A stretch of DNA of 54,276 bases from a virus: positions 1-54,276 of the IMG/VR virus record IMGVR_UViG_3300025121_000066; one strand, 5' to 3'. The notes beneath the pieces were generated by a model. It did not search any database. It had not been told where the DNA came from and saw nothing but the letters and a program-made list of their open reading frames with translations. Shown here piece after piece: positions 1 to 54,276 of this stretch (positions are counted from its first letter, which is position 1; each line of letters opens with the position of its first letter). The position numbers and the translations under genes are program-made.

Positions 1-86
1 AAGACTGTTTTTGTCAAATTCATCCTTTAAACTAAAGATTTAACGGTTTTCTTTGACTGGTCATATAAAATAAAACTTAAAACTTA

Positions 87-458
87 ATGTATATGGATAA
101 TTTTAGAGATGAATTAAGAACAATAATAAGGAATAAAGAATGGGGTGAAAATGAAGTATTTGAAGCAATAGATGAATTGTTTGGAAAATATAAATATCAG
201 CTAATATCTGATATTAGAAGTAGTAAAATAATTATTTCTAAAATTGGTAGTTCTATGGAATGGGATATTTCCAATGTTGAAAAAGGTATCATAACAATTG
301 GAAGGTGGACAAAACTTGATGGTGGAACTTTTTCAATTTGGAAATCTATCAAACCTTTATTTGAAATACTAAATACAGAAGAACTTTATAATTTTATGTT
401 GGGGAAAAGAATACAAATTGAAAAAGATAGATTTGAAAGTGGATTTGAAAATGTGTAG
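87..458 (+). CDS. Hypothetical protein, 123 aa
   Basis: I do not recognise this protein. It is acidic to neutral, predicted soluble, with no signal peptide or membrane segment; the C-terminal half (about residues 60-110) is rich in aromatic residues. A second ATG six bases downstream (93) is an equally good start because the upstream sequence is only A-rich and has no Shine-Dalgarno. Codon use matches the neighbouring plus-strand genes. Coding status is likely, function unknown. Confidence 0.7.
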   Translation: MYMDNFRDELRTIIRNKEWGENEVFEAIDELFGKYKYQLISDIRSSKIIISKIGSSMEWDISNVEKGIITIGRWTKLDGGTFSIWKSIKPLFEILNTEELYNFMLGKRIQIEKDRFESGFENV

Positions 459-487
459 TAATGATTTTATATACCCCTTCAAAAAAA

Positions 488-513
488 ACACACAAATCTT
501 TAGTTTGTGTGTA
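488..513 (-). terminator. Hairpin with minus-strand T-run
   Basis: ACACACAAA and TTTGTGTGT form a 9-bp stem around a short loop. The A-run lies on the left, so only a transcript reading leftwards would get the U-tract of an intrinsic terminator. No minus-strand gene lies to its right, which makes this an orphan terminator, possibly brought in with the tRNA-like scrap beside it. Confidence 0.55.
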
Positions 514-519
514 GTTCAT

Positions 520-693
520 ATGTGGTGGATACGAACCTTTAAAGTAATATCAAATAAAAAAGCAAAAGAACTTGGATTAAGGCATTGGAGAAGTGTTTAT
601 GGAGATGAAATAAATCACCGAAACTGTAGGTCACTTTGGTATGATAATAAACAACGAATATATAGAGTAAATCATTTGGAAGATGTTTCTTAA
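520..693 (+). CDS. Small hypothetical protein, 57 aa, possibly a fragment
   Basis: The frame is open further left (to 418, through a hairpin and a tRNA T-arm-like sequence), but only the stretch from the ATG at 520 looks like protein: a short charged segment with 'KKAKELGLRHWRSVYGDE' and 'NCRSLW' that resembles small phage and Bacteroidetes proteins I cannot name. The immediate upstream context (terminator pointing the wrong way) suggests the 5' end was replaced by recombination, so it may be the 3' remnant of a longer gene. Confidence 0.45.
   Translation: MWWIRTFKVISNKKAKELGLRHWRSVYGDEINHRNCRSLWYDNKQRIYRVNHLEDVS
524..541 (-). other. tRNA T-arm-like remnant
   Basis: Read on the minus strand this stretch contains GGTTCGTATCC, the T-loop signature of a tRNA, followed leftwards by a terminator hairpin, as at the end of a tRNA gene. 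No D-arm, anticodon arm or acceptor stem is found upstream. It could be a remnant of a tRNA 3' end or an attachment-site core; both are inference. Confidence 0.3.
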
Positions 694-811
694 AAAGGCA
701 TATAACGTTCATCAGATATATTTATATAAAAATAATAAATGAAGATGAAACATTATTAAAAGAACAACAGTATGTAGTTTTTCTTAATTAATAACACAAA
801 ACTTAAAAGAT

Positions 812-1156
812 ATGAATAGATTATGTAGTTATACAATATATCCACCTCCACCTGAACCTACACCTAAATATAGAATAGTTGAATCAGAAGGAACAAAAAC
901 TGGACGAAAATCAATATGGATTGAAAAAGAAGTTATACCAATTGGTAATACAAATACATTTAACATTATGGGATCACAATCATTTAATCTATATAGAGAA
1001 AGAGTTTTCCCATATTGGGAAAGTGTTTTAGGGAGTCACGGAAAAATAAAAAAGTTTAACACAATTTCTAAAGCAAATAAATATATAGATGAAATAACAG
1101 AACAAACTATTTTGAAATATTATATATATGGTGAAAATAATGAAGGAAATGAATAA
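812..1156 (+). CDS. Hypothetical protein, 114 aa
   Basis: Unrecognised. The N-terminus carries a proline run (PPPPEPTP, about residues 11-18) that probably forms an extended linker; the rest is mixed alpha/beta with many aromatic residues. The stop lies five bases before the next gene, so the two are probably cotranscribed. No signal peptide or membrane segment. Confidence 0.75.
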   Translation: MNRLCSYTIYPPPPEPTPKYRIVESEGTKTGRKSIWIEKEVIPIGNTNTFNIMGSQSFNLYRERVFPYWESVLGSHGKIKKFNTISKANKYIDEITEQTILKYYIYGENNEGNE

Positions 1157-1161
1157 AAATT

Positions 1162-1485
1162 ATGATAAAGGTATATATTGCTAGTGCCTATACAATAGGT
1201 GATACTGCTATTAATGTTAAAGTACAAATGGATATGGCAGAAAATTTAATGAATTTTGGTTTTGCTCCATTTGTTCCATTATATTCACATTTTCAACATA
1301 TGATGCATCCAAGACCACAAGAAGAATGGTTAAATTTTGATTTAGAGTGGGTAAAAACGTGTGATTGTTTATTAAGATTACCTGGACATAGTATTGGTGC
1401 AGATATAGAGGTAGAACATGCTAAAAAACACAATATACAAATTTTTTATTCCATAGAAGAATTAGTTAAATTTTATGAAAATTAG
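1162..1485 (+). CDS. DUF4406 / nucleoside 2-deoxyribosyltransferase-like
   Basis: The 107-aa length, N-terminal 'VYIASAYT' (residues 4-11), central 'EEWLNFDLEWV' and late 'GADIEVEHA' (79-87) fit the DUF4406 branch of the nucleoside 2-deoxyribosyltransferase-like fold, whose members bind nucleotides or nucleosides and often have a catalytic glutamate in the last motif. The actual substrate is unknown. It begins a run that includes Nudix, PARG-type and SLOG proteins, so a role in handling nucleotide or ADP-ribose-type molecules is plausible (inference). Confidence 0.8.
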   Translation: MIKVYIASAYTIGDTAINVKVQMDMAENLMNFGFAPFVPLYSHFQHMMHPRPQEEWLNFDLEWVKTCDCLLRLPGHSIGADIEVEHAKKHNIQIFYSIEELVKFYEN

Positions 1486-1515
1486 TATATTGTAGTTCAT
1501 ATAAAAATATGTTAA

Positions 1516-1677
1516 ATGAATGATAAATTTGTATTGCCTTGGGGTTTAGATTATTGCAAATGTGGTAAAATTAAACGACAAAATATTGATAAAATTTGTG
1601 TTAATTGTAAATTAGATTTAAACAGATTACGTATACGAAAATTAAAAATTAAAAAATTATTAAAAAATGACACATAA
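1516..1677 (+). CDS. Zn-ribbon mini-protein, 53 aa
   Basis: Short frame with CKC near residue 14 and CVNC near residue 31, a plausible four-cysteine zinc ribbon, ending in a basic tail of R/K/L/I residues. The tail resembles the ends of the next three proteins (R-K-K-I/L pattern). It lies between two genes with normal spacing and has phage-like codon use. Function unknown; nucleic-acid or ribosome binding is a guess from the charge. Confidence 0.6.
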   Translation: MNDKFVLPWGLDYCKCGKIKRQNIDKICVNCKLDLNRLRIRKLKIKKLLKNDT

Positions 1678-1717
1678 TTCATCGTAAAAAATATGTTAAA
1701 TAAAGAAGATTATTAAA

Positions 1718-1936
1718 ATGTTAGATAGAGAATTAATAAAACAATATTTAATAGAAAAAAAGTATTGGAATTGTAAAAACGATTCACAAATAAAATCTAT
1801 TATAAAAATTGATAATACTATTTACTTAGATATATATTTGTTTCCTACGTCATCCTATTCTGTTTCTAAAAAAATAAATTTAAATGATTATGAACTTTGG
1901 TTAAGAATAAAAAAAATAAAAATATTAATTAAATGA
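1718..1936 (+). CDS. Small protein of tandem paralogous set, copy 1 (72 aa)
   Basis: First of three adjacent, overlapping small genes whose products share the same build: an N-terminal helix with 'LIxxYLxxKK', a central beta-rich section and a C-terminal '(L/I)W(L/I)R.KKI' basic helix. Stop and next start overlap as ATGA at 1933-1936, so translation is probably coupled. Function unknown. Confidence 0.75.
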   Translation: MLDRELIKQYLIEKKYWNCKNDSQIKSIIKIDNTIYLDIYLFPTSSYSVSKKINLNDYELWLRIKKIKILIK

Positions 1937-2163
1937 TAACTAAACAATTATTAGAAGAATATTTATTATTTAAAAGAAAATTACCAAAAGATGCTAATAT
2001 TGATAGTTGGAGTTTTCATTATATTGGTAAACAAAAAAGAAAAGTCATTGCTATATGGTTTTCAAAATTAAATTCGTTAGATTGGAAAATTCCTATAGAT
2101 GAATATTTAAGTGATTATATTGTTTGGATAAGAAGAAAAAAAATAGAAAAAATATTAAAATGA
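1933..2163 (+). CDS. Small protein of tandem paralogous set, copy 2 (76 aa)
   Basis: Middle copy of the three. It begins 'MITKQLLEEYLLFKRK' and ends 'VWIRRKKIEKILK', aligned with the ends of its two neighbours. ATGA overlaps on both sides. The very basic last dozen residues suggest nucleic-acid contact, but there is no recognised domain. Confidence 0.75.
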   Translation: MITKQLLEEYLLFKRKLPKDANIDSWSFHYIGKQKRKVIAIWFSKLNSLDWKIPIDEYLSDYIVWIRRKKIEKILK

Positions 2164-2393
2164 TTAAAAAAATATCCAATAAAAATGCTATTGATATATT
2201 AACTTTATATTTAAGAAACAAAACAAATTATGAATATGCTACAATATATGAAATAATTCATATTAATCAGTCGATAAATATAGAATTTAGAGTATCTTTA
2301 TTTGATGATGAACATAGAATTTATGAATTAAATGAAGTAGATTTTAAAATTTGGTTAAGAAGAAAAAAATTAAATAAAATAATGAAAAAATAA
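2160..2393 (+). CDS. Small protein of tandem paralogous set, copy 3 (77 aa)
   Basis: Third copy, ending 'IWLRRKKLNKIMKK'. The frame is open upstream to 2124, but the ATG at 2160 overlaps the previous stop as ATGA and gives a length like its paralogues, so I chose it. Function unknown. Confidence 0.75.
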   Translation: MIKKISNKNAIDILTLYLRNKTNYEYATIYEIIHINQSINIEFRVSLFDDEHRIYELNEVDFKIWLRRKKLNKIMKK

Positions 2394-2407
2394 TTTATTA
2401 TTAAAAA

Positions 2408-2440
2408 TTGTTTATTATATATATATTAATACTAAATTTG
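2408..2440 (+). promoter_or_regulatory. Bacteroidetes-type promoter for the Nudix gene
   Basis: TTG (2408-2410), 22-nt spacer, TAAATTTG (2433-2440), fitting the Bacteroidetes -33/-7 pattern TTG/TAnnTTTG with a slightly long spacer. Transcription would start near 2446, which supports the ATG at 2456 rather than upstream in-frame codons. Confidence 0.6.
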
Positions 2441-2455
2441 TATAAAATTATAATT

Positions 2456-2983
2456 ATGAAAAAATTTAATAATATTCCCAACAAATTTTATAAAGTTGAT
2501 GATAAGATAATTTGGGATTCAAGATCAGTAGCGGTTATTGCTTTTATTATACTTGAAAAAGATAATGATATCTATGTCCTTATTGGACAAAGAGGTACTG
2601 GCGCACCTGATAATAACGGATTATGGAATTGTCCATGTGGTTATTTAGATCGAAATGAAACTGGATCAGAAGCTATTGATAGAGAAGTTTGGGAAGAAAC
2701 TGGTTTTGATATAGATACTATTAAAAATCCTATTATAGATTATATGAAACAACCTTGGTTTGTAAATACAGATCCATCTGAAAATAGACAAAATGTTTCT
2801 TTAAGATATGGTGCTTATTTTAAATCTGATATATTACCAGAATTAACTGATGAAAATTCTGAACCTAATGAAATAGCAGATTTAAAATGGGAAAAAGTTA
2901 AAAATCTTGATAAATATGATTGGGCTTATAACCATGATAAAAAAATTGTGGAATTTTTAGAATTAATAAACGATAAATTATAA
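2456..2983 (+). CDS. Nudix hydrolase
   Basis: Residues 62-84 carry a complete Nudix box (GX5EX7REUXEEXGU): G62, E68, then REVWEETGF, giving the metal-binding glutamates. Family members cleave a nucleoside diphosphate linked to another group (for example ADP-ribose, NADH, dNTPs, capped RNA). Substrate cannot be told from the sequence, but the next gene is a PARG-type macrodomain protein, which makes ADP-ribose or a related molecule a reasonable candidate (inference). 175 aa, soluble. Start chosen because a promoter -7 box lies at 2433-2440. Confidence 0.9.
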   Translation: MKKFNNIPNKFYKVDDKIIWDSRSVAVIAFIILEKDNDIYVLIGQRGTGAPDNNGLWNCPCGYLDRNETGSEAIDREVWEETGFDIDTIKNPIIDYMKQPWFVNTDPSENRQNVSLRYGAYFKSDILPELTDENSEPNEIADLKWEKVKNLDKYDWAYNHDKKIVEFLELINDKL

Positions 2984-2996
2984 TGAATATTAAAAT

Positions 2997-3710
2997 ATGC
3001 AACAACATTTTATAAATATTTACCAAGATACTGTTAGAAGAATTAATAAATTATCAACTAATTCAATTACTACTAAACATACTATCAAAGATATTAAATT
3101 TACAAAAGGTATTAAACCAAATGTATCTATAATTAACTATGATACTGTTTCGGCTGGTATTATGTATGCAGAAAAAGGAAAAACTTGTGTTATTAATATG
3201 GCATCATATAAAAGACCAGGTGGTGGTGTTAAAAGAGGTGCTCAAGCACAAGAAGAATGTCTATTTAGATGTTCTAATCTAATCAATACAATACCAGAAT
3301 CATTCTACCCTTTAAAATTAGATGAAGGTATATATACAAAAAATGCACTTTTTATAAAAGATAAAAATTATGTTATTATAAAACCTGTTGAATTAGATGT
3401 AGTTACAGTAGCATCTATTAATTTAAATGAAATTGAAGAAGGATTTGAAAATACACTAGAATATAGAACAATAATGATGAATAAAATGTTATTAATGTTA
3501 TCATTAGCATCTGAAAACGGTTGTGATAATTTAATTCTTGGTGCTTGGGGTTGTGGAGTTTTTCATAATAACCCTACAATAGTTGCACAAATGTTTAAAG
3601 AAGTAATAACTAATAATTATTTTAATATTAAAAATATAATATTTGCTATAATTAATGATCATAATTCAACAGATGATAATTATAATATTTTCAAAAATAT
3701 ATTAGAATAG
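2997..3710 (+). CDS. Bacterial-type PARG macrodomain (TIGR02452-like)
   Basis: 237 aa. Residues 74-87 (PGGGVKRGAQAQEE) match the PARG signature GGG-X6-8-QEE, whose second glutamate is the catalytic acid in poly(ADP-ribose) glycohydrolases; 'LGAWGCGVF' near residues 180-188 is the diphosphate-loop motif of this family. Known members remove ADP-ribose polymers or bind ADP-ribose derivatives. It sits 13 bp after a Nudix hydrolase and abuts a Zn-ribbon gene and a SLOG gene. A role against ADP-ribosylation or NAD-derived immune signals is inference. Confidence 0.88.
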   Translation: MQQHFINIYQDTVRRINKLSTNSITTKHTIKDIKFTKGIKPNVSIINYDTVSAGIMYAEKGKTCVINMASYKRPGGGVKRGAQAQEECLFRCSNLINTIPESFYPLKLDEGIYTKNALFIKDKNYVIIKPVELDVVTVASINLNEIEEGFENTLEYRTIMMNKMLLMLSLASENGCDNLILGAWGCGVFHNNPTIVAQMFKEVITNNYFNIKNIIFAIINDHNSTDDNYNIFKNILE

Positions 3711-3968
3711 ATGACCGATAATTGCACACATTGTTTATATTCATATAATGATACTACATCATTATTAATTAACGATTTATTTAAAACACAAAAATTCAAT
3801 GAAATAACTTGTATGAAGTGTAATCATATTAATTCACCTTTTTATAATGAATTAGTAGATGAAGAAACTATTTGTCGTTTATTTGTAGATTCTCATGAAT
3901 ACTTTCTATTGAAAGATAGACGAGAAAATATCGAAGAATTAAAAAGGAAAATGAGATTCAAAAAATGA
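3711..3968 (+). CDS. Zn-ribbon protein, 85 aa
   Basis: Two CxxC knuckles (CTHC near residue 5, CMKC near residue 34) predict a zinc ribbon, followed by an acidic middle and a basic helical end. The ATG directly follows the stop of the macrodomain gene and its own stop overlaps the next start (ATGA, 3965-3968), so it is translated with both. Function unknown; perhaps an adaptor for the flanking ADP-ribose-type enzymes. Confidence 0.78.
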   Translation: MTDNCTHCLYSYNDTTSLLINDLFKTQKFNEITCMKCNHINSPFYNELVDEETICRLFVDSHEYFLLKDRRENIEELKRKMRFKK

Positions 3969-4378
3969 GATTAGCAGTAATTTGTTCAAGAACATTTAAA
4001 GATTATAATTTATTAAAGTCAAAATTAGACTATATAAACAACTTAAAACAAATAACGTGTATTGTATCAGGTGGATCAAATGGTGCCGATAAATTGGCTG
4101 AAAAGTGGGCTGATGACAATAATATACCTAAGAAGATATACCTTGCTGAATGGAATAACTTAGATGTTGAACATTGTCAAATAAAATATAATAAATATGG
4201 AAATGCATATAATTGTTTAGCAGGATATAATAGAAATGAAGATATCATAAAAAATTCAGATAGAGTTTTAGCTTTTTGGGATAATTCTTCTAAAGGTACA
4301 TTACATTCTATTAATTTAGCAAAGAAATATAATAAACCGATTAAGGTAATTAAATATATAGATGAAATTGAAACTTAA
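3965..4378 (+). CDS. SLOG-domain protein, YspA/DUF2493-like
   Basis: 137 aa. 'VICSRTF' (5-11), 'VSGGSNGADKLAEKWA' (34-49) and the later 'DRVLAFWD..SKGTLHSI' are the three hallmark segments of the YspA-like SLOG family, a Rossmann-type nucleotide-binding fold. Other SLOG domains sense or process nucleotides and NAD-derived molecules (for example ThsA in Thoeris). Translation is coupled to the Zn-ribbon and macrodomain genes. It could be a sponge, sensor or enzyme for a nucleotide signal; this is inference. Confidence 0.85.
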   Translation: MRLAVICSRTFKDYNLLKSKLDYINNLKQITCIVSGGSNGADKLAEKWADDNNIPKKIYLAEWNNLDVEHCQIKYNKYGNAYNCLAGYNRNEDIIKNSDRVLAFWDNSSKGTLHSINLAKKYNKPIKVIKYIDEIET

Positions 4379-4381
4379 ATT

Positions 4382-4702
4382 ATGGATAAACAAATAGAAG
4401 GATATTGGTATTCACAAACTACACCACAATATCCTATGCCTATGCCTAATATATTAACGGAAAAAGAAGCATCTGCTATTTATATATTAATCAAAATAAA
4501 AGAAAGAAATGCTATTATAAATGAAGTCAAAAGTTGGACTATAAGTAAATTAACTAGTGAAAGATTAAGTGGAATTGAATTTGAAACTGATACTTGGGTT
4601 TGGCCAGATGATTTTGCAAAACATTATGTGTTTGAACATAAAGTAAAACCATCAAAAGAATTTCTAAAATATATAGGATATTCCGATATTAAAATAAAAT
4701 GA
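4382..4702 (+). CDS. Hypothetical protein, 106 aa
   Basis: Unrecognised. The N-terminus is tyrosine/proline rich, then a helical segment. It starts three bases after the SLOG stop and is the last gene before a strong terminator, so it closes the left operon. No membrane segment. Confidence 0.75.
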   Translation: MDKQIEGYWYSQTTPQYPMPMPNILTEKEASAIYILIKIKERNAIINEVKSWTISKLTSERLSGIEFETDTWVWPDDFAKHYVFEHKVKPSKEFLKYIGYSDIKIK

Positions 4703-4733
4703 AAAAAGGGGAATTAAAAAGTTTCCCTTTTTT
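4702..4733 (+). terminator. Intrinsic terminator
   Basis: AAAAAAGGG pairs with CCCTTTTTT around a short A-rich loop, followed by a T-rich tract. It starts at the stop codon of the preceding gene and ends the first plus-strand operon. Confidence 0.85.
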
Positions 4734-4734
4734 A

Positions 4735-4745
4735 TTTTATATATA
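4735..4745 (+). promoter_or_regulatory. Putative late promoter (TTTTATATATA)
   Basis: The motif lies 22 nt before the ATG at 4768. The same TATATATA core stands about 20 nt before many genes for leader-bearing proteins and endonucleases in this window, and resembles the T4 late TATAAATA box. Confidence 0.5.
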
Positions 4746-4767
4746 GTAAAAAAATATTATATTTAGA

Positions 4768-5226
4768 ATGAAAATTAATTTCATAGATTTCATTAATGAA
4801 AATAAATCTGATGATAAATTTGAAAAGTTTTTAGATGATGTTAAAACTGAAATAAAAACATTTAAAAATACTATTGATCAAGCTGATGAATTCGTTGAAA
4901 TGTATTATGATTCATTAAAAAATTCATTTAATAATGGATTTACCGTAAGAGAAGCAATTGCTGCTACTAAAATTCCAGGGAAAAAAATTGAAGATGATAA
5001 AGTTACCGAATCATTTATATTTAATATAGATGATAAATATGAAAGAATATACAATAAAATAAAAAATATTAAGACTTATAGTGATTTAGATGAAAGTTAT
5101 AATGATATACAAAAATATTTTAATGAATTTAATAATAAAAGATATTCTGATATTAGATTATATGAAAGATTTAGAAATAATCATAAAGATCTTATAAAAT
5201 TATACAATAATAGAAATGAATTTTAA
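4768..5226 (+). CDS. Putative internal head protein with T4-CTS-like leader, 152 aa
   Basis: Begins MKINFIDFINENKSD, close to the leader MKTYQEFIAEA that targets T4 internal proteins into the prohead. The rest is a charged, mostly helical protein with no recognised domain. Its end overlaps the next gene by 11 bases. The shared leader and putative late promoter suggest packaging inside the capsid; this is inference, as no prohead protease gene is in view. Confidence 0.75.
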   Translation: MKINFIDFINENKSDDKFEKFLDDVKTEIKTFKNTIDQADEFVEMYYDSLKNSFNNGFTVREAIAATKIPGKKIEDDKVTESFIFNIDDKYERIYNKIKNIKTYSDLDESYNDIQKYFNEFNNKRYSDIRLYERFRNNHKDLIKLYNNRNEF

Positions 5227-5599
5227 AGAATTTATGTTTGAAAAATATGATTTAAAAATTCAATACGACATTGATAATATGGATAATGATTTTATTAAAA
5301 AATTAGAAAATGAATTATCTTTTCTTTATAGAAAAAGAAAAGAAAGATATATTAGACCACATAGAATTGTAGGTTCAATGGGTGATGAAATTGATTTAAG
5401 ATTAAATATGACTAATAAAGATATTTTATTAATTAATTTTAAAGATGAAGAATTAAAAGTTACTATTAATGGAGATATTATTTATCATATGGACGAATTT
5501 AAAAAAGAAGATGTGATAGAAAAGGTAGAAAAATTATATAGAAAATATATTGAACAACAAAACTTTACTGTTATGAAAAAAATAAATCCTTTTAAATAA
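5216..5599 (+). CDS. Putative internal head protein with short leader, 127 aa
   Basis: Begins MNFKEFMFEKYDL, again an aromatic/acidic leader. Overlaps the previous gene, so it is cotranslated. The central region is beta-rich and the C-terminal third is a basic helix. No family recognised. Confidence 0.72.
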   Translation: MNFKEFMFEKYDLKIQYDIDNMDNDFIKKLENELSFLYRKRKERYIRPHRIVGSMGDEIDLRLNMTNKDILLINFKDEELKVTINGDIIYHMDEFKKEDVIEKVEKLYRKYIEQQNFTVMKKINPFK

Positions 5600-5629
5600 T
5601 GAAAAAATATTGTATAGTTCATGATTGAA

Positions 5630-6031
5630 TTATACTTTAATAATCCCTTTTAATGATGCTTTTTTTAATCCTTGTAAAAATCTAAATCTACGTAACTCAG
5701 GTAAATTGCTAATTCCGTTTACTTTTGATAATTTTTTATCAATATGATTTGGTACACTAATTTTATCCCAACCATTTATATTCATTAATTTAATTATTTT
5801 ATCTATGAAATTATAATAATCCGGATACATATCAATCATTCTTCTACGACTTTTTAACATATCTAATGTATAAATTGCGGTATTAGTATTTTGTTTTATA
5901 GGTTTATTTGGTTTTTTAGGAACATTATCATAATTATACATATCAGCATTATCATTACCTTTATATAAATTATCTAATTGTTCTGGGGTAAGAAAATTTT
6001 CTTTTAAAAATTCACTGAAACTTATAATCAT
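5630..6031 (-). CDS. Leader-bearing hypothetical protein, 133 aa
   Basis: Begins MIISFSEFLKENFL, the same kind of leader as its plus-strand neighbours although it lies on the opposite strand. Residues 35-50 are proline/lysine rich; the C-terminus is basic and helical. A TATATATA motif lies 16-27 nt upstream of its start. Function unknown; internal head protein by analogy. Confidence 0.72.
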   Translation of the reverse strand: MIISFSEFLKENFLTPEQLDNLYKGNDNADMYNYDNVPKKPNKPIKQNTNTAIYTLDMLKSRRRMIDMYPDYYNFIDKIIKLMNINGWDKISVPNHIDKKLSKVNGISNLPELRRFRFLQGLKKASLKGIIKV

Positions 6032-6046
6032 TATAATATTTTTATT

Positions 6047-6058
6047 TTTATATATAAA
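6047..6058 (-). promoter_or_regulatory. Putative late promoter, possibly bid-directional
   Basis: TTTATATATAAA reads the same in both directions and lies between two divergent leader-bearing genes (starts at 6031 and 6108), so it could serve either or both. Same core as the other putative late promoters. Confidence 0.4.
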
Positions 6059-6107
6059 ATATAAAACTCATTGAAAAATAAGTTAATTATAAAAAAATTA
6101 AAAATAA

Positions 6108-6422
6108 ATGAAAATAAAAAGATTTAATGAATTATTTGAAAATATATCTGAAAATGAAGTTGTTTCTTTTTTAAAAAAGCAAATGGAAAAAGATAAAAAA
6201 GAATATACAGGTGATATTCCTACAAAATATAATCCTGGTAGTACTTGGGATGATAGAAATTGGATTGTAGATGAAATACTACAATTTTTACAAAATGATT
6301 ATACTACTTCGTACATACTTCAAAAATTTAGTGAAAAATATACATATGACGAATTAGATAATATTTTGAAGAATAATTTTGATTCTGAATATAGATATTC
6401 AAAAAAACTAATAGATGGTTAA
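6108..6422 (+). CDS. Leader-bearing hypothetical protein, 104 aa
   Basis: Begins MKIKRFNELFENISENE, a leader of the CTS-like type. The remainder is charged and helical with no recognised domain. It is followed after 29 bases by the next plus-strand gene. Confidence 0.73.
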   Translation: MKIKRFNELFENISENEVVSFLKKQMEKDKKEYTGDIPTKYNPGSTWDDRNWIVDEILQFLQNDYTTSYILQKFSEKYTYDELDNILKNNFDSEYRYSKKLIDG

Positions 6423-6451
6423 ATACAATTAAAAATATAATAATATTAATT

Positions 6452-6850
6452 ATGACAGATATAACAAAAAAGTTTAGTGATTTTCAAGCTAAAAAAGAAA
6501 AAAAATTTGATAAAAATAAAGAATATGAACCATTATCAGATGATATGTTAGTTTTAGCACAAATGGAAGATGGTAATTTTAAAAAAATAGAAGGTGGTAT
6601 TGATATTATACAAATTACTGGAATTGCATCACAAGATGAAATTAAAAAAATTGAAGAAAATTTCACATTAGATACATCGATATTAATTAAAAATATTAAA
6701 AGAGGTGATATTATTTGGCTTACTGCACTTCTTCAACGTACAAGTGGATCATCTATAAATTCACAAACTATGGGTGTTGTTAAAGCTAGAATTGTTGATT
6801 ATTTTTTTGGTTTAAATAAACTAAATCAAATAAAACCAATGGATAAATAA
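6452..6850 (+). CDS. Hypothetical protein, 132 aa
   Basis: N-terminal 30 residues are lysine-rich and helical ('KKFSDFQAKKEKKFDK'), followed by a compact beta-rich domain. 'KFSDF' may be a diverged version of the neighbours' leader. No family recognised; structural or internal virion role is only suggested by location. Confidence 0.72.
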   Translation: MTDITKKFSDFQAKKEKKFDKNKEYEPLSDDMLVLAQMEDGNFKKIEGGIDIIQITGIASQDEIKKIEENFTLDTSILIKNIKRGDIIWLTALLQRTSGSSINSQTMGVVKARIVDYFFGLNKLNQIKPMDK

Positions 6851-6854
6851 TAAT

Positions 6855-6882
6855 ATATGAACTATACATATTTTAGTTCATA
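6855..6882. terminator. Hairpin between genes
   Basis: TATGAACTA and TAGTTCATA form a 9-bp stem around a short AT-rich loop, between two plus-strand genes. It lacks a clean T-run, so it may be a weak terminator or a processing site. The TAGTTCAT half recurs near 511, 1491 and 5615. Confidence 0.4.
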
Positions 6883-6920
6883 TTTAAATATTTTAAAATC
6901 AAAAAAAAAGATTATATTTT

Positions 6921-6929
6921 TTATATATA
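6921..6929 (+). promoter_or_regulatory. Putative late promoter (TTATATATA)
   Basis: Lies 20 nt before the ATG at 6949 and matches the TATATATA core seen before other leader-bearing genes. Confidence 0.5.
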
Positions 6930-6948
6930 CTATAAAAAAAATATAAAA

Positions 6949-8628
6949 ATGGTAAACAATTTTGATTTATATATGTTTAATAGATTATTAGAACAAGTAA
7001 AAACCGGTGAAATATATTTATATTTTTCTTCAAGATTTAGAAGTATATTAAAGTCAATTAATAATCCTATTGCTAAAAGATTATTAGATAATGAAACAAC
7101 ATCTTTTAAAGTTAAAAAATCATATATTGATATCGATGAAAATTCAATAGATAAAATTACATTTATATCTATACCTAAAATAATTGATATTATAGCAACG
7201 GATAAAGATATTAAAAAAAAAGATGTTGATTTATCTTTAAATACAACAAGTTCATATAATTATATTAAAGACAGATCTGATATGTATACAAAATATAGAG
7301 TTTCAATGAAAATTAATAAATTTATTAATGATATATTTAATAATGAGTATAAAACGATTAATTTAACAGACGAAGAAAAAAAAACATTTAAATTAAACGG
7401 TATAATTTCTAAATCACAAGAATTAGAACAATTCGTAAATCAATTTAAATCACTTAGAGAACCAGGAACTTTTGAATTAGTAAGTGGTGATGATTTAGAA
7501 TATTGGTATTTATCATCTCATAATAGTTATGTTAGTAATCCTGATTATAGAGGAACATTACAACAATCATGTATGAATAATACAAATGCTCAAAGTTATT
7601 TAAATTTTTATGTAAATAATCCTGATAAAGTTTCCTTATTAATAATGAAAGATAAAAATAATCCCGATTTAATATCATCTAGATCATTAATTTGGACTTT
7701 GGATAAACCAGAAGGAAGAAAATTTATGGATAGAATTTATACAACATATCAATATCAAGCAGAAATGTTTAAAGATTATGCTAAAACACAAAATTGGTTA
7801 TATAAATCAATACAAAATTCAAATGAAAATACAAATATTTTTGATCCTATGGATAGTACTGATATGGAAAGAGAATTAGTTGTTTCTGAATTTGTCAATA
7901 ATGATAAATATCCTTATTTAGATACATTAAAATACTATAATCCTGATGATGAAATTTTAACTAATAATAGAGATTTTTTTAATAGTAATGATACTGTATA
8001 TCATCTAGAAAGTACTTCTGGTGGTTATGAACCTTCATCTAATCTTTCATATGAAGAACTTGTTGAAATGTATGTTGATTTGATATTAGAAGATTTTGAA
8101 GAATATGCTAAAAATTATTTTGGAGAACAAATTTGGCAATTTGTAGATGATGATAGTTATGTTTCAGAACATATTGAGAATGAAATAAGTTATTATTTAG
8201 ATGATTTTAAACACGTTATGGACGTTGGTAATATTAAAGATTATATTAAAGAAAATTGTGACGAAGATAAAGTAGCTAGAGAAATTAAGTTTGGTAAATA
8301 TAATGAACTTGATGCTGATGATGAAGATAATTCTGATTCTGGTTATGGTGATGTATGGGAAAAGTTAGATGATTTAGATGATGATGAAATATTTGATTTA
8401 TCAGATGAATTAGGTATAAGAGAAGATTTTGTAACTGAATATGTAGAAAATATGTATTCAAATTATACAGCAAGAGAACTAATTGAAGATATTTATGGTA
8501 GAACTAGTGAAATTACTGAAGATATATGGCAGATGATATCTTATTATATAGATGAACGAGAAGCAGCACAATGGTATGCTGAACACGAAGGAGAAGATTA
8601 TTTAAGAGAAATATTTGGAAATGATTAA
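6949..8628 (+). CDS. Large leader-bearing protein, paralogue of the gene at 25990-27396
   Basis: 559 aa. Residues 1-420 align with the 468-aa minus-strand protein at 25990-27396: shared 'LYFSSRFR'/'LLFSKRFR' near residue 25, 'LQQSCM'/'LQNSCM', 'PDKVSLLI'/'PNKVSLLI' and 'GRKFMDRIYT'/'GRIFMDRIYT'. The last 140 residues are strongly acidic (many D/E) and absent from the paralogue. The leader MVNNFDLYMFNRLLEQ and the upstream TATATATA suggest a late, possibly packaged protein. No known domain recognised. Confidence 0.85.
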   Translation: MVNNFDLYMFNRLLEQVKTGEIYLYFSSRFRSILKSINNPIAKRLLDNETTSFKVKKSYIDIDENSIDKITFISIPKIIDIIATDKDIKKKDVDLSLNTTSSYNYIKDRSDMYTKYRVSMKINKFINDIFNNEYKTINLTDEEKKTFKLNGIISKSQELEQFVNQFKSLREPGTFELVSGDDLEYWYLSSHNSYVSNPDYRGTLQQSCMNNTNAQSYLNFYVNNPDKVSLLIMKDKNNPDLISSRSLIWTLDKPEGRKFMDRIYTTYQYQAEMFKDYAKTQNWLYKSIQNSNENTNIFDPMDSTDMERELVVSEFVNNDKYPYLDTLKYYNPDDEILTNNRDFFNSNDTVYHLESTSGGYEPSSNLSYEELVEMYVDLILEDFEEYAKNYFGEQIWQFVDDDSYVSEHIENEISYYLDDFKHVMDVGNIKDYIKENCDEDKVAREIKFGKYNELDADDEDNSDSGYGDVWEKLDDLDDDEIFDLSDELGIREDFVTEYVENMYSNYTARELIEDIYGRTSEITEDIWQMISYYIDEREAAQWYAEHEGEDYLREIFGND

Positions 8629-8668
8629 AAATAGTTAATATTTTATTTTCATATTAAATAAATTTATG

Positions 8669-8676
8669 TATTTTTG
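8669..8676 (+). promoter_or_regulatory. Possible -7 box (TATTTTTG)
   Basis: Matches TAnnTTTG and lies 24 nt before the ATG at 8700, but no TTG is found at the expected upstream distance, so the promoter is weak or incomplete. Confidence 0.35.
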
Positions 8677-8699
8677 TATAAAAATTAATTTTTTTAACA

Positions 8700-8897
8700 A
8701 TGCCAAAAAAAGCTAAAAATATGAAAGACTATTCTGATCTTAAAAAAAGATTAGAAATACGTGTGTCTTTTTTATACAAAGCTTATAAAAGAGGAACATT
8801 TAAATTAGAAGATTTAAGTCCAGGATTAGCTGATATGATTAAAAAACTTGATGAAAATGAATCTAGTGATAATAACTCAGAACCCCTGAACCCCTGA
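8700..8897 (+). CDS. Small basic protein, 65 aa
   Basis: Lysine-rich N-terminus, a predicted helix ('YSDLKKRLEIRVSFLYKAYKR' region) and an acidic, serine/asparagine-rich tail. Unrecognised. Ends just before the converging endonuclease gene. Confidence 0.65.
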   Translation: MPKKAKNMKDYSDLKKRLEIRVSFLYKAYKRGTFKLEDLSPGLADMIKKLDENESSDNNSEPLNP

Positions 8898-8918
8898 AAC
8901 AAATAGTAGAAGATTATA

Positions 8919-9737
8919 TTAATCAATTATAATATCCTTATAAGGGAAATAATCATCTTCAAATCTGAAATAGTATTTATTAACTCTTGTTTTTTTATCT
9001 TTATTTTTACAACAAGTAGATATATGTCTTCTTTGAAATCCTGTTTTTTCGGCTGCTTCATGTAAAGAATTAAATTTATCTATTAATTCATCGGTCTCTA
9101 TACAATATTGATATACAATTTTTCTTAAAGGATGATTCATTTTCATTTTAATTTTACTTTCTTCTTTATGTTTAATACCAGTCCAGTAATCATTTTTTTC
9201 CACATATGGAAAATAATTATTTTTATATCTAAAATAATAATCACCTACACTTTTTCTTCTACCTTTACAACAACAACTAATATGTGTTAGATTGGTTTGT
9301 AATTCAGCTTCCACTATAGAATTATATTCTTTTACAAATTTATTATCCTTAGTATATTGACAAACTACTTTTTTATTAGGATGATTTTTCTTTAAATTAA
9401 TAATATGATTATTTTTCAATTTAGTATTTTTTGGTGTAGGATTCTGACCACCAATAGTTGAATTTTTTAAATTAAATCCCCATTGTTTAAATTGGGAAAT
9501 CCAATATATTTCTAAATCATCAATGTTATCTTCATCTCCTTGATCAAGGAATTCCATAATAGGCATAAGATTATTGTTTTTCAAATATTTTAACCATTTA
9601 TTTTTTGGATTCCATAATCTTTTTAAATTAGATGGTTGCATATGTCTAGATAATCTATCCTTTAAATTTTTGGTTTTTCCTATATATTTTACTTCCTTTA
9701 ATATAGGATCAGATAATGTATAAATGTAATATTTCAT
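8919..9737 (-). CDS. GIY-YIG homing endonuclease with NUMOD1-type repeats
   Basis: 272 aa. 'YYIYTL' (3-8) and 'KYIGKTKNLKDRLSRH' (17-32) form the GIY-YIG nuclease core. Two C-terminal segments, each 'K.V.QY....K....NS..EA' followed by 'I..CC.G' and 'YYFRY', are NUMOD1/IENR1-like DNA-binding modules. Such genes cut a specific site in related phages and spread by repair. It lies just upstream of the GluRS gene, its likely target neighbourhood. A TATATATA motif stands 22 nt before its start. Confidence 0.92.
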   Translation of the reverse strand: MKYYIYTLSDPILKEVKYIGKTKNLKDRLSRHMQPSNLKRLWNPKNKWLKYLKNNNLMPIMEFLDQGDEDNIDDLEIYWISQFKQWGFNLKNSTIGGQNPTPKNTKLKNNHIINLKKNHPNKKVVCQYTKDNKFVKEYNSIVEAELQTNLTHISCCCKGRRKSVGDYYFRYKNNYFPYVEKNDYWTGIKHKEESKIKMKMNHPLRKIVYQYCIETDELIDKFNSLHEAAEKTGFQRRHISTCCKNKDKKTRVNKYYFRFEDDYFPYKDIIID

Positions 9738-9758
9738 ATAATATTATTATTTTCATAG

Positions 9759-9766
9759 TATATATA
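9759..9766 (-). promoter_or_regulatory. Putative late promoter (TATATATA)
   Basis: Core motif 22 nt before the minus-strand start at 9737 of the GIY-YIG endonuclease gene. Confidence 0.45.
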
Positions 9767-9821
9767 AAAATAATATATCCATAAAGTGTTGGAACAAAAA
9801 TGTTAAAAAATAATTTTTTAT

Positions 9822-9851
9822 TTGCAAATTAAATAAATAGTTGTATATTTG
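9822..9851 (+). promoter_or_regulatory. Host-type promoter for gltX
   Basis: TTG (9822-9824), 19-nt spacer, TATATTTG (9844-9851): a perfect match to the Bacteroidetes housekeeping pattern. Predicted start near 9857 leaves a leader of about 37 nt before the ATG at 9894. Confidence 0.75.
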
Positions 9852-9893
9852 TATCTGATTTAATAATTCATTTAATAACTAAATTAAACATTT

Positions 9894-11681
9894 ATGATTA
9901 ATAATCAATCAATTTTAAAAAATGACGATGTAAGTAATTCAGTAAGAACGAGATACGCACCAAGCCCTACGGGACCAAATCATATTGGAGGTGTTAGAAC
10001 AGCACTTTATAATTACTTATTTGCTAAAAAGCATGGTGGTAAATTTATTTTAAGAATAGAAGATACTGATAGTAAACGATTTGTACCAGGTGCAGAAGAA
10101 TATATTATTGAATCTTTTAAATGGTTAGGATTAGATTTTGATGAAGGTCCAAATGTAGGTGGTTCGTATGGTCCGTATAAACAATCCGAACGTAAAAATA
10201 TCTATAAAGATTATGCTTTAATGTTAATTAATAAAGGTTTAGCATATTATGCATTTGATAGTTCAGATGATTTAGATCAAGCAAGAAAAATAGATAGTCA
10301 TTTTTCATATGATTATAATAGTAGAAAATCATTAAAGAATTCATTAACATTATCACAAGAAGAAGTTAAACATTTAACTGAAACATCTAATAATTGGACT
10401 ATTAGAATTAAATATCCTGATCAACCAACTACAATAGTAGTTAATGATATTATTAGAGGTGTTGTTAAAGTTGAATCTGATACACTTGATGATAAAGTTA
10501 TTTGGAAATGTATTGATCAATTACCAACATATCATTTAGCAAATATTGTTGATGATCATTTAATGAAAATTTCGCATGTAATTAGGGGTGAAGAATGGTT
10601 GCCATCTGCACCATTACACGTTTATTTATACGAATGCTTTGATTGGGTTCCTCCATTATTTGCACATTTACCTTTAATTCTTAAACCAGAAGGAAATGGT
10701 AAATTAAGTAAAAGAGATGGTGATTTATTAGGATTTCCTGTATTTCCTTTGGAATGGATTGATCCAAGTGGTGATGAAAGTAAAAATTCAAAAGGATATA
10801 GAGGTGAAGGATATTTACCTAAAGCAGTTTTAAATTTTCTTGTATTTTTGGGTTGGAATCCAGGAACAGAAAAAGAAGTTTATTCATTAGATGAATTAAT
10901 TCAAGATTTTTCTTTAGAAAGAGTTAATAAAGGTGGTGCTAGATTTAATCCAACAAAAGCAAATTGGTTTAATGCACAATATTTGAAAAAAACTGATACT
11001 GAACTATTAGTTGATTATTTTAAATCTGATTTAGAAAAAAGAGGAATTTATAAAGATGACGATTTCATTTTTAAAGTAGTTGATAAGTATAAAGGTAAGG
11101 TTGATTTTATTAAGAATCTTTATGATGAAGTTAAATTTATTTTTGATAAACCAATTGATTTTGATAAAAAATCATTAAAAAAATGGAAATATAATTCAGA
11201 TAAAATTGTTAAAGATTTTGTTAATAAATTGAGTAATTTAAATGATTGGTTTGCTAATGATATTCAAAATATTTTTAATAATTATACTATTAACAACAAT
11301 ATCAATACTAATGAATTAGCATCAGTTTTAAGATTATTATTAACTGGTAAAGCAAGTGGTACATCTCCATTTGATACAATGGAGATTATTGGTAAAATAG
11401 ATACATTAGATCGTTTAACTAAACACAATTTATCTACAGATACTAATATATCTAACTTAGATAATAATGTTGATAATATTAAAAAACAAAAAATTAATCA
11501 ATTATCGGCTGAATTAGATGGTTCTAAAAAATCATTAAAATCTACAGAAGGTAAATTAAGCAATGTAAATTTTATGGAAAAAGCACCAAAAGATGTAGTT
11601 GATAACGAAATAATTAAAAAGGATGAATTAATTTTAAAGATTTCTAAAATAGAAAAAGAATTATTTGAATTACAAGCATAG
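9894..11681 (+). CDS. gltX: Glutamyl-tRNA synthetase with ValRS-like C-terminal arm
   Basis: 595 aa, about 90 longer than usual. The class I core is intact: 'YAPSPTGPNHIGG' (21-33) is the HIGH motif, 'RIEDTD' (54-59), 'RGEEWLPSAP' (231-240) and 'KLSKRDG' (270-276) is the KMSKS motif. The sequence style is that of Bacteroidetes GluRS. Residues 535-595 do not belong to GluRS: 'KLSNVNFMEKAPKDVV' (554-569) and the flanking coiled coil match the tRNA-binding arm at the end of valyl-tRNA synthetase. It should charge tRNA-Glu in the cytoplasm; no tRNA-Glu is seen in the window. Driven by its own host-type promoter. Confidence 0.95.
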   Translation: MINNQSILKNDDVSNSVRTRYAPSPTGPNHIGGVRTALYNYLFAKKHGGKFILRIEDTDSKRFVPGAEEYIIESFKWLGLDFDEGPNVGGSYGPYKQSERKNIYKDYALMLINKGLAYYAFDSSDDLDQARKIDSHFSYDYNSRKSLKNSLTLSQEEVKHLTETSNNWTIRIKYPDQPTTIVVNDIIRGVVKVESDTLDDKVIWKCIDQLPTYHLANIVDDHLMKISHVIRGEEWLPSAPLHVYLYECFDWVPPLFAHLPLILKPEGNGKLSKRDGDLLGFPVFPLEWIDPSGDESKNSKGYRGEGYLPKAVLNFLVFLGWNPGTEKEVYSLDELIQDFSLERVNKGGARFNPTKANWFNAQYLKKTDTELLVDYFKSDLEKRGIYKDDDFIFKVVDKYKGKVDFIKNLYDEVKFIFDKPIDFDKKSLKKWKYNSDKIVKDFVNKLSNLNDWFANDIQNIFNNYTINNNINTNELASVLRLLLTGKASGTSPFDTMEIIGKIDTLDRLTKHNLSTDTNISNLDNNVDNIKKQKINQLSAELDGSKKSLKSTEGKLSNVNFMEKAPKDVVDNEIIKKDELILKISKIEKELFELQA

Positions 11682-11709
11682 AAAAAGGGGATTTTAAATC
11701 CCTTTTTTT
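11682..11709. terminator. Bidirectional terminator
   Basis: AAAAAGGG and CCCTTTTTT enclose an AT-rich centre, with T-runs on both strands. It ends gltX and overlaps the last codons of the converging minus-strand gene. Confidence 0.85.
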
Positions 11710-12068
11710 AATTTCTTTATTTTTTCTACCCTATCATAATTTGGAATTACATGAATTATTCTATTATATGGAATTTTACAAACTTTATAATATTGATCAT
11801 AAGTATTCAAATGTAAGCTAATTGGAAGTTTAATAGTATATATGTTTGTATCATATAAATAATAAACTGTTAAATCTGTAGGTTGTTTATCATTAACAAA
11901 ATAAAAATTTTTTAATTCAATATCTGGAATTAAATCATTCAGCATCATATCGTTAATATCACCCACAATATCGGTATAATCTTTTTCATCATATAAAAAA
12001 TATCTAATTTTTATACGATTCCCTATACTTAATTTTATTAGTATATTATATAAATCTTTACCTTTCAT
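11694..12068 (-). CDS. Hypothetical protein, 124 aa
   Basis: Unrecognised, tyrosine- and isoleucine-rich, predicted mostly beta. It starts one base after the stop of the polymerase C-terminal fragment, so it is probably cotranscribed with it. Its stop lies inside the terminator stem shared with gltX. Confidence 0.72.
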   Translation of the reverse strand: MKGKDLYNILIKLSIGNRIKIRYFLYDEKDYTDIVGDINDMMLNDLIPDIELKNFYFVNDKQPTDLTVYYLYDTNIYTIKLPISLHLNTYDQYYKVCKIPYNRIIHVIPNYDRVEKIKKLKKGI

Positions 12069-12069
12069 A

Positions 12070-13062
12070 TTAAAAGTTAAATATCGAACTTAATATTGAT
12101 AATCTTTTATTAATTGGTGGCAATCCAAGTGGTTCAATGAATTTATTTACTATACTTAAAATGGTTTTATCAAATTGTTCATCTATATCAATTTTAACCT
12201 TTTCCTTTTCAACTATTTCTATTGGATGAAAACTTCTTAAATATCCGAATACTTCATTAATAGGATGTTTACAATAATAATATTTAATTCTACCAGATTT
12301 AATCATATCATATTTAGTTTTAAATTCACTATTCTTATTCAATAGATAATTATGGAAACATGCAGCTTTAACACCATAATGAGCACCTTTTACTGTATTT
12401 ACACCCATTGTATCATCTAAAACTTTTATATTATAATTTGTACAGCTAGTAGTCATACTGATATCTTCTATATCTGTTAATTCAAATTCCTTTTTAAGTT
12501 GTTTAACAATTTTTAATACTTCATAAATGTTTAAATTACCTGGATTAGAAAATAAATAATTTATAACTCTATAAATATTTTTTCTTACAAATGGTGGAGT
12601 AGATGATCTAATAATTTCTATTCCCTTTGGATAAAAATATGATAATGATTCATAATTAACACCATCTTCCCAAACTATATTATTTAGGTAATGCTTCTTT
12701 TTTAAAAATAGAGCAGACTTACTAATTGTTTCTAATTCAAAATCGTGTAAATTATGAACATGATATTGTGCAGCATAATCATCTAAAAATTTATCAAAAA
12801 GAGGTTTAATAAAAATATGATCAACGTGAATTATAAAATTTTTAGTTAATGTATCATTTTCATTAGGGTTAAACCCAACAGATTTCATTAATGGTGTCAT
12901 AGAAACATATAGACTATTATGTACTAAAATATCATTTGCTATAAATGTATGTGTATCATCATTTACTTCTATATCATATACGTATTCTTCTTCAAATTCA
13001 CCAATCATTTCACATGATTCCACATCATCAAAAATATATTCTATATCGTCTATCTTATTCAT
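12070..13062 (-). CDS. DNA polymerase B, C-terminal piece with C-intein
   Basis: 330 aa. Residues 1-49 are a C-terminal split intein: 'YVYDIEVNDDTHTFIAND' (block F) then 'ILVHN' (block G), followed by Ser50. After splicing the extein begins SLYVSM, completing the polymerase motif YGDTD-SLYVS. Later 'KKKHYLNN' and 'KGIEIIRSSTPPFVRK' match the T4-type thumb/palm region. It needs the piece at 14152-15087 to be active. The two are separated by an endonuclease gene. The +1 Ser and terminal HN are intact, so trans-splicing is expected. Confidence 0.92.
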   Translation of the reverse strand: MNKIDDIEYIFDDVESCEMIGEFEEEYVYDIEVNDDTHTFIANDILVHNSLYVSMTPLMKSVGFNPNENDTLTKNFIIHVDHIFIKPLFDKFLDDYAAQYHVHNLHDFELETISKSALFLKKKHYLNNIVWEDGVNYESLSYFYPKGIEIIRSSTPPFVRKNIYRVINYLFSNPGNLNIYEVLKIVKQLKKEFELTDIEDISMTTSCTNYNIKVLDDTMGVNTVKGAHYGVKAACFHNYLLNKNSEFKTKYDMIKSGRIKYYYCKHPINEVFGYLRSFHPIEIVEKEKVKIDIDEQFDKTILSIVNKFIEPLGLPPINKRLSILSSIFNF

Positions 13063-13064
13063 TT

Positions 13065-14126
13065 TTATATAATATTATTCATTTTTTCAATTAAATTATC
13101 ATCATATCTAATAATTATGTAATTTATATAATTATTATTACAGTAAGTTTGTTTAATTAAATTTTGAATATATTTTAATGTTTTTTCACCACCAAAGTAA
13201 TCTATTGGTTCATAGTGTTGTTTTCCATTATATTCTATACACAAATTATATTCAGGTAAGTAAAAATCAAAATATAGAGGCAATTTGTTTATGCAATATT
13301 CAAACGTCTTTTGATATTTAAAATTAATATTATTATTTTCTAAAAATAACATAATTTGTTTTTCTCCTTTTGAACTTTTACAATAAGGACAACCTTGTTT
13401 GGAATTAATATGATCTTTTGGGTTTTGTTTAAATATACCATGTTTTTTACATATAATTTTAACTTTGGTATAACTATTAATATAATTAACTAATGAATAA
13501 TCATAAATATTATTATGTATTTTATTAGATTTTTCTATGAAAGATTTTTTATTATCACAAAATTTTTCATATTTACATTTTGGACAACCTTGACCTAATA
13601 TATGTTGTGTTGGTCGTTGTTCAAATTCACCGTGTTTTGGACAAATTATTTTAATTTTAACTGTACTACCTTCATATTTTACTAATGAATAATCATAAAT
13701 ATTATTATGTATTTTATTAGATTTTTCTATAAAAATATGTTCATTATATCTGTTAGCACATTTTGGGCAACCACATTTTTCATTAATATGATTATCTGGA
13801 GTTTGTTTAAATTCACCATGAATTGAGCAAATGATTTTAACTTTTGTTTTTGCATTAATATATTTAAGTAAAGAATAATCATATTTATCATTATGAATTT
13901 TTTTAGATTCTTTTATAAATTCTTCTGTTGTTTTTACTTTACTTCCTCCACATATTTGACAACCTCTACCCGATAAATGCTTTGCTGGAATTTGTTCAAA
14001 TATACCGTGTTCTTTACATATTATTTTAATTTTGGTTCGATTATTAATATAATTAACTAGACAATAATTGTATCTATCACCGTGAATTTTTAATGATTTA
14101 TTTATAAATATTTTAGTTTTAGTCAC
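13065..14126 (-). CDS. Free-standing homing endonuclease, DUF723 repeats plus Vsr-like nuclease
   Basis: 353 aa. Four copies of a 'D.Y.YSLV.Y....KIKIIC..HG.F.Q....H' repeat with CxxC zinc knuckles (DUF723-like, DNA binding) fill residues 10-260. The end ('FDFYLPEY' then 'CIEYNGKQHYEP') looks like the Vsr/EDxHD-type nuclease found between split inteins in 'fractured' genes. The only in-frame start is GTG at 14126. It sits exactly between the two intein halves of the DNA polymerase, as that arrangement predicts. Confidence 0.88.
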   Translation of the reverse strand: MTKTKIFINKSLKIHGDRYNYCLVNYINNRTKIKIICKEHGIFEQIPAKHLSGRGCQICGGSKVKTTEEFIKESKKIHNDKYDYSLLKYINAKTKVKIICSIHGEFKQTPDNHINEKCGCPKCANRYNEHIFIEKSNKIHNNIYDYSLVKYEGSTVKIKIICPKHGEFEQRPTQHILGQGCPKCKYEKFCDNKKSFIEKSNKIHNNIYDYSLVNYINSYTKVKIICKKHGIFKQNPKDHINSKQGCPYCKSSKGEKQIMLFLENNNINFKYQKTFEYCINKLPLYFDFYLPEYNLCIEYNGKQHYEPIDYFGGEKTLKYIQNLIKQTYCNNNYINYIIIRYDDNLIEKMNNII

Positions 14127-14151
14127 ATATTATATATTAAAGAAATTGAAA

Positions 14152-15087
14152 TTATTTTTTTCTGATTATTAAAATTTTATCAGTTTTTAATACTTCAGAT
14201 GGTTTTACTTCTATTTTTTCACCATTTCTAAATACAATCATAGAGTGATCATTAGTTACTATTATTTCTTTACCTGTTTTTGTTTTTAATTTCCATTTAG
14301 ATTTAGTTACTTTATGTCTTATAATTCGTTTAACTGGTGCATAATATAAACCTTTTTCTTCACAATAATTTAATATATTATCATTACATTTAACAGATTC
14401 ATGTCCTTTCAATGTTATGCCATTAGAACCATTTTTAATATTTTTATTATATAATTCTTCAATTGTTGAATTACCATTAATAGTATATATAGTAGAATTT
14501 TTATCGACACTATCAGTATCACCATATATAACTATTTGATTTTCACCAGTATATTTTTGTCTACCTTCTAAAGTTGTCCAAATAGGGTTTTCATCTAAAG
14601 GATTAACATTTTTAAAATCCCAGATATTATATTGATACATTATTTGAATATCATCGTGTTCAAATTCATATACTTCTAAATCGTCTAAACTAATTTCTTT
14701 ATGTTTAAATAAATCGTTTAATGTATCATGTTTCCAACCTATAATTTTGAAATCCATAGAAAGACATACAAATTTTTCATCCATTTTACCGATATATTCT
14801 ACACCTAACATATCGTGTTTTTTAATATCATTATGCCAATTATTATAAAAATATAATTCAATTCTTTCCATCATAAATTGATTTACATCTCTTCCATGAG
14901 CTGTAATTGAATTAGCAATATCAGCATTAGAACACACAAAATACTTATTAGCAAATGCACCATAAGTTCCGTTAAGTGTTAACTTCAAGGCTAATTGCAT
15001 AGCTTTTGCATAGTCGTGTTCCTTTTTCTTATTATCTATTAGAATTTTTAATTCGTTAATTCTTTGTTTTTTTTGTCTATCGTCCAT
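14152..15087 (-). CDS. DNA polymerase B, middle piece with N-intein
   Basis: 311 aa. 'LKLTLNGTYGAFANKYF' (34-50) is polymerase motif B; 'IYGDTD' (187-192) is motif C. Directly after D192 an N-terminal split intein starts: 'SVDKNSTIYT' (193-202, block A) and 'IIVTNDHSMIVF' (275-286, block B with His281). Motif A and the exonuclease domain are missing and a stop in frame lies just upstream of the ATG, so a third piece must be encoded elsewhere. An endonuclease gene lies at each break. Confidence 0.92.
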   Translation of the reverse strand: MDDRQKKQRINELKILIDNKKKEHDYAKAMQLALKLTLNGTYGAFANKYFVCSNADIANSITAHGRDVNQFMMERIELYFYNNWHNDIKKHDMLGVEYIGKMDEKFVCLSMDFKIIGWKHDTLNDLFKHKEISLDDLEVYEFEHDDIQIMYQYNIWDFKNVNPLDENPIWTTLEGRQKYTGENQIVIYGDTDSVDKNSTIYTINGNSTIEELYNKNIKNGSNGITLKGHESVKCNDNILNYCEEKGLYYAPVKRIIRHKVTKSKWKLKTKTGKEIIVTNDHSMIVFRNGEKIEVKPSEVLKTDKILIIRKK

Positions 15088-15125
15088 AAATAAAAATTAT
15101 TTAATATATATTATGTATTATATTT

Positions 15126-16727
15126 TTAAAAAAATGTTTTAAAAATAAATTTATAATTTCCAGAATTATAAATACGATAAATTTTACGTTCTAACATAAT
15201 TTCTTTACTTGTTTTATTTTTATCAAATCCTTGTTTTATTAAATTACTTTTTCTAAAATTAAATCTATGTTTTCTGATATTATCAACTATATAATAATGA
15301 TTAGGTGGTGTTAAACTATCTATATTAAATCCTAATTTTTTATACAAATTTCCGTTAGAATAACTTCTATCTGCATAACTTGATATATATTCTGGATTAT
15401 ATTCTTTAATAAAATGTTTAAATAATTTTGAAGCTCCACCAATAACATTAGTATTTAATTTATTACAAAATCTTATAAGTTCAAATTTATTATCTGTTGA
15501 TTTTAAATTCATCATTTTTCTTAATTTACCAAAAGTCATTAAACTAACTAATTCATTTTCAAAAAATAATCCTAACTTAATTGATGATCCTACAAAGCCT
15601 TGAATATGATTTTTATTTAAGAAATTTTTAACTAATTTATTATCAGTTATCTCTCTTATTTCAGTTTTTCTTGCAAATATTCTATTTGATGATTTTTTGA
15701 ATTTATTTAAAATCATTGATTTGACTATATCTTTTTTAAATTCCCAATCATCTTCATAAATATGAATTAATTGAATTCCTTTTTCTTCACATAAATCAGA
15801 TTTATTTTTATGATAATTTTTATCTTTATTTAATTCATTATGCCAATATAATCCATTAAATTCGAATGCTAACTTTAAATCAGGTAGATAAATATCTAAT
15901 TCATATGGTTTTATTATTTTTTTACTATTTTCGACAATTTCGTCTTTATAGTTTTCTTTTATAAAATTTAATAATTGTTTTTCTATTTGTGATATATTCA
16001 TAAACCCAATAGGATTACAATTTAAACACAATTCATTATCGTATAAAATTCTTAATTGTAATAAATTTGAATTAATTAAATAATATTGATTACATTTATC
16101 ACATTTTAATTTATACTTATCATCAATCTTATCGATAATGATTAAATTATGTTTTTCTTTATAAATTTTTATAGAGTTATTAAATTTAGTAATTGAATTA
16201 CTTTTTTGAATTTTATTTTTAAAATAATCTAATTCTGATATATGATTAACACCATACTTATTTTTAATAGTGTTATTTATTTTTTCTCTTATTATATTTG
16301 ATGATAATGCATAATCTGTACCATATACTTCATTACATGTATTTATATATTTAGGCATATTATTATAATTTTCATCACCATATTTTTCGAATTTAGTTTT
16401 TTTCCCCTTTTCTTTTATTGATTCTACTTTCATAGGATTATCAACACCATAATTAATATTAAATGTTTTTTTCTTTTTTATTGTTGAACATTTATGGCAA
16501 GTATAAAAACCATATCTTTCATAATTGTCCATATATTTATTATATGTTAATTGTTTTTCATCATTACAATTTAAACATTTAATATTAATTAAAGCTCTAC
16601 TATTTCTAGGCAAATCATCTATTTTAACTTTTATTATATTATGTAAATCCACATTATAACCCTTATCTTTATAATATGATATATTTCTATATGACATTTT
16701 TATATCTATTGTTTTATCTAAAATCAT
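15126..16727 (-). CDS. Free-standing homing endonuclease (Hef-like), 533 aa
   Basis: Zn-knuckle pairs near the start ('CLNC', 'CHKC'), then repeated 'YGVDNPM..ES...K...T..EKYG' units typical of phage homing nucleases. 'ELDIYLPDLKLAFEFNGLYWH' carries the PD-(D/E)XK-like catalytic strand. A last domain follows. The start at 16727 follows a TATATATA motif by 18 nt. It lies beside the other break in the polymerase gene (before motif B), so it probably marks the site where the N-terminal piece was separated. Confidence 0.85.
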   Translation of the reverse strand: MILDKTIDIKMSYRNISYYKDKGYNVDLHNIIKVKIDDLPRNSRALINIKCLNCNDEKQLTYNKYMDNYERYGFYTCHKCSTIKKKKTFNINYGVDNPMKVESIKEKGKKTKFEKYGDENYNNMPKYINTCNEVYGTDYALSSNIIREKINNTIKNKYGVNHISELDYFKNKIQKSNSITKFNNSIKIYKEKHNLIIIDKIDDKYKLKCDKCNQYYLINSNLLQLRILYDNELCLNCNPIGFMNISQIEKQLLNFIKENYKDEIVENSKKIIKPYELDIYLPDLKLAFEFNGLYWHNELNKDKNYHKNKSDLCEEKGIQLIHIYEDDWEFKKDIVKSMILNKFKKSSNRIFARKTEIREITDNKLVKNFLNKNHIQGFVGSSIKLGLFFENELVSLMTFGKLRKMMNLKSTDNKFELIRFCNKLNTNVIGGASKLFKHFIKEYNPEYISSYADRSYSNGNLYKKLGFNIDSLTPPNHYYIVDNIRKHRFNFRKSNLIKQGFDKNKTSKEIMLERKIYRIYNSGNYKFIFKTFF

Positions 16728-16744
16728 AATTCGTTTTTTGTTTT

Positions 16745-16752
16745 TATATATA
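16745..16752 (-). promoter_or_regulatory. Putative late promoter (TATATATA)
   Basis: Core motif 18 nt before the start at 16727 of the 533-aa endonuclease gene; this supports the internal ATG over the open frame further upstream. Confidence 0.45.
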
Positions 16753-16820
16753 AAATACAAATGCACCGAAAGTAGCATTTAATATAATGTATAACTTATG
16801 AAAAAAAATGTTTTTATTTT

Positions 16821-16830
16821 TTTATATATA
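16821..16830 (+). promoter_or_regulatory. Putative late promoter (TTTATATATA)
   Basis: Lies 23 nt before the ATG at 16853 and is divergent from the similar motif serving the minus-strand endonuclease. Confidence 0.5.
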
Positions 16831-16852
16831 CATTAAAATATAAATAATTTTT

Positions 16853-17641
16853 ATGCCTTTAACTAGAGAAATAGAACGTAAAGCAAAAGATGATGTAACT
16901 AAATGGGTTAGTTATCTAATAGATAAATATTTAGATGAAGGAGTAACAATAACTGATTTAAAGAAGTATTTCAGAACTAAAAAAGCATTTAGTCATTTAT
17001 TAAAAGATATATCATATGCAGGGAGAAGATATTTTGAAGATAATGATAATAAAAATGATTATGATAATTTTGTTAAAAAAATATTAAACAACATGATAGA
17101 AGATAGGTTAGCAACAATAGAAACAGAATCTTTAACAGAAAAAAAAGTTATTAGATATGATAATTTTTTAAACGAGAATGTAGATTTTAGTGAAGTTACA
17201 GTAGAAACACTATTTAACGATATCGGACATTCTGATGATGATATGGATATTATAGCAGATTATTATGATACTAAAGAAGAATTTATTAAAAGTGAAGATG
17301 CTAAATATAATGTTTATAGTGTAGTTGATTTTAAAGGTGATATATTGAAAAATAATAGAACTTCTTTCAAGGTATTGTTATTAGCAGATTTTCAAATTGA
17401 AAAAATGAAACAAAATATAATTAAAAAAATTGTAAGTGGAATATATGCTAAAATTCCTGAGTCTATTGATTATATGGGAATTAGAATTAAACCTCATTCA
17501 GTCATAGATAAAGGTAAAATAGTAGATTCTTTAAAACAATTAATCCAGATTAAAGATATAATAGAATTAATAACTAAATTAACTAAATATAAATTCGATA
17601 AACAACATGGTGAACACTATTTATGGAAAAAAGAAAAATAA
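16853..17641 (+). CDS. Hypothetical protein with internal leader motif, 262 aa
   Basis: A helical first 95 residues precede 'VIRYDNFLNENVDFS' (99-113), which is like the N-terminal leaders of neighbouring proteins but internal. If the leader is a cleavage and targeting element, the protein would be split into two parts. The rest is unrecognised. A start at 16853 follows a TATATATA motif. Next gene begins 22 bases after the stop. Confidence 0.78.
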   Translation: MPLTREIERKAKDDVTKWVSYLIDKYLDEGVTITDLKKYFRTKKAFSHLLKDISYAGRRYFEDNDNKNDYDNFVKKILNNMIEDRLATIETESLTEKKVIRYDNFLNENVDFSEVTVETLFNDIGHSDDDMDIIADYYDTKEEFIKSEDAKYNVYSVVDFKGDILKNNRTSFKVLLLADFQIEKMKQNIIKKIVSGIYAKIPESIDYMGIRIKPHSVIDKGKIVDSLKQLIQIKDIIELITKLTKYKFDKQHGEHYLWKKEK

Positions 17642-17663
17642 TATAAAACAATAAAGTTTAATT

Positions 17664-18257
17664 ATGAAAGATAAAAAAATATATAAATTATTTGAATTTG
17701 AATCAGTAGGAGATAATAAAGATTTGCCATACCCATCACATTTTATATTATTAAATAAATTATATAAAAAAATACAAAAAGAATTAATACCTAAAATATC
17801 TAAGTATTTTGTTCTCAAATATGAAAGTGGTGAAAAAATAACATTAAATACAAATAAAGAAGACGATTTGAAAGTAGTTGTTACACGAAAAAGTGATGTA
17901 ATGAGTATAGATATATCACCTGTTTATGGAATTAATTATGAATTTAATTATACTTTAAATGATGCTGGAATAGAATCTGCTTTTGACATTATTAAAAGTG
18001 AAATAGATAAAAAAGAACAGGGGTTAAAACCAACATCTTCGAAAAAATATAAAATGTCAGATGATAAAGCTAATGATGACAAATTTGATAATCTAAATGT
18101 ACCTATAATTAAAAAACCAGTTCGTAGAAAAAGAAGTATTAATATCAATATTATTCGTGATGTATTAGAAGATGCATTTATTTTAGATGATATTGATTTA
18201 AAAAATACCGATGTTGACGAATTAATAAGAAGAATGTTATTAGAATCTAGAAGATGA
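17664..18257 (+). CDS. Leader-bearing hypothetical protein, 197 aa
   Basis: Begins MKDKKIYKLFEFESVGD. A globular middle (residues 30-110) is followed by a lysine-rich linker and a helical tail ending in 'RRMLLESRR'. Unrecognised; cotranscribed with the gene before it. Virion or internal head role suggested by the leader only. Confidence 0.77.
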   Translation: MKDKKIYKLFEFESVGDNKDLPYPSHFILLNKLYKKIQKELIPKISKYFVLKYESGEKITLNTNKEDDLKVVVTRKSDVMSIDISPVYGINYEFNYTLNDAGIESAFDIIKSEIDKKEQGLKPTSSKKYKMSDDKANDDKFDNLNVPIIKKPVRRKRSININIIRDVLEDAFILDDIDLKNTDVDELIRRMLLESRR

Positions 18258-18295
18258 AATATCTTCAACTATTGAGTATATCATCACTACCAAGA

Positions 18296-19219
18296 TTAAA
18301 TATAAATATCTTCATCTATTGGGTGTGCTCTAACAACCATATTTTTAATTTGATCAGCTAAATATAAAATATCATCGTCTGTTAATTCTTGAATATATAA
18401 AGTATGTGATGTATCATTTTGGGTAAATTGTTTAAATTTATATTCTTTCCTTTCACTAAAATCTTTTAATATATTAACAAATTCTAGTGGATAAAAATTC
18501 ACATATATTAGATGTTGATTACTTGGATAAATTCTACTCATTTTTTCTCCTTGTTCATTATTCCATTTTACTTGAAATCCATATTTTATTTCAAATCCTT
18601 CTTCTTGTTCATATTCTTGTAATTTTCTAACAAAAGCATTATATAATATTCTATATTTATTTTTAACACCAATCGCATAATAGAAATTAAAAACTATTTT
18701 ATATAAATTTCTATCTTTTTCAACTTTTATTTGAATATCTGTTTTACCTTTATTTTTGTTTTTACTTAATATATCAGATATAATATTAGAACCGAAATAA
18801 ATATATAACATTGCAGCATAACTAGCAAAAATTCTATTTTTTGTTAAATCGTGTGATAATAATTCATTCATATATTCACCAATATTAGGAATATATTTAT
18901 AAAATATTAAAAATAAAGAAGTAGCAAAAAAAGGAATTTGTAAATATTTTGTTATTTGTTTTAAAAATTTACTAATTTGTTCTTTATTTTTTATACCTTT
19001 ACCTTTTGGTGCAATTCGCATAATGAATTCTACAAAATCTGAATAATTTAAATTTTTAGCTCTATTTGCAAATTCACCTAATTCAACTTCATCTTTATTA
19101 ATTAAATCTTTTATTTTATTACCTACATTACCAAATAAGAATTTTAATTTATCTTTAAATTTAGATTCTTCTGTTAATAATTCATAATTAAAATTATCAA
19201 ATGGTTTTAAAGTTTTCAT
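18296..19219 (-). CDS. Leader-bearing membrane protein, 307 aa
   Basis: Begins MKTLKPFDNFNYELLTEES, a leader of the group. Two hydrophobic segments ('IPFFATSLFLIFYKYI' near 95-112 and 'ASYAAMLYIYFGSNII' near 133-148) could be membrane helices. The C-terminal third is soluble. A packaged protein with membrane segments could act in genome entry; that is inference. No family recognised. Confidence 0.75.
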   Translation of the reverse strand: MKTLKPFDNFNYELLTEESKFKDKLKFLFGNVGNKIKDLINKDEVELGEFANRAKNLNYSDFVEFIMRIAPKGKGIKNKEQISKFLKQITKYLQIPFFATSLFLIFYKYIPNIGEYMNELLSHDLTKNRIFASYAAMLYIYFGSNIISDILSKNKNKGKTDIQIKVEKDRNLYKIVFNFYYAIGVKNKYRILYNAFVRKLQEYEQEEGFEIKYGFQVKWNNEQGEKMSRIYPSNQHLIYVNFYPLEFVNILKDFSERKEYKFKQFTQNDTSHTLYIQELTDDDILYLADQIKNMVVRAHPIDEDIYI

Positions 19220-19237
19220 AATAATTATATATTAATT

Positions 19238-19267
19238 TTGAAAAATAAAAAAAAATAAGTAAATTTG
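19238..19267 (+). promoter_or_regulatory. Host-type promoter for the tandem paralogue operon
   Basis: TTG (19238-19240), 19-nt spacer, TAAATTTG (19260-19267). It stands about 64 nt before the first of four tandem paralogous genes. Confidence 0.72.
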
Positions 19268-19330
19268 TAAATAATAATATCATAATTTTAATCCTTTTTT
19301 ATAAGGTCTTGAAAATTAAACACTTATGTA

Positions 19331-19720
19331 ATGATTGATAATTACGCTAAATTAATATTAAAAGTATGGTTAATTGGAAAAACAAAAGTTAGAATAGAGG
19401 TTAGTAATGTACATGAAAAAATTAAATATTTTGATGCTGTTATTTTAGCAGAACATAAAACTATTAATTTTTCAATATTAAAATCTAATTATTGTAATTT
19501 AACACCAGGTTGGTTTACTATTCCAATTGATCCTAAAAAACCAGAAACAAAAAATTGGTGTGAATATATATATGATAGTGAAATAGAACGATATAATAAT
19601 CTTAATAAAATAAGAGAAACTTTAATGGAATATTCAAAATCAAAAGTATTTTATAATACAGGACAAAAAAAAGAAGAACCATATATTGTCTTTAAAGACG
19701 AATTTTGGTTTATATATTAG
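19331..19720 (+). CDS. Tandem paralogue 1 of 4 (129 aa)
   Basis: One of four adjacent genes of nearly equal length sharing the order: 'K(V/I)xLIG.K.V.....V..(V/I)H', a middle 'S(N/D)', a 'Y.F.SE.ERY..(L/M)...' helix, 'F(S)KS..F' and a terminal '(F/W)W F.Y'. Family unknown. Tandem duplication followed by divergence is typical of early phage genes that interact with varied host targets, but no function can be assigned. Confidence 0.8.
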   Translation: MIDNYAKLILKVWLIGKTKVRIEVSNVHEKIKYFDAVILAEHKTINFSILKSNYCNLTPGWFTIPIDPKKPETKNWCEYIYDSEIERYNNLNKIRETLMEYSKSKVFYNTGQKKEEPYIVFKDEFWFIY

Positions 19721-19725
19721 TAAAT

Positions 19726-20136
19726 ATGAATTTAAACAATATAAAGAATAATAGAGATTTAAAAATAGTTCTTACTGTTACTTTTATAGGTGATAAAACA
19801 ATAAAATTTACACTTTTACATATATGTGATGCAGTGTATATGTGCGAACCAAATATACTTCATATAGATAAATGGGGATACACATTAGTAAAAAATACTT
19901 ATAATTTTCAATATTCTAAAACTAAATTTGTAATACCCGATTATATTTATAAGGGACATAAACATGAATGTTATTTTAGTTTTCGTAATGAAAAAGATAA
20001 ATATGATAGTTTAAAAAGATTAAGTGAAATGTTTTTAGGGTTTTCTAAATCTAAAATATTTTATGATAAAATAAAAGGTCGTAATTTATTTAAAAATAAA
20101 ATTGTATATCATAATGAATTTTGGTTTGTTTATTAA
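19726..20136 (+). CDS. Tandem paralogue 2 of 4 (136 aa)
   Basis: The ATG at 19726 is chosen because upstream in-frame codons overlap the previous gene. It is the most divergent copy, with a cysteine-bearing middle ('HICDAVYMCEP') but the same ending 'HNEFWFVY'. Confidence 0.8.
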   Translation: MNLNNIKNNRDLKIVLTVTFIGDKTIKFTLLHICDAVYMCEPNILHIDKWGYTLVKNTYNFQYSKTKFVIPDYIYKGHKHECYFSFRNEKDKYDSLKRLSEMFLGFSKSKIFYDKIKGRNLFKNKIVYHNEFWFVY

Positions 20137-20157
20137 AATAATAATTACTAATTTGAA

Positions 20158-20538
20158 ATGGAAAATAATTTAAAATTAAATATTAAAGTCAGATTAATTG
20201 GTGAAAAAGAAGTAGAAATTCAATTTGTTAGAATTCATCCAATAATAGTAAAATATGAAATGAGTGTATTTATGATGGATAGGGAAACTGATTACATGTT
20301 TCAAAAATCTGATAATGAATGTAAATTTACAAGTTGGGTGTATATTATGCCTAAAGAGGTAACAGATAAAAATCCTGGAAAATGTAGATATAAATTCAAT
20401 TCAGAAACAGAACGATATAATACAATGAAAAGATTTAGTAAAGCAATAATGAATTTCGCTACTGGATTTCATTTTAAAAATAGAGATAATTCAAATAGTA
20501 GAATATTATATTTTAATGATAATTGGTTTGTATATTAA
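20158..20538 (+). CDS. Tandem paralogue 3 of 4 (126 aa)
   Basis: Closest in build to copies 1 and 4: 'LNIKVRLIGEKEVEIQFVRIH' start, 'SETERYNTMKRFSKAIMNF' helix and 'FNDNWFVY' end. Spaced 21 nt after copy 2. Confidence 0.8.
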   Translation: MENNLKLNIKVRLIGEKEVEIQFVRIHPIIVKYEMSVFMMDRETDYMFQKSDNECKFTSWVYIMPKEVTDKNPGKCRYKFNSETERYNTMKRFSKAIMNFATGFHFKNRDNSNSRILYFNDNWFVY

Positions 20539-20544
20539 ATAATT

Positions 20545-20937
20545 ATGATAAAATCTCCTTTAAAAATAGCAATAAAAGTTAAATTACTTGAAGATAATAA
20601 AGTGGCGTTTACTTTACTTCAAATACATTCTAATGTACATAGACATATGTATTCAATATTTTTTACAAATACAAAAGAAGATTTTAGTTTTGAAAAATCT
20701 AATTATACTAGTTATTCAAAATTTAGATTTTTAATGCCATTTAAAGTATTTAAAGATGGTCGGAATGATTGTGTATATCAATTTGATTCAGAAAGAGAAA
20801 GATATGAAAGTATAAATGAACTTAGAAAAAATTTTTTAGAATTTTCAAGATCATTAATATTTAGAGATATTAATGCAAAACCAGGATTAGATAAATATAA
20901 AATACTATATTTTCAAGATGTTTGGTTTTTATATTAA
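20545..20937 (+). CDS. Tandem paralogue 4 of 4 (130 aa)
   Basis: 'IAIKVKLLEDNKVAFTLLQIH' start, 'SERERYESINELRKNFLEFS' helix and 'FQDVWFLY' end. The stop is followed by the promoter of the structured RNA region. Confidence 0.8.
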   Translation: MIKSPLKIAIKVKLLEDNKVAFTLLQIHSNVHRHMYSIFFTNTKEDFSFEKSNYTSYSKFRFLMPFKVFKDGRNDCVYQFDSERERYESINELRKNFLEFSRSLIFRDINAKPGLDKYKILYFQDVWFLY

Positions 20938-20952
20938 TATTTATTATCTTTG
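20922..20952 (+). promoter_or_regulatory. Host-type promoter before a structured RNA
   Basis: TTG (20922-20924), 20-nt spacer, TATCTTTG (20945-20952). The predicted start near 20958 leaves about 250 nt before the next coding gene, most of it folded RNA. Confidence 0.78.
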
Positions 20953-21009
20953 TATCATTAAATTTTAGAATTTTAAGAATATTAACAGCTTATAATATTA
21001 AATATATAG

Positions 21010-21180
21010 AAGAAACCAATTACATCGGTTCGTAAAGACGATGTAAATAAAAGGAAGGTGAAATCCCTTCTACCATTGATTTAAAAATGAAAAACTTCAA
21101 TGGTGTTTAGTCTGGGAAAGAATTAGAAGTTAAGATAGTTTCAAGCTTCTTCACAAAATTCTTTCCCGACACGAACCAAA
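21010..21180 (+). ncRNA. Structured RNA with pseudoknot, class unknown
   Basis: Four stems are visible: TTACATCG/CGATGTAA (21020-21027 with 21039-21046), GAAGG/CCTTC (21054-21058 with 21066-21070), ACCATTGA/TCAATGGT (21072-21079 with 21097-21104), and a long hairpin from 21110 to 21170 (GTC-bulged T-GGGAAAGAATT with its complement). The loop of the first stem, GTTCGT (21028-21033), is complementary to ACGAAC (21171-21176), which would form a pseudoknot closing the whole element. A host-type promoter lies upstream. It could be a riboswitch-like leader or a free RNA. I do not recognise the class. Confidence 0.65.
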
Positions 21181-21207
21181 CTTTTTAACGTTTTAAATAT
21201 ATAACAA

Positions 21208-21483
21208 TTGAAAAACCAACTTAAATATAATAACGAAACCATTGGAAACTTAAAGGAATATAAATTAGATGATAATGGTAATATGGAAATGTTAAAATTT
21301 CTTATATATGATAAAAGTTGGTATGATATAATTTGGTACAATGGTTTTATTGAACATTTAAAAAAGAGTGTATCTGTTACGTTAGATAAAAACCCAGATT
21401 TAATAGTAATGGAAAATAATAAATTATTTCAAATCGAACTTGTTGAAGATGGAGAATTATATTTGATTTTAAGATTAATGTAA
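21208..21483 (+). CDS. Hypothetical protein, 91 aa, TTG start
   Basis: The frame opens at a TTG (21208) just downstream of the structured RNA; the first ATG is at 21283 and would remove 25 residues that look protein-like. Acidic, soluble, unrecognised. Its expression may depend on the RNA element upstream. Confidence 0.6.
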   Translation: MKNQLKYNNETIGNLKEYKLDDNGNMEMLKFLIYDKSWYDIIWYNGFIEHLKKSVSVTLDKNPDLIVMENNKLFQIELVEDGELYLILRLM

Positions 21484-21487
21484 AAAT

Positions 21488-21742
21488 ATGAAATTATTAA
21501 TAAACTTTTTAAATTACTTCTATACTAATTTTATTATGGAAGATTGGTCAGATTGGACAAAAACCGGAAAAATATTTATTTATCCTTTTTGGTTAATTCG
21601 TTCAATTGTATATTGGTGTATATCACCTTTATTTATAATCTGGTTTTTGTTAGAAGATACTAAATTTGTAAAATTAATAAAAGAAATTATAAAAGATATA
21701 GAAAATTTTGATGAAGAAAAACTTAAACAAACAATAAAATGA
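21488..21742 (+). CDS. Small membrane protein, 84 aa
   Basis: A hydrophobic stretch around residues 29-56 (W/I/F rich) is probably one or two membrane helices, followed by a charged helical tail. Five bases after the previous stop. Function unknown. Confidence 0.72.
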   Translation: MKLLINFLNYFYTNFIMEDWSDWTKTGKIFIYPFWLIRSIVYWCISPLFIIWFLLEDTKFVKLIKEIIKDIENFDEEKLKQTIK

Positions 21743-21813
21743 TTTGGTTTAATTATGGTAATTCAAAAAACAAATTGATTTTGTGAAGGTGATTTAGTAA
21801 ACGGATATATAAA

Positions 21814-22014
21814 ATGGAAACAAAATATTCAGATGAAGAAATAATAACTGTGATTAAAAAACTTCAAAAAAATCCAGATATTAATAACAATTTAATACAC
21901 TATAAACTTTTTCATCATATTAACAAAGGTCATTGGATAATAGATATGAATAAAGTATTAGAAAAAAATAGAATAAATCTAAGAAGAAAAAAAATAAATA
22001 AATTAAAAATATGA
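21814..22014 (+). CDS. Small basic-tailed protein, 66 aa
   Basis: Ends 'NLRRKKINKLKI', the same basic tail as the three small proteins at 1718-2393, and has a similar length and helical start ('EEIITVIKKLQKN'). Its stop overlaps the NusG start (ATGA, 22011-22014), so it is coupled to it. Confidence 0.7.
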   Translation: METKYSDEEIITVIKKLQKNPDINNNLIHYKLFHHINKGHWIIDMNKVLEKNRINLRRKKINKLKI

Positions 22015-22556
22015 ATGCAAAATGGTATGTAATTAGAACCGTAAACGGAAAAGAAAGAAAAGCTAAAGAAATGCTTGAATTTGAATTACGTGAACGGGGA
22101 TATATGGATAAAATTGAACAAATTGTTATTCCTCTTGAAAAAGTGTTACAAACACGAAAAGGAAAAAAATATGTAATAGAAAAAAATTATTATCCTGGTT
22201 ATATTCTTATTGAAGCTGATCCTAGTATTATAGGTGAATTAAAAGGACTTAATAAAGTAGTTAATTATATTATTGGTTTCTTAGGTGATAATAATCCACA
22301 AGCCTTAAGTCAATCAGAAGTAAATAGAATTTTAGGTAAAATGGATGAATTAACTATGAGTGATAGTGTCATTCTTGATAAATTTATTGTTGGTGAAAAA
22401 GTTAAAATTATTGATGGTCCTTTTCAATCATTTATCGGAACAGTTAATAAAGTTATGGAAGAAAAACAAAAACTCGAACTTATTATTAAAGTGTTCGAAA
22501 GAGAAACTCCAATTGAATTATCTTATGAAAAAGTTAACCGTAATATAACAGTTTAA
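22011..22556 (+). CDS. nusG: NusG transcription elongation factor
   Basis: 181 aa, the usual length. 'WYVIRTVNGKERKAKEML' (5-22) and 'YYPGYILIEAD' (60-70) are the NGN domain; 'FIVGEKVKIIDGPF' (125-138) with 'GTV' is the KOW domain. NusG binds RNA polymerase and keeps it moving, and its KOW links to ribosomes or Rho. A phage copy could modify host polymerase or support antitermination in long phage operons (inference). The sequence style is Bacteroidetes-like. Coupled to the gene before it. Confidence 0.95.
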   Translation: MNAKWYVIRTVNGKERKAKEMLEFELRERGYMDKIEQIVIPLEKVLQTRKGKKYVIEKNYYPGYILIEADPSIIGELKGLNKVVNYIIGFLGDNNPQALSQSEVNRILGKMDELTMSDSVILDKFIVGEKVKIIDGPFQSFIGTVNKVMEEKQKLELIIKVFERETPIELSYEKVNRNITV

Positions 22557-22916
22557 ATGCCTGATATCTGTCCATATGAAATGTCACCTGTAAAGACTTT
22601 ATCAATTGATGAACAAAAAAAATTGTTTAAAGTTGGTGAAAAAATATATATAAGACCTAATGGTAAAGAATTTACTAATTATTGGGCGTATTATATGAAC
22701 TTTATGATAAATAAAGGATATTATATATATAAAATAGTTGATTCTTTTAAATTTATAGGTAAAAAATATAAATTACATAAAGATGTTATGGACCATGATT
22801 TAATTATTTATGCTAAAAATGATAGAGATAATGTGTATTATTTCCATTATAAATCGGTATTTCATCCAAATCAACGAATTCCTGATTATAAACCAAGATA
22901 TAAAAAAAATGATTGA
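22557..22916 (+). CDS. Hypothetical protein, paralogue 1 of 2 (119 aa)
   Basis: Shares with the next protein 'DEQ..LFK.G..IYIR', 'LIIY', 'YFHY.S.FHP.Q.IP.YKPRYKK' and overall length, so the two arose by duplication. Starts directly after nusG. Unrecognised family. Confidence 0.8.
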   Translation: MPDICPYEMSPVKTLSIDEQKKLFKVGEKIYIRPNGKEFTNYWAYYMNFMINKGYYIYKIVDSFKFIGKKYKLHKDVMDHDLIIYAKNDRDNVYYFHYKSVFHPNQRIPDYKPRYKKND

Positions 22917-23286
22917 TTATAAACAATTAAATAAAAAACCTGATTATCTTGAAGATTATCAAATGTCAAAATCTATATATATGACAGTTGATGAACAAGA
23001 AGAATTATTTAAAATAGGTCAAGATATTTATATTAGACACGATGCTAAAAATTATACATATGCTTGGGTAAATGAAATGTACTGTACATTAGGATATAGA
23101 TTCACTATAGAATATATTGGAAGAGTATCAAGTGTGCCTATGTCAAGTTTCTTTGATTATTGTGAATATAATGATTTAATAATTTATATTATTGATAAAA
23201 GTGATCATAAATGGTATTTTCATTATAGATCAATATTTCATCCAAGACAAAGTATACCATCTTATAAACCAAGATATAAAAAATGA
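22909..23286 (+). CDS. Hypothetical protein, paralogue 2 of 2 (125 aa)
   Basis: Start at 22909 overlaps the end of paralogue 1 by eight bases and gives matching length. Contains 'DEQEELFKIGQDIYIR' and ends 'YKPRYKK'. Overlaps the next start as ATGA. Confidence 0.8.
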   Translation: MIDYKQLNKKPDYLEDYQMSKSIYMTVDEQEELFKIGQDIYIRHDAKNYTYAWVNEMYCTLGYRFTIEYIGRVSSVPMSSFFDYCEYNDLIIYIIDKSDHKWYFHYRSIFHPRQSIPSYKPRYKK

Positions 23287-23669
23287 TAAAAAGATACGTT
23301 TTTTTAGATGATATTAGATACCCAAAAGATGTATTTAACTATATACCTAACCCTATTTATATTGAGAAAGAATGGGTTATAGTTCGTAGTTATGATGAAT
23401 TTATTAATGATGTTTTAGATAATGGATTAAGTTATCTATATTCTTATGATCACGATTTAGCTGATCAACATTATAATAGTCATTTACTAAAAGTAATAGA
23501 TTATGATAAATTCACAGAAAAAACTGGATATTCTTGTGCTAAATGGTTAGTGAATTATTGTATAGATAATAATAAAGAATTGCCTAAATATCTTTTGCAT
23601 ACAATGAATACCGTTGGTGCAGTTAATATAGATTTGTATTTTAAAAATTATTTAAATCAATTAAGATGA
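23283..23669 (+). CDS. Cyclic-phosphate-processing receiver-like protein (cREC)
   Basis: 128 aa. 'VFLDDIRYP' (6-14), 'W.IVRSYDEF', 'YSYDHDLAD' and 'GYSCAKWLVNYCID' are the acidic-pocket segments of the cREC (PF20274-like) receiver-fold family, thought to act on RNA with cyclic phosphate ends. Biochemistry is largely unknown. In a phage with its own tRNAs, a link to tRNA damage and repair is tempting, but is inference. ATGA overlaps on both sides. Confidence 0.75.
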   Translation: MIKRYVFLDDIRYPKDVFNYIPNPIYIEKEWVIVRSYDEFINDVLDNGLSYLYSYDHDLADQHYNSHLLKVIDYDKFTEKTGYSCAKWLVNYCIDNNKELPKYLLHTMNTVGAVNIDLYFKNYLNQLR

Positions 23670-23869
23670 ATGATATAGACAAATGGAAAAAATTCTTAAA
23701 TAACTTTGGAATGATATACAAAGTTACACATTCTAAAGGTGATAAATTATATAAAGGAGCTACAACAATTGATTTTTTAGCTGATAATAGAAGAAATCAT
23801 GGTCATTTATATTTTGATTTAGCCGAAGATGGTGGAAAATTAAGGTCTAAAACATTAACAATATTTTAA
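23666..23869 (+). CDS. Hypothetical protein, 67 aa
   Basis: Coupled to the cREC-like gene by an ATGA overlap. Lysine/tryptophan-rich start, then a beta-rich section. Unrecognised. Confidence 0.7.
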   Translation: MNDIDKWKKFLNNFGMIYKVTHSKGDKLYKGATTIDFLADNRRNHGHLYFDLAEDGGKLRSKTLTIF

Positions 23870-23928
23870 CCTATTATTGTTTTATTTTTTATATATTTTT
23901 TGAAAGAAAAACCAAAGAATGAAATAAC

Positions 23929-23959
23929 TTGTGTAATTCAATATTTATTTATATCTTTG
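23929..23959 (+). promoter_or_regulatory. Host-type promoter for the radical SAM-NadE operon
   Basis: TTG (23929-23931), 20-nt spacer, TATCTTTG (23952-23959); the ATG is at 23983, leaving a leader of about 18 nt. Confidence 0.78.
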
Positions 23960-23982
23960 CGATGAATTAAAACATTAAGTAT

Positions 23983-24843
23983 ATGAAGATTCAAACATTG
24001 TCGATTGTAGTTCCAACGAAAAAATGTATTAATAATTGTAAAATGTGTGTTTCTAAAATGCACGATAATGATTATGTATATTCACATAAATCTCCTTTTT
24101 ATATAGAAGATTTAAAAAGAAGAATCAATTATGCTGTAATTAATAATGTTGATACAATAATATTAACTGGAACAGGTGAAGCACTACAAAATAAAACATT
24201 TCTATCATTGGTAGATAAAGTATTAAAAGAATTAGGAAATCCCATACCAAGAATCGAATTACAAACTTCAGGTGTATTACTTAATGATAAAAATTTAGAA
24301 TTTTTACGACTTATGGGTGTAACTACAATTAGTTTATCCATAATGGATTTATTTAATGATGAAAGAAATTTAGATATAATGGGTGCTCCACCACACGTTG
24401 AATTCAAATTAGATAATCTTTGTAAAAGCATTTTATCTTTTGGTTTTAATATTAGATTATCATTAAATATGTCAAAAATATATGATAATGTATTAATTCC
24501 AAAATATTTTCAAAGAACTAAGGAATTAGGTGCATCACAAATAACATTTAGAAAATTATATAGTTCTGATGAAACTACAAAAGAAGGACAATGGGTTAAA
24601 GAAAATTCATTTAATGAATTAAGTTTTAAAACATTAAATCAATATATTAAAGATAATGGTAAATCATTATATAGATTGCCATTCGGTGCGATTGTTTATT
24701 CATTAGACGGTATATCATCAATAGTTGATGATGATTGTATGTCAACTGAAACAGAAGTAAGTGAAACACTTAAATATCTTATATTAAGAGAAGACGGAAA
24801 ACTGTATTGTAAGTGGGATAACAACGGATCACTTATATTTTAG
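23983..24843 (+). CDS. Radical SAM protein
   Basis: 286 aa. 'CINNCKMC' (15-22) is the CX3CX2C motif that binds the 4Fe-4S cluster; 'TGTGEAL' (about 62-68) matches the SAM-binding GGE-type motif. The C-terminal part has further cysteines (near residues 243 and 276) that might bind a second cluster or the substrate. The substrate is unknown. It shares an operon and a host-type promoter with NAD synthetase, with a small membrane protein between. A tRNA or peptide modification role is possible. Confidence 0.87.
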   Translation: MKIQTLSIVVPTKKCINNCKMCVSKMHDNDYVYSHKSPFYIEDLKRRINYAVINNVDTIILTGTGEALQNKTFLSLVDKVLKELGNPIPRIELQTSGVLLNDKNLEFLRLMGVTTISLSIMDLFNDERNLDIMGAPPHVEFKLDNLCKSILSFGFNIRLSLNMSKIYDNVLIPKYFQRTKELGASQITFRKLYSSDETTKEGQWVKENSFNELSFKTLNQYIKDNGKSLYRLPFGAIVYSLDGISSIVDDDCMSTETEVSETLKYLILREDGKLYCKWDNNGSLIF

Positions 24844-24853
24844 ATATTAAAAA

Positions 24854-25048
24854 ATGATAAAAGAAATAAAGAAAAAAATAGCATTTTTCATAATAATATT
24901 CATATTGTTATATTTCCTATTAGGTTTACTGAATGAAACATTCATAATAACTAATTGGAGTAAAATTACTATAGATATGCTATATATGTTTTCTTATATT
25001 ATTATATTTATATTTGTATTTGAAATTATTAGTAAAAAATATTTTTAA
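24854..25048 (+). CDS. Small membrane protein, two helices (64 aa)
   Basis: Hydrophobic segments at about 8-27 ('IAFFIIIFILLYFLLGLL') and 40-58, with a short loop between. Sits 10 nt after the radical SAM gene and 11 nt before nadE. Function unknown; perhaps an inner-membrane effector or holin-like protein. Confidence 0.72.
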   Translation: MIKEIKKKIAFFIIIFILLYFLLGLLNETFIITNWSKITIDMLYMFSYIIIFIFVFEIISKKYF

Positions 25049-25059
25049 AAATAAAAATT

Positions 25060-25935
25060 ATGTTAGAAGAAATTAAAGATTATGGTAAAACATTAGGTTT
25101 AATTCGTAATGAATTAGAAAATTATATAGTAAATAATAACCTTAAATCATTAGTATTAGGTATTAGTGGTGGTATCGATAGTGCTTTAGTAGCATCAATT
25201 GCAAAGCCTATTTGTGATTATATAAAAATACCTCTTATCGGAAGAAGTATTTCTATTGATAGTAATAAACAATCTGAAATTGACAGAGCTGATGCTATTG
25301 GTCATTATTTTTGTACAAATTTTAAACATAGAAATTTAACTGATGAATTTATAAAATTATCAGAAATTAATGCTTTTGATGAAGGTGTATTGAATATAGA
25401 TTGGAGTAATAATTTAGCAGATAAAACTCGACTTGGTAATATTAAAGCAAGAATAAGAATGATTTATTTATACCATTTAGCAAGTTTAACTAAAGGAATG
25501 GTATTAGGGACAGAAAATTTAACAGAAGAAAATTTAGGTTTTTTTACTATAGGTGGAGATGAAATATCTGATTATGAACCTATTAAAAAATTATGGAAAA
25601 CTGAAGTATATAATTTATCAGAATGGATTGTAAAAAATGAATTATCTGGTGATAAATCAAAAGTTTTAATGGATTGTATCAAAGCAGATGCAACAGATGG
25701 GTTAGGAATTACTAATACGGATTTAGATCAAATTCTTCCTGATTTTGTAGGAAATAGTAGAGAAGGGTATTTAGAGATAGATAATATATTTAAAAAATAT
25801 TTTGAATTAATCAGTACAAATACAGAAAAGGATAAAATATTAGAATTAGAAAAAACAATAGTGATTCAAAGATATCATAAAACTTCTTTCAAAAGAAAAA
25901 GACCTATTATTATAGAAAGAAATAAAATATTATGA
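25060..25935 (+). CDS. nadE: NAD synthetase
   Basis: 291 aa, the NH3-dependent size. 'GISGGIDSA' (34-42) is the ATP-pyrophosphatase P-loop; 'GNIKARIRM' (near 126), 'LGTENLTEE' (near 149) and the acidic cluster after it bind deamido-NAD and ATP. It makes the last step to NAD+ in the cytoplasm. There is no amidase domain, so ammonia must come from solution or a partner. With the PARG, Nudix and SLOG genes it suggests active NAD handling by the phage. Ends next to the parS-like palindrome. Confidence 0.95.
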   Translation: MLEEIKDYGKTLGLIRNELENYIVNNNLKSLVLGISGGIDSALVASIAKPICDYIKIPLIGRSISIDSNKQSEIDRADAIGHYFCTNFKHRNLTDEFIKLSEINAFDEGVLNIDWSNNLADKTRLGNIKARIRMIYLYHLASLTKGMVLGTENLTEENLGFFTIGGDEISDYEPIKKLWKTEVYNLSEWIVKNELSGDKSKVLMDCIKADATDGLGITNTDLDQILPDFVGNSREGYLEIDNIFKKYFELISTNTEKDKILELEKTIVIQRYHKTSFKRKRPIIIERNKIL

Positions 25936-25957
25936 TTTTGTTCCACGTGGAACAAAA
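25936..25957. promoter_or_regulatory. parS-like palindrome, site 1
   Basis: TGTTCCACGTGGAACA (25939-25954) is a perfect 16-bp palindrome and a known form of the ParB-binding parS site (consensus TGTTTCACGTGAAACA); flanking bases extend the palindrome to 22 bp. The same 16-mer recurs at 35080-35095. Part of it overlaps the start of a terminator, but the core is distinct from that stem. Confidence 0.7.
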
Positions 25958-25985
25958 AAGGGAAATCAATCGATTTCCCTTTTTT
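25954..25985. terminator. Bidirectional terminator
   Basis: AAAAAAGGGAAATC pairs with GATTTCCCTTTTTT around AATC, giving a 14-bp stem with T-runs on both strands, between converging nadE and the 468-aa minus-strand gene. Confidence 0.88.
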
Positions 25986-25989
25986 AATT

Positions 25990-27396
25990 TTAAATATTTT
26001 CTTCTGATACATCATTATTATTTTTATCTATGTATGTGTTTAATTTATCTGAATATATAGCATCATCTCTTTTAATATATTCTCTACTAAAATCTGAATA
26101 AACATATTTATACATATTTTCTTTAGATATATATTTATTATATTTTTTTAAATAAACACAATCATCATCCATTCTCCATTCTTCTTCATCTCTACACCAA
26201 CGTAAATTCATTTCAGCATAATCTTTAGCAATCCAAACTTTATAATAATCTGAATATATAGAATCTGCTTTAATTCTATAATCGGATCCTATTTCACACC
26301 ATTGTAAATCTATTTCATCAAAAAATTTATTATAATAGTTGACCCATATTTTATACATATCTAATCCACCATTAGTATCTTGTAATACATATTTAGATAT
26401 ATCTCCTGGTAATTCTTTAGCATTATTAGACAAAACATTATAACTTGTATCATAATAAATTAAAGTATCTAAATATGGATAATCTAAAGATTCAGAAGGT
26501 TTCATATCATTAACCGTTAATATCATATTACTTATTGTTCTATCTTCTAATGTATCAATTATAGGTGTATCGGAATCAGATATTTGTAATTTTTTATATA
26601 ACCATCCTTTAATTTTAGCATATTCCTTAAATAATAATATATCACTATCATAATGAGTATAAATTCTATCCATAAATATTCTTCCTTTTGGTTTATCTAA
26701 ATTCCATACTAATGCTCTCCCTTTTATTAAAGTTGGATATTTTACATCATATAATATTAATAATGAAACTTTATTTGGATTTGTTGCATAAAAGTCTATA
26801 TAATCTTCACTCCTTTGACTAGCCATACAAGAATTTTGTAATGCTGATCCATTAACATAAGTATATTGTTTTGAGTTATAATAATATGTAATATCATATC
26901 CTCTTACTAATTCGAATTTTGCTTTAAGTAAATCTATTGATGATTTAAATAAATTTACAAATGTTTCTATATCTTTTCCAGGCATACCATTTGGTTTAAA
27001 TTCATCCGGGAATAATTTATTTATTAATTTACCTACTTTTAATTTAACTCTATTTTTTCTATATACAATAGAATTCTTTTTATTATTATTTTTAATTATA
27101 TTATCTGTTATATCATCTTCTTTTATATTTTTATTTTTAACAAAAAAATCAATAAGTTTGGGAAGTTCAGTTAAAGAAATTAACTCATTATCTTCATCAA
27201 CTAAATCAATATATGTAATTTTTGTTTTAAAATCAGATTTATTTTCTGATTCTAATAATTTAGTTACAATAGGATGCTTATCTTTTAGCATTTTTAAATG
27301 ATCCCTGAACCTTTTAGAGAATAGTAATACTGTTTCTCCATTATTTAACTTTTCTACTATTAAATCGGTTAAATAACCATTAAATGATTTTAACAT
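25990..27396 (-). CDS. Leader-bearing protein, paralogue of 6949-8628 (468 aa)
   Basis: Begins MLKSFNGYLTDLIVEK. Aligned over most of its length with the 559-aa protein at 6949, including 'LQNSCM', 'PNKVSLLI' and 'FMDRIYTHY'. Instead of the acidic tail it has short repeats with 'YS.YYKVWIAKDYAEMNLRWC' style tryptophan/cysteine content. A TATATA motif lies about 28 nt upstream. Probably a late packaged protein; activity unknown. Confidence 0.85.
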   Translation of the reverse strand: MLKSFNGYLTDLIVEKLNNGETVLLFSKRFRDHLKMLKDKHPIVTKLLESENKSDFKTKITYIDLVDEDNELISLTELPKLIDFFVKNKNIKEDDITDNIIKNNNKKNSIVYRKNRVKLKVGKLINKLFPDEFKPNGMPGKDIETFVNLFKSSIDLLKAKFELVRGYDITYYYNSKQYTYVNGSALQNSCMASQRSEDYIDFYATNPNKVSLLILYDVKYPTLIKGRALVWNLDKPKGRIFMDRIYTHYDSDILLFKEYAKIKGWLYKKLQISDSDTPIIDTLEDRTISNMILTVNDMKPSESLDYPYLDTLIYYDTSYNVLSNNAKELPGDISKYVLQDTNGGLDMYKIWVNYYNKFFDEIDLQWCEIGSDYRIKADSIYSDYYKVWIAKDYAEMNLRWCRDEEEWRMDDDCVYLKKYNKYISKENMYKYVYSDFSREYIKRDDAIYSDKLNTYIDKNNNDVSEENI

Positions 27397-27490
27397 AATA
27401 CGACTTTATTTATTTTATATTTTTATATATTAAAATAAATAAATATGAATATACTTAATACATATTTTTAAAAAGTTGAAAAAAAATATT

Positions 27491-27499
27491 AATATATAA
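27491..27499 (+). promoter_or_regulatory. Putative late promoter (AATATATAA)
   Basis: Core 20 nt before the ATG at 27519, matching the spacing of the other putative late promoters. Confidence 0.42.
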
Positions 27500-27518
27500 A
27501 GAAAAATATTGCTTAATA

Positions 27519-27914
27519 ATGGAATATATAAAATCGTTCGAAGAATATACAAATAATTTAAATGAAGAATTATTTGGATTTAAAAATCTTAAAGATTCAA
27601 TTAATATAATTGAAAAAATGGATGGTAAATCTGATATTAAAAAATTTTTTATAGACTTTTTTGACAAGTATTATGAACACACTAACTTAAGTGTTAAGTG
27701 GTGGAAAACTATAAAACCAATGTTAGAAAAAACAACAAAATTAACAAATGATTTTATGTTAAAAATACTGAGAGAAGCAAAAATAGATTACGAACAAACT
27801 AATGATATTGGTTATTTATATCTTGAAAAAGATACAAATGTATTAAAATATAAACCATCAAATAAAATTAAAACTAAAAATCCACTTTTTAAAGCAAGTG
27901 TTGGTGGTAATTAA
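27519..27914 (+). CDS. Leader-bearing protein, 131 aa
   Basis: Begins MEYIKSFEEYTNNLNEE. Helical and charged, ending in a glycine-rich 'ASVGGN'. Unrecognised; belongs to the leader group. Converges with a short membrane-protein gene. Confidence 0.75.
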   Translation: MEYIKSFEEYTNNLNEELFGFKNLKDSINIIEKMDGKSDIKKFFIDFFDKYYEHTNLSVKWWKTIKPMLEKTTKLTNDFMLKILREAKIDYEQTNDIGYLYLEKDTNVLKYKPSNKIKTKNPLFKASVGGN

Positions 27915-28081
27915 CATCCTATTATAATCCCTACAATAACCAATATTAATCCACCGTAAAACATACCCAATGCAAATATTGCACTATCTTCTGATGTTTT
28001 CATAATTCTAGCGAATTTTGGAACACCCATTATTTTAATTATTCTATTATATGTTTTGGATTCTTCTTTTCTTTTTATCAT
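27911..28081 (-). CDS. Small membrane protein, 56 aa
   Basis: Basic N-terminus followed by one C-terminal hydrophobic segment ('GLILVIVGIIIG') and a terminal cysteine. The stop overlaps the converging gene by four bases. Function unknown. Confidence 0.65.
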   Translation of the reverse strand: MIKRKEESKTYNRIIKIMGVPKFARIMKTSEDSAIFALGMFYGGLILVIVGIIIGC

Positions 28082-28137
28082 TATTTTTTATTCATTTTTT
28101 AAATATAAAGGTAATAATAATTTATGGAATTATAAAA

Positions 28138-28701
28138 TTATTTTTCAACAAAATATTCATTAATATCTTCGTCTTCTAATTGATCTTCACTTTCAATTAA
28201 ATAATCTGTAAAACAAATAGATACTAATACTGTACCATATTGTTCATTTGGTATCATTGATTGAACAATATAATTTTCTCCTTCCATTGTATAATGTGAA
28301 AAAGATTTGTTTTTAAGTTCTGATAATGATTCTTGTAAAGTTTCTTGTAAAGTTTCTTCGTCATAATATCCACCTCTTTGAACAACAATTCCTCCGATAT
28401 TATTTTCGTTTTTATCGTACAACCAACCGTATGCAATTCCTGCTGAAATCATTTCATCTTTTCTTCCGTCAAATCTACTCATAATACAATTCATAATTGA
28501 ACCAAAATGCAAATTAGTAGGTTGTTCTATTTCTGTTGCTTCTGGTGGTAATATTGAATTAAATTCAATAATATTTAAATTTCCTATTCCTGCATCTCTT
28601 AACGCTAAATAATAACTTCCTGATGTATGGGTATGTCTACTTTCACCACATCCCTGTGTTACAAAAAAACTATGCGGAATAAAATTTTGTATTTTTCTCA
28701 T
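28138..28701 (-). CDS. Pyruvoyl-dependent arginine decarboxylase
   Basis: 187 aa. 'IPHSFFVTQGCGES' (8-21), 'ALRDAGIGNLNIIEFNSILPPEA' region (33-55) and 'GWLYD..NENNIGGIVVQ' fit the PvlArgDC family. The family self-cleaves before a serine to make a pyruvoyl group; here the site would be Asn48-Ser49 in 'FNSILPP' (usual Ser-Ser or Thr-Ser), with the key serine kept. It would convert arginine to agmatine, a polyamine precursor. The sequence ends in a long acidic tail. Function in the phage (charge balance for packaged DNA or host acid response) is inference. Confidence 0.85.
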   Translation of the reverse strand: MRKIQNFIPHSFFVTQGCGESRHTHTSGSYYLALRDAGIGNLNIIEFNSILPPEATEIEQPTNLHFGSIMNCIMSRFDGRKDEMISAGIAYGWLYDKNENNIGGIVVQRGGYYDEETLQETLQESLSELKNKSFSHYTMEGENYIVQSMIPNEQYGTVLVSICFTDYLIESEDQLEDEDINEYFVEK

Positions 28702-28762
28702 ATACTATTTTATATCTTTTTTAATTAGAAGTTTAAAAAATACCATAAAAATAACTTAATAT

Positions 28763-28770
28763 TATATATA
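28763..28770 (-). promoter_or_regulatory. Putative late promoter (TATATATA)
   Basis: Same core as other putative late boxes, 62 nt before the minus-strand start at 28701; longer spacing than usual. Confidence 0.3.
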
Positions 28771-28775
28771 AAAAC

Positions 28776-28808
28776 AAAAAAGACCAATTATAAATAATTG
28801 GTCTTTTT
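28776..28808 (-). terminator. Terminator after RNase P RNA
   Basis: AAAAAGACCAATTA pairs with TAATTGGTCTTTTT; read on the minus strand it directly follows the 3' end of the RNase P RNA and ends in a U-tract. Confidence 0.85.
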
Positions 28809-28812
28809 ATTT

Positions 28813-29031
28813 TTGAGAAATGAGCGTAGCCAGAATTCTGTTAATAAAACTAATTAAAGTTTTAAGTGTTATCATTTGTCTATTTGCCCCAACCTTACCA
28901 TTATAGTGTAGCTCACCCACTAAGCTTTTTCGGGTTGCATCCTCGGCAGTACTAACGATTTTAATCTCCTGCCTTCAGCTAAGATGTTCTGAACTTCCTC
29001 TCCGTAGAGCGATAACCCCTCTGTTTCTCAA
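28813..29031 (-). ncRNA. rnpB: RNase P RNA, compact (about 219 nt)
   Basis: On the minus strand the ends TTGAGAAA and TTTCTCAA pair as helix P1. Near the 5' end 'GAGAGGAAGTTCAGAAC' and near the 3' end 'ACAGAATTCTGGCTAC' match conserved regions I and V; AGTTCAGAA pairs with TTCTGGCT leaving one bulged U, the universal P4 feature. 'GGGGCAAATAGACAAATGAT' resembles the region IV segment of Bacteroidetes RNase P. It lacks roughly 120-180 nt of peripheral helices of normal bacterial RNAs. It would trim tRNA 5' ends and lies next to the tRNA array. A terminator follows. Confidence 0.85.
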
Positions 29032-29046
29032 TTTTAAAAATAAATA

Positions 29047-29922
29047 TTAAATTTTCATTTTTCTTCCTTTGCCCCAACCTTTTTCCACCCAGTCAGTTAA
29101 TTCTTCTTTTTTAATTTTTTTATTTTCTTTTAATTTCTTATTATAAATCCAACAAGTACCAAATTGACTATTTTCTTTTCCAGTATATTTTCCTTTCAAT
29201 GATTTACTTGTTTTTAATCTTGATTCTAAACTATGTTTTTTTCCTTGGTTTATATAAACTAATTCACCTGATAAATATCTTGGGTCATCTACTGATACTT
29301 GATAATTATTATTATATTTATCTTTTACTGTTACCATTCCTTTAGAATGTCCTACTAATTCTTTTGATAAATATCTTGGATCATTTATCGGTACTTTTAA
29401 CGTATTACCTTCTTTATCTTTAACATTAACCATTCCCGTAAATATATAAACTAATTCACCTGATAAATATCTTGGGTCATCTACTGATACTTGATAATTA
29501 TTATTATCTTTATCTTTAACATTAACCATTCCCGTAAATATATAAACTAATTCACCTGATAAATATCTTGGGTCAGTTTTATGTATCATCTGTGTATTGC
29601 CGTTTTTATCTTTTACAGTAACTAAATTTTCGGTATTTAACCCCCACCCACCTAATGATATATTATATGTATCACCTCTTATAATGAATTCTTCATTTAC
29701 TAATTCTTTTTCTTTATTTAACATTTCAATTTCGTTATCAAAATTATAGAGAACTATCTTTTCAAAATTTTCCATACCAAATTCTTTAATTGCCTTTTTT
29801 ATGTTAGAACCAGAACCCATATATTTATCATTAATTCGTTCAGTAATATGAACTCCGATATAAATATTATCATTAATTTTATTAGTAATTTGATAAACTA
29901 CATAATGTTTCTTCTTTTTCAT
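29047..29922 (-). CDS. GIY-YIG homing endonuclease with four internal repeats
   Basis: 291 aa. 'HYVVYQITN' (6-14) and 'NIYIGVHIT' (19-27) form the GIY-YIG core. Residues 101-227 are four 32-residue repeats of the form 'VKDK.GN....(S/N)DPRYLSGELV', of which two are nearly identical in DNA. The end 'CWIYN...K.IKKEELTDWVEKGW.KGRK' is the common C-terminal module of T4-like phage endonucleases. Beside the RNase P RNA and ArgDC genes. TATATATA lies 21 nt upstream, inside a 9-bp inverted repeat. Confidence 0.9.
   Translation of the reverse strand: MKKKKHYVVYQITNKINDNIYIGVHITERINDKYMGSGSNIKKAIKEFGMENFEKIVLYNFDNEIEMLNKEKELVNEEFIIRGDTYNISLGGWGLNTENLVTVKDKNGNTQMIHKTDPRYLSGELVYIFTGMVNVKDKDNNNYQVSVDDPRYLSGELVYIFTGMVNVKDKEGNTLKVPINDPRYLSKELVGHSKGMVTVKDKYNNNYQVSVDDPRYLSGELVYINQGKKHSLESRLKTSKSLKGKYTGKENSQFGTCWIYNKKLKENKKIKKEELTDWVEKGWGKGRKMKI
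29239..29622 (-). repeat. Four 96-bp coding repeats
   Basis: Tandem 96-bp units encode the 32-residue repeats of the GIY-YIG endonuclease. The second and fourth units share long identical stretches, which points to recent duplication or recombination. Confidence 0.85.
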
Positions 29923-29923
29923 A

Positions 29924-29961
29924 TCTCAAACTATTTTACTTTTATATATAAAAGTTTGAGA
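29924..29961. promoter_or_regulatory. Late-type promoter flanked by inverted repeat
   Basis: TATATATA (29943-29950) stands 21 nt before the endonuclease start at 29922, and is framed by TCTCAAACT (29924-29932) and AGTTTGAGA (29953-29961). The hairpin could hide the start region of longer transcripts, as in T4-type control of endonuclease genes. Confidence 0.45.
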
Positions 29962-29969
29962 ATGGAATT

Positions 29970-30209
29970 TTATTTATTATTACTTCTATCTAAATCAAAA
30001 TTTTCAAATTGTTCCATTAAATTTTTAACTATTGGTAAATAATTAATAGAACTTTCTTTAGCATCTTTAAGAATTTTACTAAATTTTTCTTTTAATTCTC
30101 CTTCTTCCATTTTTTCATATCTTTCTAATATAGAAAAATATCCATACATTGATCCTATCTTATTTCTTAAATCAGCTACTAATTCATTTAACCTTGTGTG
30201 TTTTATCAT
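29970..30209 (-). CDS. DHp-like helical protein lacking the phospho-histidine, 79 aa
   Basis: 'LNELVADLRNKIGSMYGYFSIL' region (7-28) resembles the dimerisation helix of sensor kinases (usual 'HDLRNPLTSI'), but the histidine position is alanine. The second helix follows ('SSINYLPIVKNLMEQF'). There is no ATPase domain. Its start overlaps the stop of the STAS-like gene upstream. It may be a decoy or scaffold for a host kinase; inference. Confidence 0.6.
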   Translation of the reverse strand: MIKHTRLNELVADLRNKIGSMYGYFSILERYEKMEEGELKEKFSKILKDAKESSINYLPIVKNLMEQFENFDLDRSNNK

Positions 30210-30610
30210 TATTTATTTATTTTAATATTGTTATCTATTTTAAAATCTTGTAACCATAATATAGCTGAAAATACATCACTAAATACTTTATATTCGTATC
30301 TATCTATTGTTAATGCATATAACATAGCTATTGGTGTATCAAATATTTTATCATTATTTTCTAAAATTAATGCTACTTTTATTGAATTAAATTTTTGTAA
30401 TATTCCTTCGATATATATTTTTACTAATTTTTTCTTTTCAGAATCAAAAATATATTCTGATGTTCTTATATAAATAATTGCTCTTAAATCAAGTGGTAAT
30501 TGGCTATGACCTATTTGTTCAAAGCTATTTTTCATTTGATCTGTAGTTATTTCATTTGTATAAACTATTTCTAATACTTTTTTCTTTATATTCCATTTTG
30601 ATGTTATCAT
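30209..30610 (-). CDS. SpoIIAA/STAS-like protein, 133 aa
   Basis: Beta-alpha pattern with the C-terminal 'RYEYKVFSDVFSAILWLQDF' (about 103-122) that is typical of SpoIIAA-like (PF11964-type) domains, where the segment 'VFSD...A..WL' is conserved. Paired with the DHp-like gene. Could join a signalling or sequestration partner; no reaction can be assigned. Confidence 0.65.
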   Translation of the reverse strand: MITSKWNIKKKVLEIVYTNEITTDQMKNSFEQIGHSQLPLDLRAIIYIRTSEYIFDSEKKKLVKIYIEGILQKFNSIKVALILENNDKIFDTPIAMLYALTIDRYEYKVFSDVFSAILWLQDFKIDNNIKINK

Positions 30611-30633
30611 AACATCAATATATATTAAAAGTA

Positions 30634-30873
30634 CTATTTTGATAAAATCATTTCTAAATAATCATCCTTATTTACGAACTTATTACGTTTAGGATAATCA
30701 CTTAAAATATTATCTTGTAGTTTCATTAAGAAAATAGTGAATTCATTTAAATCCATATCAGATATTGGGGTATTTAATTTTATTAGAAATTGACATTCAT
30801 TACTAATGAAATTAATATAAATAACTTTTCCATATTGTGTTAAGAATTCTTTTAATTTTTGCTTTATATCCAT
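30634..30873 (-). CDS. Hypothetical protein, 79 aa
   Basis: Unrecognised, helical. It starts two bases after the upstream Zn-ribbon stop (30876) and is probably cotranscribed from the promoter at 31153-31183. Confidence 0.7.
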   Translation of the reverse strand: MDIKQKLKEFLTQYGKVIYINFISNECQFLIKLNTPISDMDLNEFTIFLMKLQDNILSDYPKRNKFVNKDDYLEMILSK

Positions 30874-30875
30874 AA

Positions 30876-31148
30876 TTATTCCGGTTTATTAACTTTTATA
30901 AATGTTTTACATTTTTTAGGTATTACAAATGCATTAAATTTTTTACCATCACCTTCAAATGGTTGAAATCGTAATGCCATTCCAAATGACCAATTATCTA
31001 AACCTAATGGTATAGCATAATCACCAAAATATACAGCTTGTGATTCATCTACGTATTTTCCACCACTTTCTTTACAATTACATAATCTAAATCCATCTGA
31101 ATATATTCTAAATATATCATGACATTTTTTACAATATATTAATTTCAT
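30876..31148 (-). CDS. Zn-ribbon protein, 90 aa
   Basis: 'YCKKCHDIFRIYSDGFRLCNC' region (5-25) gives four cysteines for a zinc ribbon; the rest, 'AVYFGDYAIPLGLDNWSFGMALR', is compact and beta-rich. Small proteins of this build occur in phages and bacteria but I cannot name the family. Promoter TTTG ends only five bases before the ATG, so its mRNA may be leaderless. Confidence 0.78.
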   Translation of the reverse strand: MKLIYCKKCHDIFRIYSDGFRLCNCKESGGKYVDESQAVYFGDYAIPLGLDNWSFGMALRFQPFEGDGKKFNAFVIPKKCKTFIKVNKPE

Positions 31149-31152
31149 AATA

Positions 31153-31183
31153 CAAAGATACTATATTAATAACTTAATTACAA
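31153..31183 (-). promoter_or_regulatory. Host-type promoter (minus)
   Basis: On the minus strand TTG (31183-31181), 20-nt spacer, TATCTTTG (31160-31153), just five bases before the ATG at 31148. Confidence 0.75.
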
Positions 31184-31215
31184 ATTTATTTTTAAATGTT
31201 TACTTATATAGAATC

Positions 31216-31248
31216 AATTACATAGTAAAATAACTTCATTGTACCCTG
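31216..31248 (-). repeat. Repeated tRNA trailer sequence (also at 34640-34669)
   Basis: 'TTACATAGTAAxAxAACTTCxTTGTACCCT' occurs at the 3' end of tRNA-Leu here and of the Arg tRNA at 34664. It suggests that tRNA units were duplicated together with their 3' flanks. Confidence 0.6.
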
Positions 31249-31327
31249 AGTGGGATTTGAACCCACATAGTATATTTCAACTGCCAGTTCCTAAAACTGG
31301 TGCGTCTGCCGATTCCGCCACCAGGGC
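31242..31327 (-). tRNA. tRNA-Leu (TAG)
   Basis: Class II cloverleaf: acceptor GCCCTGG/TCAGGGT, D-arm GCGGAATCGGCAGACGC, anticodon stem CCAGT/ACTGG with loop TTTAGGA, variable arm, T-arm and discriminator A. CCA is not encoded. Confidence 0.9.
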
Positions 31328-31355
31328 ATTCATTTGTTATATTGTAACTTTGTTG

Positions 31356-31435
31356 TACCCAAGGTGGGACTTGAACCCACATACCTTTCGGCACTGGTTT
31401 CTTAGGCCAGCATGTCTGCGTTCCATCACTCGGGC
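31356..31435 (-). tRNA. tRNA-Leu-like (AAG), imperfect anticodon stem
   Basis: Acceptor GCCCGAG/CTTGGGT, Leu-type D-arm and short variable arm (GCC/GGT). The loop CTAAGAA gives anticodon AAG, but the first stem pair beneath the loop is C-A, so the arm is weak. It may be functional or decaying. Confidence 0.75.
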
Positions 31436-31437
31436 AT

Positions 31438-31653
31438 TTATTTTATATTATAATCTCCCCACCATTTATGAACTGCATTGTAAGGAACTACATCTGCTTT
31501 TTGTCCTTCTTTTGGTTCATCGTAAAATTTTAAACACCAATATCCACTCTTATGTACTATATAAAATGTTACCCTATCATATGCATCATATTCTGTATAA
31601 CAATAATCGTCTGATACATGTCTTACACTTTTCCCATTTTTATATTTTGTCAT
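31438..31653 (-). CDS. Hypothetical protein, 71 aa
   Basis: Aromatic-rich, soluble, unrecognised. Start chosen at 31653, 17 nt after a good host-type promoter; upstream in-frame codons would lie in the promoter. It lies between tRNA genes. Confidence 0.7.
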   Translation of the reverse strand: MTKYKNGKSVRHVSDDYCYTEYDAYDRVTFYIVHKSGYWCLKFYDEPKEGQKADVVPYNAVHKWWGDYNIK

Positions 31654-31669
31654 AATTTCTAATTTTACA

Positions 31670-31700
31670 CAAAAATACAAAAAATTATTGAATTATACAA
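31670..31700 (-). promoter_or_regulatory. Host-type promoter (minus)
   Basis: On the minus strand TTG (31700-31698), 20-nt spacer, TATTTTTG (31677-31670), upstream of the 71-aa gene and possibly of the two Leu tRNAs. Confidence 0.72.
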
Positions 31701-31742
31701 AATAAAGAACACAATATATTAAGGTATATTGTGTTCTTATTG

Positions 31743-31817
31743 AGCATCGTGTCGGGTTCAAACCGACCCTATTCTGCGGTGGAAGCGCAGTGCCATAATC
31801 AACTAGGCGAACGATGC
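31743..31817 (-). tRNA. tRNA-Gly (TCC)
   Basis: Acceptor GCATCGT/ACGATGC with discriminator U, D-arm, anticodon stem CTGCG/CGCAG with loop CTTCCAC. A normal class I tRNA. Its 5' 15 bases overlap the end of the HNH endonuclease gene. Confidence 0.9.
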
Positions 31818-32522
31818 ATTATATTCTTGTATTAAATTTTCATATGTTAATTTCTTTAATTGATTTCTATATCTTTGTCTTTCACTTCTACCATTTCCAT
31901 TATTTAAAGATCCAAATGTTTTTGTTAATGAATGACAACTAGGACACAATAAATCTAAATTTTCTTCTAAATTATTTTTACTATTTCCATCTTTATGTTC
32001 AACTTGTAAAGGAATTTTATTTGTATAAGGATTTATTTTATTCCATCCACATTCAGTACATTTGCTATTATATTTTTTAAATAAATATTTTCTTATATAT
32101 GTAGATAATCCACTTCCAGATATTCCATTTTCTTCACCATTTTTCCACCTTTTTATATATTCATTATATTCATAATCACATTGACATTTATCACTACAAT
32201 ATTTTTTTTGTCTTCCTTCTAAATTTTTATCACAACATACACAATTTTTAATTTTCTTTTTTTTCTTTTTATTATTAAAAGATGCTGAACAACTTTTACT
32301 ACAAAATTTTCTTTCGTCTCTATCACTTATAATTTCTGTTTGGCAATTTAAACAAAAAAATATTTTAGTTTCTTTATAATCACTACTTTTTATTCCTAAT
32401 CTAAAACACTTTGATCTAATTGATTGATTTGTAGTTTCAAATATATTAGCAATTTCATCATAAGTATAACCATTTGTAATATATTGAATTAATTCTTTTA
32501 TACTTTCTTCTGTCCATTTCAT
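31803..32522 (-). CDS. HNH homing endonuclease
   Basis: 239 aa. N-terminal helix-turn-helix ('WTEESIKELIQYITNG' and 'YTYDEIANIF', residues 3-30), two zinc knuckles ('CLNC...CSKSC', 'CVCCDKN...CSDKC'), then the HNH core with 'CTECG', 'QVEHKDGNSKNN' and 'LLCPSCH'. Start at 32522 follows TATATATA by 21 nt; the open frame further upstream runs through tRNAs and is not coding. Its stop lies inside tRNA-Gly, so it sits in the tRNA array like a mobile insert. Confidence 0.9.
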   Translation of the reverse strand: MKWTEESIKELIQYITNGYTYDEIANIFETTNQSIRSKCFRLGIKSSDYKETKIFFCLNCQTEIISDRDERKFCSKSCSASFNNKKKKKKIKNCVCCDKNLEGRQKKYCSDKCQCDYEYNEYIKRWKNGEENGISGSGLSTYIRKYLFKKYNSKCTECGWNKINPYTNKIPLQVEHKDGNSKNNLEENLDLLCPSCHSLTKTFGSLNNGNGRSERQRYRNQLKKLTYENLIQEYNASFA

Positions 32523-32542
32523 AATTTTATATCTTTTTTTAT

Positions 32543-32550
32543 TATATATA
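32543..32550 (-). promoter_or_regulatory. Putative late promoter (TATATATA)
   Basis: Core 21 nt before the HNH endonuclease start at 32522. Confidence 0.45.
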
Positions 32551-32583
32551 AAATTTGAGCGGTCTGTTTTTTTTAATTTTTTG

Positions 32584-32657
32584 AGCGAATGACGGGACTT
32601 GAACCCGCAAACCTTCTGCTTGGCAAGCAGACTATCTACCAATTGATATACATTCGC
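32584..32657 (-). tRNA. tRNA-Gly (GCC)
   Basis: Acceptor GCGAATG/CATTCGC, discriminator U, anticodon stem TCTGC/GCAGA with loop TTGCCAA, T-arm intact. Class I. Only six nucleotides separate it from the next tRNA. Confidence 0.92.
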
Positions 32658-32662
32658 GTTTG

Positions 32663-32753
32663 AGCAGGTAGTGAGATTCAAACTCACGTTGTAGGCATTA
32701 ATGCCATTTCTGGATTGGAAGTCCAGCGCCATCGACCACTAGGCGACACCTGC
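32663..32753 (-). tRNA. tRNA-Gly-type (TCC) with long variable arm
   Basis: 91 nt. Acceptor GCAGGTG/TACCTGC with G1-C72, C2-G71 and discriminator U, as in glycine tRNAs; anticodon stem CTGGA/TCCAG, loop CTTCCAA. But the D-arm (GCCTAGTGGTCGATGGC) and a variable arm GGCA-TTAA-TGCC are of the serine/leucine class II kind. It may be a Gly tRNA with an added arm, or a Ser-like tRNA reading a Gly codon. Confidence 0.8.
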
Positions 32754-32781
32754 AAAAATTTTAAAAAATGATTTAAATATT

Positions 32782-32842
32782 AGGGAAAATTATTATCGTC
32801 TTTAATTCCACATAGATTGCGATTCTACATGTATTTCCCTTT
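32782..32842 (-). ncRNA. tRNA-like mini-structure without D and T arms
   Basis: Minus-strand ends GGGAAA/TTTCCC form an outer stem and a second stem, GTAGA with TCTAT, surrounds the loop ATCGCAA. Neither D-arm nor T-arm is present in the ~60 nt. It lies in the tRNA array and could be a remnant tRNA or a spacer hairpin. Confidence 0.3.
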
Positions 32843-32892
32843 GTAAAGATTGAAATGAAAAATAGTAAACTATTAACATTAAATCATTTTTG

Positions 32893-32975
32893 TTGCGACG
32901 ACTGGTTTCGAACCAGCGGTACCCGAAGGATCTTGGATATGAGCCAAGTGCAATTGACCACTCTGCCACGTCGCA
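32893..32975 (-). tRNA. tRNA (CAT) with variable arm
   Basis: Acceptor TGCGACG/CGTCGCA with discriminator A, anticodon stem CTTGG/CCAAG with loop CTCATAT. CAT is a Met or, if modified to lysidine, Ile anticodon. Yet the D-arm and a 14-nt variable region with a CC-TTCG-GG hairpin are of class II kind. Identity uncertain. Confidence 0.8.
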
Positions 32976-32980
32976 ATATT

Positions 32981-33160
32981 AAAGTCTTTTTGTCCATTTT
33001 CAGTGAAATACCATTACGTTTTTGGATTGGTCCTGCCGTAACTTATGTATCTTTACAATAAACATCAACTGCTGAATCAGTCTATAATGATGTAGTTTTT
33101 CCTGGCTTTACAAGATTTCTAACTCTTACATTACTGTTTATCTTCAAGCAAAAAGACTTT
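32981..33160 (-). ncRNA. Putative structured RNA closed by a 12-bp stem
   Basis: AAAGTCTTTTTG (32981-32992) and CAAAAAGACTTT (33149-33160) are exact complements. Inside are ACATCA/TGATGT (33062-33067 with 33088-33093) continuing with ACTG/CAGT, and TTACG/CGTAA (33014-33018 with 33037-33041) holding GGA/TCC. No gene is predicted here. The strand is uncertain; minus is favoured by the neighbours. Class unknown. Confidence 0.5.
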
Positions 33161-33166
33161 GTGTTT

Positions 33167-33904
33167 TTAAATTATTTTTAAATCTTTTAATTCTTTTCTT
33201 TTCCATATAAGTAATGGTTCTTTAAATTGTGACCATTTACATTCATCTAAATCTGTTTGATATCCTTTAACTTCTAAATATGTATTCCAATCATGAATAT
33301 AAAAATCGGGACAATATGTTGATTTTTTATCTTTTAAATTAATATATTTAAATCTTTTTTTATTACGTTCCCATTTTACATTTATATTATCCAAATATTT
33401 AGCAACGCCTAATTCCCAACTACCATCTACTTTAATAATTCCTGCTATTGGGCTAGTATAATCATATTTAGGTGCTCTTCCACATTTTACTTCCCATCCA
33501 TTATCATATCTTTCTAATATTTTTTTTCGGATTTTTTTACATCTAATTTCTTCTTTTTCAGGTGTCGATCCTAATCCAGATGATGTAAATCCTCCTTTAC
33601 GACTACCTTCTATATATGATTCATATTTATCTGGTGAAAGAATGTCTTTCATTTTTTTACCTTTATTCCATCCTTGACCTTTTCCTATATTTAATCTTCT
33701 ACGTCTTGGTCCTCTACTATCACAACTATTTACATGTTTTTCTATAGATGATTTTATTTCAAAATTACATTTTGGACATATAAATATTTTTTTATTTTGT
33801 TTTTCCAAATCTGTTTTTGTTCCAAACCCATCACAATAATTTTCGTGATTAGATTTACCAGCTTTATTTTTAAATTCTTTATTACATTTGCTACAATTAT
33901 ACAT
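33167..33904 (-). CDS. Homing endonuclease, zinc fingers plus PD-(D/E)XK-type nuclease
   Basis: 245 aa. Two zinc fingers ('CSKCNKEFKNKAGKSNHENYC' region 4-24 and 'CPKCNFEI...HVNSC' 43-60), a basic linker, then a nuclease domain with 'YCPDFYI' and 'TYLEVKGYQ' (the D...ExK pattern), resembling F-CphI or I-Ssp6803I-like cyanobacterial and phage enzymes. It interrupts the tRNA array. TATATATA lies 20 nt upstream. Confidence 0.85.
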   Translation of the reverse strand: MYNCSKCNKEFKNKAGKSNHENYCDGFGTKTDLEKQNKKIFICPKCNFEIKSSIEKHVNSCDSRGPRRRRLNIGKGQGWNKGKKMKDILSPDKYESYIEGSRKGGFTSSGLGSTPEKEEIRCKKIRKKILERYDNGWEVKCGRAPKYDYTSPIAGIIKVDGSWELGVAKYLDNINVKWERNKKRFKYINLKDKKSTYCPDFYIHDWNTYLEVKGYQTDLDECKWSQFKEPLLIWKRKELKDLKII

Positions 33905-33923
33905 AATAACTATTATTTTTTAT

Positions 33924-33931
33924 TATATATA
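33924..33931 (-). promoter_or_regulatory. Putative late promoter (TATATATA)
   Basis: Core 20 nt before the endonuclease start at 33904. Confidence 0.45.
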
Positions 33932-33971
33932 AAAATCATACAGGTCTAAAATTACCACTTTAAATATACTG

Positions 33972-34056
33972 CGGAGGACAAGGGAATTGAACCCTCGGAT
34001 CGTGAGACCAGATATTTAGCAGATACCCGCAACTAACCAACATTTGCCTATCCTCC
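33972..34056 (-). tRNA. tRNA-Ser (GCT)
   Basis: Class II: acceptor GGAGGAT/GTCCTCC, discriminator G, anticodon stem GGTAT/ATATC with loop CTGCTAA, variable arm GGTC/GATC, T-arm GAGGG/CCCTT. Matches serine identity. Confidence 0.9.
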
Positions 34057-34073
34057 TTTTGTGTTTATAGTTG

Positions 34074-34153
34074 TGGAACTGGTGGGATTCGAACCCACGT
34101 TTTCGACCCTGCGTGCAAGGCAGGCGCTTACGGCCAAACTGAGCTACAGCCCC
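34074..34153 (-). tRNA. tRNA-Ala (TGC)
   Basis: Acceptor GGGGCTG/CAGTTCC with discriminator A, anticodon stem CCTGC/GCAGG with loop CTTGCAC, T-arm GTGGG/CCCAC. Long D-loop with GGCC. Class I. Confidence 0.9.
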
Positions 34154-34445
34154 AAAACTGCTACTTTTTTTAAAGGAAATCAACAAAACCATTTGTGGAA
34201 TGTTGCGGAATTTCATCGTCATGCCAATTGTCATAATACTATACAACCGTGAGGATTTTAATACCCCTTCACCCCATATTTTAAAGTGAAGGATAATATA
34301 ACTTCTTCATCAGAAATCATATTACCTATTTAGATAACCTAAGTTCGGTCTACACCTCAAACGATATCAAACCCCCTGTAGGTTAGGTAATTTATCGTAC
34401 TTAGTTAAAAATACCGTGAATATTTCTATGTTGTCTAATACTTCG
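34154..34445. other. Non-coding, structured spacer in the tRNA array
   Basis: About 290 nt with no convincing gene. Several stems can form, including CCTTCAC/GTGAAGG (34268-34296 region) and ATTACCTA/TAGGTAAT around 34319-34393 with a nested AACCTA/TAGGTT. It could be another non-coding RNA or tRNA remnants; class not recognised. Confidence 0.35.
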
Positions 34446-34518
34446 TACCTCGGGTGGAACTCGAATCCACAGTCGCAAGTTTAGAAAACTTGTGCTTTTT
34501 CCATTAAGCTACCAAGGC
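34446..34518 (-). tRNA. tRNA-Arg (TCT)
   Basis: Acceptor GCCTTGG/CCGAGGT (with G-U pairs), anticodon stem CAAGT/ACTTG with loop TTTCTAA, T-arm GTGGA/TCCAC, discriminator A. Confidence 0.9.
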
Positions 34519-34536
34519 ATTTTTGTGTTTTTAGAG

Positions 34537-34622
34537 AACCCCATGCGAGACTCGAACTCGCATGTCATTTCCAATTACTCGTTTAACGACACTGTTTAGA
34601 AGACTGTTGAGAATAATGGGGC
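34537..34622 (-). tRNA. tRNA-like element lacking a D-arm
   Basis: Acceptor GCCCCAT/ATGGGGT and T-arm GCGAG-TTCGAGT-CTCGC are clear. Between them an arm ACAGT/ACAGT (one A-A mismatch) with loop CTTCTAA suggests anticodon TCT, but only six nucleotides remain for a D-arm and a 28-nt variable region follows. It may be a defective tRNA, an interrupted tRNA or a tRNA mimic. Confidence 0.55.
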
Positions 34623-34639
34623 TTGTGTTTTTATTGTAC

Positions 34640-34669
34640 TTACATAGTAAGACAACTTCGTTGTACCCT
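34640..34669 (-). repeat. Repeated tRNA trailer sequence (also at 31216-31248)
   Basis: Second copy of the sequence found after tRNA-Leu at 31242. Confidence 0.6.
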
Positions 34670-34736
34670 TAACAAGATTCGAACTTGTACAAAAAATTTA
34701 GGAAATTAATATGCTTCTCCATTACATCATAAGGGC
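34664..34736 (-). tRNA. tRNA-Arg (CCT), weak anticodon stem
   Basis: Acceptor GCCCTTA/TAAGGGT, T-arm ACAAG/CTTGT, discriminator A; loop TTCCTAA gives CCT, but the two outer anticodon-stem pairs are T-T mismatches. Possibly decaying. Confidence 0.75.
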
Positions 34737-34742
34737 ATTTTG

Positions 34743-34815
34743 AACCCCCTATGAGATTTAAACTCATAACCTCTCGGGCCGTAACCGAGTGCTCCGTTCG
34801 TTAAGCTAAGGGGGC
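34743..34815 (-). tRNA. tRNA-Arg (ACG)
   Basis: Acceptor GCCCCCT/AGGGGGT, anticodon stem CTCGG/CCGAG with loop TTACGGC, T-arm ATGAG/CTCAT. Confidence 0.9.
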
Positions 34816-34847
34816 TTATGTTTTTCATAATTAATTTTATATTTTTG

Positions 34848-34921
34848 TCTAGGTGGCGGGCTACGATCCCACGACATCCACATCCCAAATGTGGCATTCT
34901 ACCTGGCTGAATTACACCTAG
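34848..34921 (-). tRNA. tRNA-Pro (TGG)
   Basis: Acceptor CTAGGTG/CACCTAG (C1-G72), discriminator A, D-arm ATTC/GAAT, anticodon stem CCACA/TGTGG with loop TTTGGGA, T-arm GTGGG/CCCGC. Confidence 0.9.
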
Positions 34922-34975
34922 AAAACACACAATACGTCAAAGAACTTTTCATTGATAAATCAATGAAACTTAATG

Positions 34976-35061
34976 CTGTCCAGGTAGGGTTCAAACCTAC
35001 AAATTCCTCACGGAACACCAGATCCAAAATCTGGCGCGTTTATCAATTCCGCCACTGGACA
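34976..35061 (-). tRNA. tRNA-Gln-type (TTG) with leucine-like body and long variable arm
   Basis: Acceptor TGTCCAG/CTGGACA (U1-A72) and discriminator G are glutamine identity features, anticodon stem CCAGA/TCTGG with loop TTTTGGA reads TTG. The D-arm (GCGGAATTGATAAACGC) and a variable arm (GTTCC/GGAAT) are those of a leucine tRNA. Looks like a Leu tRNA re-made for glutamine. Confidence 0.82.
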
Positions 35062-35079
35062 ATATTTTAAAGAACTAAT

Positions 35080-35095
35080 TGTTCCACGTGGAACA
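35080..35095. promoter_or_regulatory. parS-like palindrome, site 2
   Basis: TGTTCCACGTGGAACA, identical to site 1 at 25939-25954; flanks extend it to 18 bp. It lies in the spacer between two tRNA genes with no T-run, so it is not a terminator. Confidence 0.72.
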
Positions 35096-35099
35096 AGTT

Positions 35100-35174
35100 G
35101 GGTGATATGTGGGTTACGATCCCACTACCTTCTGCGCCACAAGCAGACACTCTACCGATTGAGCTAATACCACC
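35100..35174 (-). tRNA. tRNA-His (GTG)
   Basis: Acceptor GGTGGTA/TATCACC, discriminator C as in histidine tRNAs, anticodon stem TCTGC/GCAGA with loop TTGTGGC, T-arm GTGGG/CCCAC. The base before position 1 is not G in the gene. Confidence 0.9.
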
Positions 35175-35202
35175 ATTTATTTTAAAGAACGTTTATAAAA
35201 AC

Positions 35203-35233
35203 AAAAAACCCGAAACTTTTTTTGGTTCCGGGT
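35203..35233 (-). terminator. Terminator upstream of the tRNA array
   Basis: ACCCGGAAC/GTTTCGGGT on the minus strand (one G-U pair), followed by T6. It ends transcripts from the promoter at 35449-35479. Confidence 0.75.
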
Positions 35234-35269
35234 GTGTCTTATGGTTTTTTATATTTTATATGAAATTAA

Positions 35270-35371
35270 TCATGTTTTATATAACTGTTTCCAATTAGAC
35301 ACACCGCTTCTTCCTGCTGGACGACTGCCCTGTAGTTGATGCATTCTCATATGTCTATTTGTCATTGTCAT
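35270..35371 (-). CDS. Dedicated mini-gene, 33 aa
   Basis: Short basic protein with 'QGSRPAGRSGVSNWKQLYK'. Unlike other short frames it has its own perfect host-type promoter (35449-35479) and its own terminator (35203-35233). The GC content of the frame is higher than in its surroundings. It could instead be a small RNA of about 240 nt. Function unknown. Confidence 0.5.
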   Translation of the reverse strand: MTMTNRHMRMHQLQGSRPAGRSGVSNWKQLYKT

Positions 35372-35448
35372 AATTTATATTTTGTTATTTTATTATATAT
35401 ATTTAATTATTTAAGTCTATTTTTTCCATTTTGAAATATTTATAGGTA

Positions 35449-35479
35449 CAAAGATATATAAAGTTTATTTATTCTCCAA
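35449..35479 (-). promoter_or_regulatory. Host-type promoter (minus)
   Basis: On the minus strand TTG (35479-35477), 20-nt spacer, TATCTTTG (35456-35449). Drives the 33-aa mini-gene and, by readthrough, perhaps the tRNAs. Confidence 0.78.
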
Positions 35480-35773
35480 ATTTTTTCGTATATTTTTTTT
35501 TCTTTCATCAATTGTCAAATATGTTTTTTGTTCTACTTCCTTTATATCATCCTGGTTTTGCAATCTTTTATTTATATTAAAATTTAATATTTTATTTTTA
35601 ACATAATCTAAAATTTCGGTATCAGTATATTCTTTTAATACATATGAATCTATTGATAATTTTTTTTCAAAATATAAATATCGATGATTATAACCATCTA
35701 TAATTATATTATTCTTTTTTAAAAGTTTATATATCTTCCTTGTTGAAGTTAATGAATAATCTATATCGGACAT
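35465..35773 (-). CDS. Hypothetical protein, 102 aa, paralogue of 36334-36941
   Basis: N-terminal half ('YKLLKKNNIIIDGYNHRYLYF', 'LKEYTDTEILDYVKN') and end ('YLTIDERKKNIRKNLENK') match the gene at 36334-36941, which has an additional middle domain. Helical and charged; unrecognised. Its 3' end overlaps a promoter. Confidence 0.78.
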   Translation of the reverse strand: MSDIDYSLTSTRKIYKLLKKNNIIIDGYNHRYLYFEKKLSIDSYVLKEYTDTEILDYVKNKILNFNINKRLQNQDDIKEVEQKTYLTIDERKKNIRKNLENK

Positions 35774-35782
35774 AATTAATAA

Positions 35783-36019
35783 TTAAAAAATATGACCACA
35801 TACAATATTAAAATTCTCATCTACTTCAATTTCAATATTAGCAAATTCGCCATATTGGAATTTTTTTTGTACTACTTCTGTATAGAATTTATCAGAAAGT
35901 TCATCTTCATCTAAGCCTGGATGTTCTTTTTCAAATTTATCCCATAATAATTCATGAGCTAATTCCATCCAACCATCAGAAGCTTTAATTGATTCTATTT
36001 TAATTTTTGCTGTTTTCAT
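35783..36019 (-). CDS. Hypothetical protein, 78 aa
   Basis: Acidic; 'WMELAHELLWDKFEKEHPGLDEDELSDKFYTEV' region forms two helices, followed by a beta pair ('ANIEIEVDENFNIVCGHI'). Unrecognised; 9 nt separate it from the next gene. Confidence 0.72.
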   Translation of the reverse strand: MKTAKIKIESIKASDGWMELAHELLWDKFEKEHPGLDEDELSDKFYTEVVQKKFQYGEFANIEIEVDENFNIVCGHIF

Positions 36020-36033
36020 TATTTTTAATATTG

Positions 36034-36183
36034 TTATTTTACAGTTTTTTCTAATTTATCTATTCGATGAATTAATTCTAACATACTAACTTTAAGTAAT
36101 TTAATTTCATCTTGCTGTATTCTAGCTATATTTGCCAAATGATTTATTTGTTTATCAACATATATTTTATCTTTTTCTATCAT
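36034..36183 (-). CDS. Coiled-coil mini-protein, 49 aa
   Basis: One long helix with heptad-like leucine/isoleucine spacing ('IQQDEIKLLKVSMLELIHRI'). Start at 36183 avoids overlap with the Zn-type gene upstream. Likely dimeric; function unknown. Confidence 0.6.
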   Translation of the reverse strand: MIEKDKIYVDKQINHLANIARIQQDEIKLLKVSMLELIHRIDKLEKTVK

Positions 36184-36193
36184 ATTACAATAT

Positions 36194-36337
36194 TTAAAAC
36201 TTATAATAAAATCTATTATTATGAAAACCATAATCTTTATGATTACAATCTTTACATACTTTTATTTTTTCATTTTGCAAACCCCATTGCCATTCCCAAT
36301 TTTTATGTTTACAAAAAATTTGTTTAAGCCAGTTCAT
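36194..36337 (-). CDS. Cys/His mini-protein, 47 aa
   Basis: 'CKHKNWEWQWG' and 'CKDCNHK' give a C.H....C..C pattern, a likely zinc site. The start overlaps the stop of the restored upstream frame (ATGA at 36334-36337), which argues that the frame of that gene was originally intact. Confidence 0.6.
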   Translation of the reverse strand: MNWLKQIFCKHKNWEWQWGLQNEKIKVCKDCNHKDYGFHNNRFYYKF

Positions 36338-36941
36338 AATTTATTTAAATTTTCACGTATAACTTTTTTTCTTTCATCAATAGTTAAAAAAGATTTTCTT
36401 TCAATTTGTGTAACTGTATCTTCTGTTTTTGGTATTGAAAATGTTTGGTTTAATGTATTGAAAATGTTTGGTTTAATGTATTTGCTAATTCATAGCCATC
36501 AGCCATATCTTTAATAGTAACATATGTAGTATTACTTTCACAATTTAACAGTTTAAGTTTTTTAGTGGTACTAGAAAGATAAAATTTAAATATTATTTTT
36601 CCATCAGAATTTCTACCTTGTTTCATCCACTCTGCCCAATCAGGTGTAACTGATTTTGTCAAATGTTCCCAACGAATATTTGTTATAGATGATCTTTTTG
36701 TTTTTTTGTTAGTATCTTCTTTTCTATTAACTATTTTATTAATAATATGTTTTTTTACATATTCTAAAATTTCATCGTCTGAATAATGTTTTATATCATA
36801 TGTATCAATAGATATGTCATTCGATATTTTAACACCTTTAAAAATATAAATATATCTATAATTATGATGATTTATAGATATACCGTGTTCTTTTAAAAGT
36901 TCAACTATTCTTTGAGTATTTTTAAAATCATGAATATGCAT
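36334..36941 (-). pseudogene. Paralogue of 35465-35773, frame broken by a 23-bp duplication
   Basis: The first 163 codons (36941-36453) end early in 'NQTFSIH'. Removing one copy of the 23-bp unit restores a frame that runs on to 36334 and gives 'YLTIDERKK'-like text ('SFLTIDERKKVIRENLN') matching the end of the paralogue. Middle domain ('IRWEHLTKSVTPDWAEWMKQG') is absent from the paralogue. A promoter is not obvious. It may be inactive, a phase-variable gene, or an assembly error. Confidence 0.75.
36433..36478 (-). repeat. Perfect 23-bp tandem duplication
   Basis: Two identical copies of TATTGAAAATGTTTGGTTTAATG-like unit (36433-36455 and 36456-36478). Length 23 is not a multiple of three, so one extra copy shifts the reading frame. 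Confidence 0.9.
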
Positions 36942-36943
36942 AA

Positions 36944-37123
36944 TTAATCATTAGATGGTTTATATCTTTCTTTTCCTGTACCATTACAAGCACCACATTT
37001 AGGAGATCCATTATGATCATAATACCCACTTCCATTACAAGCAGTACAAGGTCGTAATTTCCACCCTTTAACATTTCTCTCAAAATATTCTGTTCTTTTT
37101 TGTTTTCGTTCTAGAAAATTCAT
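36944..37123 (-). CDS. DnaJ-type zinc finger protein, 59 aa
   Basis: 'CTACNGSG' and 'CGACNGTG' (about residues 27-34 and 44-51) are two CxxCxGxG halves of a DnaJ-like zinc finger, with no J-domain. Basic N-terminus. Stand-alone CxxCxGxG mini-proteins occur in phages and may bind nucleic acid or act as chaperones. Confidence 0.7.
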   Translation of the reverse strand: MNFLERKQKRTEYFERNVKGWKLRPCTACNGSGYYDHNGSPKCGACNGTGKERYKPSND

Positions 37124-37134
37124 AGTTGTATTTT

Positions 37135-37326
37135 TTAATTTTCTATAATCGCCATTATTTTATTATTTTTTTGTGTATCTACTATAAATAATGTACCAAC
37201 TAAATTTGAATCAAATTTTGCGGTATCATCAACCAATTTATCTAAAATTTCTTGTTCAGTATATTCAGGTTTAGATGAAATACAATTCTGACGTAATCTT
37301 AATTTTAAATTCATAAAAGTTTTCAT
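37135..37326 (-). CDS. Hypothetical protein, 63 aa
   Basis: Start at 37326 chosen (MKTFMNLKLRL); the frame is also open at 37350, directly after the promoter, which would make a leaderless start. 'EYTEQEILDKLVDDTAKF' is helical, then beta. Unrecognised. Confidence 0.65.
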   Translation of the reverse strand: MKTFMNLKLRLRQNCISSKPEYTEQEILDKLVDDTAKFDSNLVGTLFIVDTQKNNKIMAIIEN

Positions 37327-37354
37327 AATCTTAATTTTAAAAATTTTCATAATA

Positions 37355-37385
37355 CAAAGATACAAACAAAATTGAAATATACCAA
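37355..37385 (-). promoter_or_regulatory. Host-type promoter (minus)
   Basis: On the minus strand TTG (37385-37383), 20-nt spacer, TATCTTTG (37362-37355). Confidence 0.75.
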
Positions 37386-37415
37386 ATTAATTACATTCCA
37401 ATACAATAACCTAAT

Positions 37416-37619
37416 TTAGTATTGAACTTTATTGTATTTGATAATTACAAAATCACCATTTTTAATAATTGTTGTATTCCAATTATCCCTTAAAATTATT
37501 TTACCATTTATTCGCATAACTAAAACTTTAGCTGTATTTTTTTTATATTCTATAAGTTCTTCTATTGTAATTATATTATAAGGAAGTTCTTCTTCTATAG
37601 TATTTAAATTAAATTTCAT
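37416..37619 (-). CDS. Beta-grasp-like small protein, 67 aa
   Basis: 'VLVMRINGKIILRDNWNTTI' and 'NGDFVIIKYN' resemble the second half of ThiS/MoaD-type sulfur carriers ('NGE..PR..W..T.L.DGD.V.I'), but the final Gly-Gly needed for activation is absent. The start overlaps the previous stop (TGATG). Confidence 0.55.
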   Translation of the reverse strand: MKFNLNTIEEELPYNIITIEELIEYKKNTAKVLVMRINGKIILRDNWNTTIIKNGDFVIIKYNKVQY

Positions 37620-37948
37620 CAATAATTTTTTGATCTAGGTTTATAATTAGGTATTCTTTTTTTAATTATATATTTTATTATATCGTCATCTAATTTTATT
37701 ATACCATTATTATTATTATTAAGTTCTGTTTCAATCGTTTTTATATAATAATCATAGGCTTCTTCTTCATCATTTATATTATTGGAATTAATGATAATAC
37801 TCATAATTTCATTAAAAAGGTTAATATTAAAATCTTTAACGAAATTAATTAATTTGTTAGAATCTATAATTTTACTAATTATATAATTATCTGTTTGTTG
37901 ATCATATATAGTATGAACACCTGTTATTTTTAATATTTCTTGAATCAT
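37619..37948 (-). CDS. Hypothetical protein, 109 aa
   Basis: Helical, rich in Asn and Ile, with 'NNNNNGIIKLDDDIIKYII'. Unrecognised. Start at 37948; coupled to the beta-grasp-like gene. Confidence 0.7.
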   Translation of the reverse strand: MIQEILKITGVHTIYDQQTDNYIISKIIDSNKLINFVKDFNINLFNEIMSIIINSNNINDEEEAYDYYIKTIETELNNNNNGIIKLDDDIIKYIIKKRIPNYKPRSKNY

Positions 37949-38009
37949 TTTTAAAATTTTTATTAAAATAAATATTTATATTGATGAATGATATTTTCGT
38001 TCACAATTA

Positions 38010-38243
38010 TTATATTGGTATTTTAGTAAATAATCTTTTTAAAGGTGATAATTCAAAATAATCACCTAATTTAGTATTGACTCTTATTGTGCCTGTAGTA
38101 TAATTACAATCAGATTTCAAACAATCTAATGAATATTCATTAGCAATATGTAACATACTACCTAAACTCTCACGCATTATTCTTGCATTTGGTTTTTTAA
38201 TAACACTATTCCTACCGCATTTAGGGCATATTTTTAATGACAT
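38010..38243 (-). CDS. Zn-ribbon protein, 77 aa
   Basis: 'CPKCGRNSV' (6-14) and 'CLKSDCNY' (42-49) give a four-cysteine zinc ribbon; a basic C-terminus follows. Likely nucleic-acid binding. Neighbours are also small minus-strand genes with little spacing. Confidence 0.72.
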   Translation of the reverse strand: MSLKICPKCGRNSVIKKPNARIMRESLGSMLHIANEYSLDCLKSDCNYTTGTIRVNTKLGDYFELSPLKRLFTKIPI

Positions 38244-38259
38244 AATTTAATATTTTATT

Positions 38260-38595
38260 TTAATTAAGTACTCTTGTTAATTTTACTGCCATATTCCAAC
38301 CTTTAGCATCAGGTGTAAATCTTGCTATAGGATGATGAAATTCTATATCATCTGAAAAACGAGGGTCTATACGTTCTTGATCCCATAAATTATCAAGTGT
38401 AACACCTTTATCAAAAACAAGAATTTTGTTTCCATCAAAATTATTACAACTAGAATAATATATACGCATAATAAGATAATCGTTTATCACTAATGTTCTT
38501 ATAATTTCAAATTTTTTTGGATTTGGTAAACCGTATTCAAAAACATATCTGGATATTTTTCTTACACATTTTTTAAGATATTGATTAAATTTCAT
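38260..38595 (-). CDS. Hypothetical protein, 111 aa
   Basis: Unrecognised; basic start, then a beta-rich core and 'HHPIARFTPDAKGWNMAVKLTRVL'. Five nt separate it from the gene upstream. Soluble. Confidence 0.7.
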   Translation of the reverse strand: MKFNQYLKKCVRKISRYVFEYGLPNPKKFEIIRTLVINDYLIMRIYYSSCNNFDGNKILVFDKGVTLDNLWDQERIDPRFSDDIEFHHPIARFTPDAKGWNMAVKLTRVLN

Positions 38596-38599
38596 AATT

Positions 38600-38800
38600 T
38601 TAATTTTTAGTTAATTTATCATCAATATAAGCACATGCGTCATTAATAGATTTAAAACCGTTTTTAATTAATTTTTTTCTACCTGCATAAATACCAAATG
38701 TTCCATCGTGGAGATTTTTTCTATCATCTAACATATGACGAACATTATAACTACCGTGATGTGCTACTACTTTTCCGTAAACTTTACTTTTATTTGCCAT
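38600..38800 (-). CDS. Small basic protein, 66 aa
   Basis: 'GTFGIYAGRKKLIKNGFKSINDACAYIDD' resembles a small alpha/beta domain of the sort seen in phage proteins with 'G.K.F.S...A..YID'. Charged and soluble. Function unknown. Confidence 0.7.
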   Translation of the reverse strand: MANKSKVYGKVVAHHGSYNVRHMLDDRKNLHDGTFGIYAGRKKLIKNGFKSINDACAYIDDKLTKN

Positions 38801-38822
38801 TTTAATTTATTATTTAATTTAT

Positions 38823-39101
38823 TTATAATTTATCGTTAAGTTTTTTTATTTTAAACTTTCTCATTATTACTTTGTGTTCTTGTGACCATATATGTAAAAC
38901 TTCTTTACTTGTTAACTGATAATAATCACTCTTTTCTGGATAATATTTCCACCCGTATCCAACCCAACTATCATTCATATTTTGTAAATTTTGAACGGGT
39001 AAATTGTTCCACCAATCTAATGCTTGTTGTACTATATTATCTGCACTAATTTTTGGTGTTATATGTTCTTTCCATCTTTTTAAATTTTCACTTTCATCCA
39101 T
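38823..39101 (-). CDS. Hypothetical protein, 92 aa
   Basis: Tryptophan-rich ('ALDWWNNLPVQNL', 'SWVGYGWKYYPE'), a pattern common in small Bacteroidetes phage proteins of unknown function. Ends in a basic helix. Confidence 0.72.
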   Translation of the reverse strand: MDESENLKRWKEHITPKISADNIVQQALDWWNNLPVQNLQNMNDSWVGYGWKYYPEKSDYYQLTSKEVLHIWSQEHKVIMRKFKIKKLNDKL

Positions 39102-39109
39102 AATTAGTT

Positions 39110-39409
39110 TTAATTAACTACTTTGTAATTATTAACTTCTATTAATTTTAAATTATCACCGACAATTTTGTAAACTAATTTAACTTCATAATTTACCCCT
39201 ATAATATTTTTACCTAATTTTGAGTTTGGATTAATGTTGTGTTTATCACAAAATTCATAACCTTGATCACCGTCACCATCGTGTACATAAGTTATGTATT
39301 TTACTGGGTTTTCAATTTTAATATTGTTTCGGTTTTTACCACAATCAGGACAAAATTGAGAAGTGAATGTACTTTTACATCCTTCAGTATCACATTTTAT
39401 TAAATTCAT
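39110..39409 (-). CDS. Zn-ribbon protein, 99 aa
   Basis: Start at 39409 chosen 25 nt after a good promoter; a TTG further up lies in the promoter itself. 'CDTEGC' and 'CPDCG' (5-24) are two knuckles of a zinc ribbon; the rest is beta-rich ('YVHDGDGDQGYEFCDKH'). Function unknown. Confidence 0.74.
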   Translation of the reverse strand: MNLIKCDTEGCKSTFTSQFCPDCGKNRNNIKIENPVKYITYVHDGDGDQGYEFCDKHNINPNSKLGKNIIGVNYEVKLVYKIVGDNLKLIEVNNYKVVN

Positions 39410-39433
39410 ATCTTTTAATTTTATATAATTAAA

Positions 39434-39463
39434 CAAATATAATAAAAAATGTTTAAACTACAA
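39434..39463 (-). promoter_or_regulatory. Host-type promoter (minus)
   Basis: On the minus strand TTG (39463-39461), 19-nt spacer, TATATTTG (39441-39434); likely drives the run of small genes from 39409 leftwards. Confidence 0.75.
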
Positions 39464-39766
39464 AACTTTTTCACCAATAGTTTTATAATCAAATTCACAA
39501 TTATTCACAGATTTTCTAATTGTTTGATAAGTATTTGTCCTAATTGTGAATTACACACAAACTAAATATCTTCTAACGAAGTAAAGACTGATATGTTTTT
39601 ACGTCACAATCACAATATAACTATTAACTTAGCGTGACACCAGGTTGGTTATTCAAATAAAATTATCTTATATTCAATACTATGTTTACATATCTATCGT
39701 GTTATGTTTCACAAGAATTACAGATGATGGTTTATTAATTCCAAAATTGCCACTTACCATAATATT
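39464..39766. other. Non-coding stretch with inverted repeat
   Basis: No convincing gene. AATTCACAATTA (39492-39503) and TAATTGTGAATT (39541-39552) form a perfect 12-bp inverted repeat, and CGTCAC/GTGAC flanks 39620-39640. It may hold regulatory or cassette-type sequence; no further call is possible. Confidence 0.4.
39492..39552. repeat. 12-bp inverted repeat
   Basis: AATTCACAATTA / TAATTGTGAATT with a 37-nt spacer. No T-run follows, so not a simple terminator; an operator or attachment-type site is possible. Confidence 0.6.
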
Positions 39767-40195
39767 TTAAAAATTTTTACCGTGCATTTTTTCTCTTGTT
39801 TTATTATATCGTTGTTTAAGCTTTATATGATTATTAATATCGATATTAAATTTTCCACATAAATCACCTAATCTAATAAAAACATCTGCTATTTCATCTT
39901 CAAATGTATCTTTAACCGTTTTTTCAAATAATGATACATATTTACTATCATGTTCTAATAATAGTGTATTAATTTCACTTTTTGACATTTTAGTATAACG
40001 ATTCTTTCTTATTGATTCCATTGCTTCAACTACTTCACTAGATATCAGCATCAATTTTTGTGTTATAATCAAATCATTTAATGCTTTTTTATCTTCTTCT
40101 GATTTTATATTTTTTATTAATTTATCATTAATATCATGAAACCCTTTAGATTTTGATGTTTCATACGAATTCTTTATTAGTTCTTTAATTTTCAA
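39767..40195 (-). CDS. MazG-like nucleotide pyrophosphohydrolase
   Basis: 142 aa. 'SSEVVEAME' (about 52-60) and 'EDEIADVFIRL' (about 99-109) are the EXXE and EXXD metal-binding helices of the MazG fold; the end 'NKTREKMHGKNF' is typical of phage MazG-like proteins. It hydrolyses nucleoside triphosphates and may lower (p)ppGpp or dUTP levels during infection. Substrate not certain. Confidence 0.82.
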   Translation of the reverse strand: MKIKELIKNSYETSKSKGFHDINDKLIKNIKSEEDKKALNDLIITQKLMLISSEVVEAMESIRKNRYTKMSKSEINTLLLEHDSKYVSLFEKTVKDTFEDEIADVFIRLGDLCGKFNIDINNHIKLKQRYNKTREKMHGKNF

Positions 40196-40357
40196 TATAT
40201 TATAATTATTTTTTAAATGAATTTATCATTTATAATCATATTTATATTAAATTATAAATAAAGTTTATAATCAGGTATTTAATTATTTAAGTTGATATAT
40301 AATAGTTATACACAATACTACATTCGTTTTCCAAATTAAGTTTTGTGTTAAAACTTT

Positions 40358-40738
40358 TTAAAAATTTTCCAACGCTTTTTTTATTTCTTCTTCTGTGTTT
40401 ACGATTTTATCTGTTTTATCTTCTACCCATTTTTTTACTACATCAATAGTTGGTGCTGAAAATCCAAATTTATACCAAGGTCTTGCGTTTGGATTTTCAG
40501 GAAAAGCATTCCAATCAGCTCGTGGAACTTTACCTTTTCTATATTCACTTGAGTAAAATTCATTTGATATTCTGCCGTTCCAAGTGTAAAATAAATCTGT
40601 TGGTTTATGAAATCTTTTTTCTTTCAAAAATTTAGCTAAATCAAAAGAAACTATGTTATCGTTTTGAGATATATTCTCATTCAAAAACTGTTTCCAATTT
40701 TTTACTCTGTCTATTTGTTCTCTCATTTCTTTACTCAT
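40358..40738 (-). CDS. Leader-type protein with WKQFLNEN motif, 126 aa
   Basis: Residues 12-24 'VKNWKQFLNENIS' match 'VLKWKQFLNESVN' of the gene at 50916, and resemble the CTS-like leaders, though preceded by about ten residues. The rest is aromatic and basic ('WKF' style: 'ADWNAFPENPNARPWYKFG'). TATATATA lies 13 nt upstream. Confidence 0.75.
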   Translation of the reverse strand: MSKEMREQIDRVKNWKQFLNENISQNDNIVSFDLAKFLKEKRFHKPTDLFYTWNGRISNEFYSSEYRKGKVPRADWNAFPENPNARPWYKFGFSAPTIDVVKKWVEDKTDKIVNTEEEIKKALENF

Positions 40739-40848
40739 AATATTTTACTTTATATATAAATATTCGATTTTAAAATTTTCCACCACACATTTTTAAAAGT
40801 TTTTGTTCAGTGTTTCAAACGAGCATTTGTGGTTATTTACCGTACTGG

Positions 40849-40901
40849 TTATAACAGCAAGTAAACCACATTAAAACGATGGTTTACTTGCAACCGTTAG
40901 C
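40849..40901 (-). repeat. attC-like site 1
   Basis: On the plus strand: TTATAACA, GCAAGTAAACCA, 11-nt loop, TGGTTTACTTGC, AACC, GTTAGC. The 12-bp stem is perfect and the outer TAAC/GTTA resemble integron R boxes. It directly follows the end of the 67-aa minus-strand gene (stop at 40909). Confidence 0.55.
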
Positions 40902-40908
40902 AAACATT

Positions 40909-41112
40909 TTACTCAATGTAAGCCCATTTTGAAATGTTGAAAGACGTAAATTCATTAGCATCATCTTCAATTAAATCAACTTTAAACCATTTGTATGTGC
41001 TACTCATTACATAATAAACAACATCATAATTTTTACCATCACTAACTAAAACATCAATACCTTCTTCCGGATAGGTATCATAATCATCTTTTATAATTTC
41101 AATCCAATTCAT
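40909..41112 (-). CDS. DUF551-like protein, 67 aa
   Basis: 'MNWIEIIKD', 'YPEEGIDVLVSDGKNYDVVYYV' and 'ISKWAYIE' follow the W...P.EG..VLV...Y....W...WA pattern of small DUF551-type proteins. Two cysteine-free beta strands; function unknown. Precedes an attC-like hairpin. Confidence 0.72.
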   Translation of the reverse strand: MNWIEIIKDDYDTYPEEGIDVLVSDGKNYDVVYYVMSSTYKWFKVDLIEDDANEFTSFNISKWAYIE

Positions 41113-41113
41113 A

Positions 41114-41362
41114 TTAAAAACGTTTGCTGTTATCTTTTGGATAAATTACTTTCATTACGTCTTTATACTCTTTATCAGTTTTGAAGATAGGCGGTAACTG
41201 TTCGCTTTGCCCTACAACAGCAGGTATAGTTAATAAATTTAACTGCTGTTGTGCAAAATCAGCAAGCATTTTCTCTATTTCAAATGCTGTGTATTGTTGC
41301 CCCATACTTTTACAACCTTTATTATCTAAATAAGCGTGTGCCTTTCCAATTAAATCTTCCAT
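41114..41362 (-). CDS. Hypothetical protein, 82 aa
   Basis: Unrecognised, helical, with glutamine-rich middle ('FAQQQLNLLTI'). One nt after its neighbour's start, so the pair may form a two-gene unit. Confidence 0.7.
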   Translation of the reverse strand: MEDLIGKAHAYLDNKGCKSMGQQYTAFEIEKMLADFAQQQLNLLTIPAVVGQSEQLPPIFKTDKEYKDVMKVIYPKDNSKRF

Positions 41363-41413
41363 AATGTTTTTTCTTTTAATTCGTTAAATTTACTAACCCC
41401 TTTATATGCTATT

Positions 41414-41605
41414 TTAGATAACCTCCGTAATAACATAATTTATAGACATATTTACATCTACTTCAATTTTAAAAATAAAACCTTTGAACTCGTAAAAATT
41501 GTCTTTGTTTTTTGTACCCGAACTATACTTTGCTAATAGTTCGTAAATTTCAGAAAGTGTCAAGTTATTGACATCTGCTTTAATGTTTAAATTTATTGTC
41601 ATCAT
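41414..41605 (-). CDS. Hypothetical protein, 63 aa
   Basis: Start at 41605; the frame is open further up but those codons lie in an attC-like hairpin. 'LTLSEIYELLAKYSSG' is helical, the rest beta. Unrecognised. Confidence 0.6.
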   Translation of the reverse strand: MMTINLNIKADVNNLTLSEIYELLAKYSSGTKNKDNFYEFKGFIFKIEVDVNMSINYVITEVI

Positions 41606-41629
41606 ATTTTTAAAATTTGCGAAAAAAAA

Positions 41630-41761
41630 CAGCATATAAGCGTGTATAAAAAATGGTGGGTTTCGTGTCATTTAGAAATATTTGTGCTATATTCAACTGC
41701 ATTGCTTTCGAGTTAATTTTGTGATTTAATTCCGCCACTTCTTATACAGATACCGTTAGGC
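41630..41761 (-). repeat. attC-like site 2
   Basis: TATAAAAAATGGTGGG (41645-41660) pairs with CCGCCACTTCTTATA (41732-41746; 12 of 15 identical, two of the rest G-T). ACCGTTAGGC follows on the right, whose complement GCCTAAC matches the R box and includes the stop of the gene to the right. Left end AACAGC. Confidence 0.55.
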
Positions 41762-42037
41762 ACAATATTGAATAGCCTTGTATCTATATTTAGCCATTTG
41801 TTTATTTGGGTGGTATGCAACTGACCAACAATCTTTATCAGTCCAATATCCTTTCGATTCACAAAAATCTTTTGCTTCTTGCTCAGTTAATTTGTAACCA
41901 AATGGCTCATATCCATCGGCATTATGATTTTCCATATAATCTATCCACCCTTTTTCAATAAGGAAAATATTGTGCCTAACAACAAGTATATCCAATTGCT
42001 CCTGTTGTGACTCTAACTTACTTTGTTCTGTTTTCAT
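41756..42037 (-). CDS. Hypothetical protein, 93 aa
   Basis: 'FGYKLTEQEAKDFCESKGYWTDKDCWSV' (47-75) is a recurrent style in small Bacteroidetes cassette proteins, but not a family I can name. Begins MKTEQ, like other genes here. Stop is part of an R-box-like sequence. Confidence 0.72.
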   Translation of the reverse strand: MKTEQSKLESQQEQLDILVVRHNIFLIEKGWIDYMENHNADGYEPFGYKLTEQEAKDFCESKGYWTDKDCWSVAYHPNKQMAKYRYKAIQYCA

Positions 42038-42134
42038 ACTTTTGTTCTTTTAATTAAATTTACAAGTTATTTACGCAACTGTATATACCTGAAACCGTTA
42101 TATTTAATTGTTAGTTCCTCACAACTCCACTTTG

Positions 42135-42323
42135 CTAAACATAACAATAAATATAAAATATTATAATCACTACACTTAATAAAAGTGTGAAATTAATTAA
42201 TTTTTGCTTATTAAATACATACCATCCTTTAGGTTTAAAACCACCTCCAAATGGATTATAATCAACTGGTGTATGGTAATCAAAAATTAATTCTTTAAGT
42301 CTATGTTTCAATTTATTTTTCAT
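42135..42323 (-). CDS. Small membrane protein, 62 aa
   Basis: C-terminal hydrophobic segment 'FTLLLSVVIIIFYIYCYV' (45-62), soluble basic start. Function unknown. Confidence 0.65.
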   Translation of the reverse strand: MKNKLKHRLKELIFDYHTPVDYNPFGGGFKPKGWYVFNKQKLINFTLLLSVVIIIFYIYCYV

Positions 42324-42349
42324 ATCTTAACATTTTATATTTGTAACCG

Positions 42350-42712
42350 TTATGCCCCATTTAAAGAAACGACATCAAAGAAGCAGTCGAGATTTGATAT
42401 TTCAGTATCATCAAAAAATTCTTGAATTGTTATATTGTAATGTTTGAGCATTCCGTTTATTTGTTCTATTCTTTGCTTAATTCCGTTTCGTGAAATATTA
42501 AAAACTTTTCCACGCATTTCAATTTCTTGCTTCCCTTTGTAAACCTGTTGAGCCAAAAGTAAACCTTTGTTCCAAATAATTATTCCTTCAATCTGTTCTG
42601 GATAATATTGCACGTCATACCAATCATTTTGTGGCTCAACTCCAAAGCAATTAGAAGCATAATCGCTATCATCTTGTGCTATCCAAAATTTAACTTTATC
42701 TTTTAATTTCAT
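42350..42712 (-). CDS. Hypothetical protein, 120 aa
   Basis: Start at 42712 chosen; upstream codons lie within a GC-richer cassette-type junction. Aromatic-rich, soluble, no recognised domain. The stop TAA is part of CATAACGG, as in other junctions of this region. Confidence 0.7.
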   Translation of the reverse strand: MKLKDKVKFWIAQDDSDYASNCFGVEPQNDWYDVQYYPEQIEGIIIWNKGLLLAQQVYKGKQEIEMRGKVFNISRNGIKQRIEQINGMLKHYNITIQEFFDDTEISNLDCFFDVVSLNGA

Positions 42713-42768
42713 AAGAAAACGAATAAAAACGAGGCATACCGCCACCGTTATAAGTAATAAAATAAAAA

Positions 42769-43023
42769 TTATATCTTTTCTATAATAACTTTGTACATAT
42801 TATCACCACGTTCATAAGCAACTCTGTCTTTCAATTTATCACCAAAATTTACACAGAACACTAATGATTGTTTATCTTTTCTAACCATTATTGGTGTGCA
42901 TTTTGACCACAAATCACTTTCATATTGTTTGTGTAAATTTTTCGCAAATTCATAATGTTCATCACTAAATTCAACTTCTTCTGTTATGAACGTCGCTTCA
43001 TCTGTGTATTCTAATTTTTTCAT
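42769..43023 (-). CDS. Hypothetical protein, 84 aa
   Basis: Unrecognised; acidic N-terminus and beta-rich C-terminus ('QSLVFCVNFGDKLKDRVAYE'). Soluble, no signal peptide. In the run of one-gene units. Confidence 0.7.
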   Translation of the reverse strand: MKKLEYTDEATFITEEVEFSDEHYEFAKNLHKQYESDLWSKCTPIMVRKDKQSLVFCVNFGDKLKDRVAYERGDNMYKVIIEKI

Positions 43024-43166
43024 ATTGTATAATTTTTTTTTACATACTTATAAGAAGATGTATATGTAATGATTTTTATCACACCTAATCAACCTTGTCT
43101 GTTAATAATTATATTCATTTCTTTTTATAAAGTTTAGTATAAATAATTATATATACACCCCGAACG

Positions 43167-43475
43167 TTAGTAAATATTTAACTGACGTACCACTTTCATC
43201 CTTTGTGCTAATACCCAAGTTCCACCTTGTGATTTTGGTCTATTATAAAATTCCGTATCTTCTATTTCAACTTCTACCCACACTCTATTTTTTGTTGAAA
43301 GGTGTGGTGCAACTGGTTCTAATGTGCAATGCCACCCTTTTCTAAAAGCAAAACCTTTAGTTGGATGTTCTTCAGCTTCAAGCCATACACCAATAGGTAT
43401 TCTACTTTTTTTATTTATAAACAGTGGTGATAAACTACCATCTTTCAACTTTCTAATTAATTTATATGCTGTCAT
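43167..43475 (-). CDS. Conserved-looking small protein, 102 aa
   Basis: 'LFINKKSRIPIGVWLEAEEHPTKGFAFRKGWHCT' then 'WVEVEIED' and 'SQGGTWVLAQRMKVVRQL'. The pattern is one I associate with widespread Bacteroidetes and phage proteins of unknown function. Start at 43475 chosen over an upstream ATG for its fit to that pattern. Confidence 0.78.
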   Translation of the reverse strand: MTAYKLIRKLKDGSLSPLFINKKSRIPIGVWLEAEEHPTKGFAFRKGWHCTLEPVAPHLSTKNRVWVEVEIEDTEFYNRPKSQGGTWVLAQRMKVVRQLNIY

Positions 43476-43584
43476 AAAAAATGTTTGATAATAAGGTATA
43501 TACAAAATACCATATTAAGGTTTATACTAAATTTAAAATTTGTGTCAGGATACTTCAACATTAGCGATAATATTTATTGAATTT

Positions 43585-43677
43585 TCAATCAGTATAATCT
43601 ATTATACTTTTAACTTTCTGTGATACATAATCAGATGTATTCCAATTACTATTTTTTGTTTTTACTTTTAATTTCAT
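43585..43677 (-). CDS. Very short frame, 30 aa
   Basis: Basic then acidic; in a junction region. Only the frame and codon use support it; it may be non-coding. Confidence 0.25.
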   Translation of the reverse strand: MKLKVKTKNSNWNTSDYVSQKVKSIIDYTD

Positions 43678-43711
43678 TTTAAACAATTGTTGTCTGTGTT
43701 TATTATTTTCG

Positions 43712-43957
43712 TTATACACTATTTACCAAGTACCATTGTGGTTTGGTATCGGTTTCTAAATGATATTTATATGTTTTCACAAATTGCCACTTGTGATAAA
43801 CACTTAGATTAGGTGAATAAACCACAATTCCATATAAATATTTATTACCCATAATACCATATATTTTATACAATCCATTAGTATATAAAAAACGGTGTGT
43901 AGCAACAGATAAAATCCATTGCTTATATTGTGCTAGTTTTGAAGTTAATCGTTTCAT
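43712..43957 (-). CDS. Hypothetical protein, 81 aa
   Basis: Tyrosine/tryptophan-rich and beta-like. Start at 43957 (MKRLTSK) chosen over an upstream ATG. Unrecognised, no membrane segment. Confidence 0.68.
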   Translation of the reverse strand: MKRLTSKLAQYKQWILSVATHRFLYTNGLYKIYGIMGNKYLYGIVVYSPNLSVYHKWQFVKTYKYHLETDTKPQWYLVNSV

Positions 43958-44008
43958 GTTAATTATCAATTACTTATATTGTTATTTTTATATAATAGTT
44001 ATATGTAA

Positions 44009-44230
44009 TTATTTTAAATTTTTCAAGATTTCAGATAATTCTGCACTACATATAATGAAATTTCCTCTTGGTTTATCTTCCCTAATAGATAAATCAATTA
44101 GTTCTTGTGGTATTTCATCTTCATCATTATATATATCAAAAATTTCAATATATGGTACATAACCTTTATGTAATCTAATGTAGTTTAATGCTTCTATTTT
44201 TTTCATAGGTAAAAATTCTAAATTTTCCAT
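44009..44230 (-). CDS. Hypothetical protein, 73 aa
   Basis: Acidic middle ('IYNDEDEIPQELIDLSI'). Four nt after the next gene upstream, so the two are probably cotranscribed. Unrecognised. Confidence 0.68.
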   Translation of the reverse strand: MENLEFLPMKKIEALNYIRLHKGYVPYIEIFDIYNDEDEIPQELIDLSIREDKPRGNFIICSAELSEILKNLK

Positions 44231-44233
44231 TAC

Positions 44234-44440
44234 TTATTTTTGTTTCATTAGTTTATTTAAAATTATTACTTGTGCTAACTTCATGCTATTTTCATTACAT
44301 TCATGCGAGTAAATTAATTCAAATTCACCTATTTCTAAATTTTCTAATTCATTTGCAGAAATCATTCTCACATCCTTATTATCAATTTTAGATTTTTGAA
44401 TTAATTTACCTATTTGTTTTTCAGTTTTAATTGTTATCAT
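44234..44440 (-). CDS. Hypothetical protein, 68 aa
   Basis: Start at 44440 (MITIKTEKQIGKL). Acidic to neutral, soluble. The 5' flank 'ATTTTATATTTAATTTTATTT' type sequence recurs before 45064. Unrecognised. Confidence 0.66.
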   Translation of the reverse strand: MITIKTEKQIGKLIQKSKIDNKDVRMISANELENLEIGEFELIYSHECNENSMKLAQVIILNKLMKQK

Positions 44441-44469
44441 AATTTTATATTTAATTTTATTTAAAATTT

Positions 44470-44838
44470 TTATGATTGTTTTACACAAAACTTTTCAAGA
44501 AGTTCTTTCCCCCATTCTTGTATACTACCCATATTACTATCTACTCTTACACAATCACCATATGTTTCGTGTTGCCAATAAATAGAACCATCATATCTAT
44601 TGTTGTAAAAAAAATTACACTCATCTCCATACTTACCATTCCAAGTTTTACCATCATTCAACAAAAATGTTATTTTTTCACCTTGTTTAAGTTTTGATAT
44701 AATATCTCTTATACTACATCCTTCTTTATTAATTGCAAACATTAATTTATTAACAATATTATAATCAAAATCATAATCAAACTTTAATCCGCAATTAAGT
44801 AATTTTTTTACTTCATTTTTTGCTTTTTCTGTATTCAT
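44470..44838 (-). CDS. Hypothetical protein, 122 aa
   Basis: Begins MNTEKAKNEVKK, a start shared with other genes in this region. 'WNGKYGDECNFFYNNRYDGSIYWQ' is aromatic-rich. Unrecognised, soluble. Confidence 0.68.
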   Translation of the reverse strand: MNTEKAKNEVKKLLNCGLKFDYDFDYNIVNKLMFAINKEGCSIRDIISKLKQGEKITFLLNDGKTWNGKYGDECNFFYNNRYDGSIYWQHETYGDCVRVDSNMGSIQEWGKELLEKFCVKQS

Positions 44839-44863
44839 AATTAAATTTTTCATTTTATAATTT

Positions 44864-45064
44864 CTAATATGAGTTTTTTGTAATATTATAAATAACTAAA
44901 GCATCTTCTACTAATTTAAGTTGTTTCTGTTTTCTTAATAGACTATTGAAGCATTTGTTAATTCTTTCATCTGTTTCACCTGCTTTAATTAAATCGTTAA
45001 ATTTTTCAAGTTCATTATTTCTTTTCTCTGTTAAGTAAGAAATGTCGTTTTTAATTGTTATCAT
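44864..45064 (-). CDS. Helical mini-protein, 66 aa
   Basis: Helix-rich 'LTEKRNNELEKFNDLIKAGETDERINKCF' with charged spacing suggests a two-helix hairpin. Starts MITIK, like its neighbour at 44440, including similar 5' flank. Unrecognised. Confidence 0.65.
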   Translation of the reverse strand: MITIKNDISYLTEKRNNELEKFNDLIKAGETDERINKCFNSLLRKQKQLKLVEDALVIYNITKNSY

Positions 45065-45093
45065 AATTTTATATTTAATTTTATTTGTAGTCG

Positions 45094-45336
45094 TTATAAT
45101 GAATTTATTACTTCAATTTCTTCTCTTATACAAGGTAAAATTCTACCGTCATCAAGTTTTATCATAAACTTTTCAAATTCGCTATCGTCTAAACATTTCT
45201 GATTATCAACTGAAATAATTTTACCTTTCAAGAAATATCTTTCGTCTGTTATACTTAAACCAACTGTTGTTTTTATTCTGTCTTCTATTTTCATATTTTG
45301 TTCTATATAACCCTTTGTTTTTACGGCACTTTTCAT
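45094..45336 (-). CDS. Hypothetical protein, 80 aa
   Basis: An internal ATG at 45294 is a second candidate start. Beta-rich ('GKIISVDNQKC', 'FMIKLDDGRILPC'). Its ends contain short R-box-like motifs. Unrecognised. Confidence 0.65.
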   Translation of the reverse strand: MKSAVKTKGYIEQNMKIEDRIKTTVGLSITDERYFLKGKIISVDNQKCLDDSEFEKFMIKLDDGRILPCIREEIEVINSL

Positions 45337-45353
45337 ATTGCCGAATGTTATAA

Positions 45354-45524
45354 TTATTTACTTAGGTCGTTATCGTCAAATAACTTTTTTAATTTAAATT
45401 TTAGCTCATAAAAAAATTGTTCTTTACCTTCAATTGTTGCACCACAAAATGGGTCATCACTCATAGCAACTAATGTGGTTTCAAACAAATTTTCTACAAT
45501 TTTTATTATATCTTCTTCTCTCAT
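45354..45524 (-). CDS. Hypothetical protein, 56 aa
   Basis: Acidic, helical ('REEDIIKIVENLFETTL', 'FFYELKFKLKKLF'). Codon use resembles neighbours. Unrecognised. Confidence 0.55.
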   Translation of the reverse strand: MREEDIIKIVENLFETTLVAMSDDPFCGATIEGKEQFFYELKFKLKKLFDDNDLSK

Positions 45525-45620
45525 AATTTTTATTATTTTATAGTCATTGTTTTAATATAAGTTGTTGATTAATATTTATTTTTATGTTCACGAGTTATAT
45601 TTGCAACTATTTTAACATAC

Positions 45621-45702
45621 TTATAACAGTAAATATACAATAAAAATTTTTATTTATCTAATTTTTTATTGTATATTTACTTATTATATTTTCAACCATT
45701 AT
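45621..45702 (-). repeat. attC-like site 3
   Basis: TTATAACA then GTAAATATACAATAAAAA (45629-45646), short loop, TTTTTATTGTATATTTAC (45663-45680; 18-bp perfect stem), TTATTATATTTT, CAACCATTA. Layout matches site 1 (TTATAACA left, AACCRTTA right). Confidence 0.6.
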
Positions 45703-45761
45703 GTATAGTTCATTTTAGTTCAGTATTAAAATACTTTATGTATACAACTTTTATCGGAAAC

Positions 45762-46094
45762 TTAAGAAACCACAACGACAAAATTATTTAGATTCATTTT
45801 TACTGTCCAACCATTATCATTTTTTAATGTTACAAATTCATTCCATTGAGAGTAATAAATAGTTGTTACCAATGTTGCAAAATATCCCATAACTTTATAT
45901 GTTCTACCTTGTGTTATACTTTTTCTTGTAGATTTTGCAATTAGTTTTGTACCAAAACAAAGTGATTTAGGTTTATTGTTCCACATTTCTGTTCGTTCTG
46001 TTTCTAACCTTTTTTGTTCTGCTATTTTTTCATTTGTGTTCATTTGCAAATACCAATCAGGCTTTAAGTTTTGAATTGTTTTTTGTGAGTACAT
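45762..46094 (-). CDS. Hypothetical protein, 110 aa
   Basis: Unrecognised. A basic helical N-terminus is followed by a beta-rich domain ('KLIAKSTRKSITQGRTYKVMGYF'). Soluble. Confidence 0.68.
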   Translation of the reverse strand: MYSQKTIQNLKPDWYLQMNTNEKIAEQKRLETERTEMWNNKPKSLCFGTKLIAKSTRKSITQGRTYKVMGYFATLVTTIYYSQWNEFVTLKNDNGWTVKMNLNNFVVVVS

Positions 46095-46161
46095 ATAATT
46101 AATTTTAAAATAATATCATTTCTATCATCTTTAAGGATAAATGAATTTATTATCAGTAACC

Positions 46162-46482
46162 TTAAAGAAGACGTAGAGATCTGAACCAGTTTAAAATTCG
46201 ATTCTTTTCACTTAATGGATAAGTCCATTTTCCTGTTATTAAAAAACAAAAAGGTAATGCAATTAGCATTAAAATCATCAATGTAATTGCAAATGGAAGA
46301 GTGAATCTAACCCAAGTTTTTACAGGTGTTTTTTCATCAGTATAAAAATCAGCACCTAATTCAATCCACCTATCACACATTTCCTCACTTGATATTTTAT
46401 TTAGTTCGGGAAAAACTTCGTTAAATTTTGGAATGTAATTCGCATCATTGTGCGACCAAGTTCTTTTTAATTTTCTGTACAT
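46162..46482 (-). CDS. Membrane protein, 106 aa
   Basis: One strong hydrophobic stretch 'FTLPFAITLMILMLIALPFCFLI' (61-83) with soluble ends. Could anchor a small complex. No family recognised. Confidence 0.68.
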   Translation of the reverse strand: MYRKLKRTWSHNDANYIPKFNEVFPELNKISSEEMCDRWIELGADFYTDEKTPVKTWVRFTLPFAITLMILMLIALPFCFLITGKWTYPLSEKNRILNWFRSLRLL

Positions 46483-46689
46483 TTTAATTAATTTTTAGTT
46501 TAAATTATTTATTTGAAAAAAAAACATTAGTTCAAAATTATGAACTGATGTATTGTAAAGTATTTAATGTATTATCTTGTCTTTCACATTATTATATATG
46601 GTTCAATTTTTTGAATTGATACTATAAACGAGTTAGCATCAAAGCCTTTAAGACTTCGGTTGAAACTCAATATTCCAGCAATCATAATA

Positions 46690-47001
46690 TTAATAATTGA
46701 TAGTTATTTTATCACCGACTTTCAACTTTGAAAATTTATCAGATGTTACTTTCATTCTATCTTCATAACCATCTTCAAATCTGAAATATATAAAATAACT
46801 TTCTCCAAATATATTTTTGATATGATCTTTATCAATTATTGTCGCTATTTGTCCATCATTATCTTCCCTTGATATTTTATCCATGATACCATTCATTGTG
46901 TACATATCAAAAATACCTTCATTAATATTATCACTAACATCAGATATATTCAAGTTTTCTTTATGTTCGTTGAAACTTTTTATGTATTTTTTATTTTCCA
47001 T
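46690..47001 (-). CDS. Leader-bearing protein, 103 aa
   Basis: Begins MENKKYIKSFNEHKENLN, in the leader group. The C-terminal half is a small beta domain ('YFIYFRFEDGYEDRMKVTSD...LKVGDKITI'). AATATATAG lies about 21 nt upstream. Its location among cassette-like units is unusual for this group. Confidence 0.74.
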   Translation of the reverse strand: MENKKYIKSFNEHKENLNISDVSDNINEGIFDMYTMNGIMDKISREDNDGQIATIIDKDHIKNIFGESYFIYFRFEDGYEDRMKVTSDKFSKLKVGDKITINY

Positions 47002-47021
47002 CTTCGTAAATTATTTTTATC

Positions 47022-47028
47022 TATATAT
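47022..47028 (-). promoter_or_regulatory. Putative late promoter, weak (TATATAG)
   Basis: AATATATAG on the minus strand, 21 nt before the start at 47001; diverges from the TATATATA core. Confidence 0.3.
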
Positions 47029-47070
47029 TAAAAATAAAACCTAAATATATCTGAGTATCGTTAGTGGCAA

Positions 47071-47328
47071 TTATTTTTTGCTACGTTCTGCACAATATTT
47101 ACAGTTTTGCTTATGACAAATCCCACCTCCTCCAGAAGACCCGTGTGCTCTGTCAAATACTACATACTCACAACCATCTATTACAACAATCTCAAAATCT
47201 GGATCTTCCATAATATAACGTTCTACTTGTTTCTGAGTTTGTAGTTCACAACCGCAAAAAATGACAGCTATTAACAAGACATAAAAGAAATGCCGAGTTC
47301 TTACTAAAATTGATGTTTTGTTTTTCAT
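47071..47328 (-). CDS. Putative lipoprotein with Cys/His tail, 85 aa
   Basis: Signal-like N-terminus 'HFFYVLLIAVIFCGC' (about 13-27) ends in a cysteine that could be lipidated. The mature part ends 'GGGGICHKQNCKYCAE', a C.....C..C site. Small envelope lipoproteins in phages can block superinfection; this is inference. Confidence 0.68.
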   Translation of the reverse strand: MKNKTSILVRTRHFFYVLLIAVIFCGCELQTQKQVERYIMEDPDFEIVVIDGCEYVVFDRAHGSSGGGGICHKQNCKYCAERSKK

Positions 47329-47403
47329 ATTTACTTTTATTTTTAATTGATTATTTGTACTTTTAATTTCGGTACTTCTCTTATGTCCAGCCGTTATAAA
47401 ACA

Positions 47404-47604
47404 TTATAAACGACCACCCCACTCAAATTTTATTTCATCAACATTGTAGTCAATATTATAATCTCTTTTAAGTATTTCAATTGCTTTAAGTTTTGCTTCA
47501 TCTTCATTTGAAACAATTCCACCTAATCTAATGTTCTTTCCGTTTATGGTCATACTGTGATTAGTTCCTGCAAAACTTCCGTTCCAATAAAATTTGATTT
47601 CCAT
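47404..47604 (-). CDS. Hypothetical protein, 66 aa
   Basis: 'TINGKNIRLGGIVSNEDEAKLKAIEIL' resembles short beta-alpha proteins of cassette type; ends 'FEWGGRL'. Unrecognised. Confidence 0.68.
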   Translation of the reverse strand: MEIKFYWNGSFAGTNHSMTINGKNIRLGGIVSNEDEAKLKAIEILKRDYNIDYNVDEIKFEWGGRL

Positions 47605-47611
47605 ATAAATA

Positions 47612-48196
47612 TTATTTCTTTATTTCAACATTAACCATATCGGGTAATTCTTTACCATTTCCATATTTCAACAACTCAAAATATTTTTCATCACCTTTAA
47701 TTCCATCAATTGTCCATTCAGTTTTTACTTCATTTTCATAGATGGGTATTGAATATTTTTCGTTGTTTTTTACTTCATCTTTATACATAATTTTATCAAT
47801 TTTAATCTGCAGGTAATCGTGATATTTTTTTGCTCCGTATAAAAAACTTGTCAGGTCTCCGTTCGGTAAAATATTTCCATCTGATAAAAAAAAGTCTATT
47901 CCTTTTTGGTCTCTTAAATCAGGCTCTTGCAAAAGTGTTTTTAGTCCTTGTTCTAGTTCGTCAATTCTTGATTTTAAAGATCGTATAACCTGACACACTG
48001 CATAGTCATTAATCCATTTAGGATCATCAATAAAAGTTAATACTACAGCTTCATTTCGATTTAAGTCATAAAGTAAGCCATCGGTCGGTTGTTTTATAAA
48101 TTCAGATAGCTTAGTTCCTTGTAATCCTTCGGAAGTAGCAATTATCACATTCCCATTTTTATACTCTTCTAAAATTTTGTCTTTTAATTCGCTCAT
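47612..48196 (-). CDS. Hypothetical protein, 194 aa
   Basis: Start at 48196 (MSELKDKIL). Large for this region: helical first 60 residues, a middle coiled coil ('IRSLKSRIDELEQGLKTLL'), and an acidic beta-rich end. Unrecognised. A GTTAGGC box on the minus strand lies 25-31 nt upstream. Confidence 0.7.
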   Translation of the reverse strand: MSELKDKILEEYKNGNVIIATSEGLQGTKLSEFIKQPTDGLLYDLNRNEAVVLTFIDDPKWINDYAVCQVIRSLKSRIDELEQGLKTLLQEPDLRDQKGIDFFLSDGNILPNGDLTSFLYGAKKYHDYLQIKIDKIMYKDEVKNNEKYSIPIYENEVKTEWTIDGIKGDEKYFELLKYGNGKELPDMVNVEIKK

Positions 48197-48219
48197 TTTA
48201 CTTTGAATTAAAGCACATA

Positions 48220-48243
48220 CGCCTAACATATAAAATATAGGCG
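48220..48243 (-). repeat. attC-like half site
   Basis: CGCCTA (48220-48225) and TAGGCG (48238-48243) form a small hairpin, and GCCTAAC (48221-48227) is a perfect RYYYAAC box. Boundary of a one-gene unit. Confidence 0.45.
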
Positions 48244-48304
48244 GTTCAGTGCAAGTTTATACTTTTCTACTTTCTATTTAGTTTTATATGGATGAATGGT
48301 GCAT

Positions 48305-48541
48305 TTAAGAACTGTATTTATCAACCAAATCTTTTGAAAGTTCTGGCAAATGTTCCTTAATTTCTTCTGCATATTTTAACACAGCTTTTCTACAAGCTTC
48401 TATGTGTTTTGTGTCACTACCACCTGAATCAAGTCACAAAATAAAATATTCTGCCATTGCATCAATTGGTTCACCACTCATTTTACTCACTACATATCTT
48501 TGATGTAGCCCCTTTGGATTTTGTTCTTTCGTTGGAATCAT
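48305..48541 (-). pseudogene. Small gene broken by one in-frame TGA
   Basis: A frame of 79 codons from 48541 is interrupted by TGA at 48434-48436. Both sides read like one protein: 'HQRYVVSKMSGEPIDAMAEYFIL' before and 'LDSGGSDTKHIEACRKAVLKY' after. Related proteins have an arginine at this spot (FVLRLD), so CGA to TGA mutation is likely. TGA is an ordinary stop elsewhere here. Confidence 0.7.
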
Positions 48542-48761
48542 AATAAAAAACACACCATAACCTGTATAAAATCAAGTGGGGTTATAGTGTCTTATTTGAC
48601 CACTTCGGCTGTTTAGTTCAGTTTGTACAAGTCGGAATGTGTATGCCGTTCAATTCCCACCTACTTTTATACTTAACATTAGTAGTAATAAAATTTACTA
48701 CTAATTTACTGTATCGGTTAAGGTCGCCACTAAAGCAACCTATGTAACGTTATGTGCAAGG
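48542..48761. other. Non-coding junction
   Basis: About 220 nt without a gene. It contains the 48678-48705 inverted repeat and GGTCGCCACTAAAGCAACC before CGTTATGTG, fitting another cassette-type junction. A tRNA-like pattern near 48605-48665 is too weak to call. Confidence 0.4.
48678..48705. repeat. 11-bp inverted repeat
   Basis: ATTAGTAGTAA (48678-48688) with TTACTACTAAT (48695-48705). Preceded by AAC and in an attC-like junction. Confidence 0.5.
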
Positions 48762-48953
48762 CTACCATTTTGACAATAATGCCTGACATAGCATAAATGA
48801 CAACAACGACATAAGAAGCATTGCCATACTATTTGTAAATGATTTGTAATCTATGCTTTTATTCTTGTATAAGCGATATTCATTCAATCCCATTACAATA
48901 AATACTAAAACAAAAGGTATTGGGTAAGTAATTAAAAATTGTGTTATTGTCAT
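48762..48953 (-). CDS. Membrane protein, 63 aa
   Basis: Two hydrophobic segments ('FLITYPIPFVLVFIVM' and 'MAMLLMSLLSFMLCQALL') with a charged loop ('NEYRLYKNKSIDYKS'). Start at 48953; upstream codons run into a junction hairpin. Function unknown. Confidence 0.68.
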   Translation of the reverse strand: MTITQFLITYPIPFVLVFIVMGLNEYRLYKNKSIDYKSFTNSMAMLLMSLLSFMLCQALLSKW

Positions 48954-48997
48954 TTTCGTTTTCAAATTAAATTTAGTGCTGTGATTATTAGTTGTGT

Positions 48998-49030
48998 GGC
49001 TGGCACAGCACATACCAGCCGGAACATTAT
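48998..49030 (-). repeat. attC-like site 4
   Basis: GGCTGG (48998-49003) with CCAGCC (49015-49020), bordered by TAGTTGTGT and GGAACATTATG. Short stem, less like the others. Confidence 0.35.
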
Positions 49031-49036
49031 GTACCA

Positions 49037-49249
49037 CTAAACACCCCACCAAATTGAAAATACCCACATGGTATTAGTCTTATTACAACTTACGTGGTAT
49101 CTGTGTCCACAACTTTCTATCTTAGTTCCAGTTCCTTTTTTAGTTTGAATTGGTTCATTATTTTTTCTTTCTTGGTTTATATAATCTTTCACTATTTGTA
49201 ATTGATTTGGAAGACTAATACCATCAACTGCTTCGATTTTTATTTTCAT
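49037..49249 (-). CDS. Hypothetical protein, 70 aa
   Basis: Basic; ends 'CGHRYHVSCNKTNTMWVFSIWWGV' with two cysteines and two histidines that might bind metal. Unrecognised. The stop lies at a junction. Confidence 0.66.
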   Translation of the reverse strand: MKIKIEAVDGISLPNQLQIVKDYINQERKNNEPIQTKKGTGTKIESCGHRYHVSCNKTNTMWVFSIWWGV

Positions 49250-49265
49250 AATAATTTGTTTCTAA

Positions 49266-49339
49266 ATTATGGCTACTAACACCAAACAAACATTCTACAT
49301 CAGTGTTGGTAACGTTTTATACATACAGCCGTTATCGGC
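49266..49339 (-). repeat. attC-like site 5
   Basis: CTAACACCAAACA on the left and GTGTTGGT then CAGCCGTTATCGG on the right; ACCAAACA/TGTTGGT pair imperfectly. Gene stop TAA of 49342 gene lies near the GTTAT box. Confidence 0.4.
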
Positions 49340-49341
49340 AA

Positions 49342-49548
49342 TTAAGACCGTGCTATCGAATCAAGTTCGTTTTTTAAACTATCAATAGCATCATCTAATT
49401 TCACCCATGTTTTAGATGTTAATTTAAAATATTTTTGTAATAAATCAAATTGTTCATCTTCTTTTGCAATTTCTATTTTTTTATCAATTCCTTCGACTAA
49501 ATCGTGAAATCTGTTAATTTGTTTTAAGTGTTCCTTTCTTGGTATCAT
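49342..49548 (-). CDS. Coiled-coil mini-protein, 68 aa
   Basis: Almost entirely helical and charged ('DLVEGIDKKIEIAKEDEQFDLLQKYFKL', 'DDAIDSLKNELDS'). Probably forms a coiled coil. Function unknown. Confidence 0.66.
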   Translation of the reverse strand: MIPRKEHLKQINRFHDLVEGIDKKIEIAKEDEQFDLLQKYFKLTSKTWVKLDDAIDSLKNELDSIARS

Positions 49549-49562
49549 TTTAATTATAATTT

Positions 49563-49698
49563 TTATTGCTTATAATCCGTTATAGGTAATTTGCTGTTAT
49601 CTGATTTAACTTTTTCTGTATTCATATTATGTAAATATTTTTTTGATAATTCAATTTCTTTTTTGTTCTTTTTCTTCTTTTTCTACTTTAATTGACAT
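49563..49698 (-). pseudogene. Short helical gene with possible homopolymer frameshift
   Basis: A frame from 49698 (MSIKVEKEEKEQKRN) stops after 15 codons. Removing one A from an A6 run joins it to 'EIELSKKYLHNMNTEKVKSD', ending at 49563. Either a sequencing indel, a decayed gene or two unrelated short frames; the downstream frame alone starts MNTEK. Confidence 0.35.
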
Positions 49699-49740
49699 TT
49701 ATGTGTAAAATACTACATAAAAAGTCTACCACAAATTAAA

Positions 49741-49995
49741 TTAACTTTCATATTCTTTTATTAATTTGTTGATTTTCTTCATATCACTTTTAGTTAAAAG
49801 AATTTCAAATCTAGTTGGTATTTTTGATATATTTTCAAATCCAACTAATTCGAATAATGATTCGACTTGCTTATTACTCATACCAACAGTAATCGCTAAC
49901 CCTACTGTGTTTTTTCCATCTTCGTAAACTATATCTGAAATATCAGCTTCTAAGATGTTTTCATCTTTTAATAAAAATTTTAATTTATTTTCCAT
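49741..49995 (-). CDS. Hypothetical protein, 84 aa
   Basis: Alternating beta/alpha ('LEADISDIVYEDGKNTVGLAI', 'VESLFELVGFENISKIPTRFEIL'). No known family. Soluble. Confidence 0.68.
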   Translation of the reverse strand: MENKLKFLLKDENILEADISDIVYEDGKNTVGLAITVGMSNKQVESLFELVGFENISKIPTRFEILLTKSDMKKINKLIKEYES

Positions 49996-50019
49996 TTTTT
50001 AAAGTTTTATGTTTTTAAG

Positions 50020-50259
50020 TTAGGCAACATTTAAAGAAGCCCATTTCTTTTCTGAAAGTTCTCTATACCTTTTATCGTCTTTTTCTTCATCATCACTATA
50101 TCGCCAAGTAAGCACATATTCTAAAGCAACTAATTCTTTCCATTCCTTGTCGGTTAAACAACCTTGTGGATAATCAAAATATTGCCTAACAATATGTATA
50201 TGCAAAAAGCGTTTTACTACTAATTTTAATTTTTTGGCTTGTCTTTTTAATTTTTTCAT
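50020..50259 (-). CDS. Small basic protein, 79 aa
   Basis: Strongly basic N-terminus (KKLKRQAKKLKLVVKRFL) followed by an acidic C-terminus. Could bind nucleic acid. Function unknown; probably the last of the small-unit genes. Confidence 0.65.
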   Translation of the reverse strand: MKKLKRQAKKLKLVVKRFLHIHIVRQYFDYPQGCLTDKEWKELVALEYVLTWRYSDDEEKDDKRYRELSEKKWASLNVA

Positions 50260-50341
50260 TATTCAAATAATAGAAACAATATTGATATTTTTCTTTTTTT
50301 AATCAAATTAAAATATAAGCATAATACATATCCAAGAATAT

Positions 50342-50506
50342 TTAATATAAATTGCTGCCATTAAGTATTCTGTTTTTTAAATGTCGTTCAGCAATTCTAT
50401 ATATTTCATCAAGTGTTAAATCAGGTAGTAACGATTTTCTAACATGAAGTATATTCAATTTTTCTCTATTATTTTTATATTTATCAATATTTTTTGCTTC
50501 ATTCAT
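50342..50506 (-). CDS. Helical mini-protein, 54 aa
   Basis: 'LPDLTLDEIYRIAERHLKNRI' is a clear amphipathic helix; N-terminus basic. Plausible coding sequence by codon use. Unrecognised. Confidence 0.55.
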   Translation of the reverse strand: MNEAKNIDKYKNNREKLNILHVRKSLLPDLTLDEIYRIAERHLKNRILNGSNLY

Positions 50507-50526
50507 AGTTTCAATTTGATGTCTAT

Positions 50527-50794
50527 TTATAATTCATTATATTGTATTCCAGCCTTAAACAATCGAAACATATCTTCAACACTCACGTGCCATTTATTAT
50601 CTCCGTAAATGTTATTTATTATTTCATTTGTAATCATCTTTCGTTGTCTATAATATGCACTTCCTTCCTCTCCGTTTCGAGTTCCTTTGCCAAGTAAAGT
50701 ATCAGCTATTATATTAGCTACTTCAATAGTACGGTAACTAACATCAATTAAAACTTCGTTGTTTTTTTTCGTTTGAAACTTTTTCTGTGTTCAT
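50527..50794 (-). pseudogene. Gene with frameshift at an A8 run
   Basis: From 50794 'MNTEKVSNEKK' is closed after 16 codons, but shifting one base at the A8 run (plus T8 at 50762-50769) opens a frame with 'DVSYRTIEVANIIADTLLGKG' and 'EEGSAYYRQRKMITNEI', reaching 50527. The downstream part clearly looks coding. Mutation, sequencing error or slippage-based frameshift cannot be told apart. Confidence 0.65.
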
Positions 50795-50915
50795 AATTTT
50801 CAATTTTTAATTAAATTTATCCATTATATTTAAATAGGCAACAATCGTTTAGCCAAAATTTAATTCTTCTAGTTAATATTTGTGTTAAAAAACAAAAAGA
50901 ATTTTCTGATACGTA

Positions 50916-51527
50916 TTAATAAAATTTTTTTTCTTCACCATATAATTCCTTATCGTTCATTTTCACTAAATTTATAAATTCATCTCTAAATCTTGTACCA
51001 ATTAATAATCCAACTTCTTTTAGTGGTGCTGCTTTATCTTTCATTTTTTTATTAAAAGAATCGTATAATAATATATCTTTTTCATAATTTCCTGTTAATT
51101 CTGGTAATTCATTTAAAAAATCCATTAAATTATTAAAATATGGTATTCGGGTTTTAATTTCATCTATACCCAATATAGAAATTATTCCAAATACACCAAA
51201 AAAATAATATTTATAATAACCATAAAAACAAGTTGAAAAGTCTTTAAAAAAATCACCTATTGGAACATTCCTAAGATATCCTTTTTTACCATATTTAGAT
51301 AATAACATTTTTTCAAAATCTGCATATTGTACTGTTTTTGCTAATAATATATATGGTATATCATTGTGATTAATTAAAGATTTAATATTTTTGCCCAATT
51401 TATGTGCATATAAATAATTAGTAATACCCTTTAATAGATATCTTTTCATAGTATCGACTGATATATTATTTACACTTTCATTTAAAAATTGTTTCCACTT
51501 TAGAACTTTATTAATTTCTTTTGACAT
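50916..51527 (-). CDS. Leader-type protein with WKQFLNES motif, 203 aa
   Basis: Start at 51527 (MSKEINKVLKWKQFLNESVN). The motif matches that of the gene at 40358. Remainder is hydrophobic/aromatic, with a possible membrane segment 'YYKYYFFGVFGIISILGI' (about 105-122). Unrecognised. Confidence 0.76.
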   Translation of the reverse strand: MSKEINKVLKWKQFLNESVNNISVDTMKRYLLKGITNYLYAHKLGKNIKSLINHNDIPYILLAKTVQYADFEKMLLSKYGKKGYLRNVPIGDFFKDFSTCFYGYYKYYFFGVFGIISILGIDEIKTRIPYFNNLMDFLNELPELTGNYEKDILLYDSFNKKMKDKAAPLKEVGLLIGTRFRDEFINLVKMNDKELYGEEKKFY

Positions 51528-51582
51528 AATATTTTTATTCATCTACATTTTCTATTTTTTTATTATAAACTTTACATGGAGA

Positions 51583-51738
51583 TTAAATCCCTAAATGTTC
51601 ATTATCTTTTAAAATTTTTATAAAAGAACGTGTTGGTCTTTTAAAAAATTTAAAAATAAACTTATTTACAACATCTTTTATGGAATTATTTCTATGTTGA
51701 ATTTCAACCATAATTATTCCTAAATCTTCTTTTTTCAT
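51583..51738 (-). CDS. Small basic protein, 51 aa
   Basis: 'KDVVNKFIFKFFKRPTRSFIKILK' is a basic amphipathic stretch. Unrecognised; codon use like neighbours. Confidence 0.55.
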   Translation of the reverse strand: MKKEDLGIIMVEIQHRNNSIKDVVNKFIFKFFKRPTRSFIKILKDNEHLGI

Positions 51739-51744
51739 ATCCTT

Positions 51745-51825
51745 TTATTTTTTTTCTCTTAAAACTTTACAATTAAATATTTCACCCAACTGTTCAATTT
51801 TTTGTTCCATTATATTTTTATTCAT
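51745..51825 (-). CDS. Very short frame, 26 aa
   Basis: Begins ATGAATAAAAATATNATG like the region before 51527, hinting at a duplicated 5' flank. Overlaps the end of the upstream gene. Coding status uncertain. Confidence 0.3.
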   Translation of the reverse strand: MNKNIMEQKIEQLGEIFNCKVLREKK

Positions 51826-51931
51826 CCGTATTATCTATTTTTCTATCAATTTCATCAATCATTTTAATAAATAAATAATCTAATAATTTATATATTAAAA
51901 TTAAAATAATTATAAATGTTAAAATTTTCAT
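51818..51931 (-). CDS. Membrane mini-protein, 37 aa
   Basis: Hydrophobic 'ILTFIIILILIYKLLDYLFI' followed by an acidic tail. The stop region overlaps the next frame by eight bases. Could anchor a small complex or act as a holin-like peptide; no evidence for either. Confidence 0.45.
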   Translation of the reverse strand: MKILTFIIILILIYKLLDYLFIKMIDEIDRKIDNTDE

Positions 51932-51942
51932 TTTTATGTATT

Positions 51943-52230
51943 TTAATCATCCCATTTAATAACATTTCCAGGAATGTGAAGATAATCTTCTAGGTAAGTA
52001 TGCATATCAAAATTATCCATATTTGTATATCCTTTGATATAGTAATCATCTTGTTCTATATTCCATTGATTATATTCATCACAAGCATCAAATTCATAAT
52101 ATGAACAATGTATATTTGATTCTTGTAAGTGATTCCAAATAGCTGAAATTTGTATTTCAGTTAACATATCTAACGGAATTACAAATGAACTACTAGAACT
52201 ATTACTCACAAAACCGTTTCTTATTTTCAT
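51943..52230 (-). CDS. GFVSNSSSSSF-type phage protein, 95 aa
   Basis: Begins MKIRNGFVSNSSSSSFVI, a start found on many otherwise different phage and bacterial proteins of unknown role. The rest is acidic with aromatic residues. The serine run may be a modification or processing site; not established. Confidence 0.82.
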   Translation of the reverse strand: MKIRNGFVSNSSSSSFVIPLDMLTEIQISAIWNHLQESNIHCSYYEFDACDEYNQWNIEQDDYYIKGYTNMDNFDMHTYLEDYLHIPGNVIKWDD

Positions 52231-52281
52231 TATTTAAGGTATTACTTTTATATTATATTTATCTAAGATAATATAAAATGT

Positions 52282-52821
52282 TTATGTTTTAATATTTAAT
52301 TTATTAAATATTTCTTCTTTTTTTGTTAATTTTTTATCTGTTTTTAATTTATCTCTAATTTGTTTTTTTCTAATAATAAGTTGTTTATCAGTCAATTCAC
52401 CATTTCTTTGTTTTTCACGATAGCTTGATGGTATATAATTATTTGTTGTTGGTTTATTATCAGTATTATATATGTCATAATAAGAATTTGTTTTGATTTC
52501 ATTCCAAGTTAATAAAAATATTGCCAAACATAATAAAGAAAACAAACAAAAGATAACATATATTTCAGGAAGTGCTTCATTAATATTAGTAAAATAAATT
52601 GGTATACCTATTAATATTCCTATCCACAATGCCACTAAAAACCATTTTAATAATTTTTTCCCTACTATTTTAAGTACGTTTTTTATATCATCACGAGTAA
52701 CATTAGGAAGAAAACTATTAATTGCAAAAGTTATTATCAAACTTATAATTACAAAAAATATAATTAGTTTATCCATAAAATCTAATTTATTGTTGAAATC
52801 TTTTTTATCAAAATCTATCAT
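52282..52821 (-). CDS. Membrane protein, 179 aa
   Basis: Three hydrophobic segments: 'LIIFFVIISLIITFAI' (18-33), 'FLVALWIGILIGIPIYF' (61-77) and 'IYVIFCLFSLLCLAIFLL' (87-104), then a basic, lysine-rich soluble tail. Could be a pore or inner-membrane protein. Driven by a host-type promoter. Unrecognised. Confidence 0.76.
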   Translation of the reverse strand: MIDFDKKDFNNKLDFMDKLIIFFVIISLIITFAINSFLPNVTRDDIKNVLKIVGKKLLKWFLVALWIGILIGIPIYFTNINEALPEIYVIFCLFSLLCLAIFLLTWNEIKTNSYYDIYNTDNKPTTNNYIPSSYREKQRNGELTDKQLIIRKKQIRDKLKTDKKLTKKEEIFNKLNIKT

Positions 52822-52838
52822 TTCTTATATTTAATAGA

Positions 52839-52869
52839 CAAATATAGTAAAAATTAATTAATTAAACAA
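52839..52869 (-). promoter_or_regulatory. Host-type promoter (minus)
   Basis: On the minus strand TTG (52869-52867), 20-nt spacer, TATATTTG (52846-52839), shortly before the gene starting at 52821. Confidence 0.72.
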
Positions 52870-52891
52870 AATATATGATATATTATTTATA

Positions 52892-53608
52892 TTAAATTTT
52901 AGATAAAACAATATCAAAATAATAATTAAATTTCTTATTAGTTGATAATTGTGTTTGTTTATAATTAACACTAACAGTAGTATCAAAAATGATAGTATTT
53001 ATATTTTTTATTAAGTTAGCATTATTTTTCACATTAACAGTAAATAATGGATTAAATATTAAATTAGGTTTTTTATTTGGATCTATATTTTCTAAATCAT
53101 AATATTTTACATACATATCTAATCTTTTAAATTCATATCTATTTAACAAATTATTAGTTATATATTCTCTTATAAAATAATTAATATTTTCACTTAAAAC
53201 GTCATTATATCTAATACATTTAAATGTTCTAACTTCTTTTAATTTATAAAATAAATATTCCAATAATATGTTTTTCCAATTAATAACTAAATTCCAATTT
53301 GTATTATTTGTTAAATCTAAATTAGATTGAGGTAATAAAACTATATTGTGATTATTTTTTTTAAGAACGGATAAATCTTTTAAAAATTCTGTTTCTAAAT
53401 CATCAACATCAATATAATATTGATAACCATTATTATTAGTATTGCCACTATCAAATATTTCTGTATATTGAATTTGTGATTCATCTACAATAATTTCGTC
53501 TTCCACATCTATCATTTTAGAACCAAAAAAAGTTTTTGGATCAAATGTAGATAATGTACCTATTACTGGTTCGGTTTTAAATCTTGTTATTATTAAATCA
53601 TTTTTCAT
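52892..53608 (-). CDS. Probable virion structural protein, 238 aa
   Basis: Beta-rich with many Asn/Ile/Tyr, segment 'IVLLPQSNLDL' and 'FEDVDLETEFLKDL' style acidic helix. It is grouped with two other beta-rich genes at the right end, as in tail or baseplate clusters. No specific domain is recognised, so the call is from context. Confidence 0.6.
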   Translation of the reverse strand: MKNDLIITRFKTEPVIGTLSTFDPKTFFGSKMIDVEDEIIVDESQIQYTEIFDSGNTNNNGYQYYIDVDDLETEFLKDLSVLKKNNHNIVLLPQSNLDLTNNTNWNLVINWKNILLEYLFYKLKEVRTFKCIRYNDVLSENINYFIREYITNNLLNRYEFKRLDMYVKYYDLENIDPNKKPNLIFNPLFTVNVKNNANLIKNINTIIFDTTVSVNYKQTQLSTNKKFNYYFDIVLSKI

Positions 53609-53625
53609 TTTATTTATATATTTTA

Positions 53626-54006
53626 TTATGAAGGACCTGAAATAGTACTAGATGTTTTTGATATTGTAGAATCAAGAGCAACATTTGTTAATGTAACTAT
53701 AAAATATAAATTATCTTCTTCTACAAAAGTTATTGATGCACCAGTTGAATCGGTAGTAAATGTATGTTCTGGTATATTATACCAAGATATACCAGGTTCT
53801 TCCCAATTTGACCATCCAGAATTGTCAATAGTAATATTTGAAGTATATGTATTTAATAATATGAAAGTTGGTGTATCTACACGTTTTACGTATAATTTAT
53901 ATTCTACACCCACATAGCCAAATATATGTCCAGTAGTATATCCTAATAATATACAATTACATGTTACGCTATTTGTTGTTACTATGGTAGTTAATTCTGA
54001 TCCCAT
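53626..54006 (-). CDS. Probable tail or baseplate protein, 126 aa
   Basis: Threonine/serine-rich beta-sandwich-like sequence with 'SNITIDNSGWSNWEEPGISWYNI', a style common in phage fibre and appendage domains. Begins directly after a Shine-Dalgarno-free AT-rich gap. Function from context only. Confidence 0.6.
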   Translation of the reverse strand: MGSELTTIVTTNSVTCNCILLGYTTGHIFGYVGVEYKLYVKRVDTPTFILLNTYTSNITIDNSGWSNWEEPGISWYNIPEHTFTTDSTGASITFVEEDNLYFIVTLTNVALDSTISKTSSTISGPS

Positions 54007-54031
54007 TTTTTTAAAAATATTATTTTTATAT

Positions 54032-54276
54032 TCATGTAACTATTTCACCAATTTCAATAGTTAAATTATTAAAATTCCCATTTGGTATAAGTGTTTGTAT
54101 AACCGTATATATTATTTCTAATGTAGAATCAGTATATACTGTTATAGGTAAATTTTCTATATAATATCTATACGATATAATACATTTTAATTCTTGTTGT
54201 GTAATAATATTATTGCCTAAACCAGTTACTGCTTTTAATTCTACATCATTAAAAGTTAAAGTAGTTGTACCGTTTT
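54032..54276 (-). CDS. Probable tail protein, C-terminal part (partial)
   Basis: The frame enters from the right edge and ends at 54032: at least 80 residues, threonine-rich, with beta strands such as 'ISYRYYIENLPITVYTD'. Same style as its neighbours; start not in the window. Confidence 0.65.
   Translation of the reverse strand, partial: NGTTTLTFNDVELKAVTGLGNNIITQQELKCIISYRYYIENLPITVYTDSTLEIIYTVIQTLIPNGNFNNLTIEIGEIVT

Follow-up and report, generated by a model that had tools for sequence, protein, structure and literature searches.

RNase P, with which nearly all cells trim their tRNAs, is one of the few ribozymes conserved almost throughout life, and the assumption so far has been that phage tRNAs depend on the host's enzyme. 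In the archaeal type T RNase P RNAs of Pyrobaculum and other Thermoproteaceae, nearly the whole specificity domain is absent (PMC7191817), and the diverged RNase P RNAs of CPR bacteria have lost helices P12, P13, P14 and P18 and are missed at Rfam cut-offs (PMC8172020). The isolated catalytic (C) domain of the E. coli RNA is active without the specificity (S) domain; a P6-like contact helps and P18 is dispensable (PMC5839562). The efficiency of C domains on their own is nevertheless lower than that of complete RNAs (PMC5839562), a point against a functional reading of the RNA described below. Theta ribozymes of gut phages adjoin tRNA genes and have a proposed role in tRNA maturation (PMC10879173). 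In the open-access literature searched, a scope that left subscription papers and most preprints outside, no description of a viral RNase P RNA, phage ones included, was found; RNase P goes unmentioned in the huge-phage paper, as do phages in the P finder paper (PMC7191817). As far as that literature goes, the phage RNA family described here is previously unrecognised.

The window analysed here is the whole 54,276-nucleotide stretch of IMG/VR virus record IMGVR_UViG_3300025121_000066. A first-pass annotation had proposed that it encodes a compact RNase P RNA of about 219 nt, in which P1 and a P4 with a bulged U could be drawn and conserved regions near both ends and in the centre matched. An Rfam scan of the window at gathering thresholds returned tRNAs only and no RNase P family. 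When the scan was run at E-value thresholds, the best match was the archaeal RNase P family RF00373 (28818–29025, minus strand, 26.4 bits, E 1.1e-5), which spanned the model end to end and stayed below its gathering score of 84. RF00373 is the best Rfam match because archaeal RNase P RNAs likewise lack P13, P14 and P18. Single-sequence folding of the RNA was mildly better than that of shuffles (z −1.7); with so weak a signal, proof that it is an RNase P RNA rests on comparison. A covariance model, R1, was therefore built from 16 family sequences, relatives being gathered by pattern scans of IMG/VR. R1 scored the window RNA at 153 bits (E 9e-27), the window being one of its 16 training sequences. 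The elements of the RNA are as follows; conservation is that seen in an alignment of 13 phages unless noted.

28813–29031, minus strand: compact RNase P RNA, 219 nt from P1 to P1 (RF00373, model R1, covariation)
29024–29031, minus strand: P1 5' strand, UUGAGAAA, pairing with 28813–28820; 83% of cells paired, two-sided changes in 10 of 11 pairs
28813–28820, minus strand: P1 3' strand, UUUCUCAA, partner of 29031–29024, with the same P1 covariation
29011–29016, minus strand: P2 5' strand, GUUAUC, pairing with GAUAAC at 28868–28873; 94.9% of cells paired, two-sided changes in 4 of 6 pairs
28995–29000, minus strand: conserved region I, GAGGAA, invariant
28987–28995, minus strand: P4 5' strand, AGUUCAGAA, paired to 28828–28835; its bulged U, at 28992, is invariant
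28828–28835, minus strand: P4 3' strand, UUCUGGCU, partner of 28987–28995
28983–28986, minus strand: P5 5' strand, pairing with 28938–28941; 100% of cells paired, two-sided changes in 2 of 4 pairs
28977–28981, minus strand: P6 pseudoknot 5' strand, UAGCU, pairing with AGCUA at 28909–28913 in L17
28945–28973, minus strand: P7 and a short P8-like hairpin, all that remains of the specificity domain
28888–28934, minus strand: P15–P17 region; 92–97% of cells paired, with two-sided changes
28932–28934 with 28888–28890, minus strand: P15, with covariation
28923–28926 with 28896–28899, minus strand: P16; the outermost pair is an A-A mismatch in the window
28918–28922 with 28904–28908, minus strand: P17, with covariation
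28892–28894, minus strand: GGU of J16/15, invariant and kept in nearly all aligned rows of a 55-sequence alignment
28872–28883, minus strand: conserved region IV, AUAGACAAAUGA (AGA..AAUGA), almost invariant
28836–28841, minus strand: conserved region V, ACAGAA, invariant

The structure drawn on the 13 phages comprises P1–P7, one P8-like hairpin and P15–P17, and 92.2% of its cells pair. Two-sided changes occur in 41 of 58 pairs of helices P1–P7 and P15–P17, and 0 of 500 shuffles reached any of five measures. Slid versions of the structure pair in only 33–42% of cells, a comparison that favours the drawn version since it was drawn by eye from the same 13 sequences. P1 and P4 lie at the proposed positions, on the minus strand, and each shows covariation among the phages. 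In P4, 99% of cells are paired, 5 of 8 pairs show two-sided changes and the bulged U is invariant; the bases beside the bulge are not those of E. coli, which counts against a functional reading. P2 interlocks with P4, forming the expected pseudoknot. P7 (28969–28973 with 28945–28949) pairs in 95.4% of cells, with two-sided changes in 4 of 5 pairs. R1 was built without P6, so the covariation of this helix is independent of the model: in the 55-sequence R1 alignment 97.9% of its cells are paired and 5 of 5 pairs show two-sided changes, with variants such as CAGCU/AGCUG, GAACC/GGUUC, AAACC/GGUUU, CCGCA/UGCGG and CAGUU/AACUG. We take the GGU of J16/15 to correspond to the motif through which bacterial RNase P RNAs base-pair with the tRNA 3' RCC(A).

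The P6 pseudoknot, P16 and P17, which are type A features, are thus all present in the phage RNAs. The full specificity domain (P7–P14 with conserved regions II and III) is missing, the P5 strands enclosing only P7 and a short hairpin, and in the window and most relatives no P18 helix lies between P15 and conserved region IV, where a few relatives have inserts. Because the specificity domain and P18 are missing, we class the RNA as a variant and not as standard type A. In what they have kept and what they have lost, the phage RNAs match the isolated E. coli C domain (PMC5839562). The first-pass proposal was thus borne out in each computational test applied, including its length (219 nt) and its conserved regions (I, IV and V); a covariance-model match and P1/P4 covariation among phages, on which it had staked its claim, were both seen. 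We conclude that descent and fold both make the phage RNA an RNase P RNA, of a minimal bacterial-type form, and that it belongs to a widespread viral family. The small size and the Rfam score under the cut-off might also suggest that a host rnpB was captured and is now decaying, without function. Nearly every helix, however, shows compensatory changes among dozens of diverged phages, which is the reverse of what decay would produce and makes this explanation hardly credible.

When the window alone was used as a blastn query, one convincing relative was found, the 642-kb huge phage LR756502, which also matches RF00373; the remaining matches were short and were not taken as relatives. Searches with further members revealed the RNA in LR756501/LR756503 (735 kb), LR745206 (634 kb) and LR756511 (595 kb), and R1 scored the LR756501, LR745206 and LR756511 loci at 112–123 bits. 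The family thus extends to the largest phages known. A match to Prevotella phage Lak-C1 was dropped, there being no model match. Altogether, R1 scores of 52 bits or more were obtained in at least 78 viral records (45 + 16 + 17), the window and LR756502 included; several of these are near-duplicates, and because R1 was trained on 16 family members, scores within the family are partly circular. The figure of 78 is a lower bound because the IMG/VR scans used exact patterns. Outside the family, R1 gave 16.6 bits on E. coli rnpB and less than 9 bits on canonical Gemmataceae rnpB. RF00373 matched at E ≤ 1e-3 in 16 of 34 records, with values of 1e-5 to 1e-12 for the window and its relatives, and the type A model RF00010 scored high-GC family members at 71–83 bits. 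A cultured phage, Stenotrophomonas phage vB_SmaS-DLP_6 (DLP6), also carries the RNA (KU682439.2, ca. 105,780–106,020, plus strand; R1 57.9 bits, E 7e-10), within its tRNA cluster, in an unannotated gap ca. 20 nt before a tRNA-Arg gene. The DLP6 paper does not mention this RNA, and Rfam does not report it in DLP6. Misassigned contigs, with bacterial rnpB entering among viral records, were considered and rejected: 16S rRNA was found in 0 of 34 records and terminase in 12, which include most of the large ones. The carriers of the compact RNA are phages. In four loci a second, weak R1 match (20–29 bits) lies close to the first (L151:1511–1648, L154:2656–2793, L155:967–1104 and L014:10864–10972), and is either a diverged second copy or a chance match.

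The RNA has these surroundings in the window:

31241–35173, minus strand: 14 tRNA genes (ARAGORN), likely substrates
28777–28808, minus strand: terminator-like hairpin of 14 bp with a T run, immediately downstream of the RNA (0.1 per region in shuffled sequence)

A terminator-like element was thus seen straight after the RNA, where a terminator had been proposed. Other Rfam matches, STnc240 and Yfr10 among them, lie wholly or partly on this hairpin and were set aside. About 15 tRNA genes had been placed beside the RNA; the cluster exists and is entirely on the strand of the RNA, but it holds 14 genes by ARAGORN and the nearest lies 2.2 kb upstream, a distance that counts against the functional reading. 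Across 52 loci, one of which (L162) is a contig of a metagenome-assembled genome (MAG) without tRNAs, 31 have a tRNA gene within 5 kb of the RNA, 11 of these within 30 nt. Since nearby tRNA genes share its strand (229 of 230 within 5 kb), the RNA appears often to be part of a tRNA transcription unit; the 230 genes are not independent observations, because phage gene blocks are usually co-directional.

All 14 tRNA genes of the window encode C74 but no CCA, and 13 have A at position 75. An encoded C74 without C75 was considered as a partner of the GGU motif and rejected, control phage loci without the RNA showing the same pattern. Some carriers have tRNAs with CUA or UUA anticodons (L026:8144–8218, L147:4924–4996, L016:2573–2647); these are possible suppressors, hinting at stop-codon recoding.

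We estimate a probability of about 0.8 that the window locus encodes a functional miniature RNase P RNA, for which catalysis on phage pre-tRNAs is, judging from sequence comparison, the most likely function. The RNA, which keeps the bacterial type A catalytic domain (P1–P5, the P6 pseudoknot and P15–P17) and has nearly all of the specificity domain gone, would be expressed with or near the phage tRNA genes. It would bind the protein subunit RnpA, which as far as seen would be the host's for the window's phage and the phage's own in some huge phages. The complex would then cleave the 5' leaders of phage pre-tRNAs, and perhaps also those of remaining host pre-tRNAs, and the phage would presumably gain from having its own RNase P RNA.

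A phage RNase P might instead act mainly on tmRNA, mRNA or other structured RNAs of the phage, with tRNAs as secondary substrates. Without the specificity domain tRNA recognition would be looser, several carriers have no tRNA gene in the fetched flank, and in some carriers a tmRNA gene lies in the same array (L071:1263–1644, L131:929–1353, L132:696–1063, L149:1534–1901, L237:6510–6874). Yet in most loci with any tRNA genes the RNA sits among them, the motif for tRNA 3' ends, GGU, does not vary, and LR756502, with no tRNA gene near its RNA, has 46 elsewhere. We consider a different main substrate quite unlikely, and phage pre-tRNAs remain the preferred one.

The protein subunit was searched for as RnpA (PF00825). 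None was found in the window, which is a 54-kb fragment, and among ca. 75 viral records three were positive (LR756502, LR745206 and the 476-kb IMGVR_UViG_3300032236_002285), most carriers showing none. The LR756502 protein scores above the cut-off of TIGR00188 rnpA (52.5 bits) and matches B. subtilis RnpA in PDB (E 5e-6); it contains DRNRVKRLMRE, a motif of the RNR type, and shares 56% identity with the RnpA of IMGVR_UViG_3300032236_002285. The gene adjoining rnpA is common to these two phages (40% identity), which argues for descent of RnpA within phages. The three huge phages could assemble a complete viral RNase P. The first-pass annotation had suggested that the window's phage would be independent of host RNase P or might compete with it; with no RnpA seen in its 54-kb fragment, this phage may instead borrow RnpA from the host. 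That most carriers have no RnpA of their own, and that the specificity domain is gone, would also suit a decoy or competitor, in which a protein-binding part of the catalytic domain titrates host RnpA or pre-tRNAs and lowers host tRNA processing with no cleavage. A decoy would hardly account for the invariant or covarying parts of the active site and substrate-binding surface (P4, the bulged U, GGU and regions I, IV and V), for the three phages that encode RnpA, or for the position of the RNA in tRNA arrays; we regard it as unlikely and favour a catalytic RNA.

The two bacterial genomes described next are a further point against a decoy, because the compact RNA is apparently their sole RNase P RNA. 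When one family pattern was scanned over 84,980 prokaryote genomes, three R1-positive contigs were obtained. One, L162, belongs to a Deltaproteobacteria MAG that also has a canonical rnpB, and may be phage DNA. The other two are from Gemmataceae MAGs (G033 and G035):

L166:4585–4768: compact RNA in a Gemmataceae MAG (R1)
L160:407–590: compact RNA in a Gemmataceae MAG (R1)

In G035 the contig is 367 kb long and the RNA is flanked by ordinary bacterial genes (a DUF58-like gene and one for a 4-alpha-glucanotransferase, judged from their translations); in G033 the contig measures 6.8 kb. In both, tRNA genes directly follow the RNA. The two RNAs are 86% identical, and in these incomplete MAGs they are the sole RNase P RNAs detected by RF00010. 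Both MAGs have a normal RnpA. In an approximate tree of a mostly viral set, based on a short alignment, the two RNAs group with phage RNAs (support 0.90). The compact form is not a general Gemmatales trait: canonical RNA was above the cut-off in 27 of 31 family members sampled, and a Gemmatales-wide R1 search, with 34 candidates scored per genome, found the compact RNA in G035 only. A second RF00010 match in G052 and both matches in G068 resemble canonical rnpB that has degenerated or been cut by a contig end, and not the compact form. These sequence data fit a putative virus-to-bacterium replacement of rnpB in Gemmataceae, a reading that, direction included, rests on incomplete MAGs and a short alignment. 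The wider proposal, that large phages evolved and transmit their own minimal RNase P (the RNA, in some with RnpA), which moved into at least one Gemmataceae lineage and replaced the cellular rnpB there, is a tentative one that we hold to be possible but somewhat improbable. If true, a free-living cell would rely on an RNase P of viral origin to mature the 5' ends of its tRNAs.

The window contains a further translation gene:

9894–11681, plus strand: glutamyl-tRNA synthetase (TIGR00464, 446.9 bits, above the cut-off; PF00749)

It also encodes a NusG-like protein. DNA polymerase B is present as two ORFs (12070–16778, minus strand) with intein-splicing pieces at the break, i.e., a split-intein polymerase; an HNH/homing endonuclease ORF lies between the halves and another homing endonuclease ORF after them. 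A GIY-YIG homing endonuclease gene (29047–29922, minus strand) with four 96-nt repeats ends ca. 15 nt before the RNase P RNA, and the end of this gene and the P15–P16 region of the RNA have the 14-mer TTTGCCCCAACCTT in common, possibly reflecting homing near the ribozyme gene. On the other side, a gene for pyruvoyl-dependent arginine decarboxylase (28138–28701, minus strand) adjoins the RNA gene, and an NAD synthase gene lies at 25060–25935.

A broad viral family of RNase P RNAs, in some cases with the protein, extends the translation-related genes of phages to tRNA 5' maturation and points to many phages supplying a tRNA-processing enzyme of their own. Standard Rfam annotation overlooks the RNA in both the window and DLP6. 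The phage RNAs offer a natural set of bacterial-type ribozymes free of the S domain for probing the capacity of the catalytic domain, and the cultured carrier DLP6 makes the question testable now.

Compared with the known systems, the phage RNA is closest to bacterial type A (RF00010; E. coli M1 RNA), with which it shares P1–P5, P6 between J5/7 and L17, P7, P15–P17, conserved regions I, IV and V, the bulged U of P4 and the GGU motif. It differs in lacking P9–P14 and P18, in its length of ca. 200–220 nt versus 377 in E. coli, and in being phage-encoded, often within tRNA arrays. Like archaeal type T, it is without the specificity domain (P11, P12 and conserved regions II and III), but type T is archaeal and cellular, whereas the phage RNA keeps P6, P16, P17 and GGU and the protein seen with it is a bacterial-type RnpA. 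These features suggest that the reduction is independent of that in type T. From the archaeal family RF00373 it is set apart by a score far under the gathering cut-off and by its missing specificity domain. The CPR RNAs resemble it in helix loss and in falling below Rfam cut-offs; they are cellular and less reduced, and some have lost the UGG/GGU motif, which is retained in the phage RNAs. Theta ribozymes are likewise phage ribozymes beside tRNA genes, but they are self-cleaving, HDV-like and act in cis at the tRNA 3' end, whereas the action of RNase P is in trans and at the 5' end.
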